Source: Wenzhouxiangella limi (lineage in GTDB: Bacteria > Pseudomonadota > Gammaproteobacteria > Xanthomonadales > Wenzhouxiangellaceae). From it: 64,000 bases of DNA. Positions 1-64,000 of this stretch are shown one piece after another; within the stretch, counting starts at the first letter, position 1, and each line of letters begins with the position of its first letter. The notes below the pieces were generated by a model, which had not been told where the DNA came from, ran no database searches, and saw only the letters and a list, made by a program, of their open reading frames with translations. Location: NCBI RefSeq assembly GCF_010499265.1, contig NZ_JAAGSC010000031.1, forward strand, positions 372,001 through 436,000, in the 5' to 3' direction. Both the position numbers and the translations under genes were made by a program.

Positions 1-324
1 GGGATTCGACAGCTCAACGAGCACTGTATCGGATGCTACGCTGACCCCGGGCTTGGCAATGATGCGCTCCACCCGCCCGCCGCTGTCGGCGGGAATCCAG
101 CGAATGACTTTGGGCACCAGGCTGCCTGGCCCACGCACCTCACGCGTGAAGCTGCCGCGCTCGACCGTGTCGACCCAGGTCGACGATCGGGACGCGGTCG
201 GCAAGGCTGCTTCGATGTTCATGACGACCAGAACCAGCGCGGCGACCAACACCATGCCGCCGCCTATCCAGGCGATCTGGCGGCGTTTGCGATGGGTCTT
301 GAGTTCAGGGCGAATGATGTCCAT
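1..324 (-). CDS. HlyD-family periplasmic adaptor, N-terminal part only
   Basis: Membrane fusion subunit of a tripartite or ABC exporter, linking an inner-membrane pump to the periplasm. Only the first 108 codons are in the window; the rest runs off the left edge. Residues 1-16 are basic and cytoplasmic (MDIIRPELKTHRKRR), residues about 17-36 form one membrane anchor, and the periplasmic part begins with WVDTVERGSF and RWIPADSGGRVERI. That is the usual opening of MacA-like adaptors just before the lipoyl hairpin. The ATG at 324 was chosen because this opening matches the family; no strong Shine-Dalgarno precedes it. The family is clear. The exported substrate cannot be told from this part. Confidence 0.8.
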   Translation of the reverse strand, partial: MDIIRPELKTHRKRRQIAWIGGGMVLVAALVLVVMNIEAALPTASRSSTWVDTVERGSFTREVRGPGSLVPKVIRWIPADSGGRVERIIAKPGVSVASDTVLVELSNP

Positions 325-608
325 GCCGTCTTTCTAGCATGAAGCATGCCAAAGTTGTAACTGATTGAAATACCAGCTTTCTAATAACTGGCAGATGGGG
401 GATCCCGGCGTTGCTTTCCCGAAATCGGAATGCCCGTGTCCGCTCCCGAAGCGCGCCAGCGGCCAATCAATTCATCCGTATGGTCTCTACAACGTCGAAC
501 GCACACTCAAGCGGGTCACCATCAAGGATCTGGCGCTGCCGTGCGTGGACGGGAGGTTCTGAGTCGCGACGTGGATCCGGAAGTCCTGGACGATCCCGCC
601 GCCGGCCC
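325..608. other. Intergenic or degraded stretch, no supported gene
   Basis: This 284-base stretch lies between the adaptor gene and the SIMPL fragment. A 65-codon plus-strand frame (365-562) and overlapping frames exist, but none resembles a known family. Immediately before the adaptor start (336-351, minus strand) there is a TGGCATG-CTTC-ATGCT match to a sigma-54 promoter with GG and GC ten bases apart. It would put transcription start almost on the ATG, so it is only a weak candidate. Confidence 0.4.
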
Positions 609-1200
609 TCAGGGGCTGATCAGCGCCCGGGCGGATACCGACACGGTCACCGTTGTTCTGCCCGGCGCGGCCACCGGGGTGGCCATTTCGGCCGAATCTG
701 CGCTTGTTCGGGCCATGGACATGGCGCGCAAGCCTGGGTTCGGACCGTCATTGAGCGAAAGTTCGATGATTTCGGCCTGCTGCTTGTCGAGCAGCTGCGC
801 GGTTTGCTGTGCTTTTCGCTGCAGACTGGCGATGGCGGCTTCGAGCAGGGATTCCGAGGCCTGGCGATAGGCGGCCGGCGATAGTGAATAGCCCAGATGC
901 TGCACCTGAAGTCCCTGGGCCTGTAGTTCAGCCACGGCCGCCAGAACGGCGGGGCTGTCGAGGCTGCTCAGGCGCAAGCTTTGCTGGGCCTGCCAGATGG
1001 GCTGCTCCAGCGTCTCGGGATCATCGCGGCGACTGTAGACCGGGTGCACGTTGTACTGCTGGGTCTGGTAATCGACACCGTCTGTTTCGCCAAGGATTTC
1101 CAGGGCCTGGGTCATGGCCTGATTCACCTGATGCTGCAGTGCGGTGCTGTCCGGTCCTCTGACCATAAACTGAAGGACGGCGCTCAGCAGGTACTTGCGT
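609..1200 (-). pseudogene. SIMPL-domain (DUF541/YggE-like) protein, 5' end missing
   Basis: C-terminal three quarters of a periplasmic SIMPL-domain protein, a family of unclear function found in cell envelopes. The frame reads LLSAVLQFMVRGPDSTALQ, then a NVHPVYSRRD strand and a SPAAYRQASESLLEAAI helix, and ends with a TVTVSVSARAL strand. These follow the order of domain elements in YggE-like proteins. The expected signal peptide and first beta strands, about 45-60 residues, are absent. Upstream of about 1200 the same frame runs into sequence that is antisense to a cmoA fragment, so the open frame back to 1343 is artificial. The gene is broken at the junction described in the findings. Confidence 0.6.
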
Positions 1201-1427
1201 TCGAACCTGCGAATGCACAGACCTGGATGGACGAACACCATCTCGACTTCAAGCGTGCCCAGGGCTGCTCCGATCTCGAAATCACGCGCAAGCGCCAGGC
1301 CCTGGAAAACGTGCTCATCCCCGAAACCCGCGAAGCGCACCACCGGCGCCTAAAGCAGGCCGGCTTCGCCGAAGTGCACGACTGGTTCCAGGCGTTCAAC
1401 TTCTGCTGCATCGCTGCGGTGCAGTAG
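1200..1427 (+). pseudogene. cmoA: cmoA 3' fragment (carboxy-S-adenosyl-L-methionine synthase)
   Basis: CmoA makes carboxy-SAM, the donor CmoB uses to build the cmo5U34 wobble base of tRNA. Only the last 75 codons are present. They contain HHLDFKRAQGCSDLEI, KRQALENVL and WFQAFNF, which match the conserved C-terminus of CmoA. Homology starts abruptly at Phe-Glu (about 1200), exactly where the head-to-head SIMPL fragment starts, and the SAM-binding core is missing. cmoB follows 153 bases downstream on the same strand, the usual cmoA-cmoB order. The fragment cannot be functional as read. Confidence 0.8.
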
Positions 1428-1580
1428 AAAACCGATCTCGCGCAGAGGCGCAGGGAGAAAAGGCGCCTGAAAAGAGCAAGGGATCAAAGGGCAAGGCGAA
1501 AGGAAAAACTTACGAAGTACGAATAACGGCTCAATGGGTCAACGGGTTAACGAACCAGCGAACCAGCGAACGGAAAGCGA

Positions 1581-2483
1581 ATGGCGGCGAACCTCGACCT
1601 GACAACCTACTTCGATCGAACGACTGCCGCCCGCCTCGAAGCAACGATCGTGCAACGAACCCACCACGGCGATCTGTCGAAATGGCAAGTGGCGCCTGAT
1701 GCATTACCCGAAGTCGAAACCGGCTGGCGCATCGACGACAGCGTGTTGGTCGCCGGTGCACCGTTCGACGGTCCAGGAGCGCTGACCAAAACCCTGAAGA
1801 CCCTGATCCCGTGGCGCAAGGGGCCGCTGAACCTCGGCGGTGTCGTCATGGACACCGAATGGCGTTCGGACTGGAAGTGGAACCGGATCGCGCCGCATCT
1901 GGAACTCGAGGGCAAGCGCGTGCTCGACATCGGCGCCGGCAACGGTTACTTCGGCTGGCGCATGCTCGATGCCGGCGCGCGAGGTCGTCGCCTGCGACCC
2001 CACCGTCGTGTTCTGGATGCAGTACCGAGCCATCCGGCACTTCACCGGCGATTGCGCCAATCGGCTCCTGCCGTTGAAGTTCGAGGACCTGCTCGGGCAG
2101 GCCGATTACGACGCGGCGTTGTCGCTCGGCGTGCTCTACTACCTCAAAGGACCGCTCGAACATCTCCAGCGGATCCGCGACCAGCTTGCGCGCGGCCGAA
2201 CCGCCGTCGTCGAGACGCTGATCATTCCCGGCAGCGAGGACGACGAACTCGATCCGCCCGACCGCTACGCCAACATGCGCAACGTTTATCACCCGCCGAC
2301 CGAGTCGCGCGTGCTGCGCTGGATGGCCGAGGCCGGATTCGACGATTCCCGGGTCGTCGACGCAACGCCCACTACCATCCACGAACAGCGCGCCACCGAG
2401 TGGATGCCGTTCCAGTCCCTGGCCCGCGCGCTTACTGAAGACGGCGCCTGGACGATCGAAGGCCACCCACCCCCGCTGCGCGC
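1581..2483 (+). pseudogene. cmoB: cmoB, frameshifted and cut at its 3' end (tRNA U34 carboxymethyltransferase)
   Basis: CmoB transfers the carboxymethyl group of carboxy-SAM to 5-hydroxyuridine at tRNA position 34. The first frame starts at 1581 and gives [25 protein letters not shown] and the SAM loop [15 protein letters not shown]. At about 1978, in a GC repeat, the frame changes by a net two-base loss or one-base gain. It then continues as [36 protein letters not shown] and [14 protein letters not shown]. The reading ends at EGHPPPLRA, about six residues short of the usual end, where it meets purT. Nearly every family motif is present, so the shift may be a sequencing error. Confidence 0.8.
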
Positions 2484-3450
2484 AACGGAAGCCGCTGGAC
2501 CGTATGACCCGATCTCCGGCCCGGTTCCGCCCAGGGGCAGACCGCGGAAAGCGCGTACGTGCAGCGCGAATTCCGTCAGCGGCTGCGAGATCAGCGTGAC
2601 CATCCCGGTATCGTGCGGGCGCGGCGAGACTTCGCTGAACCAGACCTCGTGCCCTTGACGAACAACTCGACGCCGAACAGCCCGAGACCGCCGAGCGCCC
2701 CGGTGATTTTCGAGGCGATCTCGCGCGAGCGGGCCAGCCCAGCTTCGCTCATGGGCTGGGGTTGCCAGGACTCCCGGTAGTCACCGTCTTCCTGCCGGTG
2801 CCAGATCGGCTCGCAGAACGACGTACCGCCGACGTGGCGGACCGTGAGCAGCGTGATCTCATAGTCGAATTCGATCAGCGACTCGACGATGACCTTGCCC
2901 TGCCCTGCCGCCCTCCTGCGCGTAACGCCACGCGGCCTCGAGATCGTCCTCGCCCCGCAGCAGCGACTGGCCCTTACCCGATGAACTCATGATCGGCTTG
3001 ACGATGTTGGGGAAGCCGATCTTGTGGGCTGTAAGTTGGAAAGACTCCCAGGTGTCGGCGAACTCGTAGTTCGAGGTCGGCAGCTCCAGATCCTCGGCCG
3101 CCGGCCGACGGATGCCTTCGCGGTTCATCGTCAGCTGCCCGGGCCGTGGGCACGACGTTGAAGCCCTGCGCTTCAAGTTCGACGAGCGCGTCGGTCGCGA
3201 TCGCCTCGATCTCCGGCACGATGAACGCCGGCCTCTCGCGGTGTGCAATCTCTTTCAGCGCTTCGCCGTCGAGCATTGAGATCACGTGGCTCCGATCGGC
3301 CACCTGCATTGCCGGGGCCTGTTCGTAGCGGTCGAGCACGATCACCTCGCAGCCCAGCCGCTTGAGCTCGATCACGACTTCCTTGCCCAGCTCACCGCCG
3401 CCGCACAGCATCACTCGGGTTGCGGTTTCGAAAAACGGTGTCCCGATCAT
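2483..3450 (-). pseudogene. purT: purT fragment with three frameshifts (formate-dependent GAR transformylase)
   Basis: PurT is the ATP-grasp enzyme that formylates GAR with formate in purine synthesis. From the ATG at 3450 the frame reads [30 protein letters not shown] and [16 protein letters not shown]. It shifts near 3140 to [18 protein letters not shown] and [13 protein letters not shown]. It shifts near 2905 to [15 protein letters not shown] and [14 protein letters not shown], and near 2660 to [18 protein letters not shown] and YGPAAS. It then stops matching at about 2483, around residue 290 of the usual 390. Every motif is well conserved, so the three shifts look more like sequence errors or very recent decay than old decay. 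The loss of the C-terminus is a separate event. Confidence 0.8.
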
Positions 3451-3625
3451 CTTGGCTTGTTCTTCCCGGTCGTCGAGCCGATCAGAAGGTCCGGTCGCCC
3501 GGTTCGCATCGAACGGCCGCGCGCTCTTCCATCAACCGGGAAAGTCTAGCCCGACCGCGACTCGCGACCGGGAGCGGGTGTTGGATCGGGTTCTCCAGCG
3601 GGTCCGGCACGTCGGATCGCCGGGG

Positions 3626-3658
3626 TTGACAAATCCGGAATCTCTGGCAAAATATAAC
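3626..3658 (+). promoter_or_regulatory. Candidate promoter for the membrane-protein/XRE pair
   Basis: A perfect TTGACA (3626-3631) is followed by an AT-rich AAATATAAC patch that contains TATAAC (3653-3658). The spacing is 21 bases, longer than ideal, so the exact -10 is uncertain. The patch is clearly AT-rich against its surroundings and lies 73 bases upstream of the first gene. Confidence 0.4.
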
Positions 3659-3671
3659 CTAAAGGTATCAT

Positions 3672-3689
3672 TTAGTAACTCTTAGTAAC
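3672..3689 (+). repeat. Tandem TTAGTAAC direct repeat, possible operator
   Basis: Two perfect copies of TTAGTAAC (3672-3679 and 3682-3689) have a 10-base period, one helical turn, and sit between the promoter-like patch and the first gene. Such placement suits binding by the XRE-type regulator encoded by the second gene of the pair. Binding is inferred from position only. Confidence 0.4.
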
Positions 3690-3731
3690 CTTTTTGGAAC
3701 CCTTGAATTACGGCCCCTCCGGAGAAATCGC

Positions 3732-4202
3732 ATGAATGCACGAAGCCCCACCTCGCCAGCAGAACTCGCCGATCGCACCGTTCAACTGGTGGCCTACTCG
3801 ATGTTTGCCATTGCACTGGTGTTCTGCCTGTCGGTCGCCGAGTTCTTCGTAAGCGAATCGATTGCCTCGGTGATCGATATCGCAGTCAAGGTACTGGGAA
3901 TCGCCATTCTCGGGTTGATGGCGTTGCTGTTCTTTGCGAAGATTCGGCCGATGAGCGCGAGCCAGCGCCGTCAGCATCTGGTCGAAGACGGCTTTCTGCA
4001 AACCGCTTTCCGCAAAGCCATGGCCAATTCCTGGATGGTGAGCTTCCTGGTGCTCGTGCTGCTACAAGCGCTGGACAACCTGGTGCTGGAACGGCTTCCG
4101 TCCATGCCGCTGGAGATCACCATCAAGGCCGTGCTGGCCCTGATGCTGCTGCTGTTCAGCATCTTTTTCCTGTTTTACACCCGGTCGAGCAGCGATGAGT
4201 GA
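3732..4202 (+). CDS. Four-helix inner-membrane protein of an XRE-regulator pair
   Basis: 156 residues. Hydrophobic segments at about 18-40, 47-69, 98-117 and 128-150 predict four membrane spans, with a basic loop (KIRPMSASQRRQH) after the second. There are no catalytic motifs. The stop overlaps the start of the downstream XRE gene by eight bases, so the two are translated as a unit. Small polytopic proteins paired with a 70-residue Cro/CI-type regulator are common in bacteria (DUF2178/DUF2975-like pairs), and their role is mostly unknown. I assign no function beyond membrane protein. Confidence 0.75.
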   Translation: MNARSPTSPAELADRTVQLVAYSMFAIALVFCLSVAEFFVSESIASVIDIAVKVLGIAILGLMALLFFAKIRPMSASQRRQHLVEDGFLQTAFRKAMANSWMVSFLVLVLLQALDNLVLERLPSMPLEITIKAVLALMLLLFSIFFLFYTRSSSDE

Positions 4203-4407
4203 GCGACTGGACAACAGGATTCGGGTGTTCCGCGCCGAGCACCGGCTGAGCCAGGCCGAACTGGCCGACGCGATCGGCGTCTCGCGAAAGACCATCAGCA
4301 CCATCGAAGTCGGTCGATTCGTGCCGTCGACGATCATTGCGCTGAAGATCGCGCGCTACTTCAAGGTGCCGCTGGAGGAAATCTTCGTCCTGAACGACGA
4401 GGCCTGA
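4195..4407 (+). CDS. Short XRE/Cro-type transcriptional regulator
   Basis: 70 residues, essentially one helix-turn-helix domain. The motif LSQAELADAIGVSRKTISTI (residues about 18-37) is the classic HTH, and YFKVPLEEIFVLND closes the fold. The YozG/YgzD-like length and the eight-base overlap with the upstream membrane-protein gene suggest autoregulation of the pair. The tandem TTAGTAAC repeat 5' of the first gene is a candidate site. Function as a DNA-binding protein is near certain; the target is inferred. Confidence 0.9.
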   Translation: MSERLDNRIRVFRAEHRLSQAELADAIGVSRKTISTIEVGRFVPSTIIALKIARYFKVPLEEIFVLNDEA

Positions 4408-4584
4408 GGCCGGTTCAACGTTCCGGCATAACCGCTTGAGCGCGACCACCAATTCATGAACGGCAGGGCCGGCACTCGCCGCCCCCGTGAGCCCGCTTGA
4501 CCTGATTTCAACCCGAAACCGTCATCCGAAGCGCTCCCGCTCAGCTCGCACCAATTCTTTTCCTTGACCAATGGAGATCCACAC

Positions 4585-5964
4585 ATGAATGCGCTTTTCC
4601 GAATGAACATCACCTTGCTCCTCGTTCTCGGTGCGGCCGCGCTGGGTGCCGAAACGCCGGCCGATTGGCCTGCCGGTTACTGGCGAGGGACGCTGCAGGC
4701 CGGCGAACAAGAGCTGGAAATCGTCTATCGCCTCGAAATGGATGCCGACGGCGCATGGGCCGGAAGCATGGACGTGCCCGCCCAGGGCGCCTCGGGCCTG
4801 CCGCTGCAATCGGTCGAGATCTCTGGCGATTCGATCATGATTACGATGCCGATGGCGGGCGACGCACGCTTCCGGGGCCGGTGGACGGCTGCAGAAGAAC
4901 GCGTTGAAGGTCGATTCAGCCAGGCCGGACAGTCCTTCCCGATGGTGCTCAAGCGCGCGGAACGGGGTGAAGCCGGCCCGGTTCGGCCGCAGGAACCGAA
5001 GCCGCCGCTGCCTTACCGTTCGGAGTCCGTCAGGTTTTCGAACCTCGGCACGACTTTGGCCGGGACGGTTACGCTGCCCGGTGACGACGGTCGGCACGCG
5101 GGAGTCGTGCTGGTTTCCGGCGCCGGGCCGCAGGACCGCGACGGGACGTTCATGAATCACCGTTGGTTGCTGGTAATGGCTGACCACCTGACCCGCGCCG
5201 GCTTTGCGGTGCTTCGGTTCGACGAGCGCGGCGTGGGGGAATCGGAAGGAGATTTCGCGACGGCCACCGCCGGGCAGCTGGCCGGCGATATCGCCGCTGC
5301 GGCCGATTTCCTGCGCGGCCACGACTCGGTGGACCGAGGGCAGGTCGGAATCATTGCCCACTCCGAGGGCGGGAGGCTCAGCGCACTGGCCATCGAAAAC
5401 CAACAGGCGGCCGATGCGCTGGTGCTGCTCGGCGCGCCGGCCCTACCCGGCATCGCGGGACTGAACGCCCAGGCTGCGCAATCCCCCATCGCTGCTCTTC
5501 AGCTTGCAGTAGCCGAGGCTTCCCTGCGGCTCGAGCCCGGCGCGAATCCCGAACCGGCCATGCGTGCTGCAGCCGAGCAACTGCTGGCCAGCCTGGCCGA
5601 AGACCAGCTCGCGGCGTTCGGCGGCAACGAAAGCCTGATCGTCAACCAACTGGTGCAGGCGCTGGGCCAACCGCAGACGCAATTCACGCTGAGCTTCGAC
5701 CCGCGACCCGCACTACGGTCAGCCGGCATCCCGGTGCTGGCGCTATACGGCAGCAAGGACCAACAGGTGGATGTCGCCGGCGCGGCAGAAGCCTTGCGCG
5801 ATGCGCTGGGGGATCGTGGCGATGTCCGCACGCTTGGCGGACTGAACCATTTCTTCCAGGAGGCCGAAAGCGGCGCGCCGAGCGAATACGCGACGATCGA
5901 ACAGACGATCTCGCCGGTAGCGCTGAAGGCGGTCGCGGAATGGCTCCGATCGAACGCGCAATGA
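4585..5964 (+). CDS. Secreted alpha/beta hydrolase
   Basis: 459 residues from the ATG at 4585, which has a GGAG eight bases upstream and a fitting signal peptide (MNALFRMNITLLLVLGAAAL). The open frame itself extends upstream to an ATG at 4564. After the signal come an N-terminal beta region (about 25-130) and an alpha/beta-hydrolase core (about 150-455). The core has the oxyanion loop VSGAGPQDRDG, the nucleophile elbow IIAHSEGG, an acid region YGSKDQQVD and the histidine in GGLNHFFQE. The elbow has Ala instead of Gly at its first position. Such proteins are usually annotated as S9-like or alpha/beta-fold hydrolases; the substrate cannot be told. It stands alone between the XRE pair and the mobile-element remnants. 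Confidence 0.8.
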   Translation: MNALFRMNITLLLVLGAAALGAETPADWPAGYWRGTLQAGEQELEIVYRLEMDADGAWAGSMDVPAQGASGLPLQSVEISGDSIMITMPMAGDARFRGRWTAAEERVEGRFSQAGQSFPMVLKRAERGEAGPVRPQEPKPPLPYRSESVRFSNLGTTLAGTVTLPGDDGRHAGVVLVSGAGPQDRDGTFMNHRWLLVMADHLTRAGFAVLRFDERGVGESEGDFATATAGQLAGDIAAAADFLRGHDSVDRGQVGIIAHSEGGRLSALAIENQQAADALVLLGAPALPGIAGLNAQAAQSPIAALQLAVAEASLRLEPGANPEPAMRAAAEQLLASLAEDQLAAFGGNESLIVNQLVQALGQPQTQFTLSFDPRPALRSAGIPVLALYGSKDQQVDVAGAAEALRDALGDRGDVRTLGGLNHFFQEAESGAPSEYATIEQTISPVALKAVAEWLRSNAQ

Positions 5965-6036
5965 CAGGGTCGATTGGTCGCCGGCAGCCGGATCGCCTTC
6001 CCGGTCCACGAAACAACACGCTAACGAAACGCGCCG

Positions 6037-6780
6037 CCCGGCGACGCGCTTCGGCTCCACATGCTGTTTCTCGATGGGGTCTACGTGGTGGATTCGCCCC
6101 ACGACAACCGAGCCCGATTCCATTGGGTACGCGAACCGACGTCGGCCCAGTTGACGCAACTGGCCCACACCACCGCCCGCCGGGTGGGGCGGATGCTGGA
6201 ACGCGAAGGCTTACTGGAGCGCGACATCGAGCAGCTTGACTTTAGCGATGTGCTGGACGAAGAGGACCCAGCGCAGGCAATGGAGGCTTTGCGACTTTCC
6301 GCGCCAGCGTAATGAAGCGAAGCCGGAATGCCGTTGCGCGTGACCGATCTGGTCGGCCACTCCATCACCTACCGCATTGCCATCGGCCCACACCGCGGCC
6401 GCAAGGTATTCACCCTCCAGACTCTACCGACTTTCGATAAGCAGGACTGGGCAACTGGCGGCCCCGGCAACGTGGCGGGGTTCTCCTTGCACGCCGGTGT
6501 GGCGGTCAAAGCCTGCCAGCGCGACAAACTCGAGCGACTGTGCGGATACATCTGCCGTCCTCCCGTGTCGGAAAAGCGCCTGTTCCTGACGGCACGCGGC
6601 GACATCGGCTACACACTGAAAACCCCGTACCGCCACGGAACGACCGACGTGATCTTCGAGCTACTGGATTTCATCGCTCGGCTGGCGGCGCTTGTGCCGC
6701 CGCCGCGTCTCAACTTAACCCGCTTCCACGGCCTATTCGCACCCAACAGCCCGTACTTGTTGATTTGCACCCAAAAGTGA
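6037..6780 (+). mobile_element. IS91-family transposase remnant
   Basis: Decayed C-terminal half of an IS91/ISCR-type Y2 rolling-circle transposase. One frame gives LRLHMLFLDGVYVV, FHWVREPTSAQL, RVGRMLEREGLLERD, then two consecutive in-frame stops (TAA-TGA at 6310-6315). It resumes as HSITYRIAIGPHRGRKVFTL, AGFSLHAGVAVKA, LERLCGYICRPPVSEKRL, LKTPYRHGTT, LDFIARLAALVPPPR and LTRFHGLFAPNS. The family match is strong, but the N-terminal zinc-ribbon and first HUH parts are gone. After FAPNS (about 6750) the frame leaves the family consensus and enters the 57-bp inverted-repeat element. It is dead as a transposase. Confidence 0.85.
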
Positions 6781-6814
6781 CCCCCGAGGGATCAACTATC
6801 GGTGCAAATCAACA
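6758..6814. repeat. 57-bp inverted-repeat element with TG...CA ends
   Basis: A perfect 14-base inverted repeat: TGTTGATTTGCACC at 6758-6771 and its complement at 6801-6814, with a 29-base centre. Similarity continues inward (GTGACCCC against TTGATCCC). A third, diverged copy, TTGATTCTCACC, lies on the minus strand at 6850-6839. Repeated TTGATTT.CACC blocks with TG/CA termini recall the multiple terminal repeats of IS21-family elements, so this may be a joined pair of ends whose interior was lost. No target duplication is evident. Confidence 0.55.
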
Positions 6815-6880
6815 CGCCGAGACGCGATCGAACTCTGGGGTGAGAATCAAGTGCCTGGTTCGGCGCTTTTTTCGCTTAGC

Positions 6881-6991
6881 TTTTCCATCGCCAAGCTGTC
6901 GGTCGCCAAGGACCTGCGGGCCAGCCCAAAGAAAGACGTTAAGCGAATCCTCGACCGCATCGAAGCGCTTCAGAACGATCTCCTGGGCGCG
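6881..6991 (+). pseudogene. RelE/ParE toxin remnant
   Basis: A 37-codon stretch reads IAKLSVAKDLRASPKKDVKR and ILDRIEALQNDLLGA, a good match to the N-terminal helices of RelE-type mRNA interferases (pattern SAVKDLR..PKKDVKRILDRIEAL). The frame then leaves the family, and the C-terminal sheet with the catalytic residues is missing. No matching antitoxin gene lies upstream. It sits between the inverted-repeat element and an apparently intact toxin-antitoxin pair on the other strand, so the strip has collected such modules more than once. Confidence 0.6.
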
Positions 6992-7032
6992 AGAAACAAG
7001 CAGGAAGTGAACTGTCACCATCCAGCTCAAAC

Positions 7033-7317
7033 TTATTGAACCGGTGAGAGGCTTACTTTCACGCCCAAGCTGTTCAGCACGCGCAAAACGGTGTCGTATC
7101 TCGGCTTGGCACCGGGTGCCATTGCTTTGTAAAGACTTTCTCTGCCAAGCCCTGTCTGTTCGGCGATTTGGGTCATGCCGCGAGCCTTTGCGACATTGCC
7201 AACCGCAGAAAGAAAGACATCCGGATTCTCATCTTCAAGGGCCGCCGTCAGGTACTCCGCAATTGTCAATTCGTCATCGAGATAAACACTGGGGTCAAAG
7301 TCAGTGACCTTTGTCAT
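7033..7317 (-). CDS. HigA-type antitoxin (addiction-module antidote)
   Basis: 94 residues. The N-terminal part (TDFDPSVYLDDELTIAEYL) and the HTH region ARGMTQIAEQTGLGRESLYK (residues about 45-64) identify the HI1420-type antidote family. It ends with the usual ..VLRVLNSLGVKVSL. The start at 7317 follows the toxin stop by four bases, so toxin comes first and antitoxin second, the reverse of most TA operons but normal for HigBA-like pairs. It should neutralise the upstream toxin and, through the HTH, repress the shared promoter at the palindrome 7628-7643. Confidence 0.9.
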   Translation of the reverse strand: MTKVTDFDPSVYLDDELTIAEYLTAALEDENPDVFLSAVGNVAKARGMTQIAEQTGLGRESLYKAMAPGAKPRYDTVLRVLNSLGVKVSLSPVQ

Positions 7318-7321
7318 AGGT

Positions 7322-7618
7322 TCATTCCTCAATCTCATCCAATAGCTTCTTGGCGCGCTCAATATCACGACGCTGCGTGGTTTTCGATCCGCCACATAGC
7401 AACAGGAGCACGACATTCTTTCTTCTTGAAAAATACACCCGGTAGCCGGGTCCGAAATGAATTCTCATCTCCCGGATTGCGGGTCCGACCGATTTGCAGT
7501 CCCCGAGATTGCCAAGTCTGGCTGAATCGAGGCGGGCGATAATTCGCGCCTTCGCACGTCTATCGCGTAATCGATTCAGCCACTTGTCGAAGACGTCGGT
7601 CTGGCGAATCTGATACAC
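7322..7618 (-). CDS. HigB/RelE-type toxin of a type II TA system
   Basis: 98 residues from a GTG at 7618. The sequence YQIRQTDVFDKWLNRLRDR, ..RIIARLDSARLGNLGDCKSV, IREMRIHFGPGYRVYF and VLLLLCGGSKTTQRRDIERA matches the Gp49/HI1419 toxin family, probable ribosome-dependent or independent mRNA interferases. I prefer GTG at 7618 over the upstream ATGs (7648/7645) because the family begins at this Val-Tyr and because a good promoter overlaps the upstream ATGs. With that promoter the transcript would begin at or very near the GTG, so translation would be leaderless. The antitoxin follows at four bases. Confidence 0.88.
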   Translation of the reverse strand: MYQIRQTDVFDKWLNRLRDRRAKARIIARLDSARLGNLGDCKSVGPAIREMRIHFGPGYRVYFSRRKNVVLLLLCGGSKTTQRRDIERAKKLLDEIEE

Positions 7619-7624
7619 AAGCCA

Positions 7625-7653
7625 ATCGTATCCGATTGGATACATCAAGTCAA
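7625..7653 (-). promoter_or_regulatory. TA promoter with palindromic operator
   Basis: On the minus strand TTGACT (7653-7648) is separated by exactly 17 bases from TACGAT (7630-7625). The palindrome GTATCC-GATT-GGATAC (7628-7643) covers the -10 and most of the spacer. This is the layout expected for autorepression by the HTH antitoxin. The -10 ends six bases before the toxin GTG. Confidence 0.7.
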
Positions 7654-7995
7654 CTTGAGAGAATCACGTTAATCCTCCGCAAAATGAATTCCACTCTCTA
7701 CACTGGTAGGCCTCCGCCGGGGCGTGTCCAGCGTTGAAGTATGTGACGGTATGGGGCATTAGCTAAGTCGGTTGCCCGACGAATAGTTTCCTCGTTTTCT
7801 TGGAAACGCACGATTTGTTGCGATTTTTGCTTGGTTTCGCGAAAAGCCCGGGCTTTATAAGAACATACGCTTGCGTATGTTGCCATTTTAAGTTGGCGAG
7901 CCTACCAATAATCAGAGGGTTAGAAGCTTATGGGGCTTCCATTTTTATTTGTTCGTCTAGTGGCCCTGGCCGGATCCGCGGGCTATGCTTGGCCC
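7654..7995. other. AT-rich intergenic stretch with no gene
   Basis: About 340 bases between the TA promoter and the response regulator. I find no coding frame with family resemblance. The base composition is clearly more AT-rich than the flanking genes, which agrees with acquired DNA. It holds the palindrome at 7862-7881. Near the right end a TATGCT (7984-7989) lies six bases before the regulator start codon, but no -35 at proper distance was seen. Confidence 0.5.
7862..7881. repeat. Perfect 20-bp palindrome
   Basis: AACATACGC, two central bases TT, then GCGTATGTT: a nine-base perfect inverted repeat with almost no loop. It is suited to a dimeric DNA-binding protein rather than an RNA hairpin. 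It lies in the AT-rich gap about 115 bases upstream of the two-component system. The binding protein is unknown. Confidence 0.6.
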
Positions 7996-8685
7996 ATGCC
8001 CTGTCGCCGTGTCCTGCTTGTCGACGATGATCGAGAATTGGCCGCCATGCTGGTCGAGTACCTCAGCGCCGATGGCTGGCAGGTCGAAACCGCAGCCCGC
8101 GGGCCGGACGGGCTTGACGCTGCGCTTTCCGATCGCTTCGATGTGCTGATCCTGGACATCATGCTTCCGGGCATGAACGGGCTTGACGTGCTGCGCGCCC
8201 TGCGCGCCAAGAGCGAGCTGCCGGTGATCATGCTGACCGCGCGCGGTGACGACACCGACCGCATCGTGGGGCTGGAGCTCGGCGCCGACGATTACCTGCC
8301 GAAGCCGTTCAACCCGCGCGAGCTGGGGGCCAGACTGCGGGCGCTGACCCGTCGCGTCCGCGACAGCGGCGACGCGCCCTGGGTCGAGCTGCATGGTTTG
8401 CGCTTGAACAGCGCCGAGCGGCGCGTGAGCGTGGATGGAGAACCGCTCGCCCTCACCGGGGCCGAATTTTCACTGCTGGAGGCCTTGATGAAGCGACCCG
8501 GCGAAGTCCTCGGCAAGGACGAACTGGCGCGGCACGCGCTGGGCCGGGAACTGCATGCCATGGACCGGAGCATAGACACCCACGTCAGTCGCCTGCGCGC
8601 CAAGCTCCCGGCCAGCGTGCGCGAACGGATCCGGATTCAGGCCGTTCGCGGCCGTGGCTACCTGCTCACCAGTGGGCCTGGCTGA
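7996..8685 (+). CDS. OmpR/CpxR-type response regulator
   Basis: 229 residues. The receiver domain (1-115) has the acidic cluster VDDDRE (10-12), phospho-acceptor Asp54 in LILDIMLPGM, Thr81 and Lys103 in LPKPFNP. The winged-helix output domain (about 130-225) ends with the typical IDTHVSRLRAKL and RIQAVRGRGYLL. The start MPCRRVLLVDDD was chosen over an upstream ATG at 7930 because the receiver fold begins here. It overlaps the kinase gene in TGATG. With the kinase and a Spy/CpxP-like protein downstream it most resembles the envelope-stress system CpxRA, but orthology is not proven. Confidence 0.9.
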   Translation: MPCRRVLLVDDDRELAAMLVEYLSADGWQVETAARGPDGLDAALSDRFDVLILDIMLPGMNGLDVLRALRAKSELPVIMLTARGDDTDRIVGLELGADDYLPKPFNPRELGARLRALTRRVRDSGDAPWVELHGLRLNSAERRVSVDGEPLALTGAEFSLLEALMKRPGEVLGKDELARHALGRELHAMDRSIDTHVSRLRAKLPASVRERIRIQAVRGRGYLLTSGPG

Positions 8686-10040
8686 TGCCGCTGTACCTGC
8701 GCATTTTTCTGGGCTTCTGGCTGGTGATCGTCCTGACGTTGAGCGCGGTGGTGCTGGTCAACCTGCAGCTTCAGCGAGACCAGGACGCGGCCGCCGAAAT
8801 GGGTCAGCGGGCTCAGCGTTTTGCCGAGGGCATGGGTGGGCGGGCCCAGGCGGTACTGGATCGCGGCGGCCCCGCGGCGCTGGCGCGCTGGGCCCGAGGA
8901 GATCAGCAACGTCACCGTCGCATCACCGTGCTGGTCATCGACGATACTGGATCTGAGCTGCTGGGGCGGCGCGTGCCGACCAGGGCGCGCGCTGTGGTCA
9001 GTAACTGGCTGTCGGGACGAGCCCTGGAGGCGCCGTTGCCGGGGGCGCAGGTAATCAGTCATCCCCGGCATGGCGAGTTTCTGGTGCTGCTTGTGCCCCC
9101 TGCCCGGCCACTGGTGCTGCGTCTGGTCGGTCCGCTGGGGCCCTGGGGTGTGTTGGCCGTGGCCGCGGTGATCAGCGGTATCGCGTGCCTGTTTCTGGCG
9201 CGCAGCGTGACCCAACCGATCCGCGCTTTGCGCCGCGCCGGTCAGGCGCTGGGCCAGGGTCGTCTGACGACGCGGGTCGACAGGACATTGATCCAGCGCG
9301 GCGACGAGCTCGGCGACCTCGGCCGGGATTTCGATGACATGGCGGCCCGGCTTGAGCGCCTGGTCGCCGGCCAGCAGCAGCTGTTGCGCGATGTCTCGCA
9401 CGAACTGCGCTCGCCGTTAACGCGCCTGCAGATGGCGCTGACGCTGGTCGAGCAAGCGCGAACGCCTGAGGACCGCCAGCGCCACCTGGACCGCACGGCC
9501 CTGGAAATCCAGCGCCTGGATGAGCTGATCGGCCAGATTCTGAGCGTTTCCAGGGTTCGCGATCAGGCGCAGCTGGCCTACCAGCCCATGGATCTGTCGG
9601 AGATGCTGGGCGATTTGATCGACTCGATTGGCCTGGAAGCCGATGCTGCCGGCGTTCATCTCCAGGCCGACTTGCCCGACCGTCTTGCGCTATCGGCCGA
9701 CCCGGAGTGGCTGAGGCGGGCGCTGGAAAACGTATTGCGAAACGCGGTTACCCACTCGCCGGCAGGCGGAGAGATCCAGGTCCGGGCCTGCGCGCGCGCA
9801 GGCGACCCCGGCATGGTCGAAGTCACGATCAGCGACGAGGGCCCCGGCGTCGCCGCCGACCAGCTGGAAGCGATTTTCGAGCCGTTCGTGCGCCTTTCGA
9901 TCGAGCGCAGCGAAACCGGCGCGGGCGGCGGCGTGGGTCTGGCCATCGCCAGGACCGCCGTCGAGCGCCACGGCGGGACGATTCGTGCGGAAAATCGCCC
10001 CGCGGGCGGGCTTAGCGTCACGCTCGCCCTGCCCGCCTGA
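8685..10040 (+). CDS. CpxA-like sensor histidine kinase
   Basis: 451 residues. A membrane segment at about 7-28, a periplasmic loop of about 120 residues, a second segment at about 152-172, and a HAMP linker (SVTQPIRALRRA) follow in order. The dimerisation/phospho-acceptor helix has DVSHELRSPLTRL, with His239. The ATPase domain has the N box ENVLRNAVTHS (Asn353), the G1 box ISDEGPGVA and GGVGLAIARTAVERHGG. It phosphorylates the regulator encoded just upstream, with which it shares one base. The small periplasmic domain and the CpxP-like neighbour suggest envelope-stress sensing. Confidence 0.9.
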   Translation: MPLYLRIFLGFWLVIVLTLSAVVLVNLQLQRDQDAAAEMGQRAQRFAEGMGGRAQAVLDRGGPAALARWARGDQQRHRRITVLVIDDTGSELLGRRVPTRARAVVSNWLSGRALEAPLPGAQVISHPRHGEFLVLLVPPARPLVLRLVGPLGPWGVLAVAAVISGIACLFLARSVTQPIRALRRAGQALGQGRLTTRVDRTLIQRGDELGDLGRDFDDMAARLERLVAGQQQLLRDVSHELRSPLTRLQMALTLVEQARTPEDRQRHLDRTALEIQRLDELIGQILSVSRVRDQAQLAYQPMDLSEMLGDLIDSIGLEADAAGVHLQADLPDRLALSADPEWLRRALENVLRNAVTHSPAGGEIQVRACARAGDPGMVEVTISDEGPGVAADQLEAIFEPFVRLSIERSETGAGGGVGLAIARTAVERHGGTIRAENRPAGGLSVTLALPA

Positions 10041-10043
10041 AGC

Positions 10044-10094
10044 CGCGTAACGTTTCCTGACAAAACGTGGCATAGCGCCACCCCTTGTTACGCG
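10044..10094. repeat. Nested inverted repeats between kinase and CpxP-like gene
   Basis: Three inverted repeats lie within 51 bases: CGCGTAAC (10044-10051) with GTTACGCG (10087-10094), ACGTTT (10050-10055) with AAACGT (10063-10068), and GTGGC (10067-10071) with GCCAC (10077-10081). There is no T-run, so a simple terminator is unlikely. An operator for the neighbouring response regulator, or a processing hairpin, is possible. Confidence 0.45.
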
Positions 10095-10168
10095 ACCCGG
10101 TCGCAGAATGGTCCCCGAGCTTCGCATTGTCAGAAGCGAGATTTAAACCATTTCTCAAGGAGCCGACC

Positions 10169-10570
10169 ATGAAGACCCAGACCCCCGTACTAAGCAAGCT
10201 GACCCTGGCCTTGGCCCTGGTCGGCAGCCTGGCGATCACCAGCAACGCGCTGGCCCAGGGCCATCCCGACCCCGTGCCCCGTTTGTCGGAGCGCCTGTCT
10301 CTGACGACCGAGCAGGAGACCGAAATTCAGGCGCTGTACCAGGCCCATCGCCGGGACAAGCGCGAGCAGGGTCGCGAAAACCGGGCCGAGCGTCGCCAGG
10401 CTCGCGTGATGCTGCGCGAAGAGATTCGTGCTTTGCTGGACGATGAGCAGGCGCAGAAGTTTGACGCCATGGCCCAGCGTGGCGCACAGGGCCGGCGCGG
10501 AGGCCGCCGGGATCGGATGGACGAGCGCGGTGGCGGGCGCGGCAAGCATCGTCCCGACGGCAATTCCTGA
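10169..10570 (+). CDS. Spy/CpxP-like periplasmic stress protein
   Basis: 133 residues with an AAGGAG seven bases before the ATG and a signal peptide (about 1-29, ending NALA-QG). The mature part is a charged helix bundle with the family LTxxQ-type motif (LSERLSLTTEQETEI) and a long Arg/Glu helix. It ends in a low-complexity Gly/Arg tail. CpxP binds the sensor domain of CpxA and restrains it, and Spy is a holdase for outer-membrane and periplasmic proteins. Its place directly downstream of the kinase supports a feedback role. The Arg/Gly tail is longer than in the enterobacterial proteins. Confidence 0.75.
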   Translation: MKTQTPVLSKLTLALALVGSLAITSNALAQGHPDPVPRLSERLSLTTEQETEIQALYQAHRRDKREQGRENRAERRQARVMLREEIRALLDDEQAQKFDAMAQRGAQGRRGGRRDRMDERGGGRGKHRPDGNS

Positions 10571-10719
10571 CGCTCTCGCCCGCAACGCTCGTGAAGGTGG
10601 CGGCAGCCTGCCCGACCCGGCCGGCTGCCGCCTTTTGATTATGCCGCTGCGTGGAGGCCTCTCGACGGCCGTATGCGATCATTTGCACATTGTTCAAGTC
10701 GCAGCCAGCGAGGACTACG

Positions 10720-11250
10720 ATGATCAAGCCAACATTCTATGCGCGGGTGGCAGTGATGGCGATTGCCGGCCTGACCGCGGCCTGTTCGGACGAGCCCGAG
10801 ACAGGCAGTGCCGGCGCCGCGGAAACAGCTGGGCTCCCGGACACCGTGGTCGGTACGGCGTCCTGGGACGATCACCTGCAGCGACCCATTCATCGCGTGC
10901 AGTGCGATTTCGAGGCGCCTTTCTACAAGCTACAGGCCCAGGGCCACGGCTTCGAACTCACCGTCGGGTTCTGGGGCGACGAGGCCGATCGCGTTTCCGA
11001 AGTCGACTTTGAGCAGGCCGATAGCGTCGAGCTGGTCCAGGTCACGCCCGAAGAGGAAATCTACCGCTACACCACGCTGCGGATCCTGCCCGAGATGGGC
11101 CAGGTCAGCGGATCGGAAACCTCGGCCAGCGGCACGACGCGATTGCGCTCGACCAGCCTGGCGGCGCTGGAAGAATACCGCAACGGGATCGAGCTGGATT
11201 TCGAATTTTCCTGCCCGCTCAGCGCGCCGGATCAAGCCGCAGAATCTTGA
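10720..11250 (+). CDS. Putative lipoprotein of unknown function
   Basis: 176 residues. A GAGGA lies seven bases before the ATG. The signal peptide ends in a lipobox LTAAC, with lipidated Cys22, followed by an acidic linker. The mature domain is beta-rich (HRVQCDFEAPFYKLQ, FELTVGFWGDEADRV, YRYTTLRILPEMGQV, IELDFEFSCPL) with two further cysteines that could form a disulfide. I recognise no family. It follows the CpxP-like gene and converges with nhaC, overlapping its 3' end by 32 bases. Confidence 0.65.
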   Translation: MIKPTFYARVAVMAIAGLTAACSDEPETGSAGAAETAGLPDTVVGTASWDDHLQRPIHRVQCDFEAPFYKLQAQGHGFELTVGFWGDEADRVSEVDFEQADSVELVQVTPEEEIYRYTTLRILPEMGQVSGSETSASGTTRLRSTSLAALEEYRNGIELDFEFSCPLSAPDQAAES

Positions 11251-12658
11251 AGTCCAGCGCCGCGTAAAGGATGCCGATCAGCGGCACCAGCAGCAAGAAG
11301 AACGCGTAGGGCGCATACTGCAGCGGGCTGACCCCCAGCACGCCGAACATGTAGACCGCGCAGGTGTTCCACGGAACCAGGGGGGAAGTAATCGTCCCAC
11401 CGCCTTCCAGAGACCGCGACAGCACCCGCGGATCAAGTCCGCGGTGGCGGAATTCGGCCCGAAACATCCGGCCCGGCAGGACAATGGCCATGTACTGATC
11501 GGCCGTCATCACGTTGGTGCCGAACGCAGTCAGGATGGTGGTGGTCACCAGCGAGGTGGTGCTCTGGACCATTCCGGCGATACCGGCAAGCAGCTTGCGC
11601 AGCAGCCCGGTGCTTTCCATCACCGCGCCGAAGGTCATGGCACACAGCGCCAGCCAGACGGTGTTGAGCATGCTCGACATGCCGCCGCCGCTGAGCAGGC
11701 GGTCGAGGTCGGCGTCGCCGCTGCTGATTTCCGTGCCGTCGGCCAGGGTCAGCCACGCCACTTCGACGGCCGCCAGCAGTCCGTCACCTTGAGCCATGGC
11801 CGCGACCCGATCCGGCTGAAAAACCAGCGCCCAGACCGCGCCCAGAAGGGCGCCGATGAAAATGCTTGGCAGCGCCGGCATCCTGGCCACGGCCAGGCCG
11901 AACAACACAACCAGCGGCACCAGCATGAAGACGTTGATATTGAACAGCGCGTCCAGCTGCTGCTGCATCGCCGCCAGCCCACCGGCATCGGCCAGCACTT
12001 CGCTCCCGCCCCCGATCAGCAGGTAAGCGAGCAAGGAAATGGCGAGCGCTGGGACAGAGACCCAGGCCATGTAGCGGATGTGTGCGAACAGCTCCGTGCC
12101 AGCCACCGCCGGCGCCAGATTGGTGGTATCCGACAGCGGCGACATCTTGTCGCCGAAATAAGCGCCTGAAAGCACCGCACCGGCGGTGATGGGCAGCGAC
12201 TGATCCAGGCCCACGGCCACGCCGATCAGGGCCACGCCAATGGTGGCCGCGGTGGTCCAGGAGCTGCCGATAGACAGCGATACGATGGCGCAGATCAGGC
12301 AGCTGGCGGCATAGAACCAGGCCGGGTTGAGCAGCTCCAGGCCGTAGTAGATCAGCGTCGGCACGACGCCGGCCAGCAGCCAGGTCCCGATCAGGGCGCC
12401 GACCATCAGAATGATCAGGATGGCACCCAGGGCGATGGAAATGCCCTCGACGATGCCGGCCTGGATCTCGTCCCAGTGGTAACCGTTGGTCAGGGCAATC
12501 AGGCTGCCGATGGCCGCCGCGATCAGCAGCGCGATCTGGTTCGGTCCGTAAGACGAACTGTCGCCGAACAGCCAGACCGAGGCCGCGAGCATGGCGATCA
12601 GCGCGATCAGCGGAACAAGAGCCTGGAGGTAGGACGGCGTGCGCTTCGCGGAAGTCAT
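11219..12658 (-). CDS. nhaC: NhaC-family Na+/H+ antiporter
   Basis: 479 residues, about eleven to twelve hydrophobic segments. Family signatures include the hydrophilic motif GAYFGDKMSPLSDTTNLAPA at about residues 165-184, the SLSIGSSWTTAATIG helix before it, and LVPWNTCAVYMFGVLG near the end. NhaC antiporters exchange Na+ for H+ or related solutes across the inner membrane. The gene has its own start region facing the radical SAM gene and no operon partner, and its 3' end overlaps the convergent lipoprotein gene by 32 bases. Confidence 0.9.
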   Translation of the reverse strand: MTSAKRTPSYLQALVPLIALIAMLAASVWLFGDSSSYGPNQIALLIAAAIGSLIALTNGYHWDEIQAGIVEGISIALGAILIILMVGALIGTWLLAGVVPTLIYYGLELLNPAWFYAASCLICAIVSLSIGSSWTTAATIGVALIGVAVGLDQSLPITAGAVLSGAYFGDKMSPLSDTTNLAPAVAGTELFAHIRYMAWVSVPALAISLLAYLLIGGGSEVLADAGGLAAMQQQLDALFNINVFMLVPLVVLFGLAVARMPALPSIFIGALLGAVWALVFQPDRVAAMAQGDGLLAAVEVAWLTLADGTEISSGDADLDRLLSGGGMSSMLNTVWLALCAMTFGAVMESTGLLRKLLAGIAGMVQSTTSLVTTTILTAFGTNVMTADQYMAIVLPGRMFRAEFRHRGLDPRVLSRSLEGGGTITSPLVPWNTCAVYMFGVLGVSPLQYAPYAFFLLLVPLIGILYAALDFKILRLDPAR

Positions 12659-12807
12659 GGCGTCGGGGTTCGGTCAGGCCGGAGGACTTCGGGAATGTTA
12701 CACCAAGCCCAATCGTCGCCGGTGGGCGCGTTGGCGCGGGATTGACGGCGCGACCGTTGATTATCGTTACAATCCCCTCGGTTTTCTCCATCAAGCAGGA
12801 CTGCCTC

Positions 12808-14133
12808 ATGACCATCATGGATCGCGTGCTGACCGCAGGCTTCCGTCACAACAGCAAACGCCTGACCAAGTTCGACGGCTTAACACCCAGCGAGACGCTG
12901 CCGCCACCGGACACATCGCGCACCTACATGCTCTACCTGCACATCCCGTTCTGCGTGGTGTTGTGCCCGTTTTGTTCTTTCCACCGCGTCTGCTTCAAGG
13001 AAGACAAGGCTGTCAAGTATTTCAATAGCCTGCGGCAGGAAATTCGCATGGCGCATGAAGCCGGTTACCGCTTTGGCGATATCTACGTCGGTGGCGGCAC
13101 GCCAACGGTCATGCCCCGGGAACTGGCCGAAACGCTGGAGCTGGTGCGCAAACTCAGCCCGATCGACAGCATCTCGGTGGAGACCAACCCCGATGACCTG
13201 ACGCCGGAGACCATGCAGATCGTGCGCGATGCCGGGGTCACGCGCCTGTCGGTGGGCGTGCAGAGCCTGGACAACGACCTGCTCAAGCAGATGGATCGGT
13301 ACGAGAAATACGGGTCGGCGGAAAACGTGATGGCCGGCCTGGAACGGGCCAACGGCTTTTTCGAAACCCTCAACGCCGACATGATCTTCAACCTGCCGCA
13401 TCAGACCGATGAGTCGCTGCTGCGCGACGTCGATCTGATCACCCGCGAACTCGAGATTACCCAGACCACCTTCTATCCGTTGATGAGCGCCGAGAGCACG
13501 ATGCGCAAGATGCTGAAGATGATGGGCGAGGTTGATTTCAACCGCGAGGGACACATGTACCGCCTGATCCTGGATGCCCTGCCCTCGAATTACACGCCGT
13601 CTTCGGCCTGGTGCTTTAATCACAAAGGCGATACCACCGACGAGTACGTCATTGAGAACGAAGAGTATCTGGGGCTGGGTTCGGGTTCGTTGAGCTACCT
13701 GGACGGGATGCTTTACTCCAGCACTTTTTCGCTCAACCACTACAACCGTCAGATCGCGGCGGGCAAGTTCGGCATCAGCCGCCAGCAGGCTCTGACGCCG
13801 CGCGACCGGCTGCGCTATTTCATGCTCATGAACCTGTTCGGCCTGTCGCTGGACAAGAAAGTCGCCGAAGCGAAATATCCCGGCTTTTTCCGCAAGCTTG
13901 CGCCGGAAATTCTCGGGCTCAAGATCATGGGCGCGGTGCGCGATGAAGGCGACAAGCTGGTGCTGACCCGCTACGGCATGCGGGTCTGGATCCTGATCAT
14001 GCGCGAGTTCTTCATGGCCGTCTCCGACTTCCGCGACCTGATGCGCCATGCCATCAAGGAAGAACTCGACGCGCCGGGTCCCCTGCAGATCCGCGTCCCC
14101 ACCCCCGAACTGCGGCCGCCCGGCGCTTACTGA
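12808..14133 (+). CDS. HemN/HemW-family radical SAM protein
   Basis: 441 residues from an ATG with AGGA seven bases upstream. The radical-SAM 4Fe-4S motif YLHIPFCVVLCPFCSFHRV gives Cys49, Cys53 and Cys56 (CxxxCxxC). It is followed by the SAM-binding GDIYVGGGTPTV and by ISVETNPDDL and RLSVGVQSLDNDLLKQMDR, all typical of the coproporphyrinogen-oxidase-like family. Candidates are heme chaperone HemW, oxygen-independent coproporphyrinogen oxidase, or an anaerobilin-synthase-type heme opener. The C-terminal half (FNHKGDTTDEYVIENEEYLG) does not let me choose. It lies directly upstream of the anaerobic Mo-enzyme operon but has its own leader. Confidence 0.75.
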   Translation: MTIMDRVLTAGFRHNSKRLTKFDGLTPSETLPPPDTSRTYMLYLHIPFCVVLCPFCSFHRVCFKEDKAVKYFNSLRQEIRMAHEAGYRFGDIYVGGGTPTVMPRELAETLELVRKLSPIDSISVETNPDDLTPETMQIVRDAGVTRLSVGVQSLDNDLLKQMDRYEKYGSAENVMAGLERANGFFETLNADMIFNLPHQTDESLLRDVDLITRELEITQTTFYPLMSAESTMRKMLKMMGEVDFNREGHMYRLILDALPSNYTPSSAWCFNHKGDTTDEYVIENEEYLGLGSGSLSYLDGMLYSSTFSLNHYNRQIAAGKFGISRQQALTPRDRLRYFMLMNLFGLSLDKKVAEAKYPGFFRKLAPEILGLKIMGAVRDEGDKLVLTRYGMRVWILIMREFFMAVSDFRDLMRHAIKEELDAPGPLQIRVPTPELRPPGAY

Positions 14134-14248
14134 GCAGTCAACCGCGCCTGGGTTCCGGCCGGGCGCGGATTATCCCTTCTTACTGAAACAGCGCAACCGC
14201 GAATAAATGCATCTTGCATGTATTTATATTAGATTAAGCTAATTCTAA

Positions 14249-14262
14249 TTGATGTGCATCAA
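14249..14262. promoter_or_regulatory. FNR/Anr box
   Basis: TTGATGTGCATCAA is a perfect match to the FNR/Anr/Dnr consensus TTGAT-N4-ATCAA, inside an AT-rich patch. Its centre (14255.5) is about 42 bases before the transcription start predicted from the -10 at 14287-14292, the class II activator position. It should switch on the Mo-enzyme operon when oxygen is low. Confidence 0.85.
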
Positions 14263-14286
14263 TGCGTTAGTTCTCCAACTTTGGTC

Positions 14287-14292
14287 TTATAC
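14287..14292 (+). promoter_or_regulatory. -10 element of the Mo-enzyme operon
   Basis: TTATAC lies 24 bases downstream of the FNR box and would set transcription start near 14298, leaving a leader of about 80 bases before the catalytic-subunit ATG at 14379. No good -35 is present, as expected for an FNR-activated class II promoter. Confidence 0.55.
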
Positions 14293-14378
14293 GCCCCGAG
14301 CGTGGTATCGCCTTAATCAACCGATACCTGCCACCGGAATTGACCGGATCGCCTTGACAAGACTATGGAGACGGCGGA

Positions 14379-16937
14379 ATGACTACGATCGAAAGAACGG
14401 GAATGAAGCGAAGAACATTCCTTGGTGGCGCGACCGCAGCCGGTATCGGCGCGGCGCTGGTCAGCAAGGGCTGGGGTGATGCAGCCACCTTTTTTGGCCC
14501 CGACGGTGCCGACATCGAAGGCCTCAAGCAGGCCGGCTACGAGGTTCGCCACACGCTGTGCCTGCAGTGCGGCGCCCAGTGCGGCCTGACCGGTCTGGTC
14601 AAGACCGACGCGCCGGCCGACGGCAAGAATTTCGTCATCTTCGGCAATCAGAACCCCGAACATCCCCAGCGCGGCATGTGCGGCCGCGGCGCGACCGCGC
14701 CGTCGACCTGGAACAGCCCGCTGCGTTTGAAAAAGCCCCTGAAACGGGTGGGCGAGCGCGGTTCCGGCGAGTTCGAGGAAATCAGCTGGGATCAGGCTTT
14801 CGACGAAATCGCTGCCAGGATGGAAACCATCATCGACGAAGACGGTGAGCGGGCGCTGGCGTTTACCCGCCACAACCTGTCTGAAGAGATCTCCTGGTTC
14901 CAGATGCTGAACACGCCGAACCTGATCAGCCAGGCCAGCAGCTGCAACACCGCTGGCGTCGTTGCCCGCCGCTGGATGATGGGCTCGGGCTTTCACCACC
15001 ATGCCTCCGTCGATCCGGATTACGACAACTGCCGCTTCGTGCTGCTGCCCGGACGCACCCTGAGCGCGCCGGTCGGCGCCCAGTGGCGCCTGGCCAAGGC
15101 CAAGGAAAAAGGCGCTAAGGTAGCTTTCCTCAACCCGGCCCACCCCGACACGGCTTACGGCGACGCCGAGTGGATTTCCTGCAAGCCGGCCACCGATGCC
15201 GCCTTCATGCTCGGCCTGGCCCGGATTCTCATCGACGAAAACCGCTTTGATGAGAACTTCGTCCGGCGATATACCAACCTGCCCTACCTGATCAAGGTCG
15301 ACGGTCAGCCGCTCAGCCAGGCCGACCTGGAGGAAGACGGCGACGAAAACCTGTTCAAGGTCTACGACGGCGCCGCCATCGTCGATCACGACGCCGAAGG
15401 CCTGGTGCCGGTGCTGTCCTACGAAGGCGCCGTCACGCTGGCCGACGGCAGCGAAGTTGCCGTCAGGACGGCGTGGGACCTGCTGGTCGAACATCTGGCC
15501 GACTACAGCCCGCAGCAGGTTGCGCAGATGACCGAGGTGCCGGTGGCCACCATCGTACGCATCGCTCGCACCCTGCACAGCATGCAGGGCGTGGTCGAAG
15601 ACACTTGGTACAACACCCGCAACGGCAACGACACCGACGCGGTGATGGCGCTGATGACGGTCAACGGCCTGCTGGGCAACTTTGACAAGCCCGGCGGTCT
15701 GTGCTTCCGGCCCGGCCACGGCGTGCCCGGCGGCTCGCTCAGCCGCGGTTCCGACGGCACGCTCAAGACCCGCCACGGCTATGAACTCCAGCTGCCGCCC
15801 CCAGGAACGCCCATCGACAAGCAGATGTATCCGGAAACCAACGGCACCTTCCACGCCGTCGTCGATTCGGTGTTGGGTGACAACAACGCGCCTTACCGTA
15901 TCCGCGGGCTGTTCGTGGTCGATGCAACGCTGTTCCATCGCGACAGCAACACCAAGCGGATCGAAGAGATGCTTCGAAATCTCGACCTGGTCGTGACCAC
16001 CGACATCATTCATCAGGAAGTCTGCGACTGGTCAGATTATGTCCTGCCGGCCGACATGTTTCTCGAGCGCCGCAAGCTGCGCGGGGTGGGCTGGACGTTC
16101 TCGCCCACCGCCGCCATGGCGCAGGCCGTGACCGAACCGCCGCCGGGCGCCGATGTGCGGCCGATGGAGTGGATCGCCTTTGAAATCGTCCGTCGCCTCT
16201 ACCCGGACCGGGCCAGCGCGCTGGGCTACGAAGATCGTTTCTACAACGATCCCAAGCTGTTCCAGCAAGAATATTTAGGTGCGATCGAGGACAAGCGCAT
16301 CGAAGGCCTGGCCGAAAACTGGGGGCGCAACCCCGCGCAGGTCAAAGAAGAGCTGCTGCGCGAAGGCTTCATCACCTTCCGCGATATCGAGTACGGCAAC
16401 GTGCCCTACAAGCGGTCGTTTGCCTCGCCCAGCGGCAAGCTCGAAATCTATGCCTTCCACCCGGTGCGCCAGGGATACCGCGAGTCCGGACTGGCCCGCC
16501 AGTTCGATCCGCCTGCGTTTACCCTGCCGTCGAGCAACCGCGAGTTCTACATGACCAACGGCAAGAGCGCGTCCGGTTCATCGGCGGTCGCCGGCCTGGC
16601 GTTCTCGACCCAGTACCTGGCCGACAACTCGGTCTGGATCAACCCGCAAGACGCCGAGCGCCTGCAGATTACTGATGGCGCCCAGGTTGAGCTCGAAGGG
16701 CTGGATACCGGCTGGGTTGCCACGGCCACGATGAAAGTGACCCCGAGGATTCATCCGGGCACCCTGTATACCTATTCGTACGTGGGTGGCAATCGCCAGC
16801 CGATCCTGCAGCAGACCGAGGGCTTCGAGGCCCTGGGCAAGGGCGTCAACCCCCACTGGTTCACGACCGGCTGGATCGACCCGCATACCGGCAGTGCCTT
16901 CAACAATGCATCCGTGCGTATTCGCCGGGTTGTTTGA
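14379..16937 (+). CDS. Tat-exported Mo-bisPGD oxidoreductase, catalytic subunit
   Basis: 852 residues. The Tat signal KRRTFLGG (twin Arg 11-12) sends the folded enzyme to the periplasm. A 4Fe-4S site follows (CLQCGAQC, Cys61/64/68, and Cys101 in RGMCGRG), then the molybdopterin domains. Cys189 in ISQASSCNTAGVV sits where the Mo ligand is expected in polysulfide, thiosulfate, tetrathionate and arsenate reductases, and the C-terminal domain (LFSTQYLADNSVWINPQDAE type) closes the cofactor. GGAG precedes the ATG by eight bases; a second ATG lies at 14403. Together with the Fe-S and NrfD subunits this is a Psr/Phs/Ttr/Arr-like respiratory reductase whose substrate I cannot assign. No TorD-type chaperone gene is adjacent. 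Confidence 0.85.
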   Translation: MTTIERTGMKRRTFLGGATAAGIGAALVSKGWGDAATFFGPDGADIEGLKQAGYEVRHTLCLQCGAQCGLTGLVKTDAPADGKNFVIFGNQNPEHPQRGMCGRGATAPSTWNSPLRLKKPLKRVGERGSGEFEEISWDQAFDEIAARMETIIDEDGERALAFTRHNLSEEISWFQMLNTPNLISQASSCNTAGVVARRWMMGSGFHHHASVDPDYDNCRFVLLPGRTLSAPVGAQWRLAKAKEKGAKVAFLNPAHPDTAYGDAEWISCKPATDAAFMLGLARILIDENRFDENFVRRYTNLPYLIKVDGQPLSQADLEEDGDENLFKVYDGAAIVDHDAEGLVPVLSYEGAVTLADGSEVAVRTAWDLLVEHLADYSPQQVAQMTEVPVATIVRIARTLHSMQGVVEDTWYNTRNGNDTDAVMALMTVNGLLGNFDKPGGLCFRPGHGVPGGSLSRGSDGTLKTRHGYELQLPPPGTPIDKQMYPETNGTFHAVVDSVLGDNNAPYRIRGLFVVDATLFHRDSNTKRIEEMLRNLDLVVTTDIIHQEVCDWSDYVLPADMFLERRKLRGVGWTFSPTAAMAQAVTEPPPGADVRPMEWIAFEIVRRLYPDRASALGYEDRFYNDPKLFQQEYLGAIEDKRIEGLAENWGRNPAQVKEELLREGFITFRDIEYGNVPYKRSFASPSGKLEIYAFHPVRQGYRESGLARQFDPPAFTLPSSNREFYMTNGKSASGSSAVAGLAFSTQYLADNSVWINPQDAERLQITDGAQVELEGLDTGWVATATMKVTPRIHPGTLYTYSYVGGNRQPILQQTEGFEALGKGVNPHWFTTGWIDPHTGSAFNNASVRIRRVV

Positions 16938-16963
16938 CTAGCGTCTTCTAGAGGAGAATCAAC

Positions 16964-17566
16964 ATGCGTTTACGCAGAGGACAAGAACCGACCCGCCGGC
17001 TGGCCCACGTCTGGAACGAGGCCAACTGCACCGCCTGCGGAGCCTGCATCATCGCCTGTACGGCAACCAATGCCCCGGAAATGATGCATCGCAAGGAAAA
17101 AGGCTGGGACTCCCTGGCCTCCAACATCCGGCGCATCGAAAGCCAGAATGCGCAGGGACAGCCCACGATGATGCTCAACCAGTGCCAGCACTGCGAGGAT
17201 GCGCCGTGCGTGCACACCTGCCCGTTCGGCGCCGTGCACTACACCACCGACGGCCTGGTCGACATCGACGAGCGTTTGTGCATCGGCTGCAGCTACTGTG
17301 TCGCAGCCTGCCCGTACAACGTGCGCTGGATGCATCCGGAGACGGGTTTGCCGAACAAATGCATGGGTAGCGCCTGCCTGGAGCTGGTGGCGGCCAATCA
17401 GCAGCCGGCCTGCGTCCAGGCCTGCCCGGCCAATGCGCGCGACTTCGGTGATCTGAACGATCCGAGCAGCAGCGTCAGCCAGACGCTTCGACGCCTGCCC
17501 AACCGCGTGCTGCTCGAAACCGCCGGCACCAAACCCAAGTACTTCATCGTGGAGAGCTCATCATGA
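16964..17566 (+). CDS. Four-cluster Fe-S electron-transfer subunit
   Basis: 200 residues, no signal peptide, so it is probably carried out by the Tat signal of the catalytic subunit. There are four cysteine groups: 22/25/28/32, 74/77/82/86, 106/109/112/116 and 133/138/150/154. The first three have normal DmsB/PsrB spacing. The fourth is CxxxxC instead of the usual CxxC (KCMGSACLEL), a two-residue insertion that could alter one cluster. It ends with PANARDFGDLNDPSSSVS, typical of the family. AGGAG precedes the ATG, and the stop overlaps the NrfD start in ATGA. Confidence 0.88.
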   Translation: MRLRRGQEPTRRLAHVWNEANCTACGACIIACTATNAPEMMHRKEKGWDSLASNIRRIESQNAQGQPTMMLNQCQHCEDAPCVHTCPFGAVHYTTDGLVDIDERLCIGCSYCVAACPYNVRWMHPETGLPNKCMGSACLELVAANQQPACVQACPANARDFGDLNDPSSSVSQTLRRLPNRVLLETAGTKPKYFIVESSS

Positions 17567-18468
17567 ATGTCGCCGACCTTACCCTTCAAGCCGATGTCGC
17601 CCACTGGAGCTGGACGATCGCGATCTTCCTCTGGTTTGTCGGCATTGCCGGCATGGGCTCCGTGGCCTACTACTTCAGCCGCAAGGCACCGCTGGCGATC
17701 ACGATTCTTGTATCGCTGATCGTCGGCCTGCTGTTCGTGGTCAGCCACTTGACCCGCTGGTGGAATCTCCCGGTCACGATCTTCTACGCCGTTTTGGAGT
17801 TGTCGTTCAACTTTCAGTCGTGGATGTTCTGGGGCTTTGCCATCCTGTCGGTCCACCTGGTGCTTTCAGCCGTCGTTGTTGTTGCCAATATCCCGTACCT
17901 GCAGCGTTTCTGGTTCCTGCGCTGGGCCGCGGTGTTGAACAAGAGCAATCTGTTCCTCGGTCTGTTCGCCTTCGCCGGCTTCGGGTCCACTGTCTACAGC
18001 GGCTTTCTGCTGTCGACCGCCGCCGGCGTGCCGTTATGGAACACGGCCCTGATTCCGGTGCTTTGGGTCATCAGCGCCAGCGTCGCAACGGTTGCCTTGA
18101 TCGAGCTGTTTTATGTCCTGGGCTGGACCGACGAGCGGGAAGCTGCGTTCGGGCTGCGTTTAGGAATGGGGCTGGACGTGATGAAACTGCTGGCGGTGCT
18201 GGCCTTCATCCACATCAGCCTCACCGTTGGCACGATGGGCGCCCAGATCGGGGCGGCGCGAATGTTTTCCGGTGACCTGGCCCTGATGACCTGGATCGGC
18301 GTGATCGGCATCGGCATTTTTGTGCCCTTGGCGATCGGTGGCCTGAGCCTGCTGATCGGAAAGAAGAAGCCGCTACTGATCGTCTCCTCGGTCGCGGCCC
18401 TGGCCGGCGTTCTGTTTTTGAGAGCGGTGGTCCTGCTGGCCGGTGTCTGGGAGCCGCTGGTGATCTGA
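17563..18468 (+). CDS. NrfD/PsrC-type membrane anchor subunit
   Basis: 301 residues with about eight to nine predicted membrane helices. The first has WSWTIAIFLWFVGIAGMGSV, followed by SHLTRWWNLP and a long LELSFNFQSWMFWGFAI helix typical of the family. NrfD-type subunits take electrons from menaquinol or ubiquinol, or pass them to it, without heme. It is translationally coupled to the Fe-S subunit and closes the operon, with a strong terminator 30 bases downstream. Together the three genes form a complete quinol-linked periplasmic Mo enzyme. Confidence 0.85.
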   Translation: MNVADLTLQADVAHWSWTIAIFLWFVGIAGMGSVAYYFSRKAPLAITILVSLIVGLLFVVSHLTRWWNLPVTIFYAVLELSFNFQSWMFWGFAILSVHLVLSAVVVVANIPYLQRFWFLRWAAVLNKSNLFLGLFAFAGFGSTVYSGFLLSTAAGVPLWNTALIPVLWVISASVATVALIELFYVLGWTDEREAAFGLRLGMGLDVMKLLAVLAFIHISLTVGTMGAQIGAARMFSGDLALMTWIGVIGIGIFVPLAIGGLSLLIGKKKPLLIVSSVAALAGVLFLRAVVLLAGVWEPLVI

Positions 18469-18497
18469 ACTGGCCCCGCTTTACAGGCCGGCAGTAG

Positions 18498-18532
18498 AAC
18501 GCCCCGGGTCGCTGACCCGGGGCGTTTTTTTT
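18498..18532 (+). terminator. Rho-independent terminator of the Mo-enzyme operon
   Basis: A perfect 13-base-pair stem AACGCCCCGGGTC / GACCCGGGGCGTT with a GCT loop (18511-18513) runs into a T-run ending at 18532. It stands 30 bases after the NrfD stop. Confidence 0.92.
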
Positions 18533-18608
18533 GTCGCAAGGGGCAAGACGCGTCTGGAGCAGCCGGGCGACTAGAATGGAACGCAACTTAGCCGCCAGGA
18601 ATCTCTCT

Positions 18609-19091
18609 ATGCCCAGTTTCGATATCGTTTCGGAGGTCGACCACCATGAGTTGGCCAACGCCGTCGATCAGGCCAATCGGGAAGTCGCCACCCGTTTTGA
18701 TTTCAAGGGAACCGAGTCTTCTTTTGACCTGGCCAATCAGCTCATTACGCTCAAGACCGAGTCGGAGTTCCAGCTCGACCAGATGCTGGACATGCTGTAT
18801 TCAAAGCTCGCAAAACGCGGTATCGACCTGGAGTGCGCCGATCCACAGGATCCGGAAATCATGGCCAAGACCGCCAGCCGGCAGGTCCTGATCCGCGAGG
18901 GGATCGACCGGGACGATGCGCGCGACATCGTCAAACGCATCAAGGCAGCCAAGCTCAAGGTGCAGACCAGCGTTCAGGGCGACGAGGTCCGCGTGTCGGG
19001 CAAGAAGCGAGACGACCTCCAGGCCGTCATCGCGCTGTTGAAAGGAGCCGAGCTCGGGCTGCCGCTGCAGTTCAAGAATTTTCGCGACTAG
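18609..19091 (+). CDS. yajQ: YajQ family nucleotide-binding protein
   Basis: 160 residues, full length for the family. It starts MPSFDIVSEVDHHELANAVD and contains EVATRFDFKGTES, a repeated alpha-beta fold, and ends LGLPLQFKNFRD. YajQ proteins bind nucleotides including c-di-GMP (shown in Xanthomonas) and act with transcription factors. It is a single gene between two terminators, and the start is fixed by family length. Confidence 0.95.
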   Translation: MPSFDIVSEVDHHELANAVDQANREVATRFDFKGTESSFDLANQLITLKTESEFQLDQMLDMLYSKLAKRGIDLECADPQDPEIMAKTASRQVLIREGIDRDDARDIVKRIKAAKLKVQTSVQGDEVRVSGKKRDDLQAVIALLKGAELGLPLQFKNFRD

Positions 19092-19127
19092 CGGGCAGCG
19101 GGATTGCGCTGCCCTGCCCGCCGTTTT
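19091..19127 (+). terminator. Terminator between yajQ and nrdJb
   Basis: GCGGGCA (19091-19097) pairs with TGCCCGC (19115-19121) just before CGTTTTT; an alternative inner stem GGGCAGCG/CGCTGCCC (19093-19100, 19107-19114) overlaps it. It lies between convergent genes and starts on the last base of the yajQ stop codon. Confidence 0.6.
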
Positions 19128-19142
19128 TCAATCGGGCAAGGT

Positions 19143-19901
19143 TCAGCCGCACTTGGAATACCCGCAGGCCAGACAGGTCTGACAACCGTCCAGCACCACC
19201 ATGGCCTTGGTGCTGCACTTGTGGCAGACGGCAGCCGAAGCCGGATAGGAGGCTTCGGCTGAATCCGGCGCCGCCGCTTCAGTCAGGGTTTTTTTTTCCG
19301 CCGCCGGGGCCGAGGAATCCTGCTGTTCTCGCGCTTCGTATTCGGCCCGCTTCTGCTCGAGGATCAGCTGCTGCTGTTCACTGAGCTCGTCGGGCTCGAT
19401 CAGGCCGATACGCTTGAGATGGTGCTCGACCACCGCTCCGATATCGGCCACGATCGAGGGCACGAAGCGTCCGCCGGGCTTGAAATAGCCGCCCTTGGGA
19501 TCGAACACGGCCTGTAGTTCTTCGCACAGGAAGGTCACGTCGCCGCCCTTGCGAAAGACCGCCGACATGACCCGGGTCAGGGCCACGATCCACTGGAAGT
19601 GGTCCATGTTTTTGGAGTTGATGAAAATCTCGAACGGTCGCCGCTGCTCGTGTTCGGTGCCGGAGTTGAGCACGATGTCGTTGATCGTCACGTACAGGGC
19701 GTGGTCGTCAAGCGGGGTGCGGATCTTGTAGGTGGCACCCTCCAGGCATTCCATCCCTTCCGGACGCTCGAGCTTTTCATGCATGCGGATGATTTCGGCC
19801 TTGCGCGGTGCAGTCGCCGCGGATTCACCCTCATCCATATTCTGGCTTTTGTTATCACCCACTTGATAACCCACGATTTTCTTGTCGATTTTTACCGTCA
19901 T
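19143..19901 (-). CDS. nrdJb: B12-dependent ribonucleotide reductase, small part (NrdJb)
   Basis: 252 residues. It carries the TSCPD domain (LEGATYKIRTPLDDHALYVT, LTRVMSAVFRKGGDVTFL, QAVFDPKGGYFKPGGRFVPS) and a C-terminal zinc-ribbon-like tail with CHKC, CQTCLACGYSKCG. In single-chain NrdJ/NrdZ enzymes this is the C-terminal part that renews the active-site disulfide. Here, as in Pseudomonas, it is a separate gene 20 bases after nrdJa and surely works with it. A Glu/Gln/Ala-rich linker of about 40 residues separates the two domains. Confidence 0.88.
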   Translation of the reverse strand: MTVKIDKKIVGYQVGDNKSQNMDEGESAATAPRKAEIIRMHEKLERPEGMECLEGATYKIRTPLDDHALYVTINDIVLNSGTEHEQRRPFEIFINSKNMDHFQWIVALTRVMSAVFRKGGDVTFLCEELQAVFDPKGGYFKPGGRFVPSIVADIGAVVEHHLKRIGLIEPDELSEQQQLILEQKRAEYEAREQQDSSAPAAEKKTLTEAAAPDSAEASYPASAAVCHKCSTKAMVVLDGCQTCLACGYSKCG

Positions 19902-19921
19902 GATGGTTCTCTCGCCTGAAG

Positions 19922-22066
19922 CTAGAATTTTCCGTAATACCCTTCCTTGAGGGCATCGAACAGGTTGGCCGCCGTATGAAGCTCGCCGTCATACTCGACT
20001 TCCTCGTGTCCCTTGAGCTCTACGGTCGATCCGTCTTCGAGCTCGAAGGTATACGTCGTTGACTCGAGATCCTTGTCGGTGACCAGCACGCCCTGGAAGG
20101 CCTCGGGGTTGAAGCGGAAGGTCGTGCAACCCTTGAGCCCCTGCTCCCAGGCAAACAGGTAGATGTCCTTGAAATCCTCGTACGGGTAGTCGGTGGGCAC
20201 GTTGGCGGTCTTGGAAATGGAGGAATCGATCCATTTCTGGGCCGCGGCCTGGATGGCGACGTGCTCCCGGGGGGTGATGGTCTCGGCGGTCAGGAAGTAG
20301 TCCGGCAGTTGTTCGTCGGGATTTTCGGAATACGGCATGGCTGCCGGATTGATCAGGGTTCTGTAAGCCAGCAGCTCATAGGAATAGACGCTGACCTTCT
20401 CCTTGCTCTTTCGGCCCTCGCGGATCACGTTGCGGTTGTAGTGGTGAGCAAAGCTGGGCTCGATGCCGTTGGAGGCGTTGTTGGCCAGCGACAGCGAAAT
20501 GGTGCCGGTCGGAGCGATCGATGTGTGGTGGCTGAAACGCGCGCCGGTTTCGGCCAGTCGATCGACCAGCTCGGGTGCGACTTCGGCCACCTTCTGCATG
20601 TAGCGGCTGTAGCGGGCATGCAGCAGGCGTCCCGGTATCCGGTCGCCGGGCTTGTAGCCGTCTTTTTTCATCTCCGGGCGCAGGCGCAGCATCTGGGCGG
20701 TGACTTCGAATTCGTCTTTCATAATCGGCGCCGGACCCTTTTCCTCGGCCAGCTCCAGTGCGGTTTCCCAGCCGGCCACGGCCATTTCGCGCGCCACCTT
20801 TTCGGTGAACTCTAGCGAGTCCGGCTGCCCATAGCGCATGCGCAGCATGGTCAGGGTGGAGCCGAGACCGAGAAAGCCCATGCCGTGCCGGCGCTTGTAC
20901 TCGATCTCGCGCTGCTGTTCGGGCAACGGCAGGCCGTTGACCTCGACGACGTTGTCGAGCATGCGGGTGAAGATCTTGACCGTGCGTCGATATTCGTCCC
21001 AGTTGAAGCGTGCCTGCTCGGTGAACGGGTCTTCCACAAACCGGGTCAGATTGACCGAACCGAGCAGGCAGGCACCATACGGCGGCAGCGGCTGCTCGCC
21101 GCAGGGGTTGGTCGCCCGGATGTTCTCGCACCACCAGTTGTTGTTCTGCTCATTGATGCGATCGACCAGAACGAAGCCGGGTTCGGCAAAATCGTAGGTG
21201 GAGGTCATAATCATGTTCCACAGCCGCCGCGCCGGCACGGTGCGGTAGACCCTGCAGGCCACCAGCCCCTCCTCGTCGGTTACGTAGCCTTCGGTGGCCG
21301 GCCAGTCGCGCCAGACCACCTGTTCAGGATCCTTGAGATCGAGATCATCAACTTCGGTTTTTAGCACCGGGAAAGCCAGTGGCCAGTCGGTATCGGCCTG
21401 CACCGCGCGAATGAAATCGTCGGTGATGAGCAGGGAGCAGTTGAACTGGCGAAGGACGCCGTTTTCACGCTTGGCGCGAATAAAGTCCATCACGTCGGGA
21501 TGGGAGATGTCGAAGGTCGCCATCTGCGCCCCGCGGCGTCCGCCGGCGGAGGAGACGGTAAAGCACATCTTGTCGTAGATGTCCATGAACGACATCGGCC
21601 CGGAGGTATGGGCGCCGGCGCCGGAGACGTAGGCGCCCTTGGGCCGCAGGGTCGAGAATTCGTAGCCGATCCCGCAGCCCGCCTTGAGGGTCAGCCCGGC
21701 TTCATGGACCTTGCCGAGGATGTCGTGCATGGAATCGCCGATGGTGCCGGAGACCGTGCAGTTGATGGTCGAAGTCGCCGGCTTGTGGGCCTGGGCCCCG
21801 GCGTTGGAGGTAATCCGCCCGGCCGGGATCGCGCCGCGCCGCAGCGCCCAGAGAAACTCCCGGAACCAGAGCTCGCGCAGTTCAGGCGTGGCCTCCACGC
21901 TCGATAGCGCACGGGCCACCCGCCGATACGTATCGTCGATCTCGGTGTCGAGAACTTCCCCCGTTTTTGCTTTCAGCCGGTACTTCTTGTCCCAGATGTC
22001 CAGCGATGCTTCCTGAAACGCGATTTCCGGAAGCGCCGCCGTCAAGGCTTCTGCCGAAACACTCAT
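19922..22066 (-). CDS. nrdJa: Adenosylcobalamin-dependent ribonucleotide reductase, large part (NrdJa)
   Basis: 714 residues. It reduces ribonucleotides using a radical made from coenzyme B12, without oxygen. The barrel shows TSTINCTVSGTIGDSM with the first active cysteine, GGRRGAQMATFDISHPDV, NPCGEQPLPPYGACLLGSVN with the radical cysteine region, and the late HHTSIAPTGTISLSLANNAS and DSSISKTANVP segments. All are typical of class II enzymes. The C-terminal cysteines are supplied by nrdJb. Two NrdR-like boxes lie upstream. No class I or III reductase is seen in this window. Confidence 0.95.
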   Translation of the reverse strand: MSVSAEALTAALPEIAFQEASLDIWDKKYRLKAKTGEVLDTEIDDTYRRVARALSSVEATPELRELWFREFLWALRRGAIPAGRITSNAGAQAHKPATSTINCTVSGTIGDSMHDILGKVHEAGLTLKAGCGIGYEFSTLRPKGAYVSGAGAHTSGPMSFMDIYDKMCFTVSSAGGRRGAQMATFDISHPDVMDFIRAKRENGVLRQFNCSLLITDDFIRAVQADTDWPLAFPVLKTEVDDLDLKDPEQVVWRDWPATEGYVTDEEGLVACRVYRTVPARRLWNMIMTSTYDFAEPGFVLVDRINEQNNNWWCENIRATNPCGEQPLPPYGACLLGSVNLTRFVEDPFTEQARFNWDEYRRTVKIFTRMLDNVVEVNGLPLPEQQREIEYKRRHGMGFLGLGSTLTMLRMRYGQPDSLEFTEKVAREMAVAGWETALELAEEKGPAPIMKDEFEVTAQMLRLRPEMKKDGYKPGDRIPGRLLHARYSRYMQKVAEVAPELVDRLAETGARFSHHTSIAPTGTISLSLANNASNGIEPSFAHHYNRNVIREGRKSKEKVSVYSYELLAYRTLINPAAMPYSENPDEQLPDYFLTAETITPREHVAIQAAAQKWIDSSISKTANVPTDYPYEDFKDIYLFAWEQGLKGCTTFRFNPEAFQGVLVTDKDLESTTYTFELEDGSTVELKGHEEVEYDGELHTAANLFDALKEGYYGKF

Positions 22067-22128
22067 GCCACAACCTCTTGATTAATACGAACAGTTTGTA
22101 CTTATGCACAGGTTGCCAACGCGCTTGT

Positions 22129-22144
22129 TCACAACCTGTTGTGC
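22129..22144. promoter_or_regulatory. NrdR-like box 1
   Basis: CACAAC-CT-GTTGTG (22130-22143) is a near-perfect palindrome of the ACA..N..TGT type, inside a 16-base site. Its centre is 32 bases from that of box 2, the three-turn spacing normal for paired NrdR boxes. It lies about 65-80 bases upstream of nrdJa, beside a TATAAA (minus strand, 22150-22145) that may be the -10. Confidence 0.65.
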
Positions 22145-22160
22145 TTTATATGGCCGCAAG

Positions 22161-22176
22161 CCACAACATATTGTGT
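22161..22176. promoter_or_regulatory. NrdR-like box 2
   Basis: CCACAACATATTGTGT (22161-22176) fits the NrdR consensus ACAC.ATATNTTGTGT-type palindrome well. Paired with box 1 it brackets the probable -10 of nrdJa, so NrdR would repress when deoxynucleotides are plentiful. It is also upstream of the divergent trmL. Confidence 0.7.
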
Positions 22177-22239
22177 TGCGGTCATGTACCTTACGCGGAG
22201 TCGCCAATAGAATCAAGTGTCGTTTTCCCACTGTCGGCC

Positions 22240-22722
22240 ATGTTCGATATCGTCTTGTTCCAGCCCGAAATTCCGCCCAACACCGGCAATATCATGCGCC
22301 TGTGCGTCAACGCACCGGCGCGTTTGCATCTGATCGAACCCCTGGGTTTCCGGCTGGACGAGCGCAGCCTCAGGCGCGCCGGGATGGATTATCGAGGCCA
22401 GACCGATTACCGCTGCCATCGCGACCTGGAGGCCTGTCGAGAAGCCCTGGGTGATCGGCGGTGGGTGGCCCTGAGTGCGCGCGGGCAGTCTCGACTGGAT
22501 AGCTGGGATTTCGAGCCGGACGACGTGCTGTTGTTTGGCAGCGAAACGCGAGGTCTGCCCGACGCAGAACTCCAGGCCCTGCCACCGGAAAGACGCCTGT
22601 TTATCCCCCAGTGCCCGGGCGCGCGCAGCCTCAACCTATCCAACGCGGTCGCTGTGGTGCTCTACGAGGCCTGGCGCCAGCAAGCGTTTGCCGGCGCCGC
22701 CGATCCGACTCCAAGAGGCTAG
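22240..22722 (+). CDS. trmL: tRNA (cytidine/uridine-34 2'-O)-methyltransferase TrmL
   Basis: 160 residues. A SPOUT-fold enzyme that methylates the wobble ribose of tRNA-Leu isoacceptors. It starts MFDIVLFQPEIPPNTGNIMR, the hallmark of the family. It has the knot motifs LLFGSETRGLP and LFIPQCPGARSLNLSNAVAV, where SAM binds. It is divergent from nrdJa and convergent with gpsA (seven bases apart). In E. coli trmL also lies near secB-gpsA, so the neighbourhood is conserved. Confidence 0.95.
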   Translation: MFDIVLFQPEIPPNTGNIMRLCVNAPARLHLIEPLGFRLDERSLRRAGMDYRGQTDYRCHRDLEACREALGDRRWVALSARGQSRLDSWDFEPDDVLLFGSETRGLPDAELQALPPERRLFIPQCPGARSLNLSNAVAVVLYEAWRQQAFAGAADPTPRG

Positions 22723-22729
22723 TGATCGG

Positions 22730-23734
22730 CTACTCGGTTTCGGACTTGAGCTCGCGTTCCATCAGCACCCGAACGCCCTTGCTCGGGCTCCAGCCTTCGA
22801 ACAGGATGCCGTAAACCTGCTCGGTGATCGGCATTTCCACGTGATGACGCCGGGCCAGCCGCATGGCCTCTTCAGCGGTGCGAACGGCTTCCACAACCTG
22901 GCCGATTTCCTCCACCGCGGTCTCCAGGCTCTTGCCCTCGGCCAGCGCCAGGCCAAGCCGACGATTCCGCGACAGGTCCCCGGTACAGGTCAGTACCAGG
23001 TCACCGACGCCCGCCAGGCCGGTCAGCGTCAGCGGGCTCGCGCCCAGCGCCCTGCCCAGGCGCATCATTTCAGCCAGCCCGCGGGTAATCAGCGCCGCCC
23101 GCGTATTGCCGCCAAGGCCAAGGCCGTCAGCAATGCCGCACGCCACCGCCAGCACGTTCTTGAGCGCACCGCCCAACTCGGCCCCCGGCAGATCGGCCGT
23201 GTAGTAGGCGCGGAAGTTGTCGCCGTGCAGCCATTCGGCCCACGCCGCCCCAAAATCCGGCGTGGAAGCCGCAACCGTGACCGCGGTGGGCAGCCCCTGG
23301 GCCACTTCGCGGGCGAAGGACGGTCCGCTGATCAGCGCCAGCGGAAGATCGTTGCCCAGCGCCTCGCGCGCGACCTCGTGCAGCAGCCTTGCGCTGCCGG
23401 GCTCGAAACCCTTGGTTGCCCACGCCAGGCCGGATTCGACCGACAGCCAGGGTCGGATACGGTCCAGCGTCTCGACAAAAGCATGCGAGGGGGTGACGAT
23501 GAGCAGCTGTTGGCTGGCCTGGCAGACCTGTTCGAGGTCGGCGTTGATGTCCAACCGGTCGGGGAACTCAATCCCGGGCAGGAAACGCTCGTTGCAGCCA
23601 TCGGCCTGCACGGCGGCTACGTGCTTTTCATCGATGTCCCAGAGGCGGACGCGGTGTCCGCGCCGGGACAGATGCATACCCAGTGCGGTGCCCCACGATC
23701 CGGCACCCAGGATTCCAATCCGCCGGCTGTCCAT
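22730..23734 (-). CDS. gpsA: Glycerol-3-phosphate dehydrogenase [NAD(P)+]
   Basis: 334 residues, normal length. It makes sn-glycerol-3-phosphate for phospholipids from dihydroxyacetone phosphate. The dinucleotide fold opens with GILGAGSWGTALGMHLSRRG. The substrate site has ISGPSFAREVAQGLPTA, the catalytic lysine lies in GALKNVLAVACG, and the C-terminal half has GVGDLVLTCTGDLSRNRRLG. It follows secB by eight bases in an operon, as in many gammaproteobacteria. Confidence 0.97.
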   Translation of the reverse strand: MDSRRIGILGAGSWGTALGMHLSRRGHRVRLWDIDEKHVAAVQADGCNERFLPGIEFPDRLDINADLEQVCQASQQLLIVTPSHAFVETLDRIRPWLSVESGLAWATKGFEPGSARLLHEVAREALGNDLPLALISGPSFAREVAQGLPTAVTVAASTPDFGAAWAEWLHGDNFRAYYTADLPGAELGGALKNVLAVACGIADGLGLGGNTRAALITRGLAEMMRLGRALGASPLTLTGLAGVGDLVLTCTGDLSRNRRLGLALAEGKSLETAVEEIGQVVEAVRTAEEAMRLARRHHVEMPITEQVYGILFEGWSPSKGVRVLMERELKSETE

Positions 23735-23742
23735 CCCGGTGA

Positions 23743-24264
23743 TCAGTTGACGCTGCTGTCTTCGGCCGGCGCCTGGCCCTCGGCCTGCTGCTGTGATTCT
23801 GCCAGTCGCTGGCGGAACACGGCCTCGAAATTGATCGGCTGCAGCGGCGGCAGATAGAACCCGCCGGCGGTGATCATGGAGCCGATCTGGGCCCGGTTGT
23901 ACGGGAACAGCACGTTCGGGCAGAGCACGTTGATAACGTAGGGCATCTGCTCTTCGGTGACGTTGGCGAACTGGAAGATACCGCCGTACTGGACCTCGCA
24001 GACAAACGCCGTGCTTTCACCCTGCTTGGCGGTCACGGTCACGGTCAGAATGACTTCCATGCGGTCTTCTGCAACCTTGGCGGTGCGCTGCGCCAGGTTC
24101 AGGTTGATGTCGGGCTGCCCACCGGACTGGTCCAGTTCCTGCGGCGACTTGGCCTCGAAGGAAGCGTCCTTGAGGTAGATATGCTGCATGACCATCTGCA
24201 TGCCGCTGTTTTCGGTGGCTCCCGCCTGGGCGCCGGCGGAATTGCCCGCTGTCTCTTCAGCCAT
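23743..24264 (-). CDS. secB: Protein-export chaperone SecB
   Basis: 173 residues. A cytoplasmic tetramer that keeps precursors unfolded and hands them to SecA. Core motifs are IYLKDASFEAKSP, LNLAQRTAKVAEDRMEVILT, EVQYGGIFQFANV and LFPYNRAQIGSMITAGGFYLPPL-type segments. The N-terminal 20 residues and the C-terminal Gln/Ala tail are low-complexity extensions beyond the E. coli length. It heads the secB-gpsA pair, and the rhodanese gene lies upstream on the same strand. Confidence 0.97.
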   Translation of the reverse strand: MAEETAGNSAGAQAGATENSGMQMVMQHIYLKDASFEAKSPQELDQSGGQPDINLNLAQRTAKVAEDRMEVILTVTVTAKQGESTAFVCEVQYGGIFQFANVTEEQMPYVINVLCPNVLFPYNRAQIGSMITAGGFYLPPLQPINFEAVFRQRLAESQQQAEGQAPAEDSSVN

Positions 24265-24323
24265 GTGATTCCTCTGGTTCGATAAAGTTGATCAATCGGT
24301 TTGCAGGATAGCGCAAAGTGCGC

Positions 24324-24815
24324 TCAGCCCTGCTCGTTTTCAGGCGAAGCCTGCTTCTTGCGCGGCTTGCCCTTTTTGCCGGACTTGTCCTTTTGACGGC
24401 TGAGCGGCTGGTTGTCGCTGACCCACTGGGTCAGGCCACCGGTCAGCGCGTAGACCCGCTCAAAACCCAGCTTGACCAGGCGGTTGGCCATTTGTGGTGA
24501 CACCTGGCCGCGCTGGCAGTAGACCAGAACCGGGCGCTCTTTATGCTTGAGCAGCTGCTGGTTGCCGGCCTCGATCCGTGACGGCGGCATGTGCAGCGCG
24601 CCGTTGATGTGGCCCTTGGCAAAGTCCGTGCTGTTGGAGACGTCGATGATCAAAGGATCTTCGCGGTTGATCAGCCGAACCGCCTCCAGGGTTCCAAGCT
24701 CTTTCCATTTTCGACCCAGTCGCGCGACCTCCCAGGCCGCCCACGCGAGCACCACGGCGACGAAGAGTCCGCTCAAAAGCAGGTTGTTGCCGATGAATTC
24801 GATGAACTGGTCCAT
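24324..24815 (-). CDS. Membrane-anchored rhodanese-like protein (YibN type)
   Basis: 163 residues from the ATG at 24815. One N-terminal membrane helix (about 10-30), then a rhodanese domain with INREDPLIIDVSNSTDFAKG and the active-site loop VLVYCQRGQVSPQMA, where Cys would carry sulfur. It ends in a Lys-rich tail. It sits between secB and gpmI like E. coli yibN, but grxC, normally between yibN and secB, is absent. The longer open frame upstream of 24815 overlaps gpmI and is not coding. Confidence 0.88.
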   Translation of the reverse strand: MDQFIEFIGNNLLLSGLFVAVVLAWAAWEVARLGRKWKELGTLEAVRLINREDPLIIDVSNSTDFAKGHINGALHMPPSRIEAGNQQLLKHKERPVLVYCQRGQVSPQMANRLVKLGFERVYALTGGLTQWVSDNQPLSRQKDKSGKKGKPRKKQASPENEQG

Positions 24816-24933
24816 GCCGGTCGCTGGCCTGTGGTCAAAACTCCCCATTATCGTTGATTCCGCCATCTCGCGCCAGCACAACCGACGCCGGTGTGTGAAA
24901 TAATCGAGCCTGGTCGCACGATCCGGAACCATC

Positions 24934-26466
24934 ATGAACCGCCCTGCTCCGCTGCTGCTGCTTATTCTGGACGGCTGGGGATATCGCGCCCCAGCCCCGG
25001 ACAACGCCATCTCTGAGGCCCGGACGCCGAACTGGGACCGGCTCTGGGCGCAATGCCCCCACGGCTTCCTGAACACCTCCGGCGAGAATGTCGGGCTGCC
25101 GGCCGGACAAATGGGCAATTCCGAAGTCGGACACATGAATATCGGTGCCGGTCGCGTCGTCTACCAGGAACTGACGCGGATCAACAAGGCCATCGCCGAG
25201 GGTGATTTCGAAGCCAACCCGGCGTTTCAACAGGCCCTGGACAAAGCGGAGGAAACCGGTGGAACGGTCCACTTGATGGGCCTGGTCTCACCAGGCGGCG
25301 TGCACAGCCACGAAGAGCACCTGTTCGCGCTGCTGGCGCTGTGCAATCGGGCCGGCATCAAGTCGATTGCCGTGCATGCTTTTCTCGACGGGCGGGACAC
25401 TCCGCCGCGCAGCGCCGAACCGTCGCTACGCCGCCTCGAAGAGACGGTCGGCAAAATCGACGGTGCGCGCGTGGCCAGCGTGTCGGGCCGCTACTTCGCC
25501 ATGGACCGCGACCAGCGCTGGGACCGAACCGAGCGAGCCTGGCAGGCCATGGTGGAAGCGAGCAGCGACCTCCAGGCCGACAGCGCCGGCGAGGCGCTGG
25601 CCGCCGCCTATGCCAGGAACGAAGACGACGAGTTCGTCCAGCCGACCCTGATCGGCTCGGGCGCCGAGATCCGGGACGGCGATGTCGTGATCTTTTTCAA
25701 CTTCCGGGCTGATCGCGCCCGCCAGCTGACGCGGGCTTTCTGTGATCCGGACTTCGACCAGTTCCCGGCGTCCCGACCGGCGCTGGCCGCGATGGTGACC
25801 ATGACCCGTTACCAGGACGATTTGCCGTGCGATGTCGCCTTCCCGCCGGTTACCTTGCCCGATCTGCTGGGCGAGGTGGTCGCGCGTGCCGGCATGAAAC
25901 AGCTGCGCATTGCCGAGACCGAAAAATACGCCCACGTGACCTATTTTTTCAACGGCGGCCAGGAACAGGTGTTTGCCGATGAGGAGCGGGTGCTGATTCC
26001 CTCTCCGAAGGTGGCCACGTACGATCTGCAGCCGGAAATGAGCGCCCCGGAACTCGCCCGCAAACTGATCACCTGCATCACCGAGCGGCGCCATGACCTG
26101 ATCGTGTGCAACGTCGCCAATCCGGATATGGTCGGGCACTCCGGTCGATTGGACGCCGCCATCTCGGCGGTGGAAGCCGTCGATCGGCTCCTCGGGGGGG
26201 TGCGAGAAGCCATCGATTCGGCTGGCGGCGAAATGCTGATCACCGCCGATCACGGCAACGTCGAGCAGATGAGCGATCCCGAGACAGGACAACCGCATAC
26301 CGCCCACACACTCAACCCCGTCCCGCTGCTGTATTACGGTCCGCGTCCGCCCGAGGGAATCAGCGACGGCAGCCTGCGCGATCTCGCCCCCACCATCCTC
26401 GCCCTGCTGGGTGTGGAAAAGCCGGCGGCGATGACCGGACGTTCGCTGCTCGATGCTTCGGCATGA
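24934..26466 (+). CDS. gpmI: 2,3-bisphosphoglycerate-independent phosphoglycerate mutase
   Basis: 510 residues, normal length. It interconverts 3- and 2-phosphoglycerate in glycolysis using two Mn ions. The N-terminus LLLILDGWGYR gives a metal ligand, Ser63 in GQMGNSEVGHMNIGAGR is the phospho-acceptor, and the middle has HAFLDGRDTPPRSA. The second metal site is in NVANPDMVGHSG and ITADHGNVEQM. The next gene (envC) overlaps its 3' end by 14 bases, the conserved gpmI-envC-yibQ order. Confidence 0.97.
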   Translation: MNRPAPLLLLILDGWGYRAPAPDNAISEARTPNWDRLWAQCPHGFLNTSGENVGLPAGQMGNSEVGHMNIGAGRVVYQELTRINKAIAEGDFEANPAFQQALDKAEETGGTVHLMGLVSPGGVHSHEEHLFALLALCNRAGIKSIAVHAFLDGRDTPPRSAEPSLRRLEETVGKIDGARVASVSGRYFAMDRDQRWDRTERAWQAMVEASSDLQADSAGEALAAAYARNEDDEFVQPTLIGSGAEIRDGDVVIFFNFRADRARQLTRAFCDPDFDQFPASRPALAAMVTMTRYQDDLPCDVAFPPVTLPDLLGEVVARAGMKQLRIAETEKYAHVTYFFNGGQEQVFADEERVLIPSPKVATYDLQPEMSAPELARKLITCITERRHDLIVCNVANPDMVGHSGRLDAAISAVEAVDRLLGGVREAIDSAGGEMLITADHGNVEQMSDPETGQPHTAHTLNPVPLLYYGPRPPEGISDGSLRDLAPTILALLGVEKPAAMTGRSLLDASA

Positions 26467-27604
26467 CCGGCGCGTGGCAGTTTTCCTGGCCGCCCTGCTG
26501 CCGGTCTTCGGCCTTTCGGCAAAACCGCAGGACCCCGCCGAACTGGAACGTGATCTGGCGCAACTCCGCGCCCAGATCGAACGCATTCAGGCGCGCATTG
26601 ATGCCGATCTCGAACAGCGCGAAAACCAGCAGCGCGCGCTGGCAGACGCCGAGCGCGCGCTGGCAGATGCCGGCAAGGCCCGACACGAGACGCGCCGTCG
26701 CCTGGCCCAGACCGCTGGGGACATCGAAACCCTCGAGGGACGGATCGACAGCACCAGCGCATCGGTCGACGACATTGGCGAGCGCCTTTCCGCCCAGCTT
26801 CGGCTGATCCACCACCAAGGCACCCCGTCTGGTCTGCAGCTGCTGCTCAACCAGCAGGATCCTCGACGTCTGCGGCGCCACCTGGCCTACCACGGGCATC
26901 TGTCGCGTCAGCGATTGGCGCTGATCGAGGACCTGCAGGGCCTGCAGCAATCGCTGATCGAAGATCGGCGCGACCTGGAGCGGGAGCTGGCCCGTCTGGC
27001 CGAGCTGGAAGCCAGCCAGATCGAAACGGCAGCGCGCATCGAGCAAGAGCGCGCCAAGCGCGACCGCGCGTTACGCGAAATCGACGAACGTATCGCCTCG
27101 GGCAGCGAACGAATCGATGAACTTTGCCGCGACGCCGAAGAACTCGAAGCGCTCATCGAGGAGCTCGCTCAAGCGCTCAAGGCGGTCCCCATGGACGTGG
27201 AGGTGCCTTCTATCCTCGATCTGGCCGGGACGCTGGCACCCCCGCTGGAAGGCCGGCTGGTCCAGAGCTTCGGAGATCCGCGCGGCGGCGAAATGCGCTG
27301 GGCTGGCTGGCTGATGGAAGCGCCAGCGGGCGCACAAGTCCGCGCCATCGCCCACGGCAGGGTCGCCTACGCCGACTGGCTGCGCGGCTATGGCATGCTG
27401 GCCATCATCGATCACGGCGATGGCGTCATGAGCCTGTATGGCCATAACGAGACCCTGTTGAAGGACGTGGGCAGCTGGGTCAACCCGGGCGATGTCATTG
27501 CCTCGGTCGGGCGCTCGGGCGGGGCTGATCGCGATGCCCTGTACTTCGAAATCAGGCGCGACGGCGAGCCCGTCGATCCGTCGGACTGGTTGACCGATCC
27601 GTGA
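26453..27604 (+). CDS. envC: EnvC-type murein hydrolase activator
   Basis: 383 residues. Signal peptide (about 1-23), then long coiled-coil helices (about 25-245) full of Glu/Arg/Gln, then a LytM/M23-like domain (about 265-383). The metal site of true M23 peptidases is broken: the first zinc histidine region is MRWAGWLM, and the HxH position reads LYGHNE. This fits EnvC, which does not cut murein but activates the amidases AmiA/AmiB at the divisome. The start overlaps gpmI by 14 bases. Confidence 0.9.
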   Translation: MLRHDRRVAVFLAALLPVFGLSAKPQDPAELERDLAQLRAQIERIQARIDADLEQRENQQRALADAERALADAGKARHETRRRLAQTAGDIETLEGRIDSTSASVDDIGERLSAQLRLIHHQGTPSGLQLLLNQQDPRRLRRHLAYHGHLSRQRLALIEDLQGLQQSLIEDRRDLERELARLAELEASQIETAARIEQERAKRDRALREIDERIASGSERIDELCRDAEELEALIEELAQALKAVPMDVEVPSILDLAGTLAPPLEGRLVQSFGDPRGGEMRWAGWLMEAPAGAQVRAIAHGRVAYADWLRGYGMLAIIDHGDGVMSLYGHNETLLKDVGSWVNPGDVIASVGRSGGADRDALYFEIRRDGEPVDPSDWLTDP

Positions 27605-28461
27605 AAGTCCCGGTCCGCATCTTCACCGTGCCGATTCCGTGGTCGGCCAAGATTGCTGCTTCAATCGCCGCTACTGTCGTCGCCGCATTCGTCTCCACGG
27701 CTGCGGCCAGCCCGCCGGCCCGGATCGCGATCATCATCGACGATCTGGGCTATCAGGCCGATCTGGATCGGGCGGTACTGACACTCGATTCGCGTATCGC
27801 CGTTGCCATCCTCCCCGATGGGCCTGGCGCCACCGATTTGGCCACGCGGGCGGCCCGCCAGAGACGCGAAGCGCTGGTTCACCTCCCGCTCAGCCATGTC
27901 CGATCGGGCGACTGCGAAACGGCGCTCTGCCCGCGCCGGGAGTGGTCGGCCGAGCGCATGCGCCAGCACCTGGACCGCGCTGCCCGGCAGGTTCCCCACG
28001 CGGTCGGTTTGAACAACCATCAGGGCAGCCTTTTCACCGCCGATCCCGGATCCACCCGCCGCCTGATCGAGGGCCTGGTTCTGCTCAACCGGCACCGCGA
28101 CAAGCCGCTGTTTGTCGTCGACAGCCGGACCACGCCGCACACGCAGCTGGCCCGGGAAGCGAGCCGCGCCGGCATCGCGACCGCCCAGCGCCAGGTATTC
28201 CTGGACCATGAGCGGTCTGCAGAAGCGATCGCTCAGGCCTGGAAGCGGCTGATCGAACGGGCTCGCGATGATGGCCAGGCCATCGCGATTGGCCACCCCT
28301 ACCGGGAAACCGTGGCCTTCCTGGCCCGAGCGATACCCGCGCTGGAAGGCAGCGGCATCGAGCTCGTGCCGGTCAGTGACCTGACCAGCGCAACCGGGCC
28401 TCAGCCAGTTCCGATTGGCCAGGCAGCGCCTGCTCGCGCCTATCGTCCGTCGACCGAGTAG
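27601..28461 (+). CDS. Divergent polysaccharide deacetylase (YibQ family)
   Basis: 286 residues from a GTG that overlaps the envC stop (GTGA). Signal anchor at about 10-35, then a NodB-like domain: RIAIIIDDLGYQADLDRA, VAILPDGPGATDLA, LVHLPLSH, GLNNHQGSLFTAD and FVVDSRTTPHT. YibQ proteins are degenerate polysaccharide deacetylases found next to envC; their substrate is unknown. The short Pro-rich tail after DLTS is probably flexible. Confidence 0.88.
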   Translation: MKVPVRIFTVPIPWSAKIAASIAATVVAAFVSTAAASPPARIAIIIDDLGYQADLDRAVLTLDSRIAVAILPDGPGATDLATRAARQRREALVHLPLSHVRSGDCETALCPRREWSAERMRQHLDRAARQVPHAVGLNNHQGSLFTADPGSTRRLIEGLVLLNRHRDKPLFVVDSRTTPHTQLAREASRAGIATAQRQVFLDHERSAEAIAQAWKRLIERARDDGQAIAIGHPYRETVAFLARAIPALEGSGIELVPVSDLTSATGPQPVPIGQAAPARAYRPSTE

Positions 28462-28489
28462 CCGACGGGATATTTACTGCCCCGGAGAT

Positions 28490-30097
28490 TCAAGGGTAGA
28501 CATAGCTTGCCTGAAGACCAAGCGGGATTCCGAGCGTCCAGTAGATCAACAGGAACACCGTCCAGATGATCGCCAGCGCGACCGCGTAGGGCAGCATCAT
28601 GGAAATCAGCGTGCCGATGCCGGCGCCCTTGAAGTACTTCTTGCAAAACACCACCACCAGCGGGAAGTACGGCAGCAAGGGAGTGAGGATATTGGAGGTG
28701 GAATCGCCCACGCGGTAGGCGGCCTGGGTCAGCTCCGGCGAAATCCCCAGCTGCATCAGCATGGGCACGAAGATCGGCGCAATGATCAGCCACTTGGCCG
28801 AGGCAGAACCGACGAACAGGTTGACGAACATCGTCAGGCCGATAATGCCGACGATGGTCATCTGGGCCGGCAGGTTGAGCGCCTGCAGGAACTCGGCCCC
28901 GTTGACGGCCAGCAGGATGCCCAGGTTGGAGGCGCTGAAGGCGGCGATGAACTGGGCGGCAAAGAAGGCCATGACGATGTAGTAGCCCATCGACTCCATG
29001 GCCCGGGTCATGCCCTTGATGATGTCTTTGTGGTTTTCGATGGTGCCGGCCACGTAGCCGTAGATGATCCCGGGAATGAGGAACAGAATGAAGATCAGCG
29101 GCACGATCGAGCGCATCAGCGGTGCACCGAACGAGGTGATCGACTCGTGGAAGGCCAGGCCGGGGTCGGGATCACGCAGCGGGGAGTCCGGCAGCAGCAC
29201 GGCGATGGTCAGCAGGATCAGCGCAAGCGCGATACCCACGACGGCCCAGAACAGACCGCGCGCTTCGTGCGCGCTCAAGGGCTCCATCGTCGGCATGTCG
29301 GACATATCGCCGTCGACCGGCGTGTCCTTGATCAGGCGGGGTTCGACGATCTTGTCGGTCAGCCACCAGCCGACCCCGATGACGATGATGCTGGACGCAG
29401 CCATGAAAAACCAGTTGGCCAGCGGGTTGACATACAGTTCGGGATCCAGCACCTGGCCGGCGACCTCGGTGATACCCGCCAGCATCGGGTCGATGGCGGA
29501 AGGAATGAAGTTGGCTGAAAAGCCGCCCGATACGCCGGCAAAGGCGGCGGCAATCCCCGCCAGCGGGTGGCGACCGGCAGCGTAGAAGATCACCGCGCCC
29601 AGCGGTATGACGACGACATAACCGGCATCGGCTGCGGTATGCGAAACGATGGCGACGAGGATGAGCATCGGCGTCAGCAGGCGGACCGAGGTCCAGCCCA
29701 GCAGACGCCGCAGTCCGGCGTTGATGAACCCGGTGTGCTCGGCCACGCCCACGCCCAGCAGCGCTACCAGCACGATGCCCAGCGGCGCGAAGTTGACGAA
29801 CACCTGGACCATGTTGACCAGGAAATTCGCCATCTGATCACCTGACAATTGGTTGACCACCTGGATGGCGTCGCCGGTCGAGGGGTGGACGGCATCGAAC
29901 TGGATCGGCGCCAGCACCGCCGACAGGACCCAGACGACGACCATCAGCAGGAAGAACAACACCGCCGGGTCCGGCAGCTTGTTGCCGACCGTCTCGATCG
30001 CGCCCAGCGATCTTTCCAGCCAGGTCCGCTTGCCGGGCAAGACCTTGTGCAGGTCCGGATTGGGTGAAGAGGCGCTATTGTTGTCTTTTTCGCTCAT
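28490..30097 (-). CDS. AbgT-family transporter
   Basis: 535 residues with about eleven membrane spans. AbgT family members take up p-aminobenzoyl-glutamate (E. coli AbgT) or export sulfonamides and PABA (MtrF-like). Signatures include GNKLPDPAVLFFLLM near the start, GLRRLLGWTSVRLLTPMLIL and LPYFPLVVVFCKKYFKG near the end. No abgA/abgB hydrolase genes are near, so scavenging of folate breakdown products is not supported; export is equally possible. Its gene ends close to yibQ in a convergent arrangement. Confidence 0.92.
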   Translation of the reverse strand: MSEKDNNSASSPNPDLHKVLPGKRTWLERSLGAIETVGNKLPDPAVLFFLLMVVVWVLSAVLAPIQFDAVHPSTGDAIQVVNQLSGDQMANFLVNMVQVFVNFAPLGIVLVALLGVGVAEHTGFINAGLRRLLGWTSVRLLTPMLILVAIVSHTAADAGYVVVIPLGAVIFYAAGRHPLAGIAAAFAGVSGGFSANFIPSAIDPMLAGITEVAGQVLDPELYVNPLANWFFMAASSIIVIGVGWWLTDKIVEPRLIKDTPVDGDMSDMPTMEPLSAHEARGLFWAVVGIALALILLTIAVLLPDSPLRDPDPGLAFHESITSFGAPLMRSIVPLIFILFLIPGIIYGYVAGTIENHKDIIKGMTRAMESMGYYIVMAFFAAQFIAAFSASNLGILLAVNGAEFLQALNLPAQMTIVGIIGLTMFVNLFVGSASAKWLIIAPIFVPMLMQLGISPELTQAAYRVGDSTSNILTPLLPYFPLVVVFCKKYFKGAGIGTLISMMLPYAVALAIIWTVFLLIYWTLGIPLGLQASYVYP

Positions 30098-30121
30098 GCT
30101 AAGTTCCCGATAAGGTCTGCG

Positions 30122-30724
30122 TTACTCGGTCGCGTCGTCGTGTCCCCAGGGCGCTGGCGGCGGCTCGACCGGACGGTTCAGGTCAAACTCGGCGCGGAAT
30201 CGCCGCCCGGACCTGACCAGCTCATAGGCAAACAACTGCTCGCCCGGCCGGATTTCCATCGACCAGAAATTGCCGACTGACGCATCCAGCCCCTGGGCGA
30301 GAAATAGCGCTTTTGAGAAAGCATCGACCGGAAAGGTCTGGCGCCAGGCGCGTCCGTCATCCGTGGTGTGGCCGCCATACCAGGTCACCGCGTCTTCGCT
30401 GCCGTCCTGGTGACGGTGGTCATGCTTCAGTCGCAGGGCGTCGTCTTGCCGGGTCAGCACCCAGGTGCGCGAGCGATCGTTGCCGACATGGAGCGGTATG
30501 CGGATTTCCTGATCATTGCATTCGCGCACGTGCATGACCACGTCTTTGTCCAGCCAGCCATCGTCGGCGGGGCGCGAAAACCCGGTCATTTCACCGGCGA
30601 AAGCCGAGCCGCACAGCGCCGTGAGGTTGTCCCAAAAGATCTGCTGGCTGGATTCCGTTTCTGCCATCGCCGCAGGGCTGAGCACAAATGCGGCGAGGGC
30701 CAGCTGCCGAACAGTTCCTTGCAT
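30122..30724 (-). CDS. Secreted protein of unknown function
   Basis: 200 residues from the ATG at 30724, which gives a clean signal peptide ending AAMAET. The mature part is polar and beta-rich, with two cysteines (LCGSAF, VRECND) likely bridged in the periplasm. Segments include FWDNLTALCGSAFAGEM and TWYGGHTTDDGRAWRQ, and the end is Pro-rich. I recognise no family, though the pattern suggests a small lipocalin-like or CpcT/CpeT-like barrel. It follows abgT on the same strand (24 bases) but no functional link is evident. Confidence 0.6.
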   Translation of the reverse strand: MQGTVRQLALAAFVLSPAAMAETESSQQIFWDNLTALCGSAFAGEMTGFSRPADDGWLDKDVVMHVRECNDQEIRIPLHVGNDRSRTWVLTRQDDALRLKHDHRHQDGSEDAVTWYGGHTTDDGRAWRQTFPVDAFSKALFLAQGLDASVGNFWSMEIRPGEQLFAYELVRSGRRFRAEFDLNRPVEPPPAPWGHDDATE

Positions 30725-30829
30725 AACCCTGTCCACGGGCGATTCAACAGCGCCGAACCTTAGCACACACGAACTGGCTCAGCCAGCGTCAAGAACGCTC
30801 GCCGGCCGCGCGGAAGCCGGCCTTGGACA

Positions 30830-31540
30830 TCAGTCATCCCGATAGGCCAGGCGAATGGTTCCAGGCGCGATGCGCAGCAGCATGGCCGCTGCTACCCCCA
30901 GGGCAAAGCCGGCCAGGTGCGCCGACCAGGCCACGCCGTGCGAGGCGGGGCCGAACACGCTGTAGAGCAGTTGCAGGGTGAACCAGGAGCCGATGACCAG
31001 GATTGCCGGTACGCGGGCGAACTGCAGGTACAGGCCCAGCGGCAGCCACAGCCCCATGCGCCGGCGCGGGAACAGGCCCAGATAGACCCCGATGATGGCC
31101 GAAACGCCGCCGCTGGCGCCAATGACCGGCAGGTTCCGGATCTCGTGCAGCTGCAAGGCCGCGTAAAGGTTGGCCGCTCCGCCGAGCAGGAAAAACAGAA
31201 ACGCGAATCGCCAGTGGCCCACCGCTTTTTCCACGCTGACGCCAAAGGCCCAGAAGTAGGCCAGATTGCCCAGCAGGTGGACCCAGTCCACGTGCAGCAG
31301 CAAGGCCGAAAACAGGCCGCCCAGAACCATCAGCGATGAATGCGTCAGCGGATCGCCAAAAGCGGCAATGATGTCGGCGGGCTGGAAACTCCAGAAAGTC
31401 AGCCAGCGCTCGGAGGTTTGCAGTTCGCCTCCCAGGTACGCGGCGCTGACCGAGATCATGGCCAGGGAAATCACGGTCAACAGCCAGGGCCAGACCCAGG
31501 ACGGTGCGGCGGCGCGTTCCAGAGACGCTGTCATTCTCAC
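30830..31540 (-). CDS. Rhomboid-family intramembrane serine protease
   Basis: 236 residues, about six membrane helices. Catalytic Ser143 lies in VIGASGGVSAIIG (GxSG) and His208 in WSAHLAGFALG. The conserved HxxxxHxxxN region is LLHVDWVHLLGNLAYF (His83, His88, Asn92). All needed residues are present. The start overlaps the gspB stop by four bases, so it is coupled to a type II secretion gene. A rhombosortase role (release of GlyGly-CTERM proteins) would fit that context but the motif is that of an ordinary rhomboid. Substrate unknown. Confidence 0.88.
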   Translation of the reverse strand: MRMTASLERAAAPSWVWPWLLTVISLAMISVSAAYLGGELQTSERWLTFWSFQPADIIAAFGDPLTHSSLMVLGGLFSALLLHVDWVHLLGNLAYFWAFGVSVEKAVGHWRFAFLFFLLGGAANLYAALQLHEIRNLPVIGASGGVSAIIGVYLGLFPRRRMGLWLPLGLYLQFARVPAILVIGSWFTLQLLYSVFGPASHGVAWSAHLAGFALGVAAAMLLRIAPGTIRLAYRDD

Positions 31541-32415
31541 GGCTTGATCAGAAAACGGTAGTCGCGAAAATCGACGAGCGCACCTTGTCGACTGATTTCG
31601 GCCAGACGCGCCCCGCCCCCCAGGCTTTCGCCCTCCTGACGGCGCTCACCGTTGATGAGGACAAAACGTTCAGACGGCTCGGCGCTGAAAACATGAATAC
31701 TCAGATTCAGTTCCGGCAGCTCCTGGCGGACGGCAAACGGCAGCTCCCAGGCCTCCAGATGCTCGGTGCGCTCGGGCGTCCAATCCTCGTCTGACGGCTC
31801 CGAGGATTGCTCCGGCAACGGGTCTGCGACAGCCTCGGCGGTGGCCTCCTGCTCGGTCGGGGTTTCAGCGGCCAAGGCAGCCTCCGACTCGGCCTCGATC
31901 AATTGCTGGGCCTGCTGGGCATCGGTCACCAGGCGCTCTCTGGCGCCTTCCGGGATCACCGGGGGCGGCGTGGCAACCGCGCCGGGGCGCGCCGGTGCCG
32001 GCCGCGTCACCGATGTGGCGGGTTCCTGCGAAGGCGAGCGTCTGTCGACCACGGTTCTTCTGCGGCGCTCAACCGGTTCGGGCTGTTCGGACGCCTCAAC
32101 GGCCTCGGACGCTGACTCGGAATCCGGGGCGCCGGCCTCGGTCTGTGGCGACGCGGTTTCCGTGGGTTCCTGCGCGGCCTGTTCGACCCTCGCCGTCGGC
32201 TCGTCCGACCTTGGCCAGTCGAATGCCCCGAACCCGTAGAGCCCGACCACGACCGCCACCAGGGTCAACAAAATGGCGGTCGTGACCCACTGCCACGGCC
32301 GCAGGCCGGGGCCTGAACGGGACTCGGGCAGACCGGGGGCGGCGTCCAGATCCGGCGGCTGACCCAATCGGCGCTGGCTTTCGGACTTGCGCAGAGCGTC
32401 GAGAATGTAGGACAC
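31537..32415 (-). CDS. gspB: General secretion pathway protein B
   Basis: 292 residues. It starts with the hallmark MSYILDALRKSESQRRLGQP, has one membrane helix at about 42-63, a long Glu/Ala/Pro-rich periplasmic linker (about 70-215), and a C-terminal GspB domain (WELPFAVRQELPELNLSIHV, ERFVLINGERRQEGE, DFRDYRFLIKP). With GspA it helps the type II secretin GspD pass or assemble through peptidoglycan. It follows gspA by four bases. The main gsp operon is not in the window. Confidence 0.92.
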   Translation of the reverse strand: MSYILDALRKSESQRRLGQPPDLDAAPGLPESRSGPGLRPWQWVTTAILLTLVAVVVGLYGFGAFDWPRSDEPTARVEQAAQEPTETASPQTEAGAPDSESASEAVEASEQPEPVERRRRTVVDRRSPSQEPATSVTRPAPARPGAVATPPPVIPEGARERLVTDAQQAQQLIEAESEAALAAETPTEQEATAEAVADPLPEQSSEPSDEDWTPERTEHLEAWELPFAVRQELPELNLSIHVFSAEPSERFVLINGERRQEGESLGGGARLAEISRQGALVDFRDYRFLIKP

Positions 32416-32419
32416 GTCT

Positions 32420-33991
32420 TTAGCCGGCTCCGTTGAGATCGAGCATTAACGACGGACCGTCCAGGTGCGGCGCTTTCAGAAACAGGCGGGTGACCGGGCC
32501 GATCATGCCGTCGTCCCGCAGCCCGTTGCGGCGCTGGAATGTCTGAACCCAGCGGGTGAACGCCTCATCATAAGATTCATCGACCCCGCCGGTCCAGCGA
32601 CCGGTCTCCAATCGCGCGGCCAGGTCTTTCATCTGCGCGACTGCTGAACCGGACTGTCCGGGTCTCAACAGCGCACCGGTATCCGGCCACACGACGTAGA
32701 AATCCCCAAGCCACCAGCGGTCGAGCTGGCCAGCAGGCACCCGCAACTCCTGGCCCTGGTAGCGCAGCAGCAGCTGCTCGCCCAACATGCCGACCAGCAG
32801 CACCTGCCGCTCCAGGCCGCCGGAACCGTCCGGGAGACGCAAAATGGCGGGCAGCCCGATCTGGCGGATATAGGCCCAGTTGCCGCGAAGCGAAACGCAG
32901 CCCACGCCGTCGATGACAGGCTCGGACGACGCGCAGGCCTCGGCAACCCCTCGACGGTTCAGGCCCGGCCAGGCGGCTGCTGCTTCCACGGCTGCCGATT
33001 CCGGTGAACTGTCGGCCAGCACGGCCTGCCAGGCGGGCTGCGGAACCGCCGCGCTCTCGCTCGGCGGTGTCTCTGTCAGCGTCCAGGCCAGCCAGGCACC
33101 GCCGGCCAGCACGGCGACCACGACCGCCGAGGCGACGACCCCCCGAAGCCATCCTCCGCCACCGGTCTCCGGATCGTCGTCACCGGAGACCTCGCGCGCT
33201 GCCGAACGAACCAGGCCAGGATCGATGCGTTCGCTTTCGCGGGCAAAGCCGGCCAGCAGCGTGCGGTCGGCAATGATGTTGATCAGCCGGGGCACGCCAC
33301 CGGAAACCTCGTACAGCGTGCGCAGGGCCTTGTCGCTGAAGGGACAGCGCGAAGCACCGGCCACGTTCAGACGGTGAAGGACGTAGGCGGCCGTTTCGTC
33401 GCGGTTGAGCGGATCGAGATGGTAGCGCGCGGTAATGCGCTGGGCGAGCTGGCGCAGTTCGGGTTTCGCCAGCAGTTCGCGCAGTTCCGGCTGCCCGAGC
33501 AGAAGAATCTGCAGCAGCTTGTCGGTGGCGGTTTCCAGGTTGGTGAGCAGACGGATCTGCTCCAGCCCCTCCCGGCTCATGTTCTGCGCCTCGTCAACAA
33601 TCAGGACAACCCGCTCGCCGGCCGCATGACGTTCGAGCAGGTACCGATACAGCTTGTCGAGCAGCTGCTGCATGCTCTGGCCTGCATCCGCGACCTCAAT
33701 GCCCAGCTCGCTGCAGATGGCCCGGAGCAGCTCGGGTGGACTGAGCATGGGGTTGAGGATCAGCGCGACCCGGGTATTCTCGGGGACTTTTTCCAGCACC
33801 AGACGGCACAACGTGGTCTTGCCCGTACCCACCTCCCCGGTCAACTGCACGAAACCGCCGCTGCCGCCGGTGCCAACACCGTAGAGCAGGTGCGCCAGCG
33901 CATCCTGGTGGCGACGGCTCAGGAAAACGAAGCGCGGGTTCGGGGTGATCGCGAACGGGCGCTCGCTCAGCCCGTAAAAGTGCTCGTACAT
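32420..33991 (-). CDS. gspA: GspA/ExeA-type AAA ATPase with peptidoglycan-binding domain
   Basis: 523 residues. The cytoplasmic AAA domain has MYEHFYGLSERPFAITPNPR, Walker A TGEVGTGKTT (Lys58) and Walker B VVLIVDEAQN, then LLTNLETATDKLLQI. A membrane helix lies at about 282-304. The periplasmic part has a C39-like middle region and a peptidoglycan-binding module near the end (TFQRRNGLRDDGMIGPVT). ExeA opens or remodels peptidoglycan so that the type II secretin multimer can form. It heads the gspA-gspB-rhomboid operon. Confidence 0.92.
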   Translation of the reverse strand: MYEHFYGLSERPFAITPNPRFVFLSRRHQDALAHLLYGVGTGGSGGFVQLTGEVGTGKTTLCRLVLEKVPENTRVALILNPMLSPPELLRAICSELGIEVADAGQSMQQLLDKLYRYLLERHAAGERVVLIVDEAQNMSREGLEQIRLLTNLETATDKLLQILLLGQPELRELLAKPELRQLAQRITARYHLDPLNRDETAAYVLHRLNVAGASRCPFSDKALRTLYEVSGGVPRLINIIADRTLLAGFARESERIDPGLVRSAAREVSGDDDPETGGGGWLRGVVASAVVVAVLAGGAWLAWTLTETPPSESAAVPQPAWQAVLADSSPESAAVEAAAAWPGLNRRGVAEACASSEPVIDGVGCVSLRGNWAYIRQIGLPAILRLPDGSGGLERQVLLVGMLGEQLLLRYQGQELRVPAGQLDRWWLGDFYVVWPDTGALLRPGQSGSAVAQMKDLAARLETGRWTGGVDESYDEAFTRWVQTFQRRNGLRDDGMIGPVTRLFLKAPHLDGPSLMLDLNGAG

Positions 33992-33993
33992 GG

Positions 33994-36900
33994 TCAGTCA
34001 GACAGCGCCAGCAGCGATGCGTTGCCGCCCACGGCCGCGGTGTTGACCGTGCGCGTGCGCTCGGTGGTGAAGCGGAAAAGATACTGGGGGCCGCCGGCTT
34101 TGGGACCGGTTCCGGACAGGCCTTCGCCTCCGAAGGGCTGCACGCCGACCACGGCGCCGGTCATGTTGCGGTTGACGTAGGCGTTGCCGACCTTGACCCG
34201 CCCGGCAACGTACTGCTGGACCTGGTCGATGCGGCTGTGAACGCCCAGGGTGAGCCCGTATCCCGTGGCATTGATCTGATCGATGATGCGATCGATATCG
34301 CGCGCCCGGTATCGAACCACGTGGAGCACCGGCCCGAAGATTTCACCCTCGAGTTGATCGATACCGGAAATCTCGTAGGCGCTGGGGGCGAACCAGTAGC
34401 CGTCGGGCAGGCCGTCGGGCAGCGGCGCGCGCGCGATGAGCCGGGCCTGGTCGTCCATGCGGCGGCAATGGGCCTGGAGCATCTCGAGCTGGGCAGAATC
34501 GACCACGGGCCCGACATCGGTACCGAGCAGCCCCGGTGGGCCGACCCGAACTTCGCGCATGGCGCCTGCAAGCATGGTCAGCACGCGATCGGCAATATCG
34601 CTCTGCAGGCACAGAATGCGCAGCGCCGAACAGCGCTGGCCGGCGCTATGGAAGGCCGAGCTGATGACGTCGCGAACCACCTGCTCCGGCAGCGCCGAGG
34701 AATCCACGATCATCGCGTTCTGCCCCCCCGTCTCGGCGATCAGCGTGGCCAGCGCACCGTCGCGCTCAGCCAGCGTGCGATTGATGATCCGCGCCGTATC
34801 GGTGGAGCCGGTAAAAGCCACGCCGCTGATGCGCGGATCCTGGGTCAGCGCGGCGCCCAGCGCCCCGGCGCCGGGCATGCCGATCAGAACGTCGCGCGGA
34901 ACGCCGGCACGGTGCATCAGTTCAAGGGCGCGCAGGGCGATCAGGGGCGTCTGCTCGGCCGGCTTGGCGATCACGCTGTTGCCGGCAACCAGCGCCGCGA
35001 CCACCTGGCCGGTAAAAATCGCGAGCGGAAAATTCCACGGGCTGATGCACACGAAAACGCCGCGCCCATGGTGTCTGAGCTGGTTGGACTCCCCGGTCGG
35101 ACCCGGCAGCTCAATCGCCCCGGCGAGGTGATCACGCGCCTGGCGGGCGTAATAGCGGCAGAAATCCGCGGCCTCGCGGACTTCGGCAATGCCGTCGGGC
35201 AGGGTTTTCCCGGCTTCGCGGGCACACAGCGCCATCAGTTCGGCGCGGTTGTCTTCGAGCGATTCGGCGATGGCCTCGAGAATCCCGGCCCGCTCGGCGG
35301 CCCCCCGCCGATCCCAGTCGGGCTGCGCCGCCAGCGCTCGCCCGACCGCGGTGGAAGCGGCCTCGGGATCGCACCAGTCCACCCGGCCGGTGCGGTCGGC
35401 AAGGTTGGCCGGTGAAGACAAATCCTCGTGGCTTTCGGCCCCGGCGCCAGCGAAGTTCCAGGATCCGCGACCGGCTTCTTCCATCTGCTCGGCCAGCGTC
35501 GCGATCGCCTGCTCCCAGGCGAAATTGATGCCCCGGGAATTGCGTCGGTGCTCGCCGTAGAGATCAACCGGCAGGGGAATACGCGGGTGACGGATTTCGT
35601 CCAGCGCCTCGACCTGCGCTATCGGATCGCTGACCACCTCTTCGGCCGGCAGTTTTTCGTCAACGATGCGGTTGACGAAGGAGGTGTTGGCGCCGTTTTC
35701 CAGCAGCCGCCGGACCAGATAAGGCAGCAGGTCCTTGTGGTTGCCCACCGGTGCATACACCCGGCAGGCGCCGTTGAATGCCTTGCTGTCGAGGACTTCG
35801 TCGTAGAGCTCCTGGCCCATCCCGTGCAGGCGCTGGTATTCGAAATCACGCCGATCCCCGGCCAGTTCGGCGATGGCGACGATGGTATGGGCGTTGTGGG
35901 TCGCAAACTGCGCGTAGAAGCATTCGGGCTGGTCCAGGAGCTTGCGCGCACAGGCCAGGTAGGACAGATCGGTGTTGCACTTGCGGGTGAAGACCGGGTA
36001 GTCGTCCAGCCCCTCGACCTGCGCGAACTTGATCTCGGTATCCCAGTAGGCACCCTTGACCAGGCGCACCGGAATCCTGTGTCCGCTGCGCCTGGCCCGG
36101 TCGGCCAGCCAGTCGATCGCCGCCCAGGCGCGTTTCTGGTAAGCCTGAAGGGCCAGCCCGAGACCGTCCCAGCCGGCCAGGGCCGGATCGGCCAGGACGC
36201 GCTCGAACACCTGCAGCGACAGCTGCAGGCGCTCGGCCTCTTCGGCATCAACGGTCAGCGCAATGCCCTGCTCGCGCGCCAGCAGGGCCAGTTCTCGCAA
36301 AATCGGCACCAGCTCGTGCAGAACCTGCTCCTCGCGTGCAGGCTCGTAGCGCGGATGCAGCGCGGAGAGCTTGACCGATATGCTCGGCAACTCGAAGATA
36401 TCGATATTGTCGGTCGTTGTTCCGATGGCGCGAATGGCGGCCTCGTAGGACTTGCGATAGCGCTCGGCGTCGTCGACGGTCAGCGCCGCTTCACCCAGCA
36501 TGTCAAAGGAATATCGGAACCGCCGGTTCTCCCGGCGGGCGCCGCGCTCGAGCGCGGCTTCGATCGTCCGGCCCATGACGTACTGGTGGCCCATGATCCG
36601 CATGGCCTGGCGGATAGCCATACGGATCACCGGCTCGCCGGAACGGTTGGCGAGTCGCGCCAGGGTCGAGCCCAGATCGCGCGCGTTTGAGGCGCCCACG
36701 CGCACGAGCCGGCCGGTCAGCAGCAGGCCCCAGGTCGAGGCGTTCACGAACAGCGATTCGCTGCGGCCGAGATGAGATTCCCAGTCGGCCTCGGCGAGCT
36801 TGTCGGCGATCAGCTTTTCGGCGGTCTCGCTGTCAGGAATGCGCAGCAGGGCTTCGGCCAGGCACATCAGGACGACCCCTTCTTCGGATGAGAGATCGTA

Positions 36901-37137
36901 TTCACGCATGAAGGCTTCCATCGCGCCGGCGTCGCGGCTGCGTTCGCGTACCCGCTGCACCAGCCCGACAGCGCCGGCCGATACCCGGGCTCGCGCGGCA
37001 GCGTCCAGGCCGGTTTCGTTGAGCAAGTGCCGCACATGAACGGTCTCGTCAAGGGCCCAGGAAGCATCCAGCGCCCGGGTTGGTTCATCGGCGTCCATAC
37101 GGTCGGATTTGACGAAAACTTGACTGGCGGAGGGCAT
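33994..37137 (-). CDS. putA: Bifunctional proline dehydrogenase / P5C dehydrogenase PutA
   Basis: 1047 residues. The FAD proline-dehydrogenase domain (about 80-500) shows SIKLSALHPRYE-type and RLVKGAYWDTEIKFAQVEG motifs. The NAD aldehyde-dehydrogenase half (about 540-1030) shows FVCISPWNFPLAIFTGQVVA, the Glu in LIAETGGQNAMIVDSSA and the catalytic Cys in HSAGQRCSALRIL. It oxidises proline to glutamate with substrate channelling. The N-terminal ribbon-helix-helix DNA-binding domain of E. coli PutA is absent, so this form does not repress its own gene. I start at 37137 (MPSASQVFVKSD); the open frame runs further up without support. Confidence 0.95.
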   Translation of the reverse strand: MPSASQVFVKSDRMDADEPTRALDASWALDETVHVRHLLNETGLDAAARARVSAGAVGLVQRVRERSRDAGAMEAFMREYDLSSEEGVVLMCLAEALLRIPDSETAEKLIADKLAEADWESHLGRSESLFVNASTWGLLLTGRLVRVGASNARDLGSTLARLANRSGEPVIRMAIRQAMRIMGHQYVMGRTIEAALERGARRENRRFRYSFDMLGEAALTVDDAERYRKSYEAAIRAIGTTTDNIDIFELPSISVKLSALHPRYEPAREEQVLHELVPILRELALLAREQGIALTVDAEEAERLQLSLQVFERVLADPALAGWDGLGLALQAYQKRAWAAIDWLADRARRSGHRIPVRLVKGAYWDTEIKFAQVEGLDDYPVFTRKCNTDLSYLACARKLLDQPECFYAQFATHNAHTIVAIAELAGDRRDFEYQRLHGMGQELYDEVLDSKAFNGACRVYAPVGNHKDLLPYLVRRLLENGANTSFVNRIVDEKLPAEEVVSDPIAQVEALDEIRHPRIPLPVDLYGEHRRNSRGINFAWEQAIATLAEQMEEAGRGSWNFAGAGAESHEDLSSPANLADRTGRVDWCDPEAASTAVGRALAAQPDWDRRGAAERAGILEAIAESLEDNRAELMALCAREAGKTLPDGIAEVREAADFCRYYARQARDHLAGAIELPGPTGESNQLRHHGRGVFVCISPWNFPLAIFTGQVVAALVAGNSVIAKPAEQTPLIALRALELMHRAGVPRDVLIGMPGAGALGAALTQDPRISGVAFTGSTDTARIINRTLAERDGALATLIAETGGQNAMIVDSSALPEQVVRDVISSAFHSAGQRCSALRILCLQSDIADRVLTMLAGAMREVRVGPPGLLGTDVGPVVDSAQLEMLQAHCRRMDDQARLIARAPLPDGLPDGYWFAPSAYEISGIDQLEGEIFGPVLHVVRYRARDIDRIIDQINATGYGLTLGVHSRIDQVQQYVAGRVKVGNAYVNRNMTGAVVGVQPFGGEGLSGTGPKAGGPQYLFRFTTERTRTVNTAAVGGNASLLALSD

Positions 37138-37350
37138 CTTGAAGCGGCCTTTGGATTGTTGAGCACAGCGACAAACGCAGTGTACCGCAGGCTCGGTCTG
37201 TGGTCGGCCCGGCGCGCCCTGACGTCTGGCGGCCCATTCGGTTTTTTTGACCTGGATCATTGACACACATGAACAAAAACGCATACCGCCGTCGAATGCA
37301 CTCGGCTACAATAGCGCGGTCGCTCACCTAACCCATCGATCGCTCGCCGG

Positions 37351-37863
37351 ATGATTGCTCAGCAACAACCTGAAAAATCAGCGGATTGCCTTGTGATCGA
37401 GGCGATGTCGAACGTCTCGATGACGCTGGATCGGCTGATGGCGGTCTTCGCCGGTTTGTGCCTGGTGACGCTGCTGGTGGTCGCCTGGCCCGTCCTGATG
37501 GGGCTGTGGCCCATTCTGGTGGTGGCGTTGCTGCATCTTTTGGCCGTCGGCTGGTGCTTCCGCAGTGCCTGGCGGCGTAACTGGGCCCGGGAGCGATTGT
37601 GGATCGAAGGCGACCGGCTCGTGGTTGAGCACTTCCGCGCCGGTCACAAGGAGCGCAGCGAGTGGCCGGCGGCCTGGGTGCGGATACAGACGGAACGGGG
37701 ACGCTTTGCCGAACTGCACGTCTTTGTCAGCAACCAGGGCCGTCGCCGGGAAATCGGCGCCTTTCTTCCGGTCGGGGAGCGGGCACAGCTGGCAAGAATG
37801 CTTGACCGGGCGCTGCGACCGCAGTCGGCCTGGGGTAGCGCAAAACCCATACAGGTAAGCTGA
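37351..37863 (+). CDS. DUF2244 integral membrane protein of the cox operon
   Basis: 170 residues. A short beta-like N-terminus (MIAQQQPEKSADCLVIEAMS), a double membrane helix at about 32-72 (LMAVFAGLCLVTLLVVAW, ILVVALLHLLAVGWCF), then a basic soluble domain with WARERLWIEGDRLVVEHF. DUF2244 genes commonly precede cytochrome c oxidase genes in proteobacteria and may aid assembly; the exact role is unknown. It ends two bases before coxB. Confidence 0.85.
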   Translation: MIAQQQPEKSADCLVIEAMSNVSMTLDRLMAVFAGLCLVTLLVVAWPVLMGLWPILVVALLHLLAVGWCFRSAWRRNWARERLWIEGDRLVVEHFRAGHKERSEWPAAWVRIQTERGRFAELHVFVSNQGRRREIGAFLPVGERAQLARMLDRALRPQSAWGSAKPIQVS

Positions 37864-37865
37864 GG

Positions 37866-39014
37866 ATGAAAAGAACCAACGAATTGATTGTGGGCCTGGC
37901 CGTGCTGGCCGTGATCAGCGTGATCACCTGGGGCATTTTCGCCGTCGGCGACAACATGACCCCGGGCGTGAGCATCTACAGCGGTGATGTATTCCAGCTG
38001 CACAATACGGTCCTGGGCATCGTGACGATCATCGGGGTGCTGGTCTTTACCGCCATGTTCACCTCCATCGTCGTTCACCGAAGGTCCAAGGGGCACGATG
38101 CCGCCGGCTTTTCGCACTCGACCAAGGCAGAGATCATCTGGACTGCCATCCCGGTGCTGATCCTGGTGGTGATGTCCGTGCCGGCGACGCGCGTTTTGAT
38201 CGACATGGAGCGCACCGGTGGCGCCGACATGAATATCAAGATCACCGGTTACCAGTGGCTGTGGCAATACGAGTACATCGAAGAAGACATCAGCTTCTAC
38301 TCTGCCCTGGAACGCGACAGCAATCGCGCCCGTCAGCTCGGATCCGGCGTCAACCCACGGGAAGTCGACAACTACCTGCTCGATGTCGACAATCCGCTGG
38401 TCGTGCCGGTAGGAACCCGCATTCGTTTTTTGCTGACCTCCGATGACGTGATCCATTCCTGGTGGGTCCCGGACCTGGGCTGGAAACGAGATGCCGTGCC
38501 CGGGATGGTCAACGAGGCCTGGACGCTGATCGAGGAAGAAGGCACCTATCGTGGCCAGTGCGCCGAGCTGTGCGGGGCCGATCACGGTTTCATGCCGATC
38601 GTGGTCGAGGCCGTATCTCAGGAAGAATTCGCGGCCTGGGTCGCCGAACAGCGCGAGGAAATGGCGCAGACCGCGCATGACGCGGCGCGCCTGTGGACGC
38701 GGGAGGAACTGATGAACCACGGCTCGCGCGTTTACCAGGCCCAGTGCGCTTCCTGCCACCAGTCCGACGGTAGCGGGCTTGAGCCGGCCTTCCCTGCCCT
38801 GGTCAGCAACGGCGTGCCGAGCGGCGATCTGAAATCGCAACTGCAAACGGTCCTCCACGGCCGGGAAGGCACCGCCATGGACGGCTTCCGCGACCGTCTC
38901 CAGCCGCAAGACATCGCCGCCGCCCTTACCTTTGCCCGCAATGCCTGGAACGATGAAGGCACCGAGGGAGAAATCATTCAGCCCGCATCCATCGCCGAGC
39001 TGGATCAGGGCTGA
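37866..39014 (+). CDS. coxB: Cytochrome c oxidase subunit II with fused cytochrome c domain
   Basis: 382 residues. An N-terminal helix (about 8-28), a second helix at about 45-68 and a third at about 85-105 are followed by the CuA domain, with [17 protein letters not shown] and [14 protein letters not shown] supplying the two-copper ligands. A C-terminal mono-heme cytochrome c domain follows, with [11 protein letters not shown] and axial Met likely in TAMDGF. It takes electrons from cytochrome c into CuA, so this is a caa3-like variant of the aa3 oxidase. It leads the core cox operon. Confidence 0.95.
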
Positions 39015-39061
39015 CCATTTCGATCGCATCGCAAAAGATACGGAAACAACAGGAACCCGAC

Positions 39062-40675
39062 ATGTCTACTGCCACCTCAACGCATCAGGATGACCATCAC
39101 GGCGATCACCCCACCGGGCTGGCGCGCTGGCTGTTTTCGACCAATCACAAGGAAATCGGAACCCTGTACCTGATTTTCTCGCTGATCATGTTCTTCGTCG
39201 GCGGCGCCATGGCGCTGGTGATCCGGGCCGAGCTGTTCGCGCCGGGCCTGCAGCTGGTCCATCCCGAATTCTTCAACCAGATGACCACCATGCACGCCCT
39301 GGTGATGATCTTCGGGGCCGTGATGCCGGCCTTTGTCGGCCTGGCCAACTGGATGGTGCCGATGATGATCGGGGCGCCGGACATGGCGCTGCCGCGGATG
39401 AACAACTGGTCGTTCTGGATCATGCCGTTTGCGTTCACCATGCTGCTGGCCACCCTGTTCATGCCGACCGGGGCGCCGGCGGCCGGCTGGACGCTGTATC
39501 CGCCGCTCTCGCTCCAGGGTGGTAACAGCCTGGCGTTCGTGATTCTTGCCATCCACCTGATGGGCATCTCGTCGATCATGGGCGCGATCAACATCATCGC
39601 GACCATTCTCAACATGCGCGCGCCCGGTATGACCCTGCTGCGCATGCCGCTGTTTGTCTGGACCTGGCTGATCACGGCCTTCCTGCTGATCGCCGTGATG
39701 CCGGTGCTGGCCGGTGCCGTCACCATGCTGCTGACCGACCGCTTCTTCGGCACCAGCTTCTTCAATGCCGCCGGCGGCGGCGACCCGGTGCTCTATCAGC
39801 ACATCTTCTGGTTCTTCGGGCATCCCGAGGTCTACATCATGATCCTGCCGGCCTTCGGGATCGTCTCGGAGATCATCCCGACGTTTTCACGCAAGCCGCT
39901 GTTTGGCTATACCTCGATGGTGTATGCCACCGCCTCGATCGCGTTCCTGTCGTTCATCGTCTGGGCCCACCACATGTTCACCGTCGGCATGCCTTTGGGT
40001 GCGATGCTGTTTTTCATGTACGCCACGATGGTGATCGCGGTGCCGACCGGGATCAAGATCTTTAACTGGATCGCGACCATGTGGCGCGGCTCGATGAGCT
40101 TTGAAACACCGATGCTGTTTGCCCTGGGTTTTGTGGTGCTGTTCACCATCGGCGGACTGTCGGGCGTGATGCTGGCCATTGTGCCGGCCAACTTCCAGTA
40201 CCACGACACCTACTTCGTGGTCGCCCATTTCCACTACGTGCTGGTGACCGGGGCGGTGTTTGCCATCATGGCGGCGGTTTACTACTGGCTGCCGAAGTGG
40301 ACCGGACACATGTACAACGAGAAGCTCGGCAAGTTTCACTTCTGGTGGTCGACGATCTGGGTCAACGTGCTGTTCTTCCCGCAGCATTACCTGGGGCTGG
40401 CCGGCATGCCCAGACGCATTCCCGACTACGCCGTCCAGTTTGCCGAGTTCAACCTGATCTCCTCGATCGGCGGATTCATGTTCGGCTTCGGCCAGCTGCT
40501 GTTTGTCTACATCATCTGGCAGTGCGCGCGCGGCGGCGAAAAAGCCACCGCCCAGGTCTGGGAAGGCGCTCAGGGCCTGGAGTGGACGGTGCCTTCACCG
40601 GCGCCGCTGCATACCTTTGACACGCCGCCGCTGGTCAACGACCGGGTCGCCGTCCACCAGGACAAGCTGACCTGA
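39062..40675 (+). CDS. coxA: Cytochrome c oxidase subunit I
   Basis: 537 residues, twelve membrane spans. Ligands and signatures: low-spin heme His in [15 protein letters not shown], the CuB/Tyr helix in [20 protein letters not shown], the CuB His pair in [11 protein letters not shown], and heme a3/a His in [12 protein letters not shown]. This is the proton-pumping, oxygen-reducing core of an aa3-type (A family) oxidase. The gene follows coxB by 47 bases with a moderate RBS (ACAGGAACC-type). Confidence 0.97.
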
Positions 40676-40695
40676 GCGCGGCGAAGAAGACAATC

Positions 40696-40830
40696 ATGAG
40701 TAAAACCAAAAGCCAGATGCACAGGGACAGGCGGCGCGGCATCGTCCGAACCGCCCTGATCCTGGCCGGTATCGTGCTGCTGATCTATCTGTTCTTCATC
40801 GGTCGCACCGTGGTGGGCTATTTGTCTTGA
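40696..40830 (+). CDS. 44-residue cox-operon membrane protein
   Basis: A gene short enough to be missed by many gene finders: MSKTKSQMHRDRRRGIV, then one membrane helix (about 17-36: RTALILAGIVLLIYLFFI) and a short tail GRTVVGYLS. Proteins of this size and shape sit between ctaD and ctaG in many proteobacteria and are called cytochrome oxidase small assembly protein. The stop overlaps the ctaG start in TTGA, which supports coupled translation. Function is inferred from context. Confidence 0.8.
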   Translation: MSKTKSQMHRDRRRGIVRTALILAGIVLLIYLFFIGRTVVGYLS

Positions 40831-41393
40831 GCCTCGCGACACGCAATTCCGTCCGTACAGCGGGCATGCTCACCCTCCTTGCCGTTGCCATGTTCGGCTT
40901 CGGATACCTGCTGGTCCCCCTGTACGACAAGTTCTGCGAAATCACCGGGATCGGCGGTCGAACCGGCGAAGCGGTGACGGCGAACGTCGAGCAGGCGCTC
41001 AGCGCCGAGCCCGACTTTTCGCGGCTGGTCACGGTGCATTTCGATGCGACGGTCAATTCCTCTTTGCCGTGGAGATTCGAGCCGACCGAACGGATGATGG
41101 AAGTCCACCCCGGCATGCTGTACGAAACCACCTACGTGGCCTACAACCGCTCCGACCAGCCTGTCGTCGCCCAGGCCGTGCCCAGCGTTTCGCCCGGCCA
41201 GGCCTCGCTGTATTTCAACAAGACCGAATGCTTCTGTTTTACCGAGCAGTTGCTAGAGCCGGGTGAGTCGCGCGACATGCCGGTTCGATTTATCGTCGAT
41301 CCAAATCTTCCCGCCGGCACCAGCCTGGTCACCCTTTCCTATATCATCTATAAAAACGACGAAGCGACGGCGGTCCTGGCCGCCGCGCCTTGA
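40827..41393 (+). CDS. ctaG: Cytochrome c oxidase assembly protein CtaG (Cox11)
   Basis: 188 residues from a TTG start that overlaps the previous stop (TTGA); an ATG at 40866 is an alternative but would cut the N-terminal helix. One membrane helix (about 12-34), then the periplasmic copper-binding domain with LYDKFCEITGIGG and the CFCF motif in ECFCFTEQLLEPGE, plus FIVDPNLPAGT. It delivers copper to the CuB site of subunit I. Neighbours fit perfectly. Confidence 0.92.
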   Translation: MSLATRNSVRTAGMLTLLAVAMFGFGYLLVPLYDKFCEITGIGGRTGEAVTANVEQALSAEPDFSRLVTVHFDATVNSSLPWRFEPTERMMEVHPGMLYETTYVAYNRSDQPVVAQAVPSVSPGQASLYFNKTECFCFTEQLLEPGESRDMPVRFIVDPNLPAGTSLVTLSYIIYKNDEATAVLAAAP

Positions 41394-41415
41394 AGATCTG
41401 AGGGAGTCTTACCGG

Positions 41416-42272
41416 ATGGCACAGAGCAGCTATTTCGTCCCACCCACCGCAAAATGGCCGATCGTCGGATCGGTCGGCATGTTCGTGCTCATGATCGGTG
41501 CGGCCAACTGGCTCAACCAGGGATCGATCGGGCCCTGGCTGCTGACGATCGGTGCCGGGATCATCATCCTGATGATTTTTGGCTGGTTCTCTGAAGTCAT
41601 TCGCGAGTCCCGCGCCAGCCTTTACAACGCCGCGGTCGATGCCTCGTTCCGCCAGGGCATGATCTGGTTCATTTTTTCTGAAATCATGTTCTTCGGTGCC
41701 TTTTTCGGCGCGCTGTTCTATGCCCGGATGTTCGCCGTTCCCTGGCTGGGCGGCGAGGGAACCGGTGCGATGACCAACCAGTTTCTCTGGCCGCAGTTCG
41801 AGGCGACCTGGCCAACGCACGGTCCGGCCGAGCTCGGCGGGGATTTCCAGACCATTCCCGGCTTGGGGCTGCCGCTGATCAACACCCTGATTCTGTTGAC
41901 TTCCGGGGTCACCATCACGATTGCCCACTGGGCGCTCAAGAAAGGCCAGCGCACCGCCCTGCTGCTGTGGATGATCGCCACCGTGGCGCTGGCCTGCCTG
42001 TTTCTGGTGATCCAGTCTTATGAATACGTTCATGCCTACCAGGATCTGGGGCTGACGCTGGGCTCGGGGATCTATGGCTCGACGTTTTTCATGCTGACGG
42101 GCTTCCATGGTCTGCACGTTGTCATCGGCACGATCATCCTGATCGTGATAACCATCCGCTGTGCATTCGGCCACTTCAGCAAGAAGGACCATTTTGGCTG
42201 GGAAGCCGCAGCCTGGTACTGGCATTTCGTCGACGTCGTCTGGCTGGGTCTGTTCCTGTTCGTCTACGTGGT

Positions 42273-42276
<4 letters not shown>
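41416..42276 (+). CDS. coxC: Cytochrome c oxidase subunit III
   Basis: 286 residues from the ATG at 41416 (GAGGGAG upstream). Seven membrane spans with the usual MAQSSYFVPPTAKWPIVGS opening, FSEIMFFGAFFGALFYA, LTGFHGLHVVIGTI and AAWYWHFVDVVWLGLF. It stabilises the proton path of subunit I. It closes the operon, and its stop codon overlaps that of the convergent helicase gene. Confidence 0.96.
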
Positions 42277-45275
<2,999 letters not shown>

Positions 45276-45315
45276 GACCAGAAGCATGCCCAGGGGCATT
45301 CTCAAAAGCTGAGAA

Positions 45316-45756
45316 TCAGCGTCCCGCCACGCGTTTCCAGGACGCGTTGATCAGTTCCCAGTCGCTGCCGTCGCGGCGCCAGCCGGTATTGACCTGGTAC
45401 CAGCCACCCTCATCGGGAATCAGACCGGTACCGCCGGTCAACACGGCGTGGAAGCGCGCGCTGGCGCGATCTTCGGTGGCCTGGTCGACTTCAATATCGA
45501 TCAGGCGCACGCGGATGCGTTGGTGGGCCCGCATTTCCCGGAAAAGAAGCAGGCGGGCGGCGCGTCGATCGAGCTGCCGGGTATCGGCCGCGAAGTCCTC
45601 GGCCACCGGCGCCATGAAGGCGCGCGCATTACCCTCGCCCAGCGCTGTAGCCATGGCCTGCAGCGTCTGCCGAATCTGTTCTTCAGCCAGCGGTCGGCTA
45701 CAGCCGGCCAGCAGCGTGAGCAGGGCGAGCAGGCCCAGCAAAGGCCCAGGCTTCAA
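45316..45756 (-). CDS. Small lipoprotein coupled to the GCS2-CBS gene
   Basis: 146 residues from a TTG (45756) that overlaps the upstream stop in TTGA; it gives a signal peptide LKPGPLLGLLALLTLLAGC ending in a lipobox (LAGC). The mature part has an alpha/beta pattern (QIRQTLQAMATALGEGNARA, VAEDFAADTRQLDRRAARL, RFHAVLTGG, WYQVNTGWRRDGSDWEL) like an NTF2-fold (SnoaL-like) protein. The exact family is not recognised. There is no usable ATG in the frame, and coupling with the previous gene makes the TTG likely. Confidence 0.65.
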   Translation of the reverse strand: MKPGPLLGLLALLTLLAGCSRPLAEEQIRQTLQAMATALGEGNARAFMAPVAEDFAADTRQLDRRAARLLLFREMRAHQRIRVRLIDIEVDQATEDRASARFHAVLTGGTGLIPDEGGWYQVNTGWRRDGSDWELINASWKRVAGR

Positions 45757-47672
45757 TGCGATTCGCCGAGGTAGCTTTCCAGCAGCCGACCGGCGACTGC
45801 CACCAGGTCGTGCTCGGTCACCAAACCGATCAGCTTGCCCTCGGGGTCCACGACCGGAAGGCAACTCAGGCGCTTTTCGCGCATCATGCGAATGGCCTGC
45901 ACGGTGGTGGTTTCCGGGCTGATCGACAGCGGCTCGGCGTGCATGATGTCGCGCACCGTGACCGGCTCGGGACCGCGTGCGCCGCGTGCGACCAGACGAA
46001 GCAACTGGCGCTGGGAGATGAGGCCCAGCAGCTGACCGGAATCATCCTCGACCGGCACGTGGCGGACGTAACGCCACTCCATCAGGCTGGCGGCAAAGTC
46101 GACGATATCGTCCGGCCGAACCGTGAACAGATCGGTCGCCATGAACTGTCCGACCGTGCGATAGCTGTCGCGCCAGTCCTGGTCGTGGCAGAACCTGGCC
46201 AACGTCCACTCCGCGATCGGCCTGCCCAGTTCCTGTTGTTCGATCATGCTCCCGGTCAGCGCTCGCAAGCATTCATGCGGGCTGGCCGAGCCGCGCATCT
46301 GCTCCAGCGATTCCAGCTGCCATCGCGAGCCGGTTCGGCGGCGTTCGACCCGGGCCTGGATGACACCGAGATAGCGGTCGATGTCTTCAGCGTCGATCCC
46401 CGCCTCGCTCAGCCCTTCGCGCGCAGCCGGCAAAAGAACGTCGAGGATCAGCTCCTGGGCGGTCATCTGCGATTCGTCGAACCAGATTTGCTGCGCCCGA
46501 AGGCCCTCGCGTGCGGCGGCCATGAAGTTGGCCTTGACGTCGCCGAAATTGAAATGATCCCGAATGTCGCCCACCGAGCGCGACAACTTGGCCATCATGC
46601 CGAAAAAGAAGGCGGAATTGGCGACCTCATCGAGAACGGTCGGCCCGGACGGGATGACCCGGTTCTCGATCCGCAAGTGCGGCTTGCCGTTGGCGGAGAT
46701 GCCGTAAACGGCCCGGTTCCAGCGATACACGGTGCCGTTATGAAGGCGCAGGGCGTTCAACTTCGGAGCCTCGCCACGGGCCACCATCCCGATCGGATCG
46801 TCCTCGAATTCCGTGGTCAGAATCACCCGGAATCGGGCAATATCTTCCTTGAAGATCTCGATCACCGACTCCTCCACCCACTGATCGCCAAAATGCACCC
46901 TGGGCTTGTGACCACGCGCCGCGTGGGCCTGGGAGCGAGCGTCGATGGAGTGCTCGAACACGGCGATCCGGCTTTCGTGCCACAGGCGCTTGCCGAGCAG
47001 AATCGGTGAATTGACGCAAGCCGCCAGCAGCGGACCGGTCACGACCTGGGCGATGTTGTAGAGACGGGCGAACTCGTCGGCATCCACCTGGAAATGCACC
47101 TGGAAGCTGGTATTGCAGGCTTCGAGCATCAGGTTGTCGTGATTGAGATTGAGCTGATCGATGCCCTTGATGGAAATCTGGAAGTTGCTGCCGCGCAGCC
47201 TGAGCAGGGCCTCGTTGAGGGCAAAGTAGCGCGCCATGGGCACCATGGCGTTAAGGCTGAGATGATCCTTTGTCAGCGTGGGCAAGATCCCGACCAGCGC
47301 CACCCGACTACCGACTTTCGCCGCAGCCTCCCGGGCCAGCTCGACCACCTCTTCGGCTTCCTTTTCGAGCTTGCGCAGGCAGTCGCCGCCGAGATCCAGC
47401 GGCGACAGATTGGCCTCCAGATTGAACAGGCCCAGTTCGTGGGTGAAGCGCGGATCGTCGGTCTGGTCAAGCACCTGCATCGCCGACAGGGCCGGACGAT
47501 TGGCCTGATCGACCAGAAACATTTCCTGTTCGGCCCCGATCCGGCGCACGCCGTCTTCGAACATGCCGCGTGTGTGCATGTCCTCCAGCGCCCGGACTTC
47601 GTCCAGCAGGGCTTTCATGAACGCCCTGCGCAGACTTTCGTCGCCGGAGCCCTGTACATTCTGCTCGCCCAT
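45753..47672 (-). CDS. GCS2-family ATP-grasp-type ligase fused to a CBS pair
   Basis: 639 residues. Residues about 25-500 are a glutamate-cysteine-ligase-2-like domain: GAEQEMFLVDQANRPAL with its metal-binding Glu, ELGLFNLEANLSPLDLGGDC, SFQVHFQVDADEFARLYN and LRIENRVIPSGPTVLDEVAN. Residues about 506-633 hold two CBS domains (FMATDLFTVRPDDIVDFAAS, IMHAEPLSISPETTTVQAIR, LSCLPVVDPEGKLIGLVTE). CBS pairs usually bind adenine nucleotides and tune the partner domain. The ligase substrate is unknown: glutathione synthesis is possible but unproven. The start at 47672 follows a GGCGG; fadD is divergent. Confidence 0.82.
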   Translation of the reverse strand: MGEQNVQGSGDESLRRAFMKALLDEVRALEDMHTRGMFEDGVRRIGAEQEMFLVDQANRPALSAMQVLDQTDDPRFTHELGLFNLEANLSPLDLGGDCLRKLEKEAEEVVELAREAAAKVGSRVALVGILPTLTKDHLSLNAMVPMARYFALNEALLRLRGSNFQISIKGIDQLNLNHDNLMLEACNTSFQVHFQVDADEFARLYNIAQVVTGPLLAACVNSPILLGKRLWHESRIAVFEHSIDARSQAHAARGHKPRVHFGDQWVEESVIEIFKEDIARFRVILTTEFEDDPIGMVARGEAPKLNALRLHNGTVYRWNRAVYGISANGKPHLRIENRVIPSGPTVLDEVANSAFFFGMMAKLSRSVGDIRDHFNFGDVKANFMAAAREGLRAQQIWFDESQMTAQELILDVLLPAAREGLSEAGIDAEDIDRYLGVIQARVERRRTGSRWQLESLEQMRGSASPHECLRALTGSMIEQQELGRPIAEWTLARFCHDQDWRDSYRTVGQFMATDLFTVRPDDIVDFAASLMEWRYVRHVPVEDDSGQLLGLISQRQLLRLVARGARGPEPVTVRDIMHAEPLSISPETTTVQAIRMMREKRLSCLPVVDPEGKLIGLVTEHDLVAVAGRLLESYLGESH

Positions 47673-47819
47673 GTCACCGCCCGGATCGAAACCACCGCGA
47701 TGATATACCCGGTTTCGCCAGGGGGCAAACCGGCCGTCTCTGCGACGGTCACTTGTCTGCAGCTTCCGGGTATGCCAAGCTTGAGTTTTTGACCAACAAA
47801 ACAATCAGGGGTAGTACCA

Positions 47820-49505
47820 ATGACTGACAAACCATGGCTGTCGGCGTATCCCGACGGCGTGCCGGCCCAGATTGATCTGGCCGAGTTCTCGTCGATCGTC
47901 GACGTCATCGATTCCAGCTGCGAGAGGTTCCGCGACAGGGTTGCCTACGTCAACTTCGGCAAGGAACTGACCTACGCGCAGGTCGACGAATACAGTCGCG
48001 CCTTCGGCGCGCGCATGCAGGCTCTGGGCTTAAAGCCGGGCGACCGAATCGCCATCATGATGCCCAACGTGCTGCAGTACCCGATCGCGGTATTCGGCGC
48101 CCTTCGGGCCGGTCTGGTGGTGGTCAATACCAACCCGCTCTACACCGCTCGCGAGCTCAAGCACCAGCTCAAGGACTCCGGTGCCAAAGCGATCGTGATC
48201 ATGGAAAACTTCGCCAACGTGCTGGAAGCCGTGATCGACGATACCGATGTCGAGCACGTCATCATCACCTCCGTTGGCGAGATGATCGGCTTCCCCAAGG
48301 GCACGATCATGGATTTTGTCCTGCGTCGAGTCAAGAAGATGATCCCGGCGTACAACCTGCCCAACGCGACCCGGCTCAGCAAGGTACTGGCAGAGGGAAG
48401 TCGCGAAACCCTCAGTCCGGTCAAGCTGACCCACGACGATCTTGCCTTCCTGCAGTACACCGGCGGCACCACGGGGGTCTCCAAGGGCGCCATGCTGACC
48501 CACGGCAACATGGTGGCCAACATGCAGCAGTCCTCGGCCTGGCTGGGCAACGATATCGAAATGGGCCAGGAGATCATCATCACCGCCCTGCCCCTCTATC
48601 ACATCTTCGCCTTGACCGCGAACTGCTTTGTGTTCCTGAAATTCGGCGGGCGCAATGTATTCATCACCAATCCCCGCGATATGGCCGGCTTCGTCAAGGA
48701 ACTGGGCAAGGAGAAATTCACCGCGATCACCGGCGTCAATACCCTGTTTAACGGCCTGCTCCATGCACCGGGCTTTTCCGATCTGGATTTCTCTCACCTG
48801 AAACTGACCCTGGGGGGCGGCATGGCCGTGCAGCGCGCGGTCGCCGAGAAGTGGAAGCAGACGACCGGGGTGACGCTGGTCGAAGCCTACGGATTGACCG
48901 AAACCTCGCCGGCTGCCTGCATCAACCCCATGGACCTGGAGGACTATAACGGGGCCATCGGCCTGCCGATTTCCTCGACCGAGTGCCGGGTCATCGACAC
49001 CGAAGGCAACCCTGTCGGCGTCAACGAGACCGGCGAGCTGTGCGTCAAGGGCCCGCAAGTCATGAAGGGCTACTGGAATCGACCCGACGAGACCGCCAAG
49101 GTCCTCGACGATGAAGGCTGGCTCAAGACCGGGGATATGGCGCGGATGGACGAGAACGGCTATTTCTATATCGTCGATCGCAAGAAGGACATGATCCTGG
49201 TGTCGGGCTTCAACGTCTATCCCAATGAAGTCGAGGACATCGTCGCCACCCACCCCAAGGTCCTCGAGGTGGGTGCGATCGGCGCACCCGACGAAAAATC
49301 CGGCGAGGTCGTGAAGGTGGTGGTGGTGCGCAAGGACGACAGCCTCAGCGTCAAGGAACTGCGAGACTACTGCCGCAACGAACTGACCGGTTACAAGGTG
49401 CCCAAGTACGTCGAGTTCGTCGATGAGCTGCCCAAGACCAACGTCGGCAAGATTCTCAGGCGGGAACTGCGCGACCAGTACGGGACACCGCAAAGCTCCG
49501 ATTAA
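47820..49505 (+). CDS. fadD: Long-chain fatty-acid-CoA ligase FadD
   Basis: 561 residues, full length. AMP-forming activation of fatty acids for beta-oxidation or lipid use. Motifs: the AMP P-loop LQYTGGTTGVSKGAMLTH, YGLTETSPAACINPMD, and the C-terminal KTGDMARMDENGYFYIVDRK with the hinge and LPKTNVGKILRRELRD. It is divergent from the GCS2-CBS gene and convergent with dinB; the two stop codons share the palindrome TTAA (49502-49505). Confidence 0.96.
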   Translation: MTDKPWLSAYPDGVPAQIDLAEFSSIVDVIDSSCERFRDRVAYVNFGKELTYAQVDEYSRAFGARMQALGLKPGDRIAIMMPNVLQYPIAVFGALRAGLVVVNTNPLYTARELKHQLKDSGAKAIVIMENFANVLEAVIDDTDVEHVIITSVGEMIGFPKGTIMDFVLRRVKKMIPAYNLPNATRLSKVLAEGSRETLSPVKLTHDDLAFLQYTGGTTGVSKGAMLTHGNMVANMQQSSAWLGNDIEMGQEIIITALPLYHIFALTANCFVFLKFGGRNVFITNPRDMAGFVKELGKEKFTAITGVNTLFNGLLHAPGFSDLDFSHLKLTLGGGMAVQRAVAEKWKQTTGVTLVEAYGLTETSPAACINPMDLEDYNGAIGLPISSTECRVIDTEGNPVGVNETGELCVKGPQVMKGYWNRPDETAKVLDDEGWLKTGDMARMDENGYFYIVDRKKDMILVSGFNVYPNEVEDIVATHPKVLEVGAIGAPDEKSGEVVKVVVVRKDDSLSVKELRDYCRNELTGYKVPKYVEFVDELPKTNVGKILRRELRDQYGTPQSSD

Positions 49506-50563
49506 CCATCCGGTTTCGGGTCGGTCTCGGGGCTGGCGTTCAGCCCCGAGACGCCGACGCCGATCAGGCGAACGGCAAAGGCCCGACGCCAGCCGCTCCA
49601 GTCCTGCAGCAGTTGCCACGCGGTGCCGGCGATCACTTCTGCTGAACGGGTGTGGGCCGGCAGCGACTGACTGCGGGTGATTGTTGAAAAACCGCTGGAA
49701 CGCAACTTGAGCGTGACCGTTCGTGCCTGCAGCTGCCGGGCGACCAGCCGAGCGGCCACCCTGGCGGACTGATCGTCAATCAGCGCCCGAAGCGCGGGCA
49801 GGTCGTGGATATCTTCGCTAAAGGTTTTTTCCTGGCTGATGGAACGCCGGATGCGGTCGGGCTTGACCGGCCTGTCGTCGCGGCCGAAAGCGCGCTCGAG
49901 CAGCACCAGCCCTTGGGCACCGAACAGCCGAACCAGCAGATCCGGCGCCGTGCACCGCAGCTGTCCCACGGTCAACACGCCCGCGTCGTTGAGTCGCTCC
50001 TCGCTCCTGCTTCCAACGCCGGGCAGGCGGCGAACCGGCAGTGGATCAAGAAACGCCTGGACCCGCCCGGAATCGATGAGCACGAAACCGTCGGGCTTGT
50101 CGTCGTCCGAGGCAAGCTTGGCCAGCAGTTTGTTAGAGGCCATGCCGACCGAGGCGGTCAGACCGGTTTCGCTGGCGATTTCGCGTTTCAGCCGCCGGCC
50201 GATCTCGACCATGTCCTCGACACGGTCAGCGAGCTCGCTGACGTCCAGGTAGGCCTCGTCCAGACTCAGCCCCTCGACCTTGTCGGTGACCGCATGGAAA
50301 ATGGCAAAAATCCGGCTCGAGACTTCGCGATAGCGCTCGAAACGGGCGGGCAGAAACACCCCGTGCGGGCACAGCTTGCGGGCGCGGGCAGCCGGCATGG
50401 CCGAGCGTACCCCGTACTGTCGGGCCTCGTAGCTTGCCGCCGCAACCACGCCGCGCGCAGATCGGCCCCCGACCATGACCGGGCGGGCACGCAGAGCGGG
50501 ATTGTCACGCTGTTCAACGCTGGCATAAAAGGCGTCCATGTCGACATGGATCACCCGGCGCAT
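49502..50563 (-). CDS. dinB: DNA polymerase IV
   Basis: 353 residues. Y-family lesion-bypass polymerase. Active-site acids lie in HVDMDAFYASVEQRD (Asp8, Asp10) and LSLDEAYLDVSEL. The finger region has VAAASYEARQYGVRSAMP, then SVGMASNKLLAKLASDDDKP and the helix-hairpin-helix LPGVGSRSEERLNDAGV. The C-terminus lacks an evident beta-clamp box of canonical form. Start MRRVIHVDMD at 50563 is fixed by the family. It occupies the place where tatD often follows pilZ in related genomes. Confidence 0.95.
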   Translation of the reverse strand: MRRVIHVDMDAFYASVEQRDNPALRARPVMVGGRSARGVVAAASYEARQYGVRSAMPAARARKLCPHGVFLPARFERYREVSSRIFAIFHAVTDKVEGLSLDEAYLDVSELADRVEDMVEIGRRLKREIASETGLTASVGMASNKLLAKLASDDDKPDGFVLIDSGRVQAFLDPLPVRRLPGVGSRSEERLNDAGVLTVGQLRCTAPDLLVRLFGAQGLVLLERAFGRDDRPVKPDRIRRSISQEKTFSEDIHDLPALRALIDDQSARVAARLVARQLQARTVTLKLRSSGFSTITRSQSLPAHTRSAEVIAGTAWQLLQDWSGWRRAFAVRLIGVGVSGLNASPETDPKPDG

Positions 50564-50576
50564 GGCGGCACTGCTT

Positions 50577-50915
50577 TCAGATGGTGCGAGTGGGTTTGTC
50601 GCTGTCGAGCATACCGGCCAGTTGCGAGACGATCGCCGTTTGGGCCTTTTTTGCCTCCTGACCGTCGCCGAAGTGAATGCCCACGCCGCTGTTGATACCG
50701 CGCTGGCTGCCGGGAGGCGTGATCCAGGCCACCTTGCCGGGAATCGCCATTCTTTCCTCACCCATGAGGCTGAGCAGGATCAGGACGTCATCGCCGAGCC
50801 GGAAACTCTTGCGCGTGGGCACAAACAGGCCGCCGTTGATGAGAAACGGCATGTAGGCCGCGTAAAGCTCTTGCTTGTTCTCGATGTTGTAAGACAAGAT
50901 CCCTTTTTGCGCCAT
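50577..50915 (-). CDS. pilZ: Type IV pilus protein PilZ
   Basis: 112 residues, the length of Pseudomonas PilZ. It shows GILSYNIENKQELYAAYMPF, the turn GGLFVPTRKSFRLGDDVLIL and KVAWITPPGSQRGINSGVGI. The c-di-GMP-binding RxxxR of classic PilZ domains is missing, as in true PilZ of pseudomonads and xanthomonads, which work through PilB/FimX contacts instead. The order holB-pilZ is conserved there. It implies type IV pili encoded elsewhere. Confidence 0.92.
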   Translation of the reverse strand: MAQKGILSYNIENKQELYAAYMPFLINGGLFVPTRKSFRLGDDVLILLSLMGEERMAIPGKVAWITPPGSQRGINSGVGIHFGDGQEAKKAQTAIVSQLAGMLDSDKPTRTI

Positions 50916-50919
50916 GGTT

Positions 50920-51864
50920 TCAACTCTGCCGACCGAACTGTGCGCCCCATTCTAGCAGCCATTTTCCCAGCAGCAGGTCGGCCCGCACCGGCGTCCCGGC
51001 CATCGCCCTGCCCTCCAGGGCCTGTTGCCATAAGCGGGCCAGCGCGATGGGGTCGGGCGCCAGGACATCGCGCTCTTCGGGCGCCAGCGCTGAATCCATG
51101 AAGTCGCGTACCCAGTGTGCCAGCCAGTGCCAGGCTTCGGCGGGACGAGTGGACCAGGCAGCGAGTACCGCGGGCGACGGGGGCTGACGGCAGACGGCGT
51201 CCAGCATGGTCTGACGAATTTCGCGCCCGAAGGCCAGTCCGTCGCCCTCCAGCAGTTCCAGTGCCCGGAGCGGCGCACCGCCACTGGCCTGAAGCGCCAG
51301 GTCGATGTCGGGCTCGCCCACCTCCGGCGCCTGCGCCCTGAGCCATGTTCGAGCCGCCTGCCCGTCCGGCGGATGAACGATGATCTTCTGACAGCGGCTG
51401 AGCACCGTCGCCGGCAGCGCGTCGGGATCATCGCTGACCAGTATCAGCCAGGCGCGCGACGACGGCTCTTCAAGCGTCTTGAGCAGCGCGTTGCCGGCGT
51501 TGCGATTCATCCGGTCGGCTTCCTCGACCAGCCCGACACGCGTCGACCCGATGGACGGTGTCAGCTGCAGTCCCTGGGTGAGATCGCGGATAACGTCCAC
51601 GGGTAACTGGGTCTTGTCCTCCGGCACCGCGGCGATGAACAGGTCCGGGTGCGTGTCGCTTTCCAGAAGCCGGCACGATTGGCACTGGCCGCAGGGCTGC
51701 CCGGCGGCCGGCTGCAGGCAGAGAATACGCGCCGTCAGCCAGCGCGCCAGGCCCCGCTTGCCGAGACCCGCCGGGCCATGCACCATGGGCGCGTGGCCGA
51801 GCCGCTCGTGGGTCAGGCTATCGTCCAGCTGTCGCTGGTAACTTTTAAGCCAAGGCAGCGTCAC
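50920..51864 (-). CDS. holB: DNA polymerase III delta' subunit
   Basis: 314 residues. Part of the clamp loader. P-loop MVHGPAGLGKRGLARWLTAR, a zinc-finger cluster CLQPAAGQPCGQCQSCRLLE and the sensor-like RVGLVEEADRMNRNAGNALL followed by KTLEEPSSRAWLILVSDDPD are diagnostic. It overlaps tmk by four bases, so it belongs to the tmk-holB-pilZ part of the long minus-strand operon. Confidence 0.94.
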   Translation of the reverse strand: MTLPWLKSYQRQLDDSLTHERLGHAPMVHGPAGLGKRGLARWLTARILCLQPAAGQPCGQCQSCRLLESDTHPDLFIAAVPEDKTQLPVDVIRDLTQGLQLTPSIGSTRVGLVEEADRMNRNAGNALLKTLEEPSSRAWLILVSDDPDALPATVLSRCQKIIVHPPDGQAARTWLRAQAPEVGEPDIDLALQASGGAPLRALELLEGDGLAFGREIRQTMLDAVCRQPPSPAVLAAWSTRPAEAWHWLAHWVRDFMDSALAPEERDVLAPDPIALARLWQQALEGRAMAGTPVRADLLLGKWLLEWGAQFGRQS

Positions 51865-52487
51865 TGAAGCCGCGCCTCCAGGGCGCGAAAAATCGATGCA
51901 CGCACCGCCGGCAGGGATTGCGAGGCGTCGATGAGCACAATCCGTTCCGGCTCCATGCGCGCCCGGGCCAGGTAGGCTGCGCGCATCCGTTCCAGAAAAT
52001 CGGCCCGCGAACGCTCGAAACGGTCGGCCGGGCCACCGCGCTGTCGCACCCGCTCCAGCCCGACGGTGACCGGAACGTCCAGCAAAAGCGTCAAATCGGG
52101 TTCCAGATCCGGATGAACAATCGCTGCGAGTCGATCAACCATCTGGATCCCCAGTCGACGGCCACCGCCCTGGTAGGCCCGGCTGGCGTCGGTGAATCGA
52201 TCGCACAGCACGTCCTGACCGGCATTCAGGGCCGGTCGGATGATCTGCGCCAGATTCTCTGCGCGCGCTGCAAACATCAGCAGTAGTTCGGTCATCGGCT
52301 CAAGTTCGCCCGTGGCCGGATCCAGCAGTATCCGTCGGACTTCCTCCGCGGCAGCGGTGCCACCGGGCTCACGCGTTCTAACAACCTGACGGCCGTGTTG
52401 TTCGAGCCAGGCGCTGACCTGCTCGGCGGCCGTGGTCTTGCCGGCCCCCTCCCCGCCTTCAAGGGTAATGAAGCGGCCCGGCGTCAT
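51861..52487 (-). CDS. tmk: Thymidylate kinase
   Basis: 208 residues. dTMP to dTDP. P-loop FITLEGGEGAGKTTAAEQVS, DR(F) motif LCDRFTDASRAYQGGGRRLG (Tmk family hallmark) and the LID region near RVRQRGGPADRFERS. It overlaps both mltG and holB by four bases, giving tight translational coupling. Confidence 0.96.
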   Translation of the reverse strand: MTPGRFITLEGGEGAGKTTAAEQVSAWLEQHGRQVVRTREPGGTAAAEEVRRILLDPATGELEPMTELLLMFAARAENLAQIIRPALNAGQDVLCDRFTDASRAYQGGGRRLGIQMVDRLAAIVHPDLEPDLTLLLDVPVTVGLERVRQRGGPADRFERSRADFLERMRAAYLARARMEPERIVLIDASQSLPAVRASIFRALEARLQ

Positions 52488-53485
52488 GGCCGACCCCGAA
52501 TGTAGCGGTTGACGGCCGCGTTGTGCTGGTCCAGGGTGTCGGAGAATTGATGGGTGCCGTCGCCCCGGGAGACGAAATACAACGCCGTGCCCGCGGCCGG
52601 CCGGGCAGCGGCGCGCAGGCTGTCGCGACCCGGCAGCGCGATGGGCGTCGGCGGCAGGCCATGCCGGGTATAGGTATTCCAGGGATGATCGCTGCGCAGA
52701 TGCACTCGACGGAGGCGGCCGTCGAATTCCGGGCCGAGGCCGTACATCACCGTCGGATCGGTCTGCAGGCGCATGCCCAGGTTCAGGCGGCGGGCAAAAA
52801 CCCCGGCCACCCGCGCCCGCTCGGCCTCGGCCCCGGTTTCACGCTCGATAATGGACGCCAGGATCAGAAGCTCTTCCGGCGAAGCCAGCGGCACGTCCGC
52901 GTCGCGCCCGCTCCAGCTGGCTGACAACTCGGTCTTCATGGCCTCGTGGGCCCGTCGCAACAGCTCGATGTCGCTGCTGCCGCGGGTAAAAAAGTACGTC
53001 TCGGGCAGGAACCAGCCTTCCGCAAAACAATCCTCGCAACCCAGCCTGCTCATCAGCTCGTCGTCCGCCAGGTCGGCCGTGCGGGATCGCAGACGCGGAT
53101 CGCCCGCAAGCTCGCTTCGCAGCCGCTCCAGCGTCCAGCCCTCGACAATGGTCATCCGATGCTGCCGGGTCTGGCCTTGCCCGAGCTGATCGAGCAGGCT
53201 GCCCAGGTCCGTGCCGGGCGCGATTCGGTATTCCCCGGCTTTCAGGCTCGGGGCCCGCAGACGACCCAGCAGGCGCCATTCCCAGCCTGGTCCGGCCAGC
53301 CCCAGATGCTGCAGATCCCGCACCAGCCCGGCGTAGCTCGTACCCGACCCCAGCCAGAGATTCAACTCCCCGTCCGGGTTGATCGGCAAGGACTGGAACT
53401 GCTGCCACTGCCGCCATGCCTGCCCGCCCAGCAGTACCGCCGAAATCACCAGCATCAGCAGCAAAAGTGTCAGGATCACGCGCAT
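52484..53485 (-). CDS. mltG: Endolytic murein transglycosylase MltG
   Basis: 333 residues from the ATG at 53485; an upstream in-frame ATG at 53527 would overlap pabC by 52 bases, so the shorter form is preferred. One N-terminal membrane helix (MRVILTLLLLMLVISAVLL), then the LysM-like part with RIAPGTDLGSLLDQLGQGQ, and the YceG catalytic part with LASIIERETGAEAERARVAG (Glu) and GMRLQTDPTVMYGLGPEF. It cuts nascent glycan chains and sets their length. Confidence 0.95.
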   Translation of the reverse strand: MRVILTLLLLMLVISAVLLGGQAWRQWQQFQSLPINPDGELNLWLGSGTSYAGLVRDLQHLGLAGPGWEWRLLGRLRAPSLKAGEYRIAPGTDLGSLLDQLGQGQTRQHRMTIVEGWTLERLRSELAGDPRLRSRTADLADDELMSRLGCEDCFAEGWFLPETYFFTRGSSDIELLRRAHEAMKTELSASWSGRDADVPLASPEELLILASIIERETGAEAERARVAGVFARRLNLGMRLQTDPTVMYGLGPEFDGRLRRVHLRSDHPWNTYTRHGLPPTPIALPGRDSLRAAARPAAGTALYFVSRGDGTHQFSDTLDQHNAAVNRYIRGRP

Positions 53486-54291
53486 GGGAACAGTTCTTTC
53501 TGCCAGATCGACTGCAAGCGGCGACAAACAGGGCCAATCGGAAAAGGCTTGTCTTCCACCGAAATCACCGGGCGAATGCCGGCTACCGAGTTTATCACCA
53601 GCACTTCGCTCAGCGTCTCCAGCTGTTCGACGCCGACGCTGCCCACCGCCAGCCCGGCACCCGAATATTCGCGGAGCCAGGACAGCCCCACGCCCACCAC
53701 TTCAGCACGGGGCGGGGTCAACACCCCGGCCTCGGTCACCAGCACCAGGTTGCTGCTGACGGCTTCGCAGAGCTGGTGCTGATCGTCGAGCAGCACCGCC
53801 TCTTCGGCCCCGCGCTCGCGACATTCCCGCGCCACCATCGTCTGCAGCAGGCGATTGCCGTGCTTCAATCCTGACAGCGGCCACACCGGCCCCAAGCGAA
53901 AGCGGCTGATCACGACCGCAAGCCCATCCCGGCGCTGACCTTCGATCGTTGCCGGCCAGGGGCGTCGCTGCACGATTCGCCTCGTTCCCGGTGTTGTCGG
54001 CGGCCAGTACCCCTGCCCGCCGCTGCCGCCGGTCAGCGTGATCCGGATCACCGCCCGTCGTGCCTGTTCTGCTTTCAGCAAACGGCCGCATTCACGCCAT
54101 AAAAGCCCGCTGTCGGGCACCTCCAGACCGATGGCCTGGGCGCCGCGCGTCAATCGGGCCATATGCAAATCCCACAGCGGTGCCCGGCCGTCGCAAAAGG
54201 CCATCGTTTCGAACACGGTTTCACCGAACAGCAGCCCGCGATCGTCAGCCGGCACGTCGTGGGTCGGGCTGCCGTCGATCAGGGTATTCAT
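53476..54291 (-). CDS. pabC: Aminodeoxychorismate lyase
   Basis: 271 residues. PLP enzyme that releases p-aminobenzoate from 4-amino-4-deoxychorismate for folate. It opens MNTLIDGSPTHDVPADDRGL with the conserved GLLFGETVFET, has the PLP lysine in LSGLKHGNRLLQTMVARE, and then EAVLLDDQHQLCEAVSSNLV. ATG at 54291 overlaps the pabB stop in ATGA. Together pabB-pabC give PABA from chorismate. Confidence 0.94.
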   Translation of the reverse strand: MNTLIDGSPTHDVPADDRGLLFGETVFETMAFCDGRAPLWDLHMARLTRGAQAIGLEVPDSGLLWRECGRLLKAEQARRAVIRITLTGGSGGQGYWPPTTPGTRRIVQRRPWPATIEGQRRDGLAVVISRFRLGPVWPLSGLKHGNRLLQTMVARECRERGAEEAVLLDDQHQLCEAVSSNLVLVTEAGVLTPPRAEVVGVGLSWLREYSGAGLAVGSVGVEQLETLSEVLVINSVAGIRPVISVEDKPFPIGPVCRRLQSIWQKELFPCA

Positions 54292-55631
54292 GCGGCTCCC
54301 AGCGCCTGCAGCAGGCCGCGCGCCTTGGCTTCGGTCTCGGCCAGTTCCGCCTCGGGATCGGAATCGGCCACGATCCCGGCGCCGGTTCGAAACGCCAGCT
54401 GCTGGCCTGAAACCGCCATGGATCGAATCAGGATGTTGAGGTCCATTGCGCCATCCCGGCCGAGATAACCCATCGCCCCGGTGTAGAAGCTGCGTCCGCG
54501 CTGCTCGAGATCGGCAATGATCTCCATGCAGCGAACCTTGGGACAACCGGTAATCGTTCCGCCGGGGAAGACGGCCGCGATGACATCGACCGGGTGGCAT
54601 CCCGGGCGCAGGCGGCCGCGCACGTTGGAAACGATATGGTGCACGTGGGTATAGCTTTCGACCGCCATCAGTTCATTGACCTCCACCGATCCGCTGGTGC
54701 ATACGCGACCCAGGTCGTTGCGTTCCAGATCAATCAGCATGATGTGCTCGGCCCGCTCTTTCGGGTGCGCCAGCAACTCGCTCGACAAGTCCCGGTCGTG
54801 CCGGTCGTCGCGCCCGCGCGGCCGCGTGCCGGCAATGGGCCGGGTCTGGACCAGGCCGTCACGCAGCTCGACCAGGCGCTCGGGGGAAGAGCTGATCACG
54901 GTTCCTCCGGGCAGCCGCGCCATGCCGGCAAATGGCGCTGGATTGGCCGCAGCCAGCGCCCGGTACAGTGCGATTTCGTCCATCGGCTCGTCGGCCAAAA
55001 CCCGCCAGCCGCGCGAGAGGTTGACCTGGAACACGTCGCCCGCAACAATCCACTCCCGGATCCGGCGCACGCCGGCGATGAATGGCTCGGGTGGGTCGGC
55101 CTGGATCCGCAGCATCGGCAATGCAGGCTCTCTTGCAGCGCCGGGCTCGATCCGGGCCAGCTCTGCGGTCGCGCGCTCCAGCCACTCCGGGGTCTCGCCG
55201 ACCAGCCAAGTCGCGCCGTCCTGGTGATCGAACAGCAGGGCCGCCGGGCAACGGGCGGCAAAGGCAAGCGGCAGGCCGTCGTCCGAGGCGGGAAGCTGCA
55301 GTCGAGGTTCGATCTGCCCGACGAGTTCATACCCGAGGTAAATGAACCATCCGCCGCAAAACGGCAGGCCCGCCTGCGACCAGGCGGTTGCTGCCGCCGG
55401 ATCGATCGGAACAAGCTTGCGCAAGCGCGCCAGAAAACCGTCCCCCCCGGGTCCATCGGACCCGAATGAACAAAGCCTTTCGCCGCTTTGGCGAAGCAGC
55501 ATCGACCAGCGTCCCAGCGACGGCGAACCGGCCTCGCTGGCGAGAAGAAAAGACCATTGATCAGGATAAAACCCGTGAACGGCGAGGAGATCAGGGCGAT
55601 CGTCGAGGCGGCGAACGCAGGGCCCGGTCAT
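54288..55631 (-). CDS. pabB: Aminodeoxychorismate synthase component I
   Basis: 447 residues. Makes aminodeoxychorismate from chorismate with ammonia or the PabA glutaminase. Motifs: FQVNLSRGWRVL, PERLVELRDGLVQTRPIAGT, IMLIDLERNDLGRV and AAVFPGGTITGCPKVRCMEI. Its place between fabF and pabC is not the E. coli arrangement, where pabB is elsewhere, but agrees with the pathway. I start at 55631 (MTGPCVRRLDDRP); the frame upstream overlaps fabF. Confidence 0.93.
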   Translation of the reverse strand: MTGPCVRRLDDRPDLLAVHGFYPDQWSFLLASEAGSPSLGRWSMLLRQSGERLCSFGSDGPGGDGFLARLRKLVPIDPAAATAWSQAGLPFCGGWFIYLGYELVGQIEPRLQLPASDDGLPLAFAARCPAALLFDHQDGATWLVGETPEWLERATAELARIEPGAAREPALPMLRIQADPPEPFIAGVRRIREWIVAGDVFQVNLSRGWRVLADEPMDEIALYRALAAANPAPFAGMARLPGGTVISSSPERLVELRDGLVQTRPIAGTRPRGRDDRHDRDLSSELLAHPKERAEHIMLIDLERNDLGRVCTSGSVEVNELMAVESYTHVHHIVSNVRGRLRPGCHPVDVIAAVFPGGTITGCPKVRCMEIIADLEQRGRSFYTGAMGYLGRDGAMDLNILIRSMAVSGQQLAFRTGAGIVADSDPEAELAETEAKARGLLQALGAA

Positions 55632-55659
55632 GGGCTTCCCCGGACGCCGGCTGTCGAAC

Positions 55660-56916
55660 TCAAACCGAGGCAGGGTAACGCCGCAGCAGCAGCGAACCGT
55701 TGGTGCCTCCAAAACCGAACGAGTTGCTCAAGGCATACTCCAGGCTTGTGTCGCGGGCGGCGCCCGGCACCAGGTCCAGGCCCGTGCAATCCGGATCTGG
55801 GTGATCGAGATTGATGGTCGGCGGGACGACCTGTTCGTCGAGCGCAAGCAGGCTGAAAATGGCCTCAACGCCCCCGGCCGCGCCCAGCAGATGGCCGGTC
55901 ATGGATTTGGTCGAGCTCATCATCAGCTGCCCGGCGTGATCGCCGAACAGGCGCTTGACCGCTTCGCATTCGGCGCGGTCTCCGACCTGGGTCGAAGTCC
56001 CGTGGGCATTGATGTAGTCGACCTGGTCGGGATTCACGCCGGCATCGGCCAGCGCATTGGCCATGCAGCGTGCAGCCCCCTCCCCGCCGTCCGGTGGCGA
56101 GGTGATGTGATGGGCATCGCCACTCATGCCGAAACCGATCACCTCGCCGTAGATTCGCGCGCCGCGCCGGCGCGCCCGCTCGAGTTCCTCCAGTACCAGT
56201 ACCCCGGCGCCATTGCTGAGCACAAAGCCGTCGCGCTCGCGATCCCAGGGACGGCTGGCCCGCTCCGGATCCTCGTTGCGCGTGGACAAGGCGCGGGCCG
56301 CGGTAAAGCCGCCGTAGGCCGTCGGTGTCGTGCCGTACTCGGCGCCCCCGGCGATCATGACGTCGGCGTCCCCGTAGGCGATCATTCGCGCCGCCTCACC
56401 GATATTGTGGGTCGCGGTCGTACACGCGGTCACGATGCTGATGTTGGGACCCTGGAAACCGTAGCGGATGGAGATATTGCCGGCGATCATGTTGATGATG
56501 CATCCGGGCACGAAAAACGGTGAAATCTTGCGCGGCCCGCCGTCGAGGAAGCTCTGGTAGGTCTGCTCGATCGTTGCAATACCGCCGATCCCGGAGCCGA
56601 TCGCCAGTCCGTAGCGATCCGGACGGTCAGGATGCTCTTCCAGCCCGGCATCCTCGATCGCCTGGATCGCGGCGGCCATGCCGTAGTGGATGAAACGATC
56701 GGATTTACGCGCTTCCTTCGGGCTCAGGTAGCGCTCCACTTCAAAGTCGCGCACTTCGCCGGCGATGCGCGCCGGAAACCGCTCGGCATCGAAAGCCGTC
56801 AGGGATGTGATGCCGCTGCGGCCGGCCTTGATGGCCGACCAGGCTGACTCGATGTCGTTACCGACCGGCGAGACGCAGCCCAGGCCGGTGACCACGATCC
56901 GGCGATCACCGCGCAT
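55660..56916 (-). CDS. fabF: Beta-ketoacyl-ACP synthase II
   Basis: 418 residues. Condenses malonyl-ACP with acyl-ACP in chain elongation. Active-site Cys165 in [15 protein letters not shown], His in [13 protein letters not shown], and [20 protein letters not shown] with the second His. Full length and well conserved. It follows acpP by 63 bases and is followed by pabB. Confidence 0.97.
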
Positions 56917-56979
56917 GCCGGGCGCGCCCGAAAACTCGCTCGCTCACCGATCTCATCAGCAACTCCAGCCGAGGCCAGG

Positions 56980-57219
56980 CTATTTATCGACGTTGTTGGC
57001 GATGTAGTCGATCGCCTGCTGGACGCTGGTGATTTTTTCGGCCTCTTCGTCTGGAATTTCGCACTCGAATTCTTCTTCAAGCGCCATCACCAGCTCGACG
57101 GTGTCGAGCGAGTCCGCACCCAGGTCATCCACGAACGAAGCGCTGGGCGTCACCTCTTCTTCCTTGACGCCGAGCTGTTCGATGACGATTTTCTTGACCC
57201 GATCTTCAATACTGCTCAT
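56980..57219 (-). CDS. acpP: Acyl carrier protein
   Basis: 79 residues, acidic. Ser37 in [20 protein letters not shown] carries phosphopantetheine. The N-terminus [20 protein letters not shown] is canonical. A 153-base gap separates it from fabG upstream; a GAGGA stands before the ATG. This gap, unlike the tight joints elsewhere, suggests an internal promoter or leader for the very abundant ACP. Confidence 0.98.
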
Positions 57220-57372
57220 GTTGATAGTCCTCTAGAATCACTCAACCACAACGCTGGCCGGCACCGGGGTGTCGATCAGCGTCACTATTGCAGGATCCCG
57301 CTACCCCGAAAGGCAACGCTTTGATCCGGTGTTGCTTGCTTTTATCAATAGACCCGCTCATTGCTCGCCGGG

Positions 57373-58110
57373 TCAGGTCATGTACATGCCGCCGTTGACG
57401 TGAACGGTCTGGCCTGTGATGTATCCACTGTCCGGACCGGCCAGGAATGAAACGCAAGCGGCAACGTCTTCCGGGCGGCCCAGGTGACCGAGGGGAATTG
57501 TACCCTGTAGACGCTCGCGCTGCTCCGGAGTCAGCGCGCGCGTCATGTCGGTATCGATGAAACCGGGGGCAACGACATTGACCGTGATCCCGCGACTGCC
57601 GACCTCGTGGGCCAGGGCGCGCGAAAAACCGGCCAGTCCAGCCTTGGCGGCGGCGTAGTTGGTCTGGCCTGGATTGCCGGCGTAGCCGACCACCGATGAA
57701 ATGCCGATAATGCGCCCGCGACGCGCCTTGAGCATGCCGCGCAGACTCGCCCGGCACATTCGCATTGCGCCCTTCAGATTGGCTTCGAGCACGGCATCCC
57801 AGTCCTCGTCCTTGAGCCGCATCAGCAGCTGATCGCGGGTAATCGCGGCATTGTTGACCAGCACTGTAACCGGACCGCATCGCTGGCCGATGGTTGCCAG
57901 CGCCTGGTCAATCGAGCCCGCGTCAGTCACATCCAGCACCAGGCCGCGCCCATCGCCCAGCTCGGCCGACACCGCCTCGGCCCCGGCCGGGCTGGTGGCC
58001 GTACCGAATACGGCGGCGCCGTCCTGGCGCAGCCTGCGGGCGACGGCCTGGCCGATACCACGGCTGGCACCGGTGACCAGCACCACCTCTTCGTGCATGC
58101 TCGTTGTCAT
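57373..58110 (-). CDS. fabG: 3-oxoacyl-ACP reductase
   Basis: 245 residues. NADPH-dependent ketoreductase of fatty-acid synthesis. Motifs: LVTGASRGIGQAVARRL, NNAAITRDQLLMRLKDEDWD, the catalytic Ser and Tyr/Lys in GISSVVGYAGNPGQTNYAAA followed by KAGL, and VNVVAPGFIDTDMTRAL. ATG at 58110 overlaps fabD by four bases; the next Met four residues on is an alternative. Confidence 0.97.
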   Translation of the reverse strand: MTTSMHEEVVLVTGASRGIGQAVARRLRQDGAAVFGTATSPAGAEAVSAELGDGRGLVLDVTDAGSIDQALATIGQRCGPVTVLVNNAAITRDQLLMRLKDEDWDAVLEANLKGAMRMCRASLRGMLKARRGRIIGISSVVGYAGNPGQTNYAAAKAGLAGFSRALAHEVGSRGITVNVVAPGFIDTDMTRALTPEQRERLQGTIPLGHLGRPEDVAACVSFLAGPDSGYITGQTVHVNGGMYMT

Positions 58111-59060
58111 TGCTTTCCTCCGTTTTCGGTGAATCTGGAGGCGAGTGCCGCGAGCGCACCGGAATCTTCCAGCGCCACCCACTCGACGCTGCGGTCGGTC
58201 CTTTTGCCGAGGCCGCAGAGAATCCGCCCCGGCCCGGCTTCGGCCACGACCGAGATACCCTCCTTGACCATGGCGTGCACCGTTGCCGTCCAGCGCACCG
58301 GCGCCGAGAGCTGATCAATCAGAGCCGAGCGGATACGCTCGGGCGTCGAGCGGGCGACCGCGTCGACGTTGTGCAGGACCGGGAACGCCGGCGTCCGGAA
58401 CTCGATCTCGGCCAGAACCGCCGCCATCTGCTTGCTGGCCGGCGCCATCAGCGCGCAGTGCGAGGGTACGCTGACCGGTAGCTTCAGCGCTCGCCGGGCG
58501 CCGGCTTCAAGACAGGCGTGGGTCGCGCGCTCTACCGCGGCACTGTCTCCGGCCACGACCAATTGCCCGGGAGAGTTGTAATTGGCCGGCGAGACAACCT
58601 GGTCTTCAGCGACTTCGCGGCAGATCGCCTCGACCACGTCGTCGTCAAGACCCAGCACGGCCGCCATGGCCCCTCTGCCCGGGGGCGCGGCTTCCTGCAT
58701 CAGGCGCGCCCGTTCGGCCACGACTCGGACGGCATCGTCAAACTGCATTGATCCGGCCGCGACCAGCGCCGAATATTCCCCCAGGCTGTGTCCGGCAGCC
58801 ACCTGGGGGGCAATTCCGCCGGCCCGGCGCCAGCTGCGCCATGCGGCCACACCCCCGGCCAGCATCAGCGGCTGGGTCAACTCGGTGCTGTTGAGCGCTT
58901 CGGCCGGTCCTGCGCTGGCCAGCGCCCAGAGATCCTGTCCCAGAACCTCGCCGGCTTCGGCGAAAGTCTCCTCGATCACTCTATCGGAACGGTTCAGGTC
59001 GGCGAGCATGCCGACCGACTGCGACCCCTGCCCCGGAAAAACGATGGCCAGCCTAGACAT
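58107..59060 (-). CDS. fabD: Malonyl-CoA:ACP transacylase
   Basis: 317 residues. Loads malonyl onto ACP. Nucleophile Ser92 in VAAGHSLGEYSALVAAG, the Gln oxyanion residue in VFPGQGSQSVGM and the catalytic His in SVPSHCALMAPA. It overlaps fabH by one base (TGATG) and fabG by four, within the fab operon. Confidence 0.97.
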   Translation of the reverse strand: MSRLAIVFPGQGSQSVGMLADLNRSDRVIEETFAEAGEVLGQDLWALASAGPAEALNSTELTQPLMLAGGVAAWRSWRRAGGIAPQVAAGHSLGEYSALVAAGSMQFDDAVRVVAERARLMQEAAPPGRGAMAAVLGLDDDVVEAICREVAEDQVVSPANYNSPGQLVVAGDSAAVERATHACLEAGARRALKLPVSVPSHCALMAPASKQMAAVLAEIEFRTPAFPVLHNVDAVARSTPERIRSALIDQLSAPVRWTATVHAMVKEGISVVAEAGPGRILCGLGKRTDRSVEWVALEDSGALAALASRFTENGGKQ

Positions 59061-60025
59061 CAGTAAACAATCAGCGCCGAGCCCCAGGTGAAGCCGCCGC
59101 CGAAGGCTTCCAGCAGCAGACGGTCTCCGCGACGCACGCGCCCGCTGCGCACCGCCTCGTCCAGCGCCAGCGGTACCGACGCCGCCGAGGTATTGCCGTG
59201 GCGGTCAACGGTCACGATCACCTGGTCCATGGCCATCTGCAGCTTTTTCGCCGTGGCCTTGATGATGCGCATATTGGCCTGGTGCGGAATCAGCCAGTCC
59301 AGATCGCTCTTGTCGAGCCGGTTGGCTTCCAGCGTTTCATCGACGATCCGTCCCAGGGTATTGACCGCGACCTTGAAAACCTCGTTGCCGCTCATGTGCA
59401 CGCTGATGCCACCGCGCGGCTGGGGCAGGAACCCGCGCGAGACGCCAACGTCGACCTTGAGCAGATCGCGGTAGGCGCCGTTGGCGTGAATATGGGTGGA
59501 GAGAATGCCGGGCTCCTCGTCCGCCGCCAGTACCGCGGCGCCGGCACCGTCACCGAACAGGACGCAGGTCGAGCGATCGCTCCAGTCCAGCATTCGGGTC
59601 AGGGTCTCCGCCCCGACGACCAGGATGCGTTTGGCCGTGCCGGCGCGAATGTACTGGTCGGCCACAGACAGCCCGTACAGGAAACCGGAGCAGGCCGCGT
59701 TCAAGTCAAAGGCGCCGCATTCGCCCATGCCCAGACGGTACTGCAGCAGGCACGCGGTCGACGGGAAAACCACGTCCGGGGTGGTTGTGCCGACCAGCAG
59801 CAGATCGATATCGGTCGGCTGCAGGCCGGCAGCATCGAGCGCTGCGCGCGCCGCCTCCTCGGCCAAGTCGCAAGTTGTCTGGCCATCGGCCGCGATGCGG
59901 CGTTCCGAGATCCCCGTGCGGTCGCGAATCCACTGATCGGTGGTGTCGACGAAGGCTTCGAGGTCCTTGTTGGTCAGGACTTTTTCGGGCAGGTAGCTGC
60001 CGGTTCCAATGATGCGCGCGTACAT
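59060..60025 (-). CDS. fabH: Beta-ketoacyl-ACP synthase III
   Basis: 321 residues. Starts fatty-acid chains from acetyl-CoA and malonyl-ACP. Cys112 in [20 protein letters not shown], His near 245 in [14 protein letters not shown] and Asn near 275 in [14 protein letters not shown] form the catalytic triad. Full length. It follows plsX by 23 bases. Confidence 0.97.
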
Positions 60026-60048
60026 TTTCAGATTCCCTCTTACGGGCG

Positions 60049-61053
60049 CTAATCGACGGCCCGGAACTGGCTCTCCATGGCCTGACTCAAGCCACCGCGA
60101 ACTTCGCGGGCGGCCAGTCCGATGGCATGGGCCATGCCCGCTGTGCTGGCGCCGCCGTGGCTCTTGATCACCACGCCGCGAACTCCAAGCAGCGCAGCAC
60201 CATTATGCCGCGCCGGGTCAAGGCTGTCACGAAGACGGCGCAGACGGGGACGGGCCAGCCAGCCGCACAGGCTGCCGCCAAGGTGGGCGCGCATCTCGTC
60301 GAACATCAGTCGGACCGCCCCTTCTGCGCTCTTGAGCAGGATATTGCCCGAGAAACCGTCGCAAACCACGAGGTCGACGCGGCCTGCAAACACCTGATCG
60401 GCCTCCACGAACCCGCCGTAGTTCAGGTCCCGATCGGCGTCGATCAGCCGTCCGGCTTCACGCACCAGGTCCGGACCTTTGCCGGGCTCGGTACCGACGT
60501 TGAGCAAACCGACGACGGGTTCCCGCTCGTTGAGCAGGCTGACCGTAATCCGACCAAGACGGGCAAATTCATGCAGGCGTCGGGCATCGACGTGCAGGTT
60601 GGCGCCCAGATCCAGCATCCAGCAGGTGCCGCGCACGGTCGGAAGCGCGCCCATTAGCGCCGGCCGGTCGACGCCCGGCCAGGTTCCCAGCAGATGCCGC
60701 GCCAGGACCATCAGGGCACCGGTGCTGCCGCCACTGACGACCGCATCGGCTTCACCCTCACCGATCCTGCGCAGGGCTTCGCCCATGCTGCTGTCGCGTC
60801 CACGGCGAAGCGCTTCGGCCGGTCCGGCATCGGCTGCCAGGCCGGTCTCAGCGTCGTGAATCTTCAGTCGAGCGCCCAGTGGCGCCGGCCACTCGTCGCG
60901 GACCGACCCGATTTCAGATCCCGGCCCGCAGGCCAGGATGGCAAGATCCGGGTCTGCGTCCAGCGCCTGCCGCGCGGCGGCCAGATTGAGCGCGACCAGC
61001 CCATCGCCCCCAAGAACATCCAGGGCGACAGTGATCTTTGAGCGGTTGTTCAT
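60049..61053 (-). CDS. plsX: Phosphate acyltransferase PlsX
   Basis: 334 residues. Converts acyl-ACP to acyl-phosphate, the first committed step to phosphatidic acid with PlsY. Motifs: [56 protein letters not shown] and [17 protein letters not shown]. The family usually reads ALDAMGGD; here the Ala-Met is Val-Leu. The next gene downstream is fabH, as in most proteobacteria. Confidence 0.95.
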
Positions 61054-61076
61054 GACCCCGGTGGGACGGCCCCGGG

Positions 61077-61277
61077 TCAGGACTCTTCTTCGTCCTCGAT
61101 CTCGGGCGCGACGTCGATGACCTGGCGTCCGCGATAGAAACCCTCGGCCGACACGTGATGACGCCGGTGCGTTTCGCCGGTGCTGACCTCTTCGGACAGC
61201 GTTGGCGACTGAAGACCATCGTGCGACCGGCGCATGCCGCGACGGGCTGGGGACTTGCGGTTCTTCTGAACGGCCAT
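61077..61277 (-). CDS. rpmF: 50S ribosomal protein L32
   Basis: 66 residues. It starts [20 protein letters not shown], contains the typical [19 protein letters not shown] and ends in an acidic tail. No zinc cysteines, as in other gammaproteobacterial C-minus forms. It lies between yceD and plsX as in E. coli. Confidence 0.97.
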
Positions 61278-61306
61278 GTGCTTTGTAACTCCTGTACAGT
61301 CAAATC

Positions 61307-61810
61307 CTAATCGCGCTTGCGGGACAACGCCGCCAGTACCGCGAACGGCCGATGGCTTTCAGCCTCTTTCGCCGCCTGCGTCCCGACCGGTTCCGAGTCG
61401 GGCGCCTTTGGCACCAGCGGCAAAGCCAGCAGCACTTCTTCGGCCACCAGGTCAGCGACGCTTAACCGCGGCTCCGAGATCAGCAGCGGCTCGTAATCTT
61501 CCGGCAGTCGGTCAACTTCGGTCTCCGAGGCGACAATGGCCACCACCGACTCGCTGTCTATCCACTGCCCAAACGGTCGCAGCGAGCGCTGGCAGACCAT
61601 CGGCACCTCGCCGCTCACGTGAACCCGCACCCGAACCTCGCGCTGGTCATCCAGATCGAAGCTCAGCTCGAAGTCGATCTCGGCCTCACCCGGATCGTCA
61701 ATCAGCCCGCGAACGGGACGCAGATCCGAAAGCCGGATCGAGCCTGAAAACTCTCGCCTCGCCTGCGCGGCCTTGAACGGATCCAGCCAGTCCGGGTAGT
61801 CTCGCGACAT
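61307..61810 (-). CDS. yceD: YceD/DUF177 family protein
   Basis: 167 residues. Signature [20 protein letters not shown] with one conserved cysteine, an acidic [12 protein letters not shown] stretch, and [20 protein letters not shown]-type segments. DUF177 proteins head the rpmF operon and have been linked to 23S rRNA handling in plants and bacteria; the bacterial role remains unclear. It lies 29 bases upstream of rpmF and opposite maf. Confidence 0.9.
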
Positions 61811-61820
61811 AAGCCGGCCA

Positions 61821-61850
61821 TTGTATCATCGGAAATGTCTGGTCCACAAT
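61821..61850 (-). promoter_or_regulatory. Promoter of the yceD-rpmF-fab operon
   Basis: On the minus strand TTGTGG (61850-61845), 18 bases, then TACAAT (61826-61821) preceded by TG as an extended -10 (TGATACAAT). It places transcription start about four bases before the yceD ATG, without a Shine-Dalgarno, so a leaderless or near-leaderless message is suggested. Confidence 0.55.
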
Positions 61851-61871
61851 ATGGGCTGACTTGTCTTTGCA

Positions 61872-62462
61872 ATGCTGACCATGGCTTCTTCGCCCCGCCT
61901 GCTTCTCGCTTCGTCCTCGCCGTATCGACGCGCCCTGCTCGACCGCCTGCAGCTGGAATTCTCCACCCTGGCGCCGGAGGTTGACGAATCCCCTCTTGCC
62001 GGCGAAACGCCGGCTGCTCTGGCCCTGCGCCTCGCCCGCCTGAAGGCGGAAACCGTGGCGGATGCGGTGCCAGGTGCGGTGGTCATCGGCTCCGACCAGG
62101 TCGTCGAATGCCAAGGCCGGGCTCTTGGCAAACCGGGTACCGCCGAGCGAGCCGAGCGCCAGCTGGCGGAGCTTCAGGGCCAGACCATACTGTTCCACAG
62201 CGCGCTTTGCGTGACCGACGGCCAGGCACTTTACGTTGAGAGCGTGCCAACCACGGTCCGGATGCGCCGCCTGGATGGCGAGCAGATCCATCGCTATGTC
62301 CGGCTGGAACAGCCGCTGGACTGTGCCGGCGCGTTCAAGAGCGAAGCCCTGGGCATCAGCCTGATCGAGTCTCTGGAAAGCGATGATCCGACGGCGCTGG
62401 TCGGGCTTCCGCTGATCGCCACGATCCGCCTGCTGGGACGCTTCGGGATCCATCTGCCGTAA
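61872..62462 (+). CDS. Maf-type nucleotide pyrophosphatase (YceF)
   Basis: 196 residues from the ATG at 61872; an ATG three codons on is an alternative. Maf fold: LLLASSSPYRRALLDRLQLE, VVIGSDQVVECQGRALGKPG and FKSEALGISLIESLESDDPT with GLPLIATIRLL at the end. YceF-type enzymes hydrolyse 7-methyl-GTP and so sanitise nucleotides. Its position, divergent from yceD, matches E. coli yceF. Substrate by homology only. Confidence 0.92.
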   Translation: MLTMASSPRLLLASSSPYRRALLDRLQLEFSTLAPEVDESPLAGETPAALALRLARLKAETVADAVPGAVVIGSDQVVECQGRALGKPGTAERAERQLAELQGQTILFHSALCVTDGQALYVESVPTTVRMRRLDGEQIHRYVRLEQPLDCAGAFKSEALGISLIESLESDDPTALVGLPLIATIRLLGRFGIHLP

Positions 62463-62549
62463 TCGGCGCTGCGGCCTTCTCCGGCCGGTGGGCGGCCCTG
62501 AAAATGCTACACTTCCGACCATACGTAGCTGAATGGGAAGCATCCGAGC

Positions 62550-64000
62550 ATGTCCTCGAAAGCCCGCGACAAAGGTCAGGACAGTGGCCACGACAATCGT
62601 CACGACAATCGCCACGACAATCGTTCCTGCAAACACTGGCAGATCGAGCATGATCTCGATGATATCGCCTGGTTGACCCTTGATCACGGCGATGAAAAGG
62701 TCAACAGCCTCGGTACCGAGGTGCTCGCCGAGCTTGATGTGCTGATCGGCGAGCTCGAAAAGACACCGCCTGCCGGCCTGGTCATGACCTCGGGCAAGCG
62801 CGGCAGCTTTATCGTTGGCGCCGACGTTCGCGAATTTGATGCCACCACGGATGTTGACGTGCTGGCATACAACGTGCGCAGGGTTCACGACCTTTTTGAG
62901 CGTATCGAGCAGCTCGATTTTCCAACCGTGGTCGCTTTCGAGGGGTACTGCCTGGGTGGCGGCCTCGAACTGGCGCTGTGCTTCGACTGGCGCATTGCCC
63001 TGGATGCCGATCACACCCGCATCGGCTTCCCCGAGGTCAATCTGGGGATCTACCCCGGGTTCGGGGGCTCCGGCCGTGCGATTTCGGCCATGGGCGGGCT
63101 CAAGGCCATGCAGATCATGCTCACCGGCCGCATGCTCAGAGCACGTGCAGCCCGCGGCATGGGACTGGTGGATCAAACCGTCGACATCCACGGTTCCCTG
63201 CGCTGGGCCGCCCGTAACGCCGTATTGCGAGGCAAGCGCCACAAGCGGCCCGGTCTTGTGGACCGGCTGACGACGATTGCTCCGGCGCGCAAGCTGCTGG
63301 CCGCGCAGATGCGCAAGCAGACCGCTGCCAAGGCAAAGCGCGACCACTATCCGGCGCCCTACGAGCTCATCGATGCCTTCGAGGCCGCGGGCAACGACCA
63401 GGCGGGCATGATCCGCCTGGAAGCGGAGAAGGTGCCGCGTCTCCTCGCTGGCGACACCTCGCGCAACCTGCGCCGGGTCTTCCGTCTCATGGAGCGACTC
63501 AAGGGACAGGGTCGTCGCTCGGATTTCAAGGCGCGCCGGGTTCATGTCATTGGGGCAGGCGTCATGGGCGGCGATATTGCGGCCTGGTGTGCCTCGCGCG
63601 GGCTGGAAGTCACGCTGCAGGACCGCGAGATGAAATATGTCGAGCCGGCGATCAAGCGCGCCGAGCGCCTGTTCCGCCGCAAGTTCAAAAAGCCCGAAGC
63701 CTTGGCCGCCGCGCGGCAACGCCTGGTCGCCGACGTCGATGGCCAGGCTGTACCCCGAGCCGACGTGATCATCGAGGCCATCTTCGAAAACCGGGACGCC
63801 AAGCGCGAGCTGTTCGCCGCCCTCAAAGGACGGGTCGCCGAGCACGCCATCATCGCCACCAACACCTCCGCCATTCCGCTGAACGAACTGGCCGATGTGC
63901 TCGACGACCCCAGTCGTCTGATCGGCCTGCATTTCTTCAATCCCGTGGCAAAGATGCCCTTGGTCGAAGTCGTGCATGACCCCCGGAGCGCGCCAGAACG
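62550..64000 (+). CDS. FadJ-type enoyl-CoA hydratase / 3-hydroxyacyl-CoA dehydrogenase, N-terminal part
   Basis: At least 483 codons, running off the right edge. After an unusual N-terminus (three HDNR tetrapeptides) comes a crotonase domain: LTLDHGDEKVNSLGTEVL, SGKRGSFIVGADVREFD (oxyanion) and AFEGYCLGGGLELALCFDWR, then IGFPEVNLGIYPGFGGSGR. From about residue 330 a dehydrogenase domain starts with RRVHVIGAGVMGGDIAAWCA and IIATNTSAIPLNELADVL with RLIGLHFFNPVAKMPLVEV. It is a trifunctional-type beta-oxidation alpha subunit. No thiolase partner is visible here. Confidence 0.9.
   Translation, partial: MSSKARDKGQDSGHDNRHDNRHDNRSCKHWQIEHDLDDIAWLTLDHGDEKVNSLGTEVLAELDVLIGELEKTPPAGLVMTSGKRGSFIVGADVREFDATTDVDVLAYNVRRVHDLFERIEQLDFPTVVAFEGYCLGGGLELALCFDWRIALDADHTRIGFPEVNLGIYPGFGGSGRAISAMGGLKAMQIMLTGRMLRARAARGMGLVDQTVDIHGSLRWAARNAVLRGKRHKRPGLVDRLTTIAPARKLLAAQMRKQTAAKAKRDHYPAPYELIDAFEAAGNDQAGMIRLEAEKVPRLLAGDTSRNLRRVFRLMERLKGQGRRSDFKARRVHVIGAGVMGGDIAAWCASRGLEVTLQDREMKYVEPAIKRAERLFRRKFKKPEALAAARQRLVADVDGQAVPRADVIIEAIFENRDAKRELFAALKGRVAEHAIIATNTSAIPLNELADVLDDPSRLIGLHFFNPVAKMPLVEVVHDPRSAPE
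62589..62624 (+). repeat. Triple 12-base in-frame repeat (HDNR)
   Basis: CACGACAATCGT, CACGACAATCGC and CACGACAATCGT follow each other (62589-62624) with one base different. They encode three His-Asp-Asn-Arg units between a Ser/Gly/His/Asp-rich start and the crotonase domain. The near identity at the base level shows recent slippage rather than selected protein similarity. Confidence 0.85.

Follow-up and report, generated by a model that had tools for sequence, protein, structure and literature searches.

The polysulfide and thiosulfate reductases PsrABC and PhsAB-PsrC combine a Tat-exported catalytic subunit, with one FeS cluster and a Cys-ligated Mo, with a four-cluster electron-transfer subunit and an NrfD-type membrane subunit. 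The tetrathionate reductase TtrABC, which is paired with the TtrS/TtrR two-component system, follows the same three-subunit plan, as does SoeABC, a cytoplasmic sulfite dehydrogenase with an NrfD-like C subunit. The respiratory arsenate reductase ArrAB(C) is periplasmic and has a Cys-ligated Mo and an Fe-S partner subunit. TtrS is a tetrathionate sensor, and its relative ThsS, encoded beside a phsAB-psrC operon, senses thiosulfate (PMC5408782); the thiosulfate sensor was predicted from such an adjacency and then proven (Daeffler et al. 2017, PMC5408782). Phylogenies that incorporate metagenome-assembled genomes contain unassigned Cys-ligated branches with PsrA/PhsA/SrrA-like hits (Wells et al. 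2023, PMC10100899), so uncharacterized relatives of this group are to be expected.

The window analyzed here, a stretch of 64,000 nucleotides from a Wenzhouxiangella limi contig, contains at positions 14134-18532 three ORFs that read as one operon, A-B-C (Table 1), with a 26-bp gap between A and B and a 4-bp overlap of B and C. A preliminary description had ascribed to it a Tat-signal catalytic subunit with a CLQCGAQC cluster motif and a likely Mo-ligand Cys, a four-cluster Fe-S protein, and an NrfD anchor, and closer analysis bore this out. A has the Tat motif KRRTFLGG near its N-terminus, CLQCGAQC and Cys101 together provide the FeS ligands, and Cys189 aligns with the Mo-ligand Cys173 of Thermus thermophilus PsrA. 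The 16 cysteines of B fall into four cluster motifs (22/25/28/32, 74/77/82/86, 106/109/112/116, and 133/138/150/154). C matches PF03916 (NrfD) in a profile search (1.5e-22), and its AlphaFold model (mean pLDDT 74) is similar to the ActC and PsrC chains; the AlphaFold model of A was set aside (mean pLDDT 53.6, 13 sequences). The locus thus has the composition of a CISM with an NrfD anchor: a MopB catalytic subunit with an FeS motif, a four-cluster subunit, and an NrfD subunit in one operon.

TABLE 1 Positions and properties of the operon, its flanking elements, and a second PsrA-type gene
Feature	Position	Strand	Properties
HemN-like radical SAM gene, PRK08629 family	12742-14133	+	upstream neighbor, outside the complex
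FNR box	14249-14262	no strand	perfect palindromic consensus
Possible -10 element, TCTTAT	14285-14290	+	putative, from reading the sequence
Catalytic subunit A	14379-16937	+	852 aa; Tat signal; FeS Cys61/64/68/101; Mo-ligand Cys189; WYNTRNGND at residues 410-418
Electron-transfer subunit B	16964-17566	+	200 aa; 16 Cys, four [4Fe-4S] clusters; best solved relative PsrB (2vpw_B)
Membrane anchor C	17563-18468	+	301 aa; NrfD family, 8-TM-type quinol subunit
Intrinsic terminator	18496-18528	+	15-pair stem, 10 GC pairs, then T run
PsrA-like gene of the second cluster (positions in L179)	9027-11219	-	

The strong terminator of the preliminary description was recovered. The window has four terminator-like sites, compared with 4.0 expected in shuffled sequences, and the stem behind C is by far the longest. 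No chaperone gene adjoins the operon, as had also been stated. The HemN-like neighbor scores 435 bits to the PRK08629 family, above the cut-off, and lies directly upstream of the operon in all four congeners that have it; another congener (G025) has the gene without the operon. GC and GC3 of A, B, and C are those of the neighboring genes, giving no sign of a recent horizontal gain.

The box upstream of A, TTGATGTGCATCAA, is a perfect FNR box, as the preliminary description had it, and is the only perfect one in the window; allowing up to one mismatch, the window holds 2 matches against 0.80 expected. Across the genome there are 15 perfect TTGATN4ATCAA sites and none for the reversed pattern. 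Other perfect boxes precede hemN, narK, a NapC/NirT-type cytochrome gene, and an Rrf2 regulator gene (genes named by reading translations). Two Crp-type proteins in the genome score above the cut-off, one of which has the FNR pattern CEDCSLFNLC plus a fourth Cys. The box also recurs at the same place before A in congeners: G015 has a perfect copy (TTGATGCGGATCAA), and the copies of G005 and G013 (TTGATGCGGGTCAA) each deviate at one position. Given a canonical FNR protein, the genome-wide excess of perfect boxes, and a box conserved before the operon, predicted control of the operon by FNR is well supported. A consensus scan returned no sigma-70-type promoter; it is plausible that TCTTAT, if it acts as a -10 element, would set the center of the box near -41.5, a class II distance.

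We placed A in two maximum-likelihood trees with PhsA from an E. coli plasmid, T. thermophilus PsrA (2vpw) and relatives, TtrA, ArrA (6cz7) and relatives, SoeA, and other molybdoenzymes. For PsrA and ArrA, sequences came from alignments; TtrA and SoeA rows were identified through similarity, gene order, and model scores rather than by experiment; and SrrA, SrdA, bSreA, ArxA, and W. succinogenes PsrA sequences stood outside the comparison. A and 30 homologues formed a clade of their own (100/100 support) that fell outside the ArrA/TtrA/SoeA group (99/99). Its sister was PsrA/PhsA, with support of 96/96 without T. thermophilus PsrA and 87/88 with it. Joining the clade to TtrA or to SoeA was rejected by the AU test (p 0.00011 each), and joining it to PhsA alone was marginally rejected (p-AU 0.049). 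The stem branch of the clade is long (about 1 change per column), which makes its separateness more certain than the identity of its exact sister. In scoring against curated NCBIfam models, A is below the cut-off for PhsA, its best model (260.5 of 694 bits), for TtrA (97 of 1750), and for ArrA (50 of 1600), and its best solved structure is PsrA (4e-57). A is also some 90-120 residues longer than PsrA/PhsA, with an extra stretch around residues 300-365, and some 170-200 residues shorter than TtrA. The preliminary description had pointed to the Psr/Phs/Ttr/Arr branch; its Psr/Phs part is supported, as the nearest group. The phylogeny that it had proposed could have put A firmly inside a biochemically defined clade, and A was found in a clade apart. 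Judged from sequence, A appears to fall in no defined clade among those compared, and its clade is a real, conserved, uncharacterized branch on the standard CISM plan. Our search turned up no tested member of the clade, and a search of the open literature for the clade or for sulfur-oxyanion respiration in Sutterella found no paper.

The clade also differs from its relatives near the active site. The PsrA stretch TRHNVWYGDD, which includes Arg332, is replaced in A by TWYNTRNGND, a stretch of the form WYx[ST][RK]NGND. The position of Arg332, which we take to be a substrate-pocket residue of PsrA, is occupied by Trp410 in A, with an Arg or Lys four residues on; PhsA differs here too. Both the Mo-ligand Cys and a His close by (His165, corresponding to PsrA His145) are kept. 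A wider pattern, W[YF]x[STA][RK][NC][GA][NT][DE], matches 31/31 clade members and 0/46 of the other molybdoenzymes examined, although, having been written after the clade alignment was viewed, it describes the clade and is no independent test of it. A quick MAFFT alignment had suggested that Trp410 is invariant into SoeA; by a more careful L-INS-i alignment, this was an artefact.

The enzyme is no orphan. Among 30 genomes of the genus, A is present in the genome under study (G000), in G013 (78%), and in G005 (77%), and the promoter and first 25 codons of A lie at a contig end in G015, giving at least four carriers, three full and one partial. Outside the genus, 120 relatives of a Sutterella genome were covered, and 27 of them carry the A-B-C operon at 34-40% identity, some in two copies; these carriers are Sutterellaceae and their relatives; the homologue scan of contigs used exact peptide patterns, which miss diverged members. 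With strict thresholds, no further member came from evenly drawn samples of 369 Gammaproteobacteria and of 398 genomes from the phylum. A plasmid collection gave no match to C and only matches of <60% identity to A, PhsA among them. The next relatives of A, and the most numerous after the clade itself, are SoeA proteins at 25-29% identity.

In the absence of TtrSR-type genes beside the window operon itself, the neighborhoods of its homologues provide the sole clue to a substrate. Of 26 non-congener loci, 8 have genes for a TtrS/TtrR-type kinase and response regulator immediately next to the operon, with divergent, convergent, or co-directional orientations, and a ninth has such a pair within 6 kb. 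Such a kinase occurred in 1 of 20 evenly spaced 20-kb control stretches (Fisher p 0.017), a comparison in which the loci counted are related rather than independent events and the control comes from two of these genomes only. All six kinases checked contain a PF12974 (Phosphonate-bd) sensor domain, and TtrS was the best NCBIfam family for each of the five kinases run (114-295 bits). The equivalog cut-off for TtrS, 750 bits, is far above these scores, and the kinases may therefore have a ligand other than that of TtrS. The response regulator at one locus (L163) has FixJ and TtrR as its best matches. At another (L187), kinase and regulator flank A-B-C on opposite sides (4383-6251 and 10961-11641). 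Flavoreductase-type genes adjoin the TtrSR-type genes at L163 (13992-15530) and L173 (3436-4863), where the regulator may be common to them and the molybdoenzyme operon. The top kinase score, 295 bits, belongs to a gene divergently adjacent to an A-plus-B variant (L166, 7522-10679) in a 5.5-Mb genome (G834); this variant has no C or other NrfD subunit beside it and branches deeply within the clade, apart from the main Sutterellaceae group.

The TtrSR-type adjacency points to a sulfur oxyanion. We give roughly even chances to the reading that the complex is an anaerobically induced quinol:acceptor oxidoreductase whose most likely acceptor is an S-S sulfur oxyanion of the tetrathionate or thiosulfate type, since relatives of the operon adjoin TtrSR-type systems with a sensor domain of the PhnD type, as in known tetrathionate and thiosulfate sensors. 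By analogy with CISM families, FNR would turn the operon on without oxygen, A would fold with Mo-bisPGD, and Tat would export A together with B. Quinol would be oxidized by C in the membrane, and electrons would travel via the clusters of B and the cluster of A to the Cys-ligated Mo, the presumed site of acceptor reduction in the periplasm. The 852 residues of A and its motif, unlike those of TtrA or PhsA, count against this explanation. The preliminary description had left the substrate unassigned among sulfur, arsenic, and selenium compounds; that list is not closed, and the neighbors of the homologues now weight it toward sulfur.

A second cluster in the genome bears on whether A could instead be a diverged polysulfide or thiosulfate reductase that retains PsrA/PhsA function with a redesigned pocket. 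This cluster (L179; G000, contig C23, 218000-237999) contains PsrA-like, Fe-S, NrfD, rhodanese, and multihaem cytochrome genes. Its A subunit reaches 469 bits against PhsA, the G013 copy reaches 650 bits against T. thermophilus PsrA, and clusters of this strength are found only in G000, G013, and G005, the three congeners with full copies of the operon. A diverged Psr/Phs enzyme would therefore be redundant, and the window operon is unlikely to duplicate the PsrA-type system; two different Psr-branch enzymes per genome would argue for two substrates. PsrA/PhsA is nevertheless the nearest characterized group in both trees, a joint group with PhsA alone is rejected only marginally, the best NCBIfam model for A is PhsA, and the best solved structures are PsrA for A and PsrB for B. 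Set against the PhsA score of 260 of 694 bits, the separate clade, and Trp410 at the position of Arg332, these affinities leave a diverged Psr/Phs function unlikely.

Reduction of an organic acceptor (an S-oxide, an N-oxide, or some other organic compound) also appears improbable. The flavoreductases beside TtrSR-type genes keep it under consideration, as do the presence and duplication of homologues in Sutterellaceae, some of whose genomes encode many molybdoenzymes. Yet A is not close to DmsA-type rows or to other Sutterellaceae molybdoenzymes in the tree, PhnD-type sensor domains suit an anion, and the compound would need to be common to the lineage of the window and gut bacteria. Another inorganic oxyanion, for example, arsenate, selenate, or selenite, seems a rather poor candidate. 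A Cys-ligated Mo and a periplasmic location are also features of the TtrA/SrdA and ArrA/ArxA groups (PMC10100899), but the ArrA/ArxA-type rows, among them the ArrA of known structure, are placed elsewhere in the tree with good support (99/99), the ArrA model score is low, and no arsenic or selenium genes were recognized beside the operon. A quinone-reducing dehydrogenase that oxidizes, for instance, sulfite, like SoeABC, is a very unlikely role for the complex despite the many SoeA proteins among its relatives, because SoeA has no signal peptide and is cytoplasmic whereas A has a Tat signal, the SoeA grouping is rejected (p-AU 0.0001), and activation by FNR suits reduction.

Beyond the sulfur-oxyanion reading, we regard it as possible, if on balance doubtful, that the clade represents a respiratory molybdoenzyme family of new function, common to the lineage of the window and gut Sutterellaceae, with a distinct active-site motif and an acceptor other than those of Psr, Phs, Ttr, Arr, Srr, and Soe. 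Some Sutterella-type gut bacteria have large molybdoenzyme sets, most of which are not tied here to an acceptor. One such set can now be assigned to a defined family, recognizable by a diagnostic motif and encoded by a conserved operon. Some of the genomes also encode a two-component sensor with a measurable ligand. What the enzyme respires is thus a directly testable question. Should the acceptor prove to be tetrathionate or thiosulfate, the complex would represent a second type of reductase acting on compounds tied to gut inflammation. At two Sutterellaceae loci (L161 and L168), A-B-C is present as tandem copies ~1-2 kb apart, the second copy in L161 being cut by the end of the stretch.
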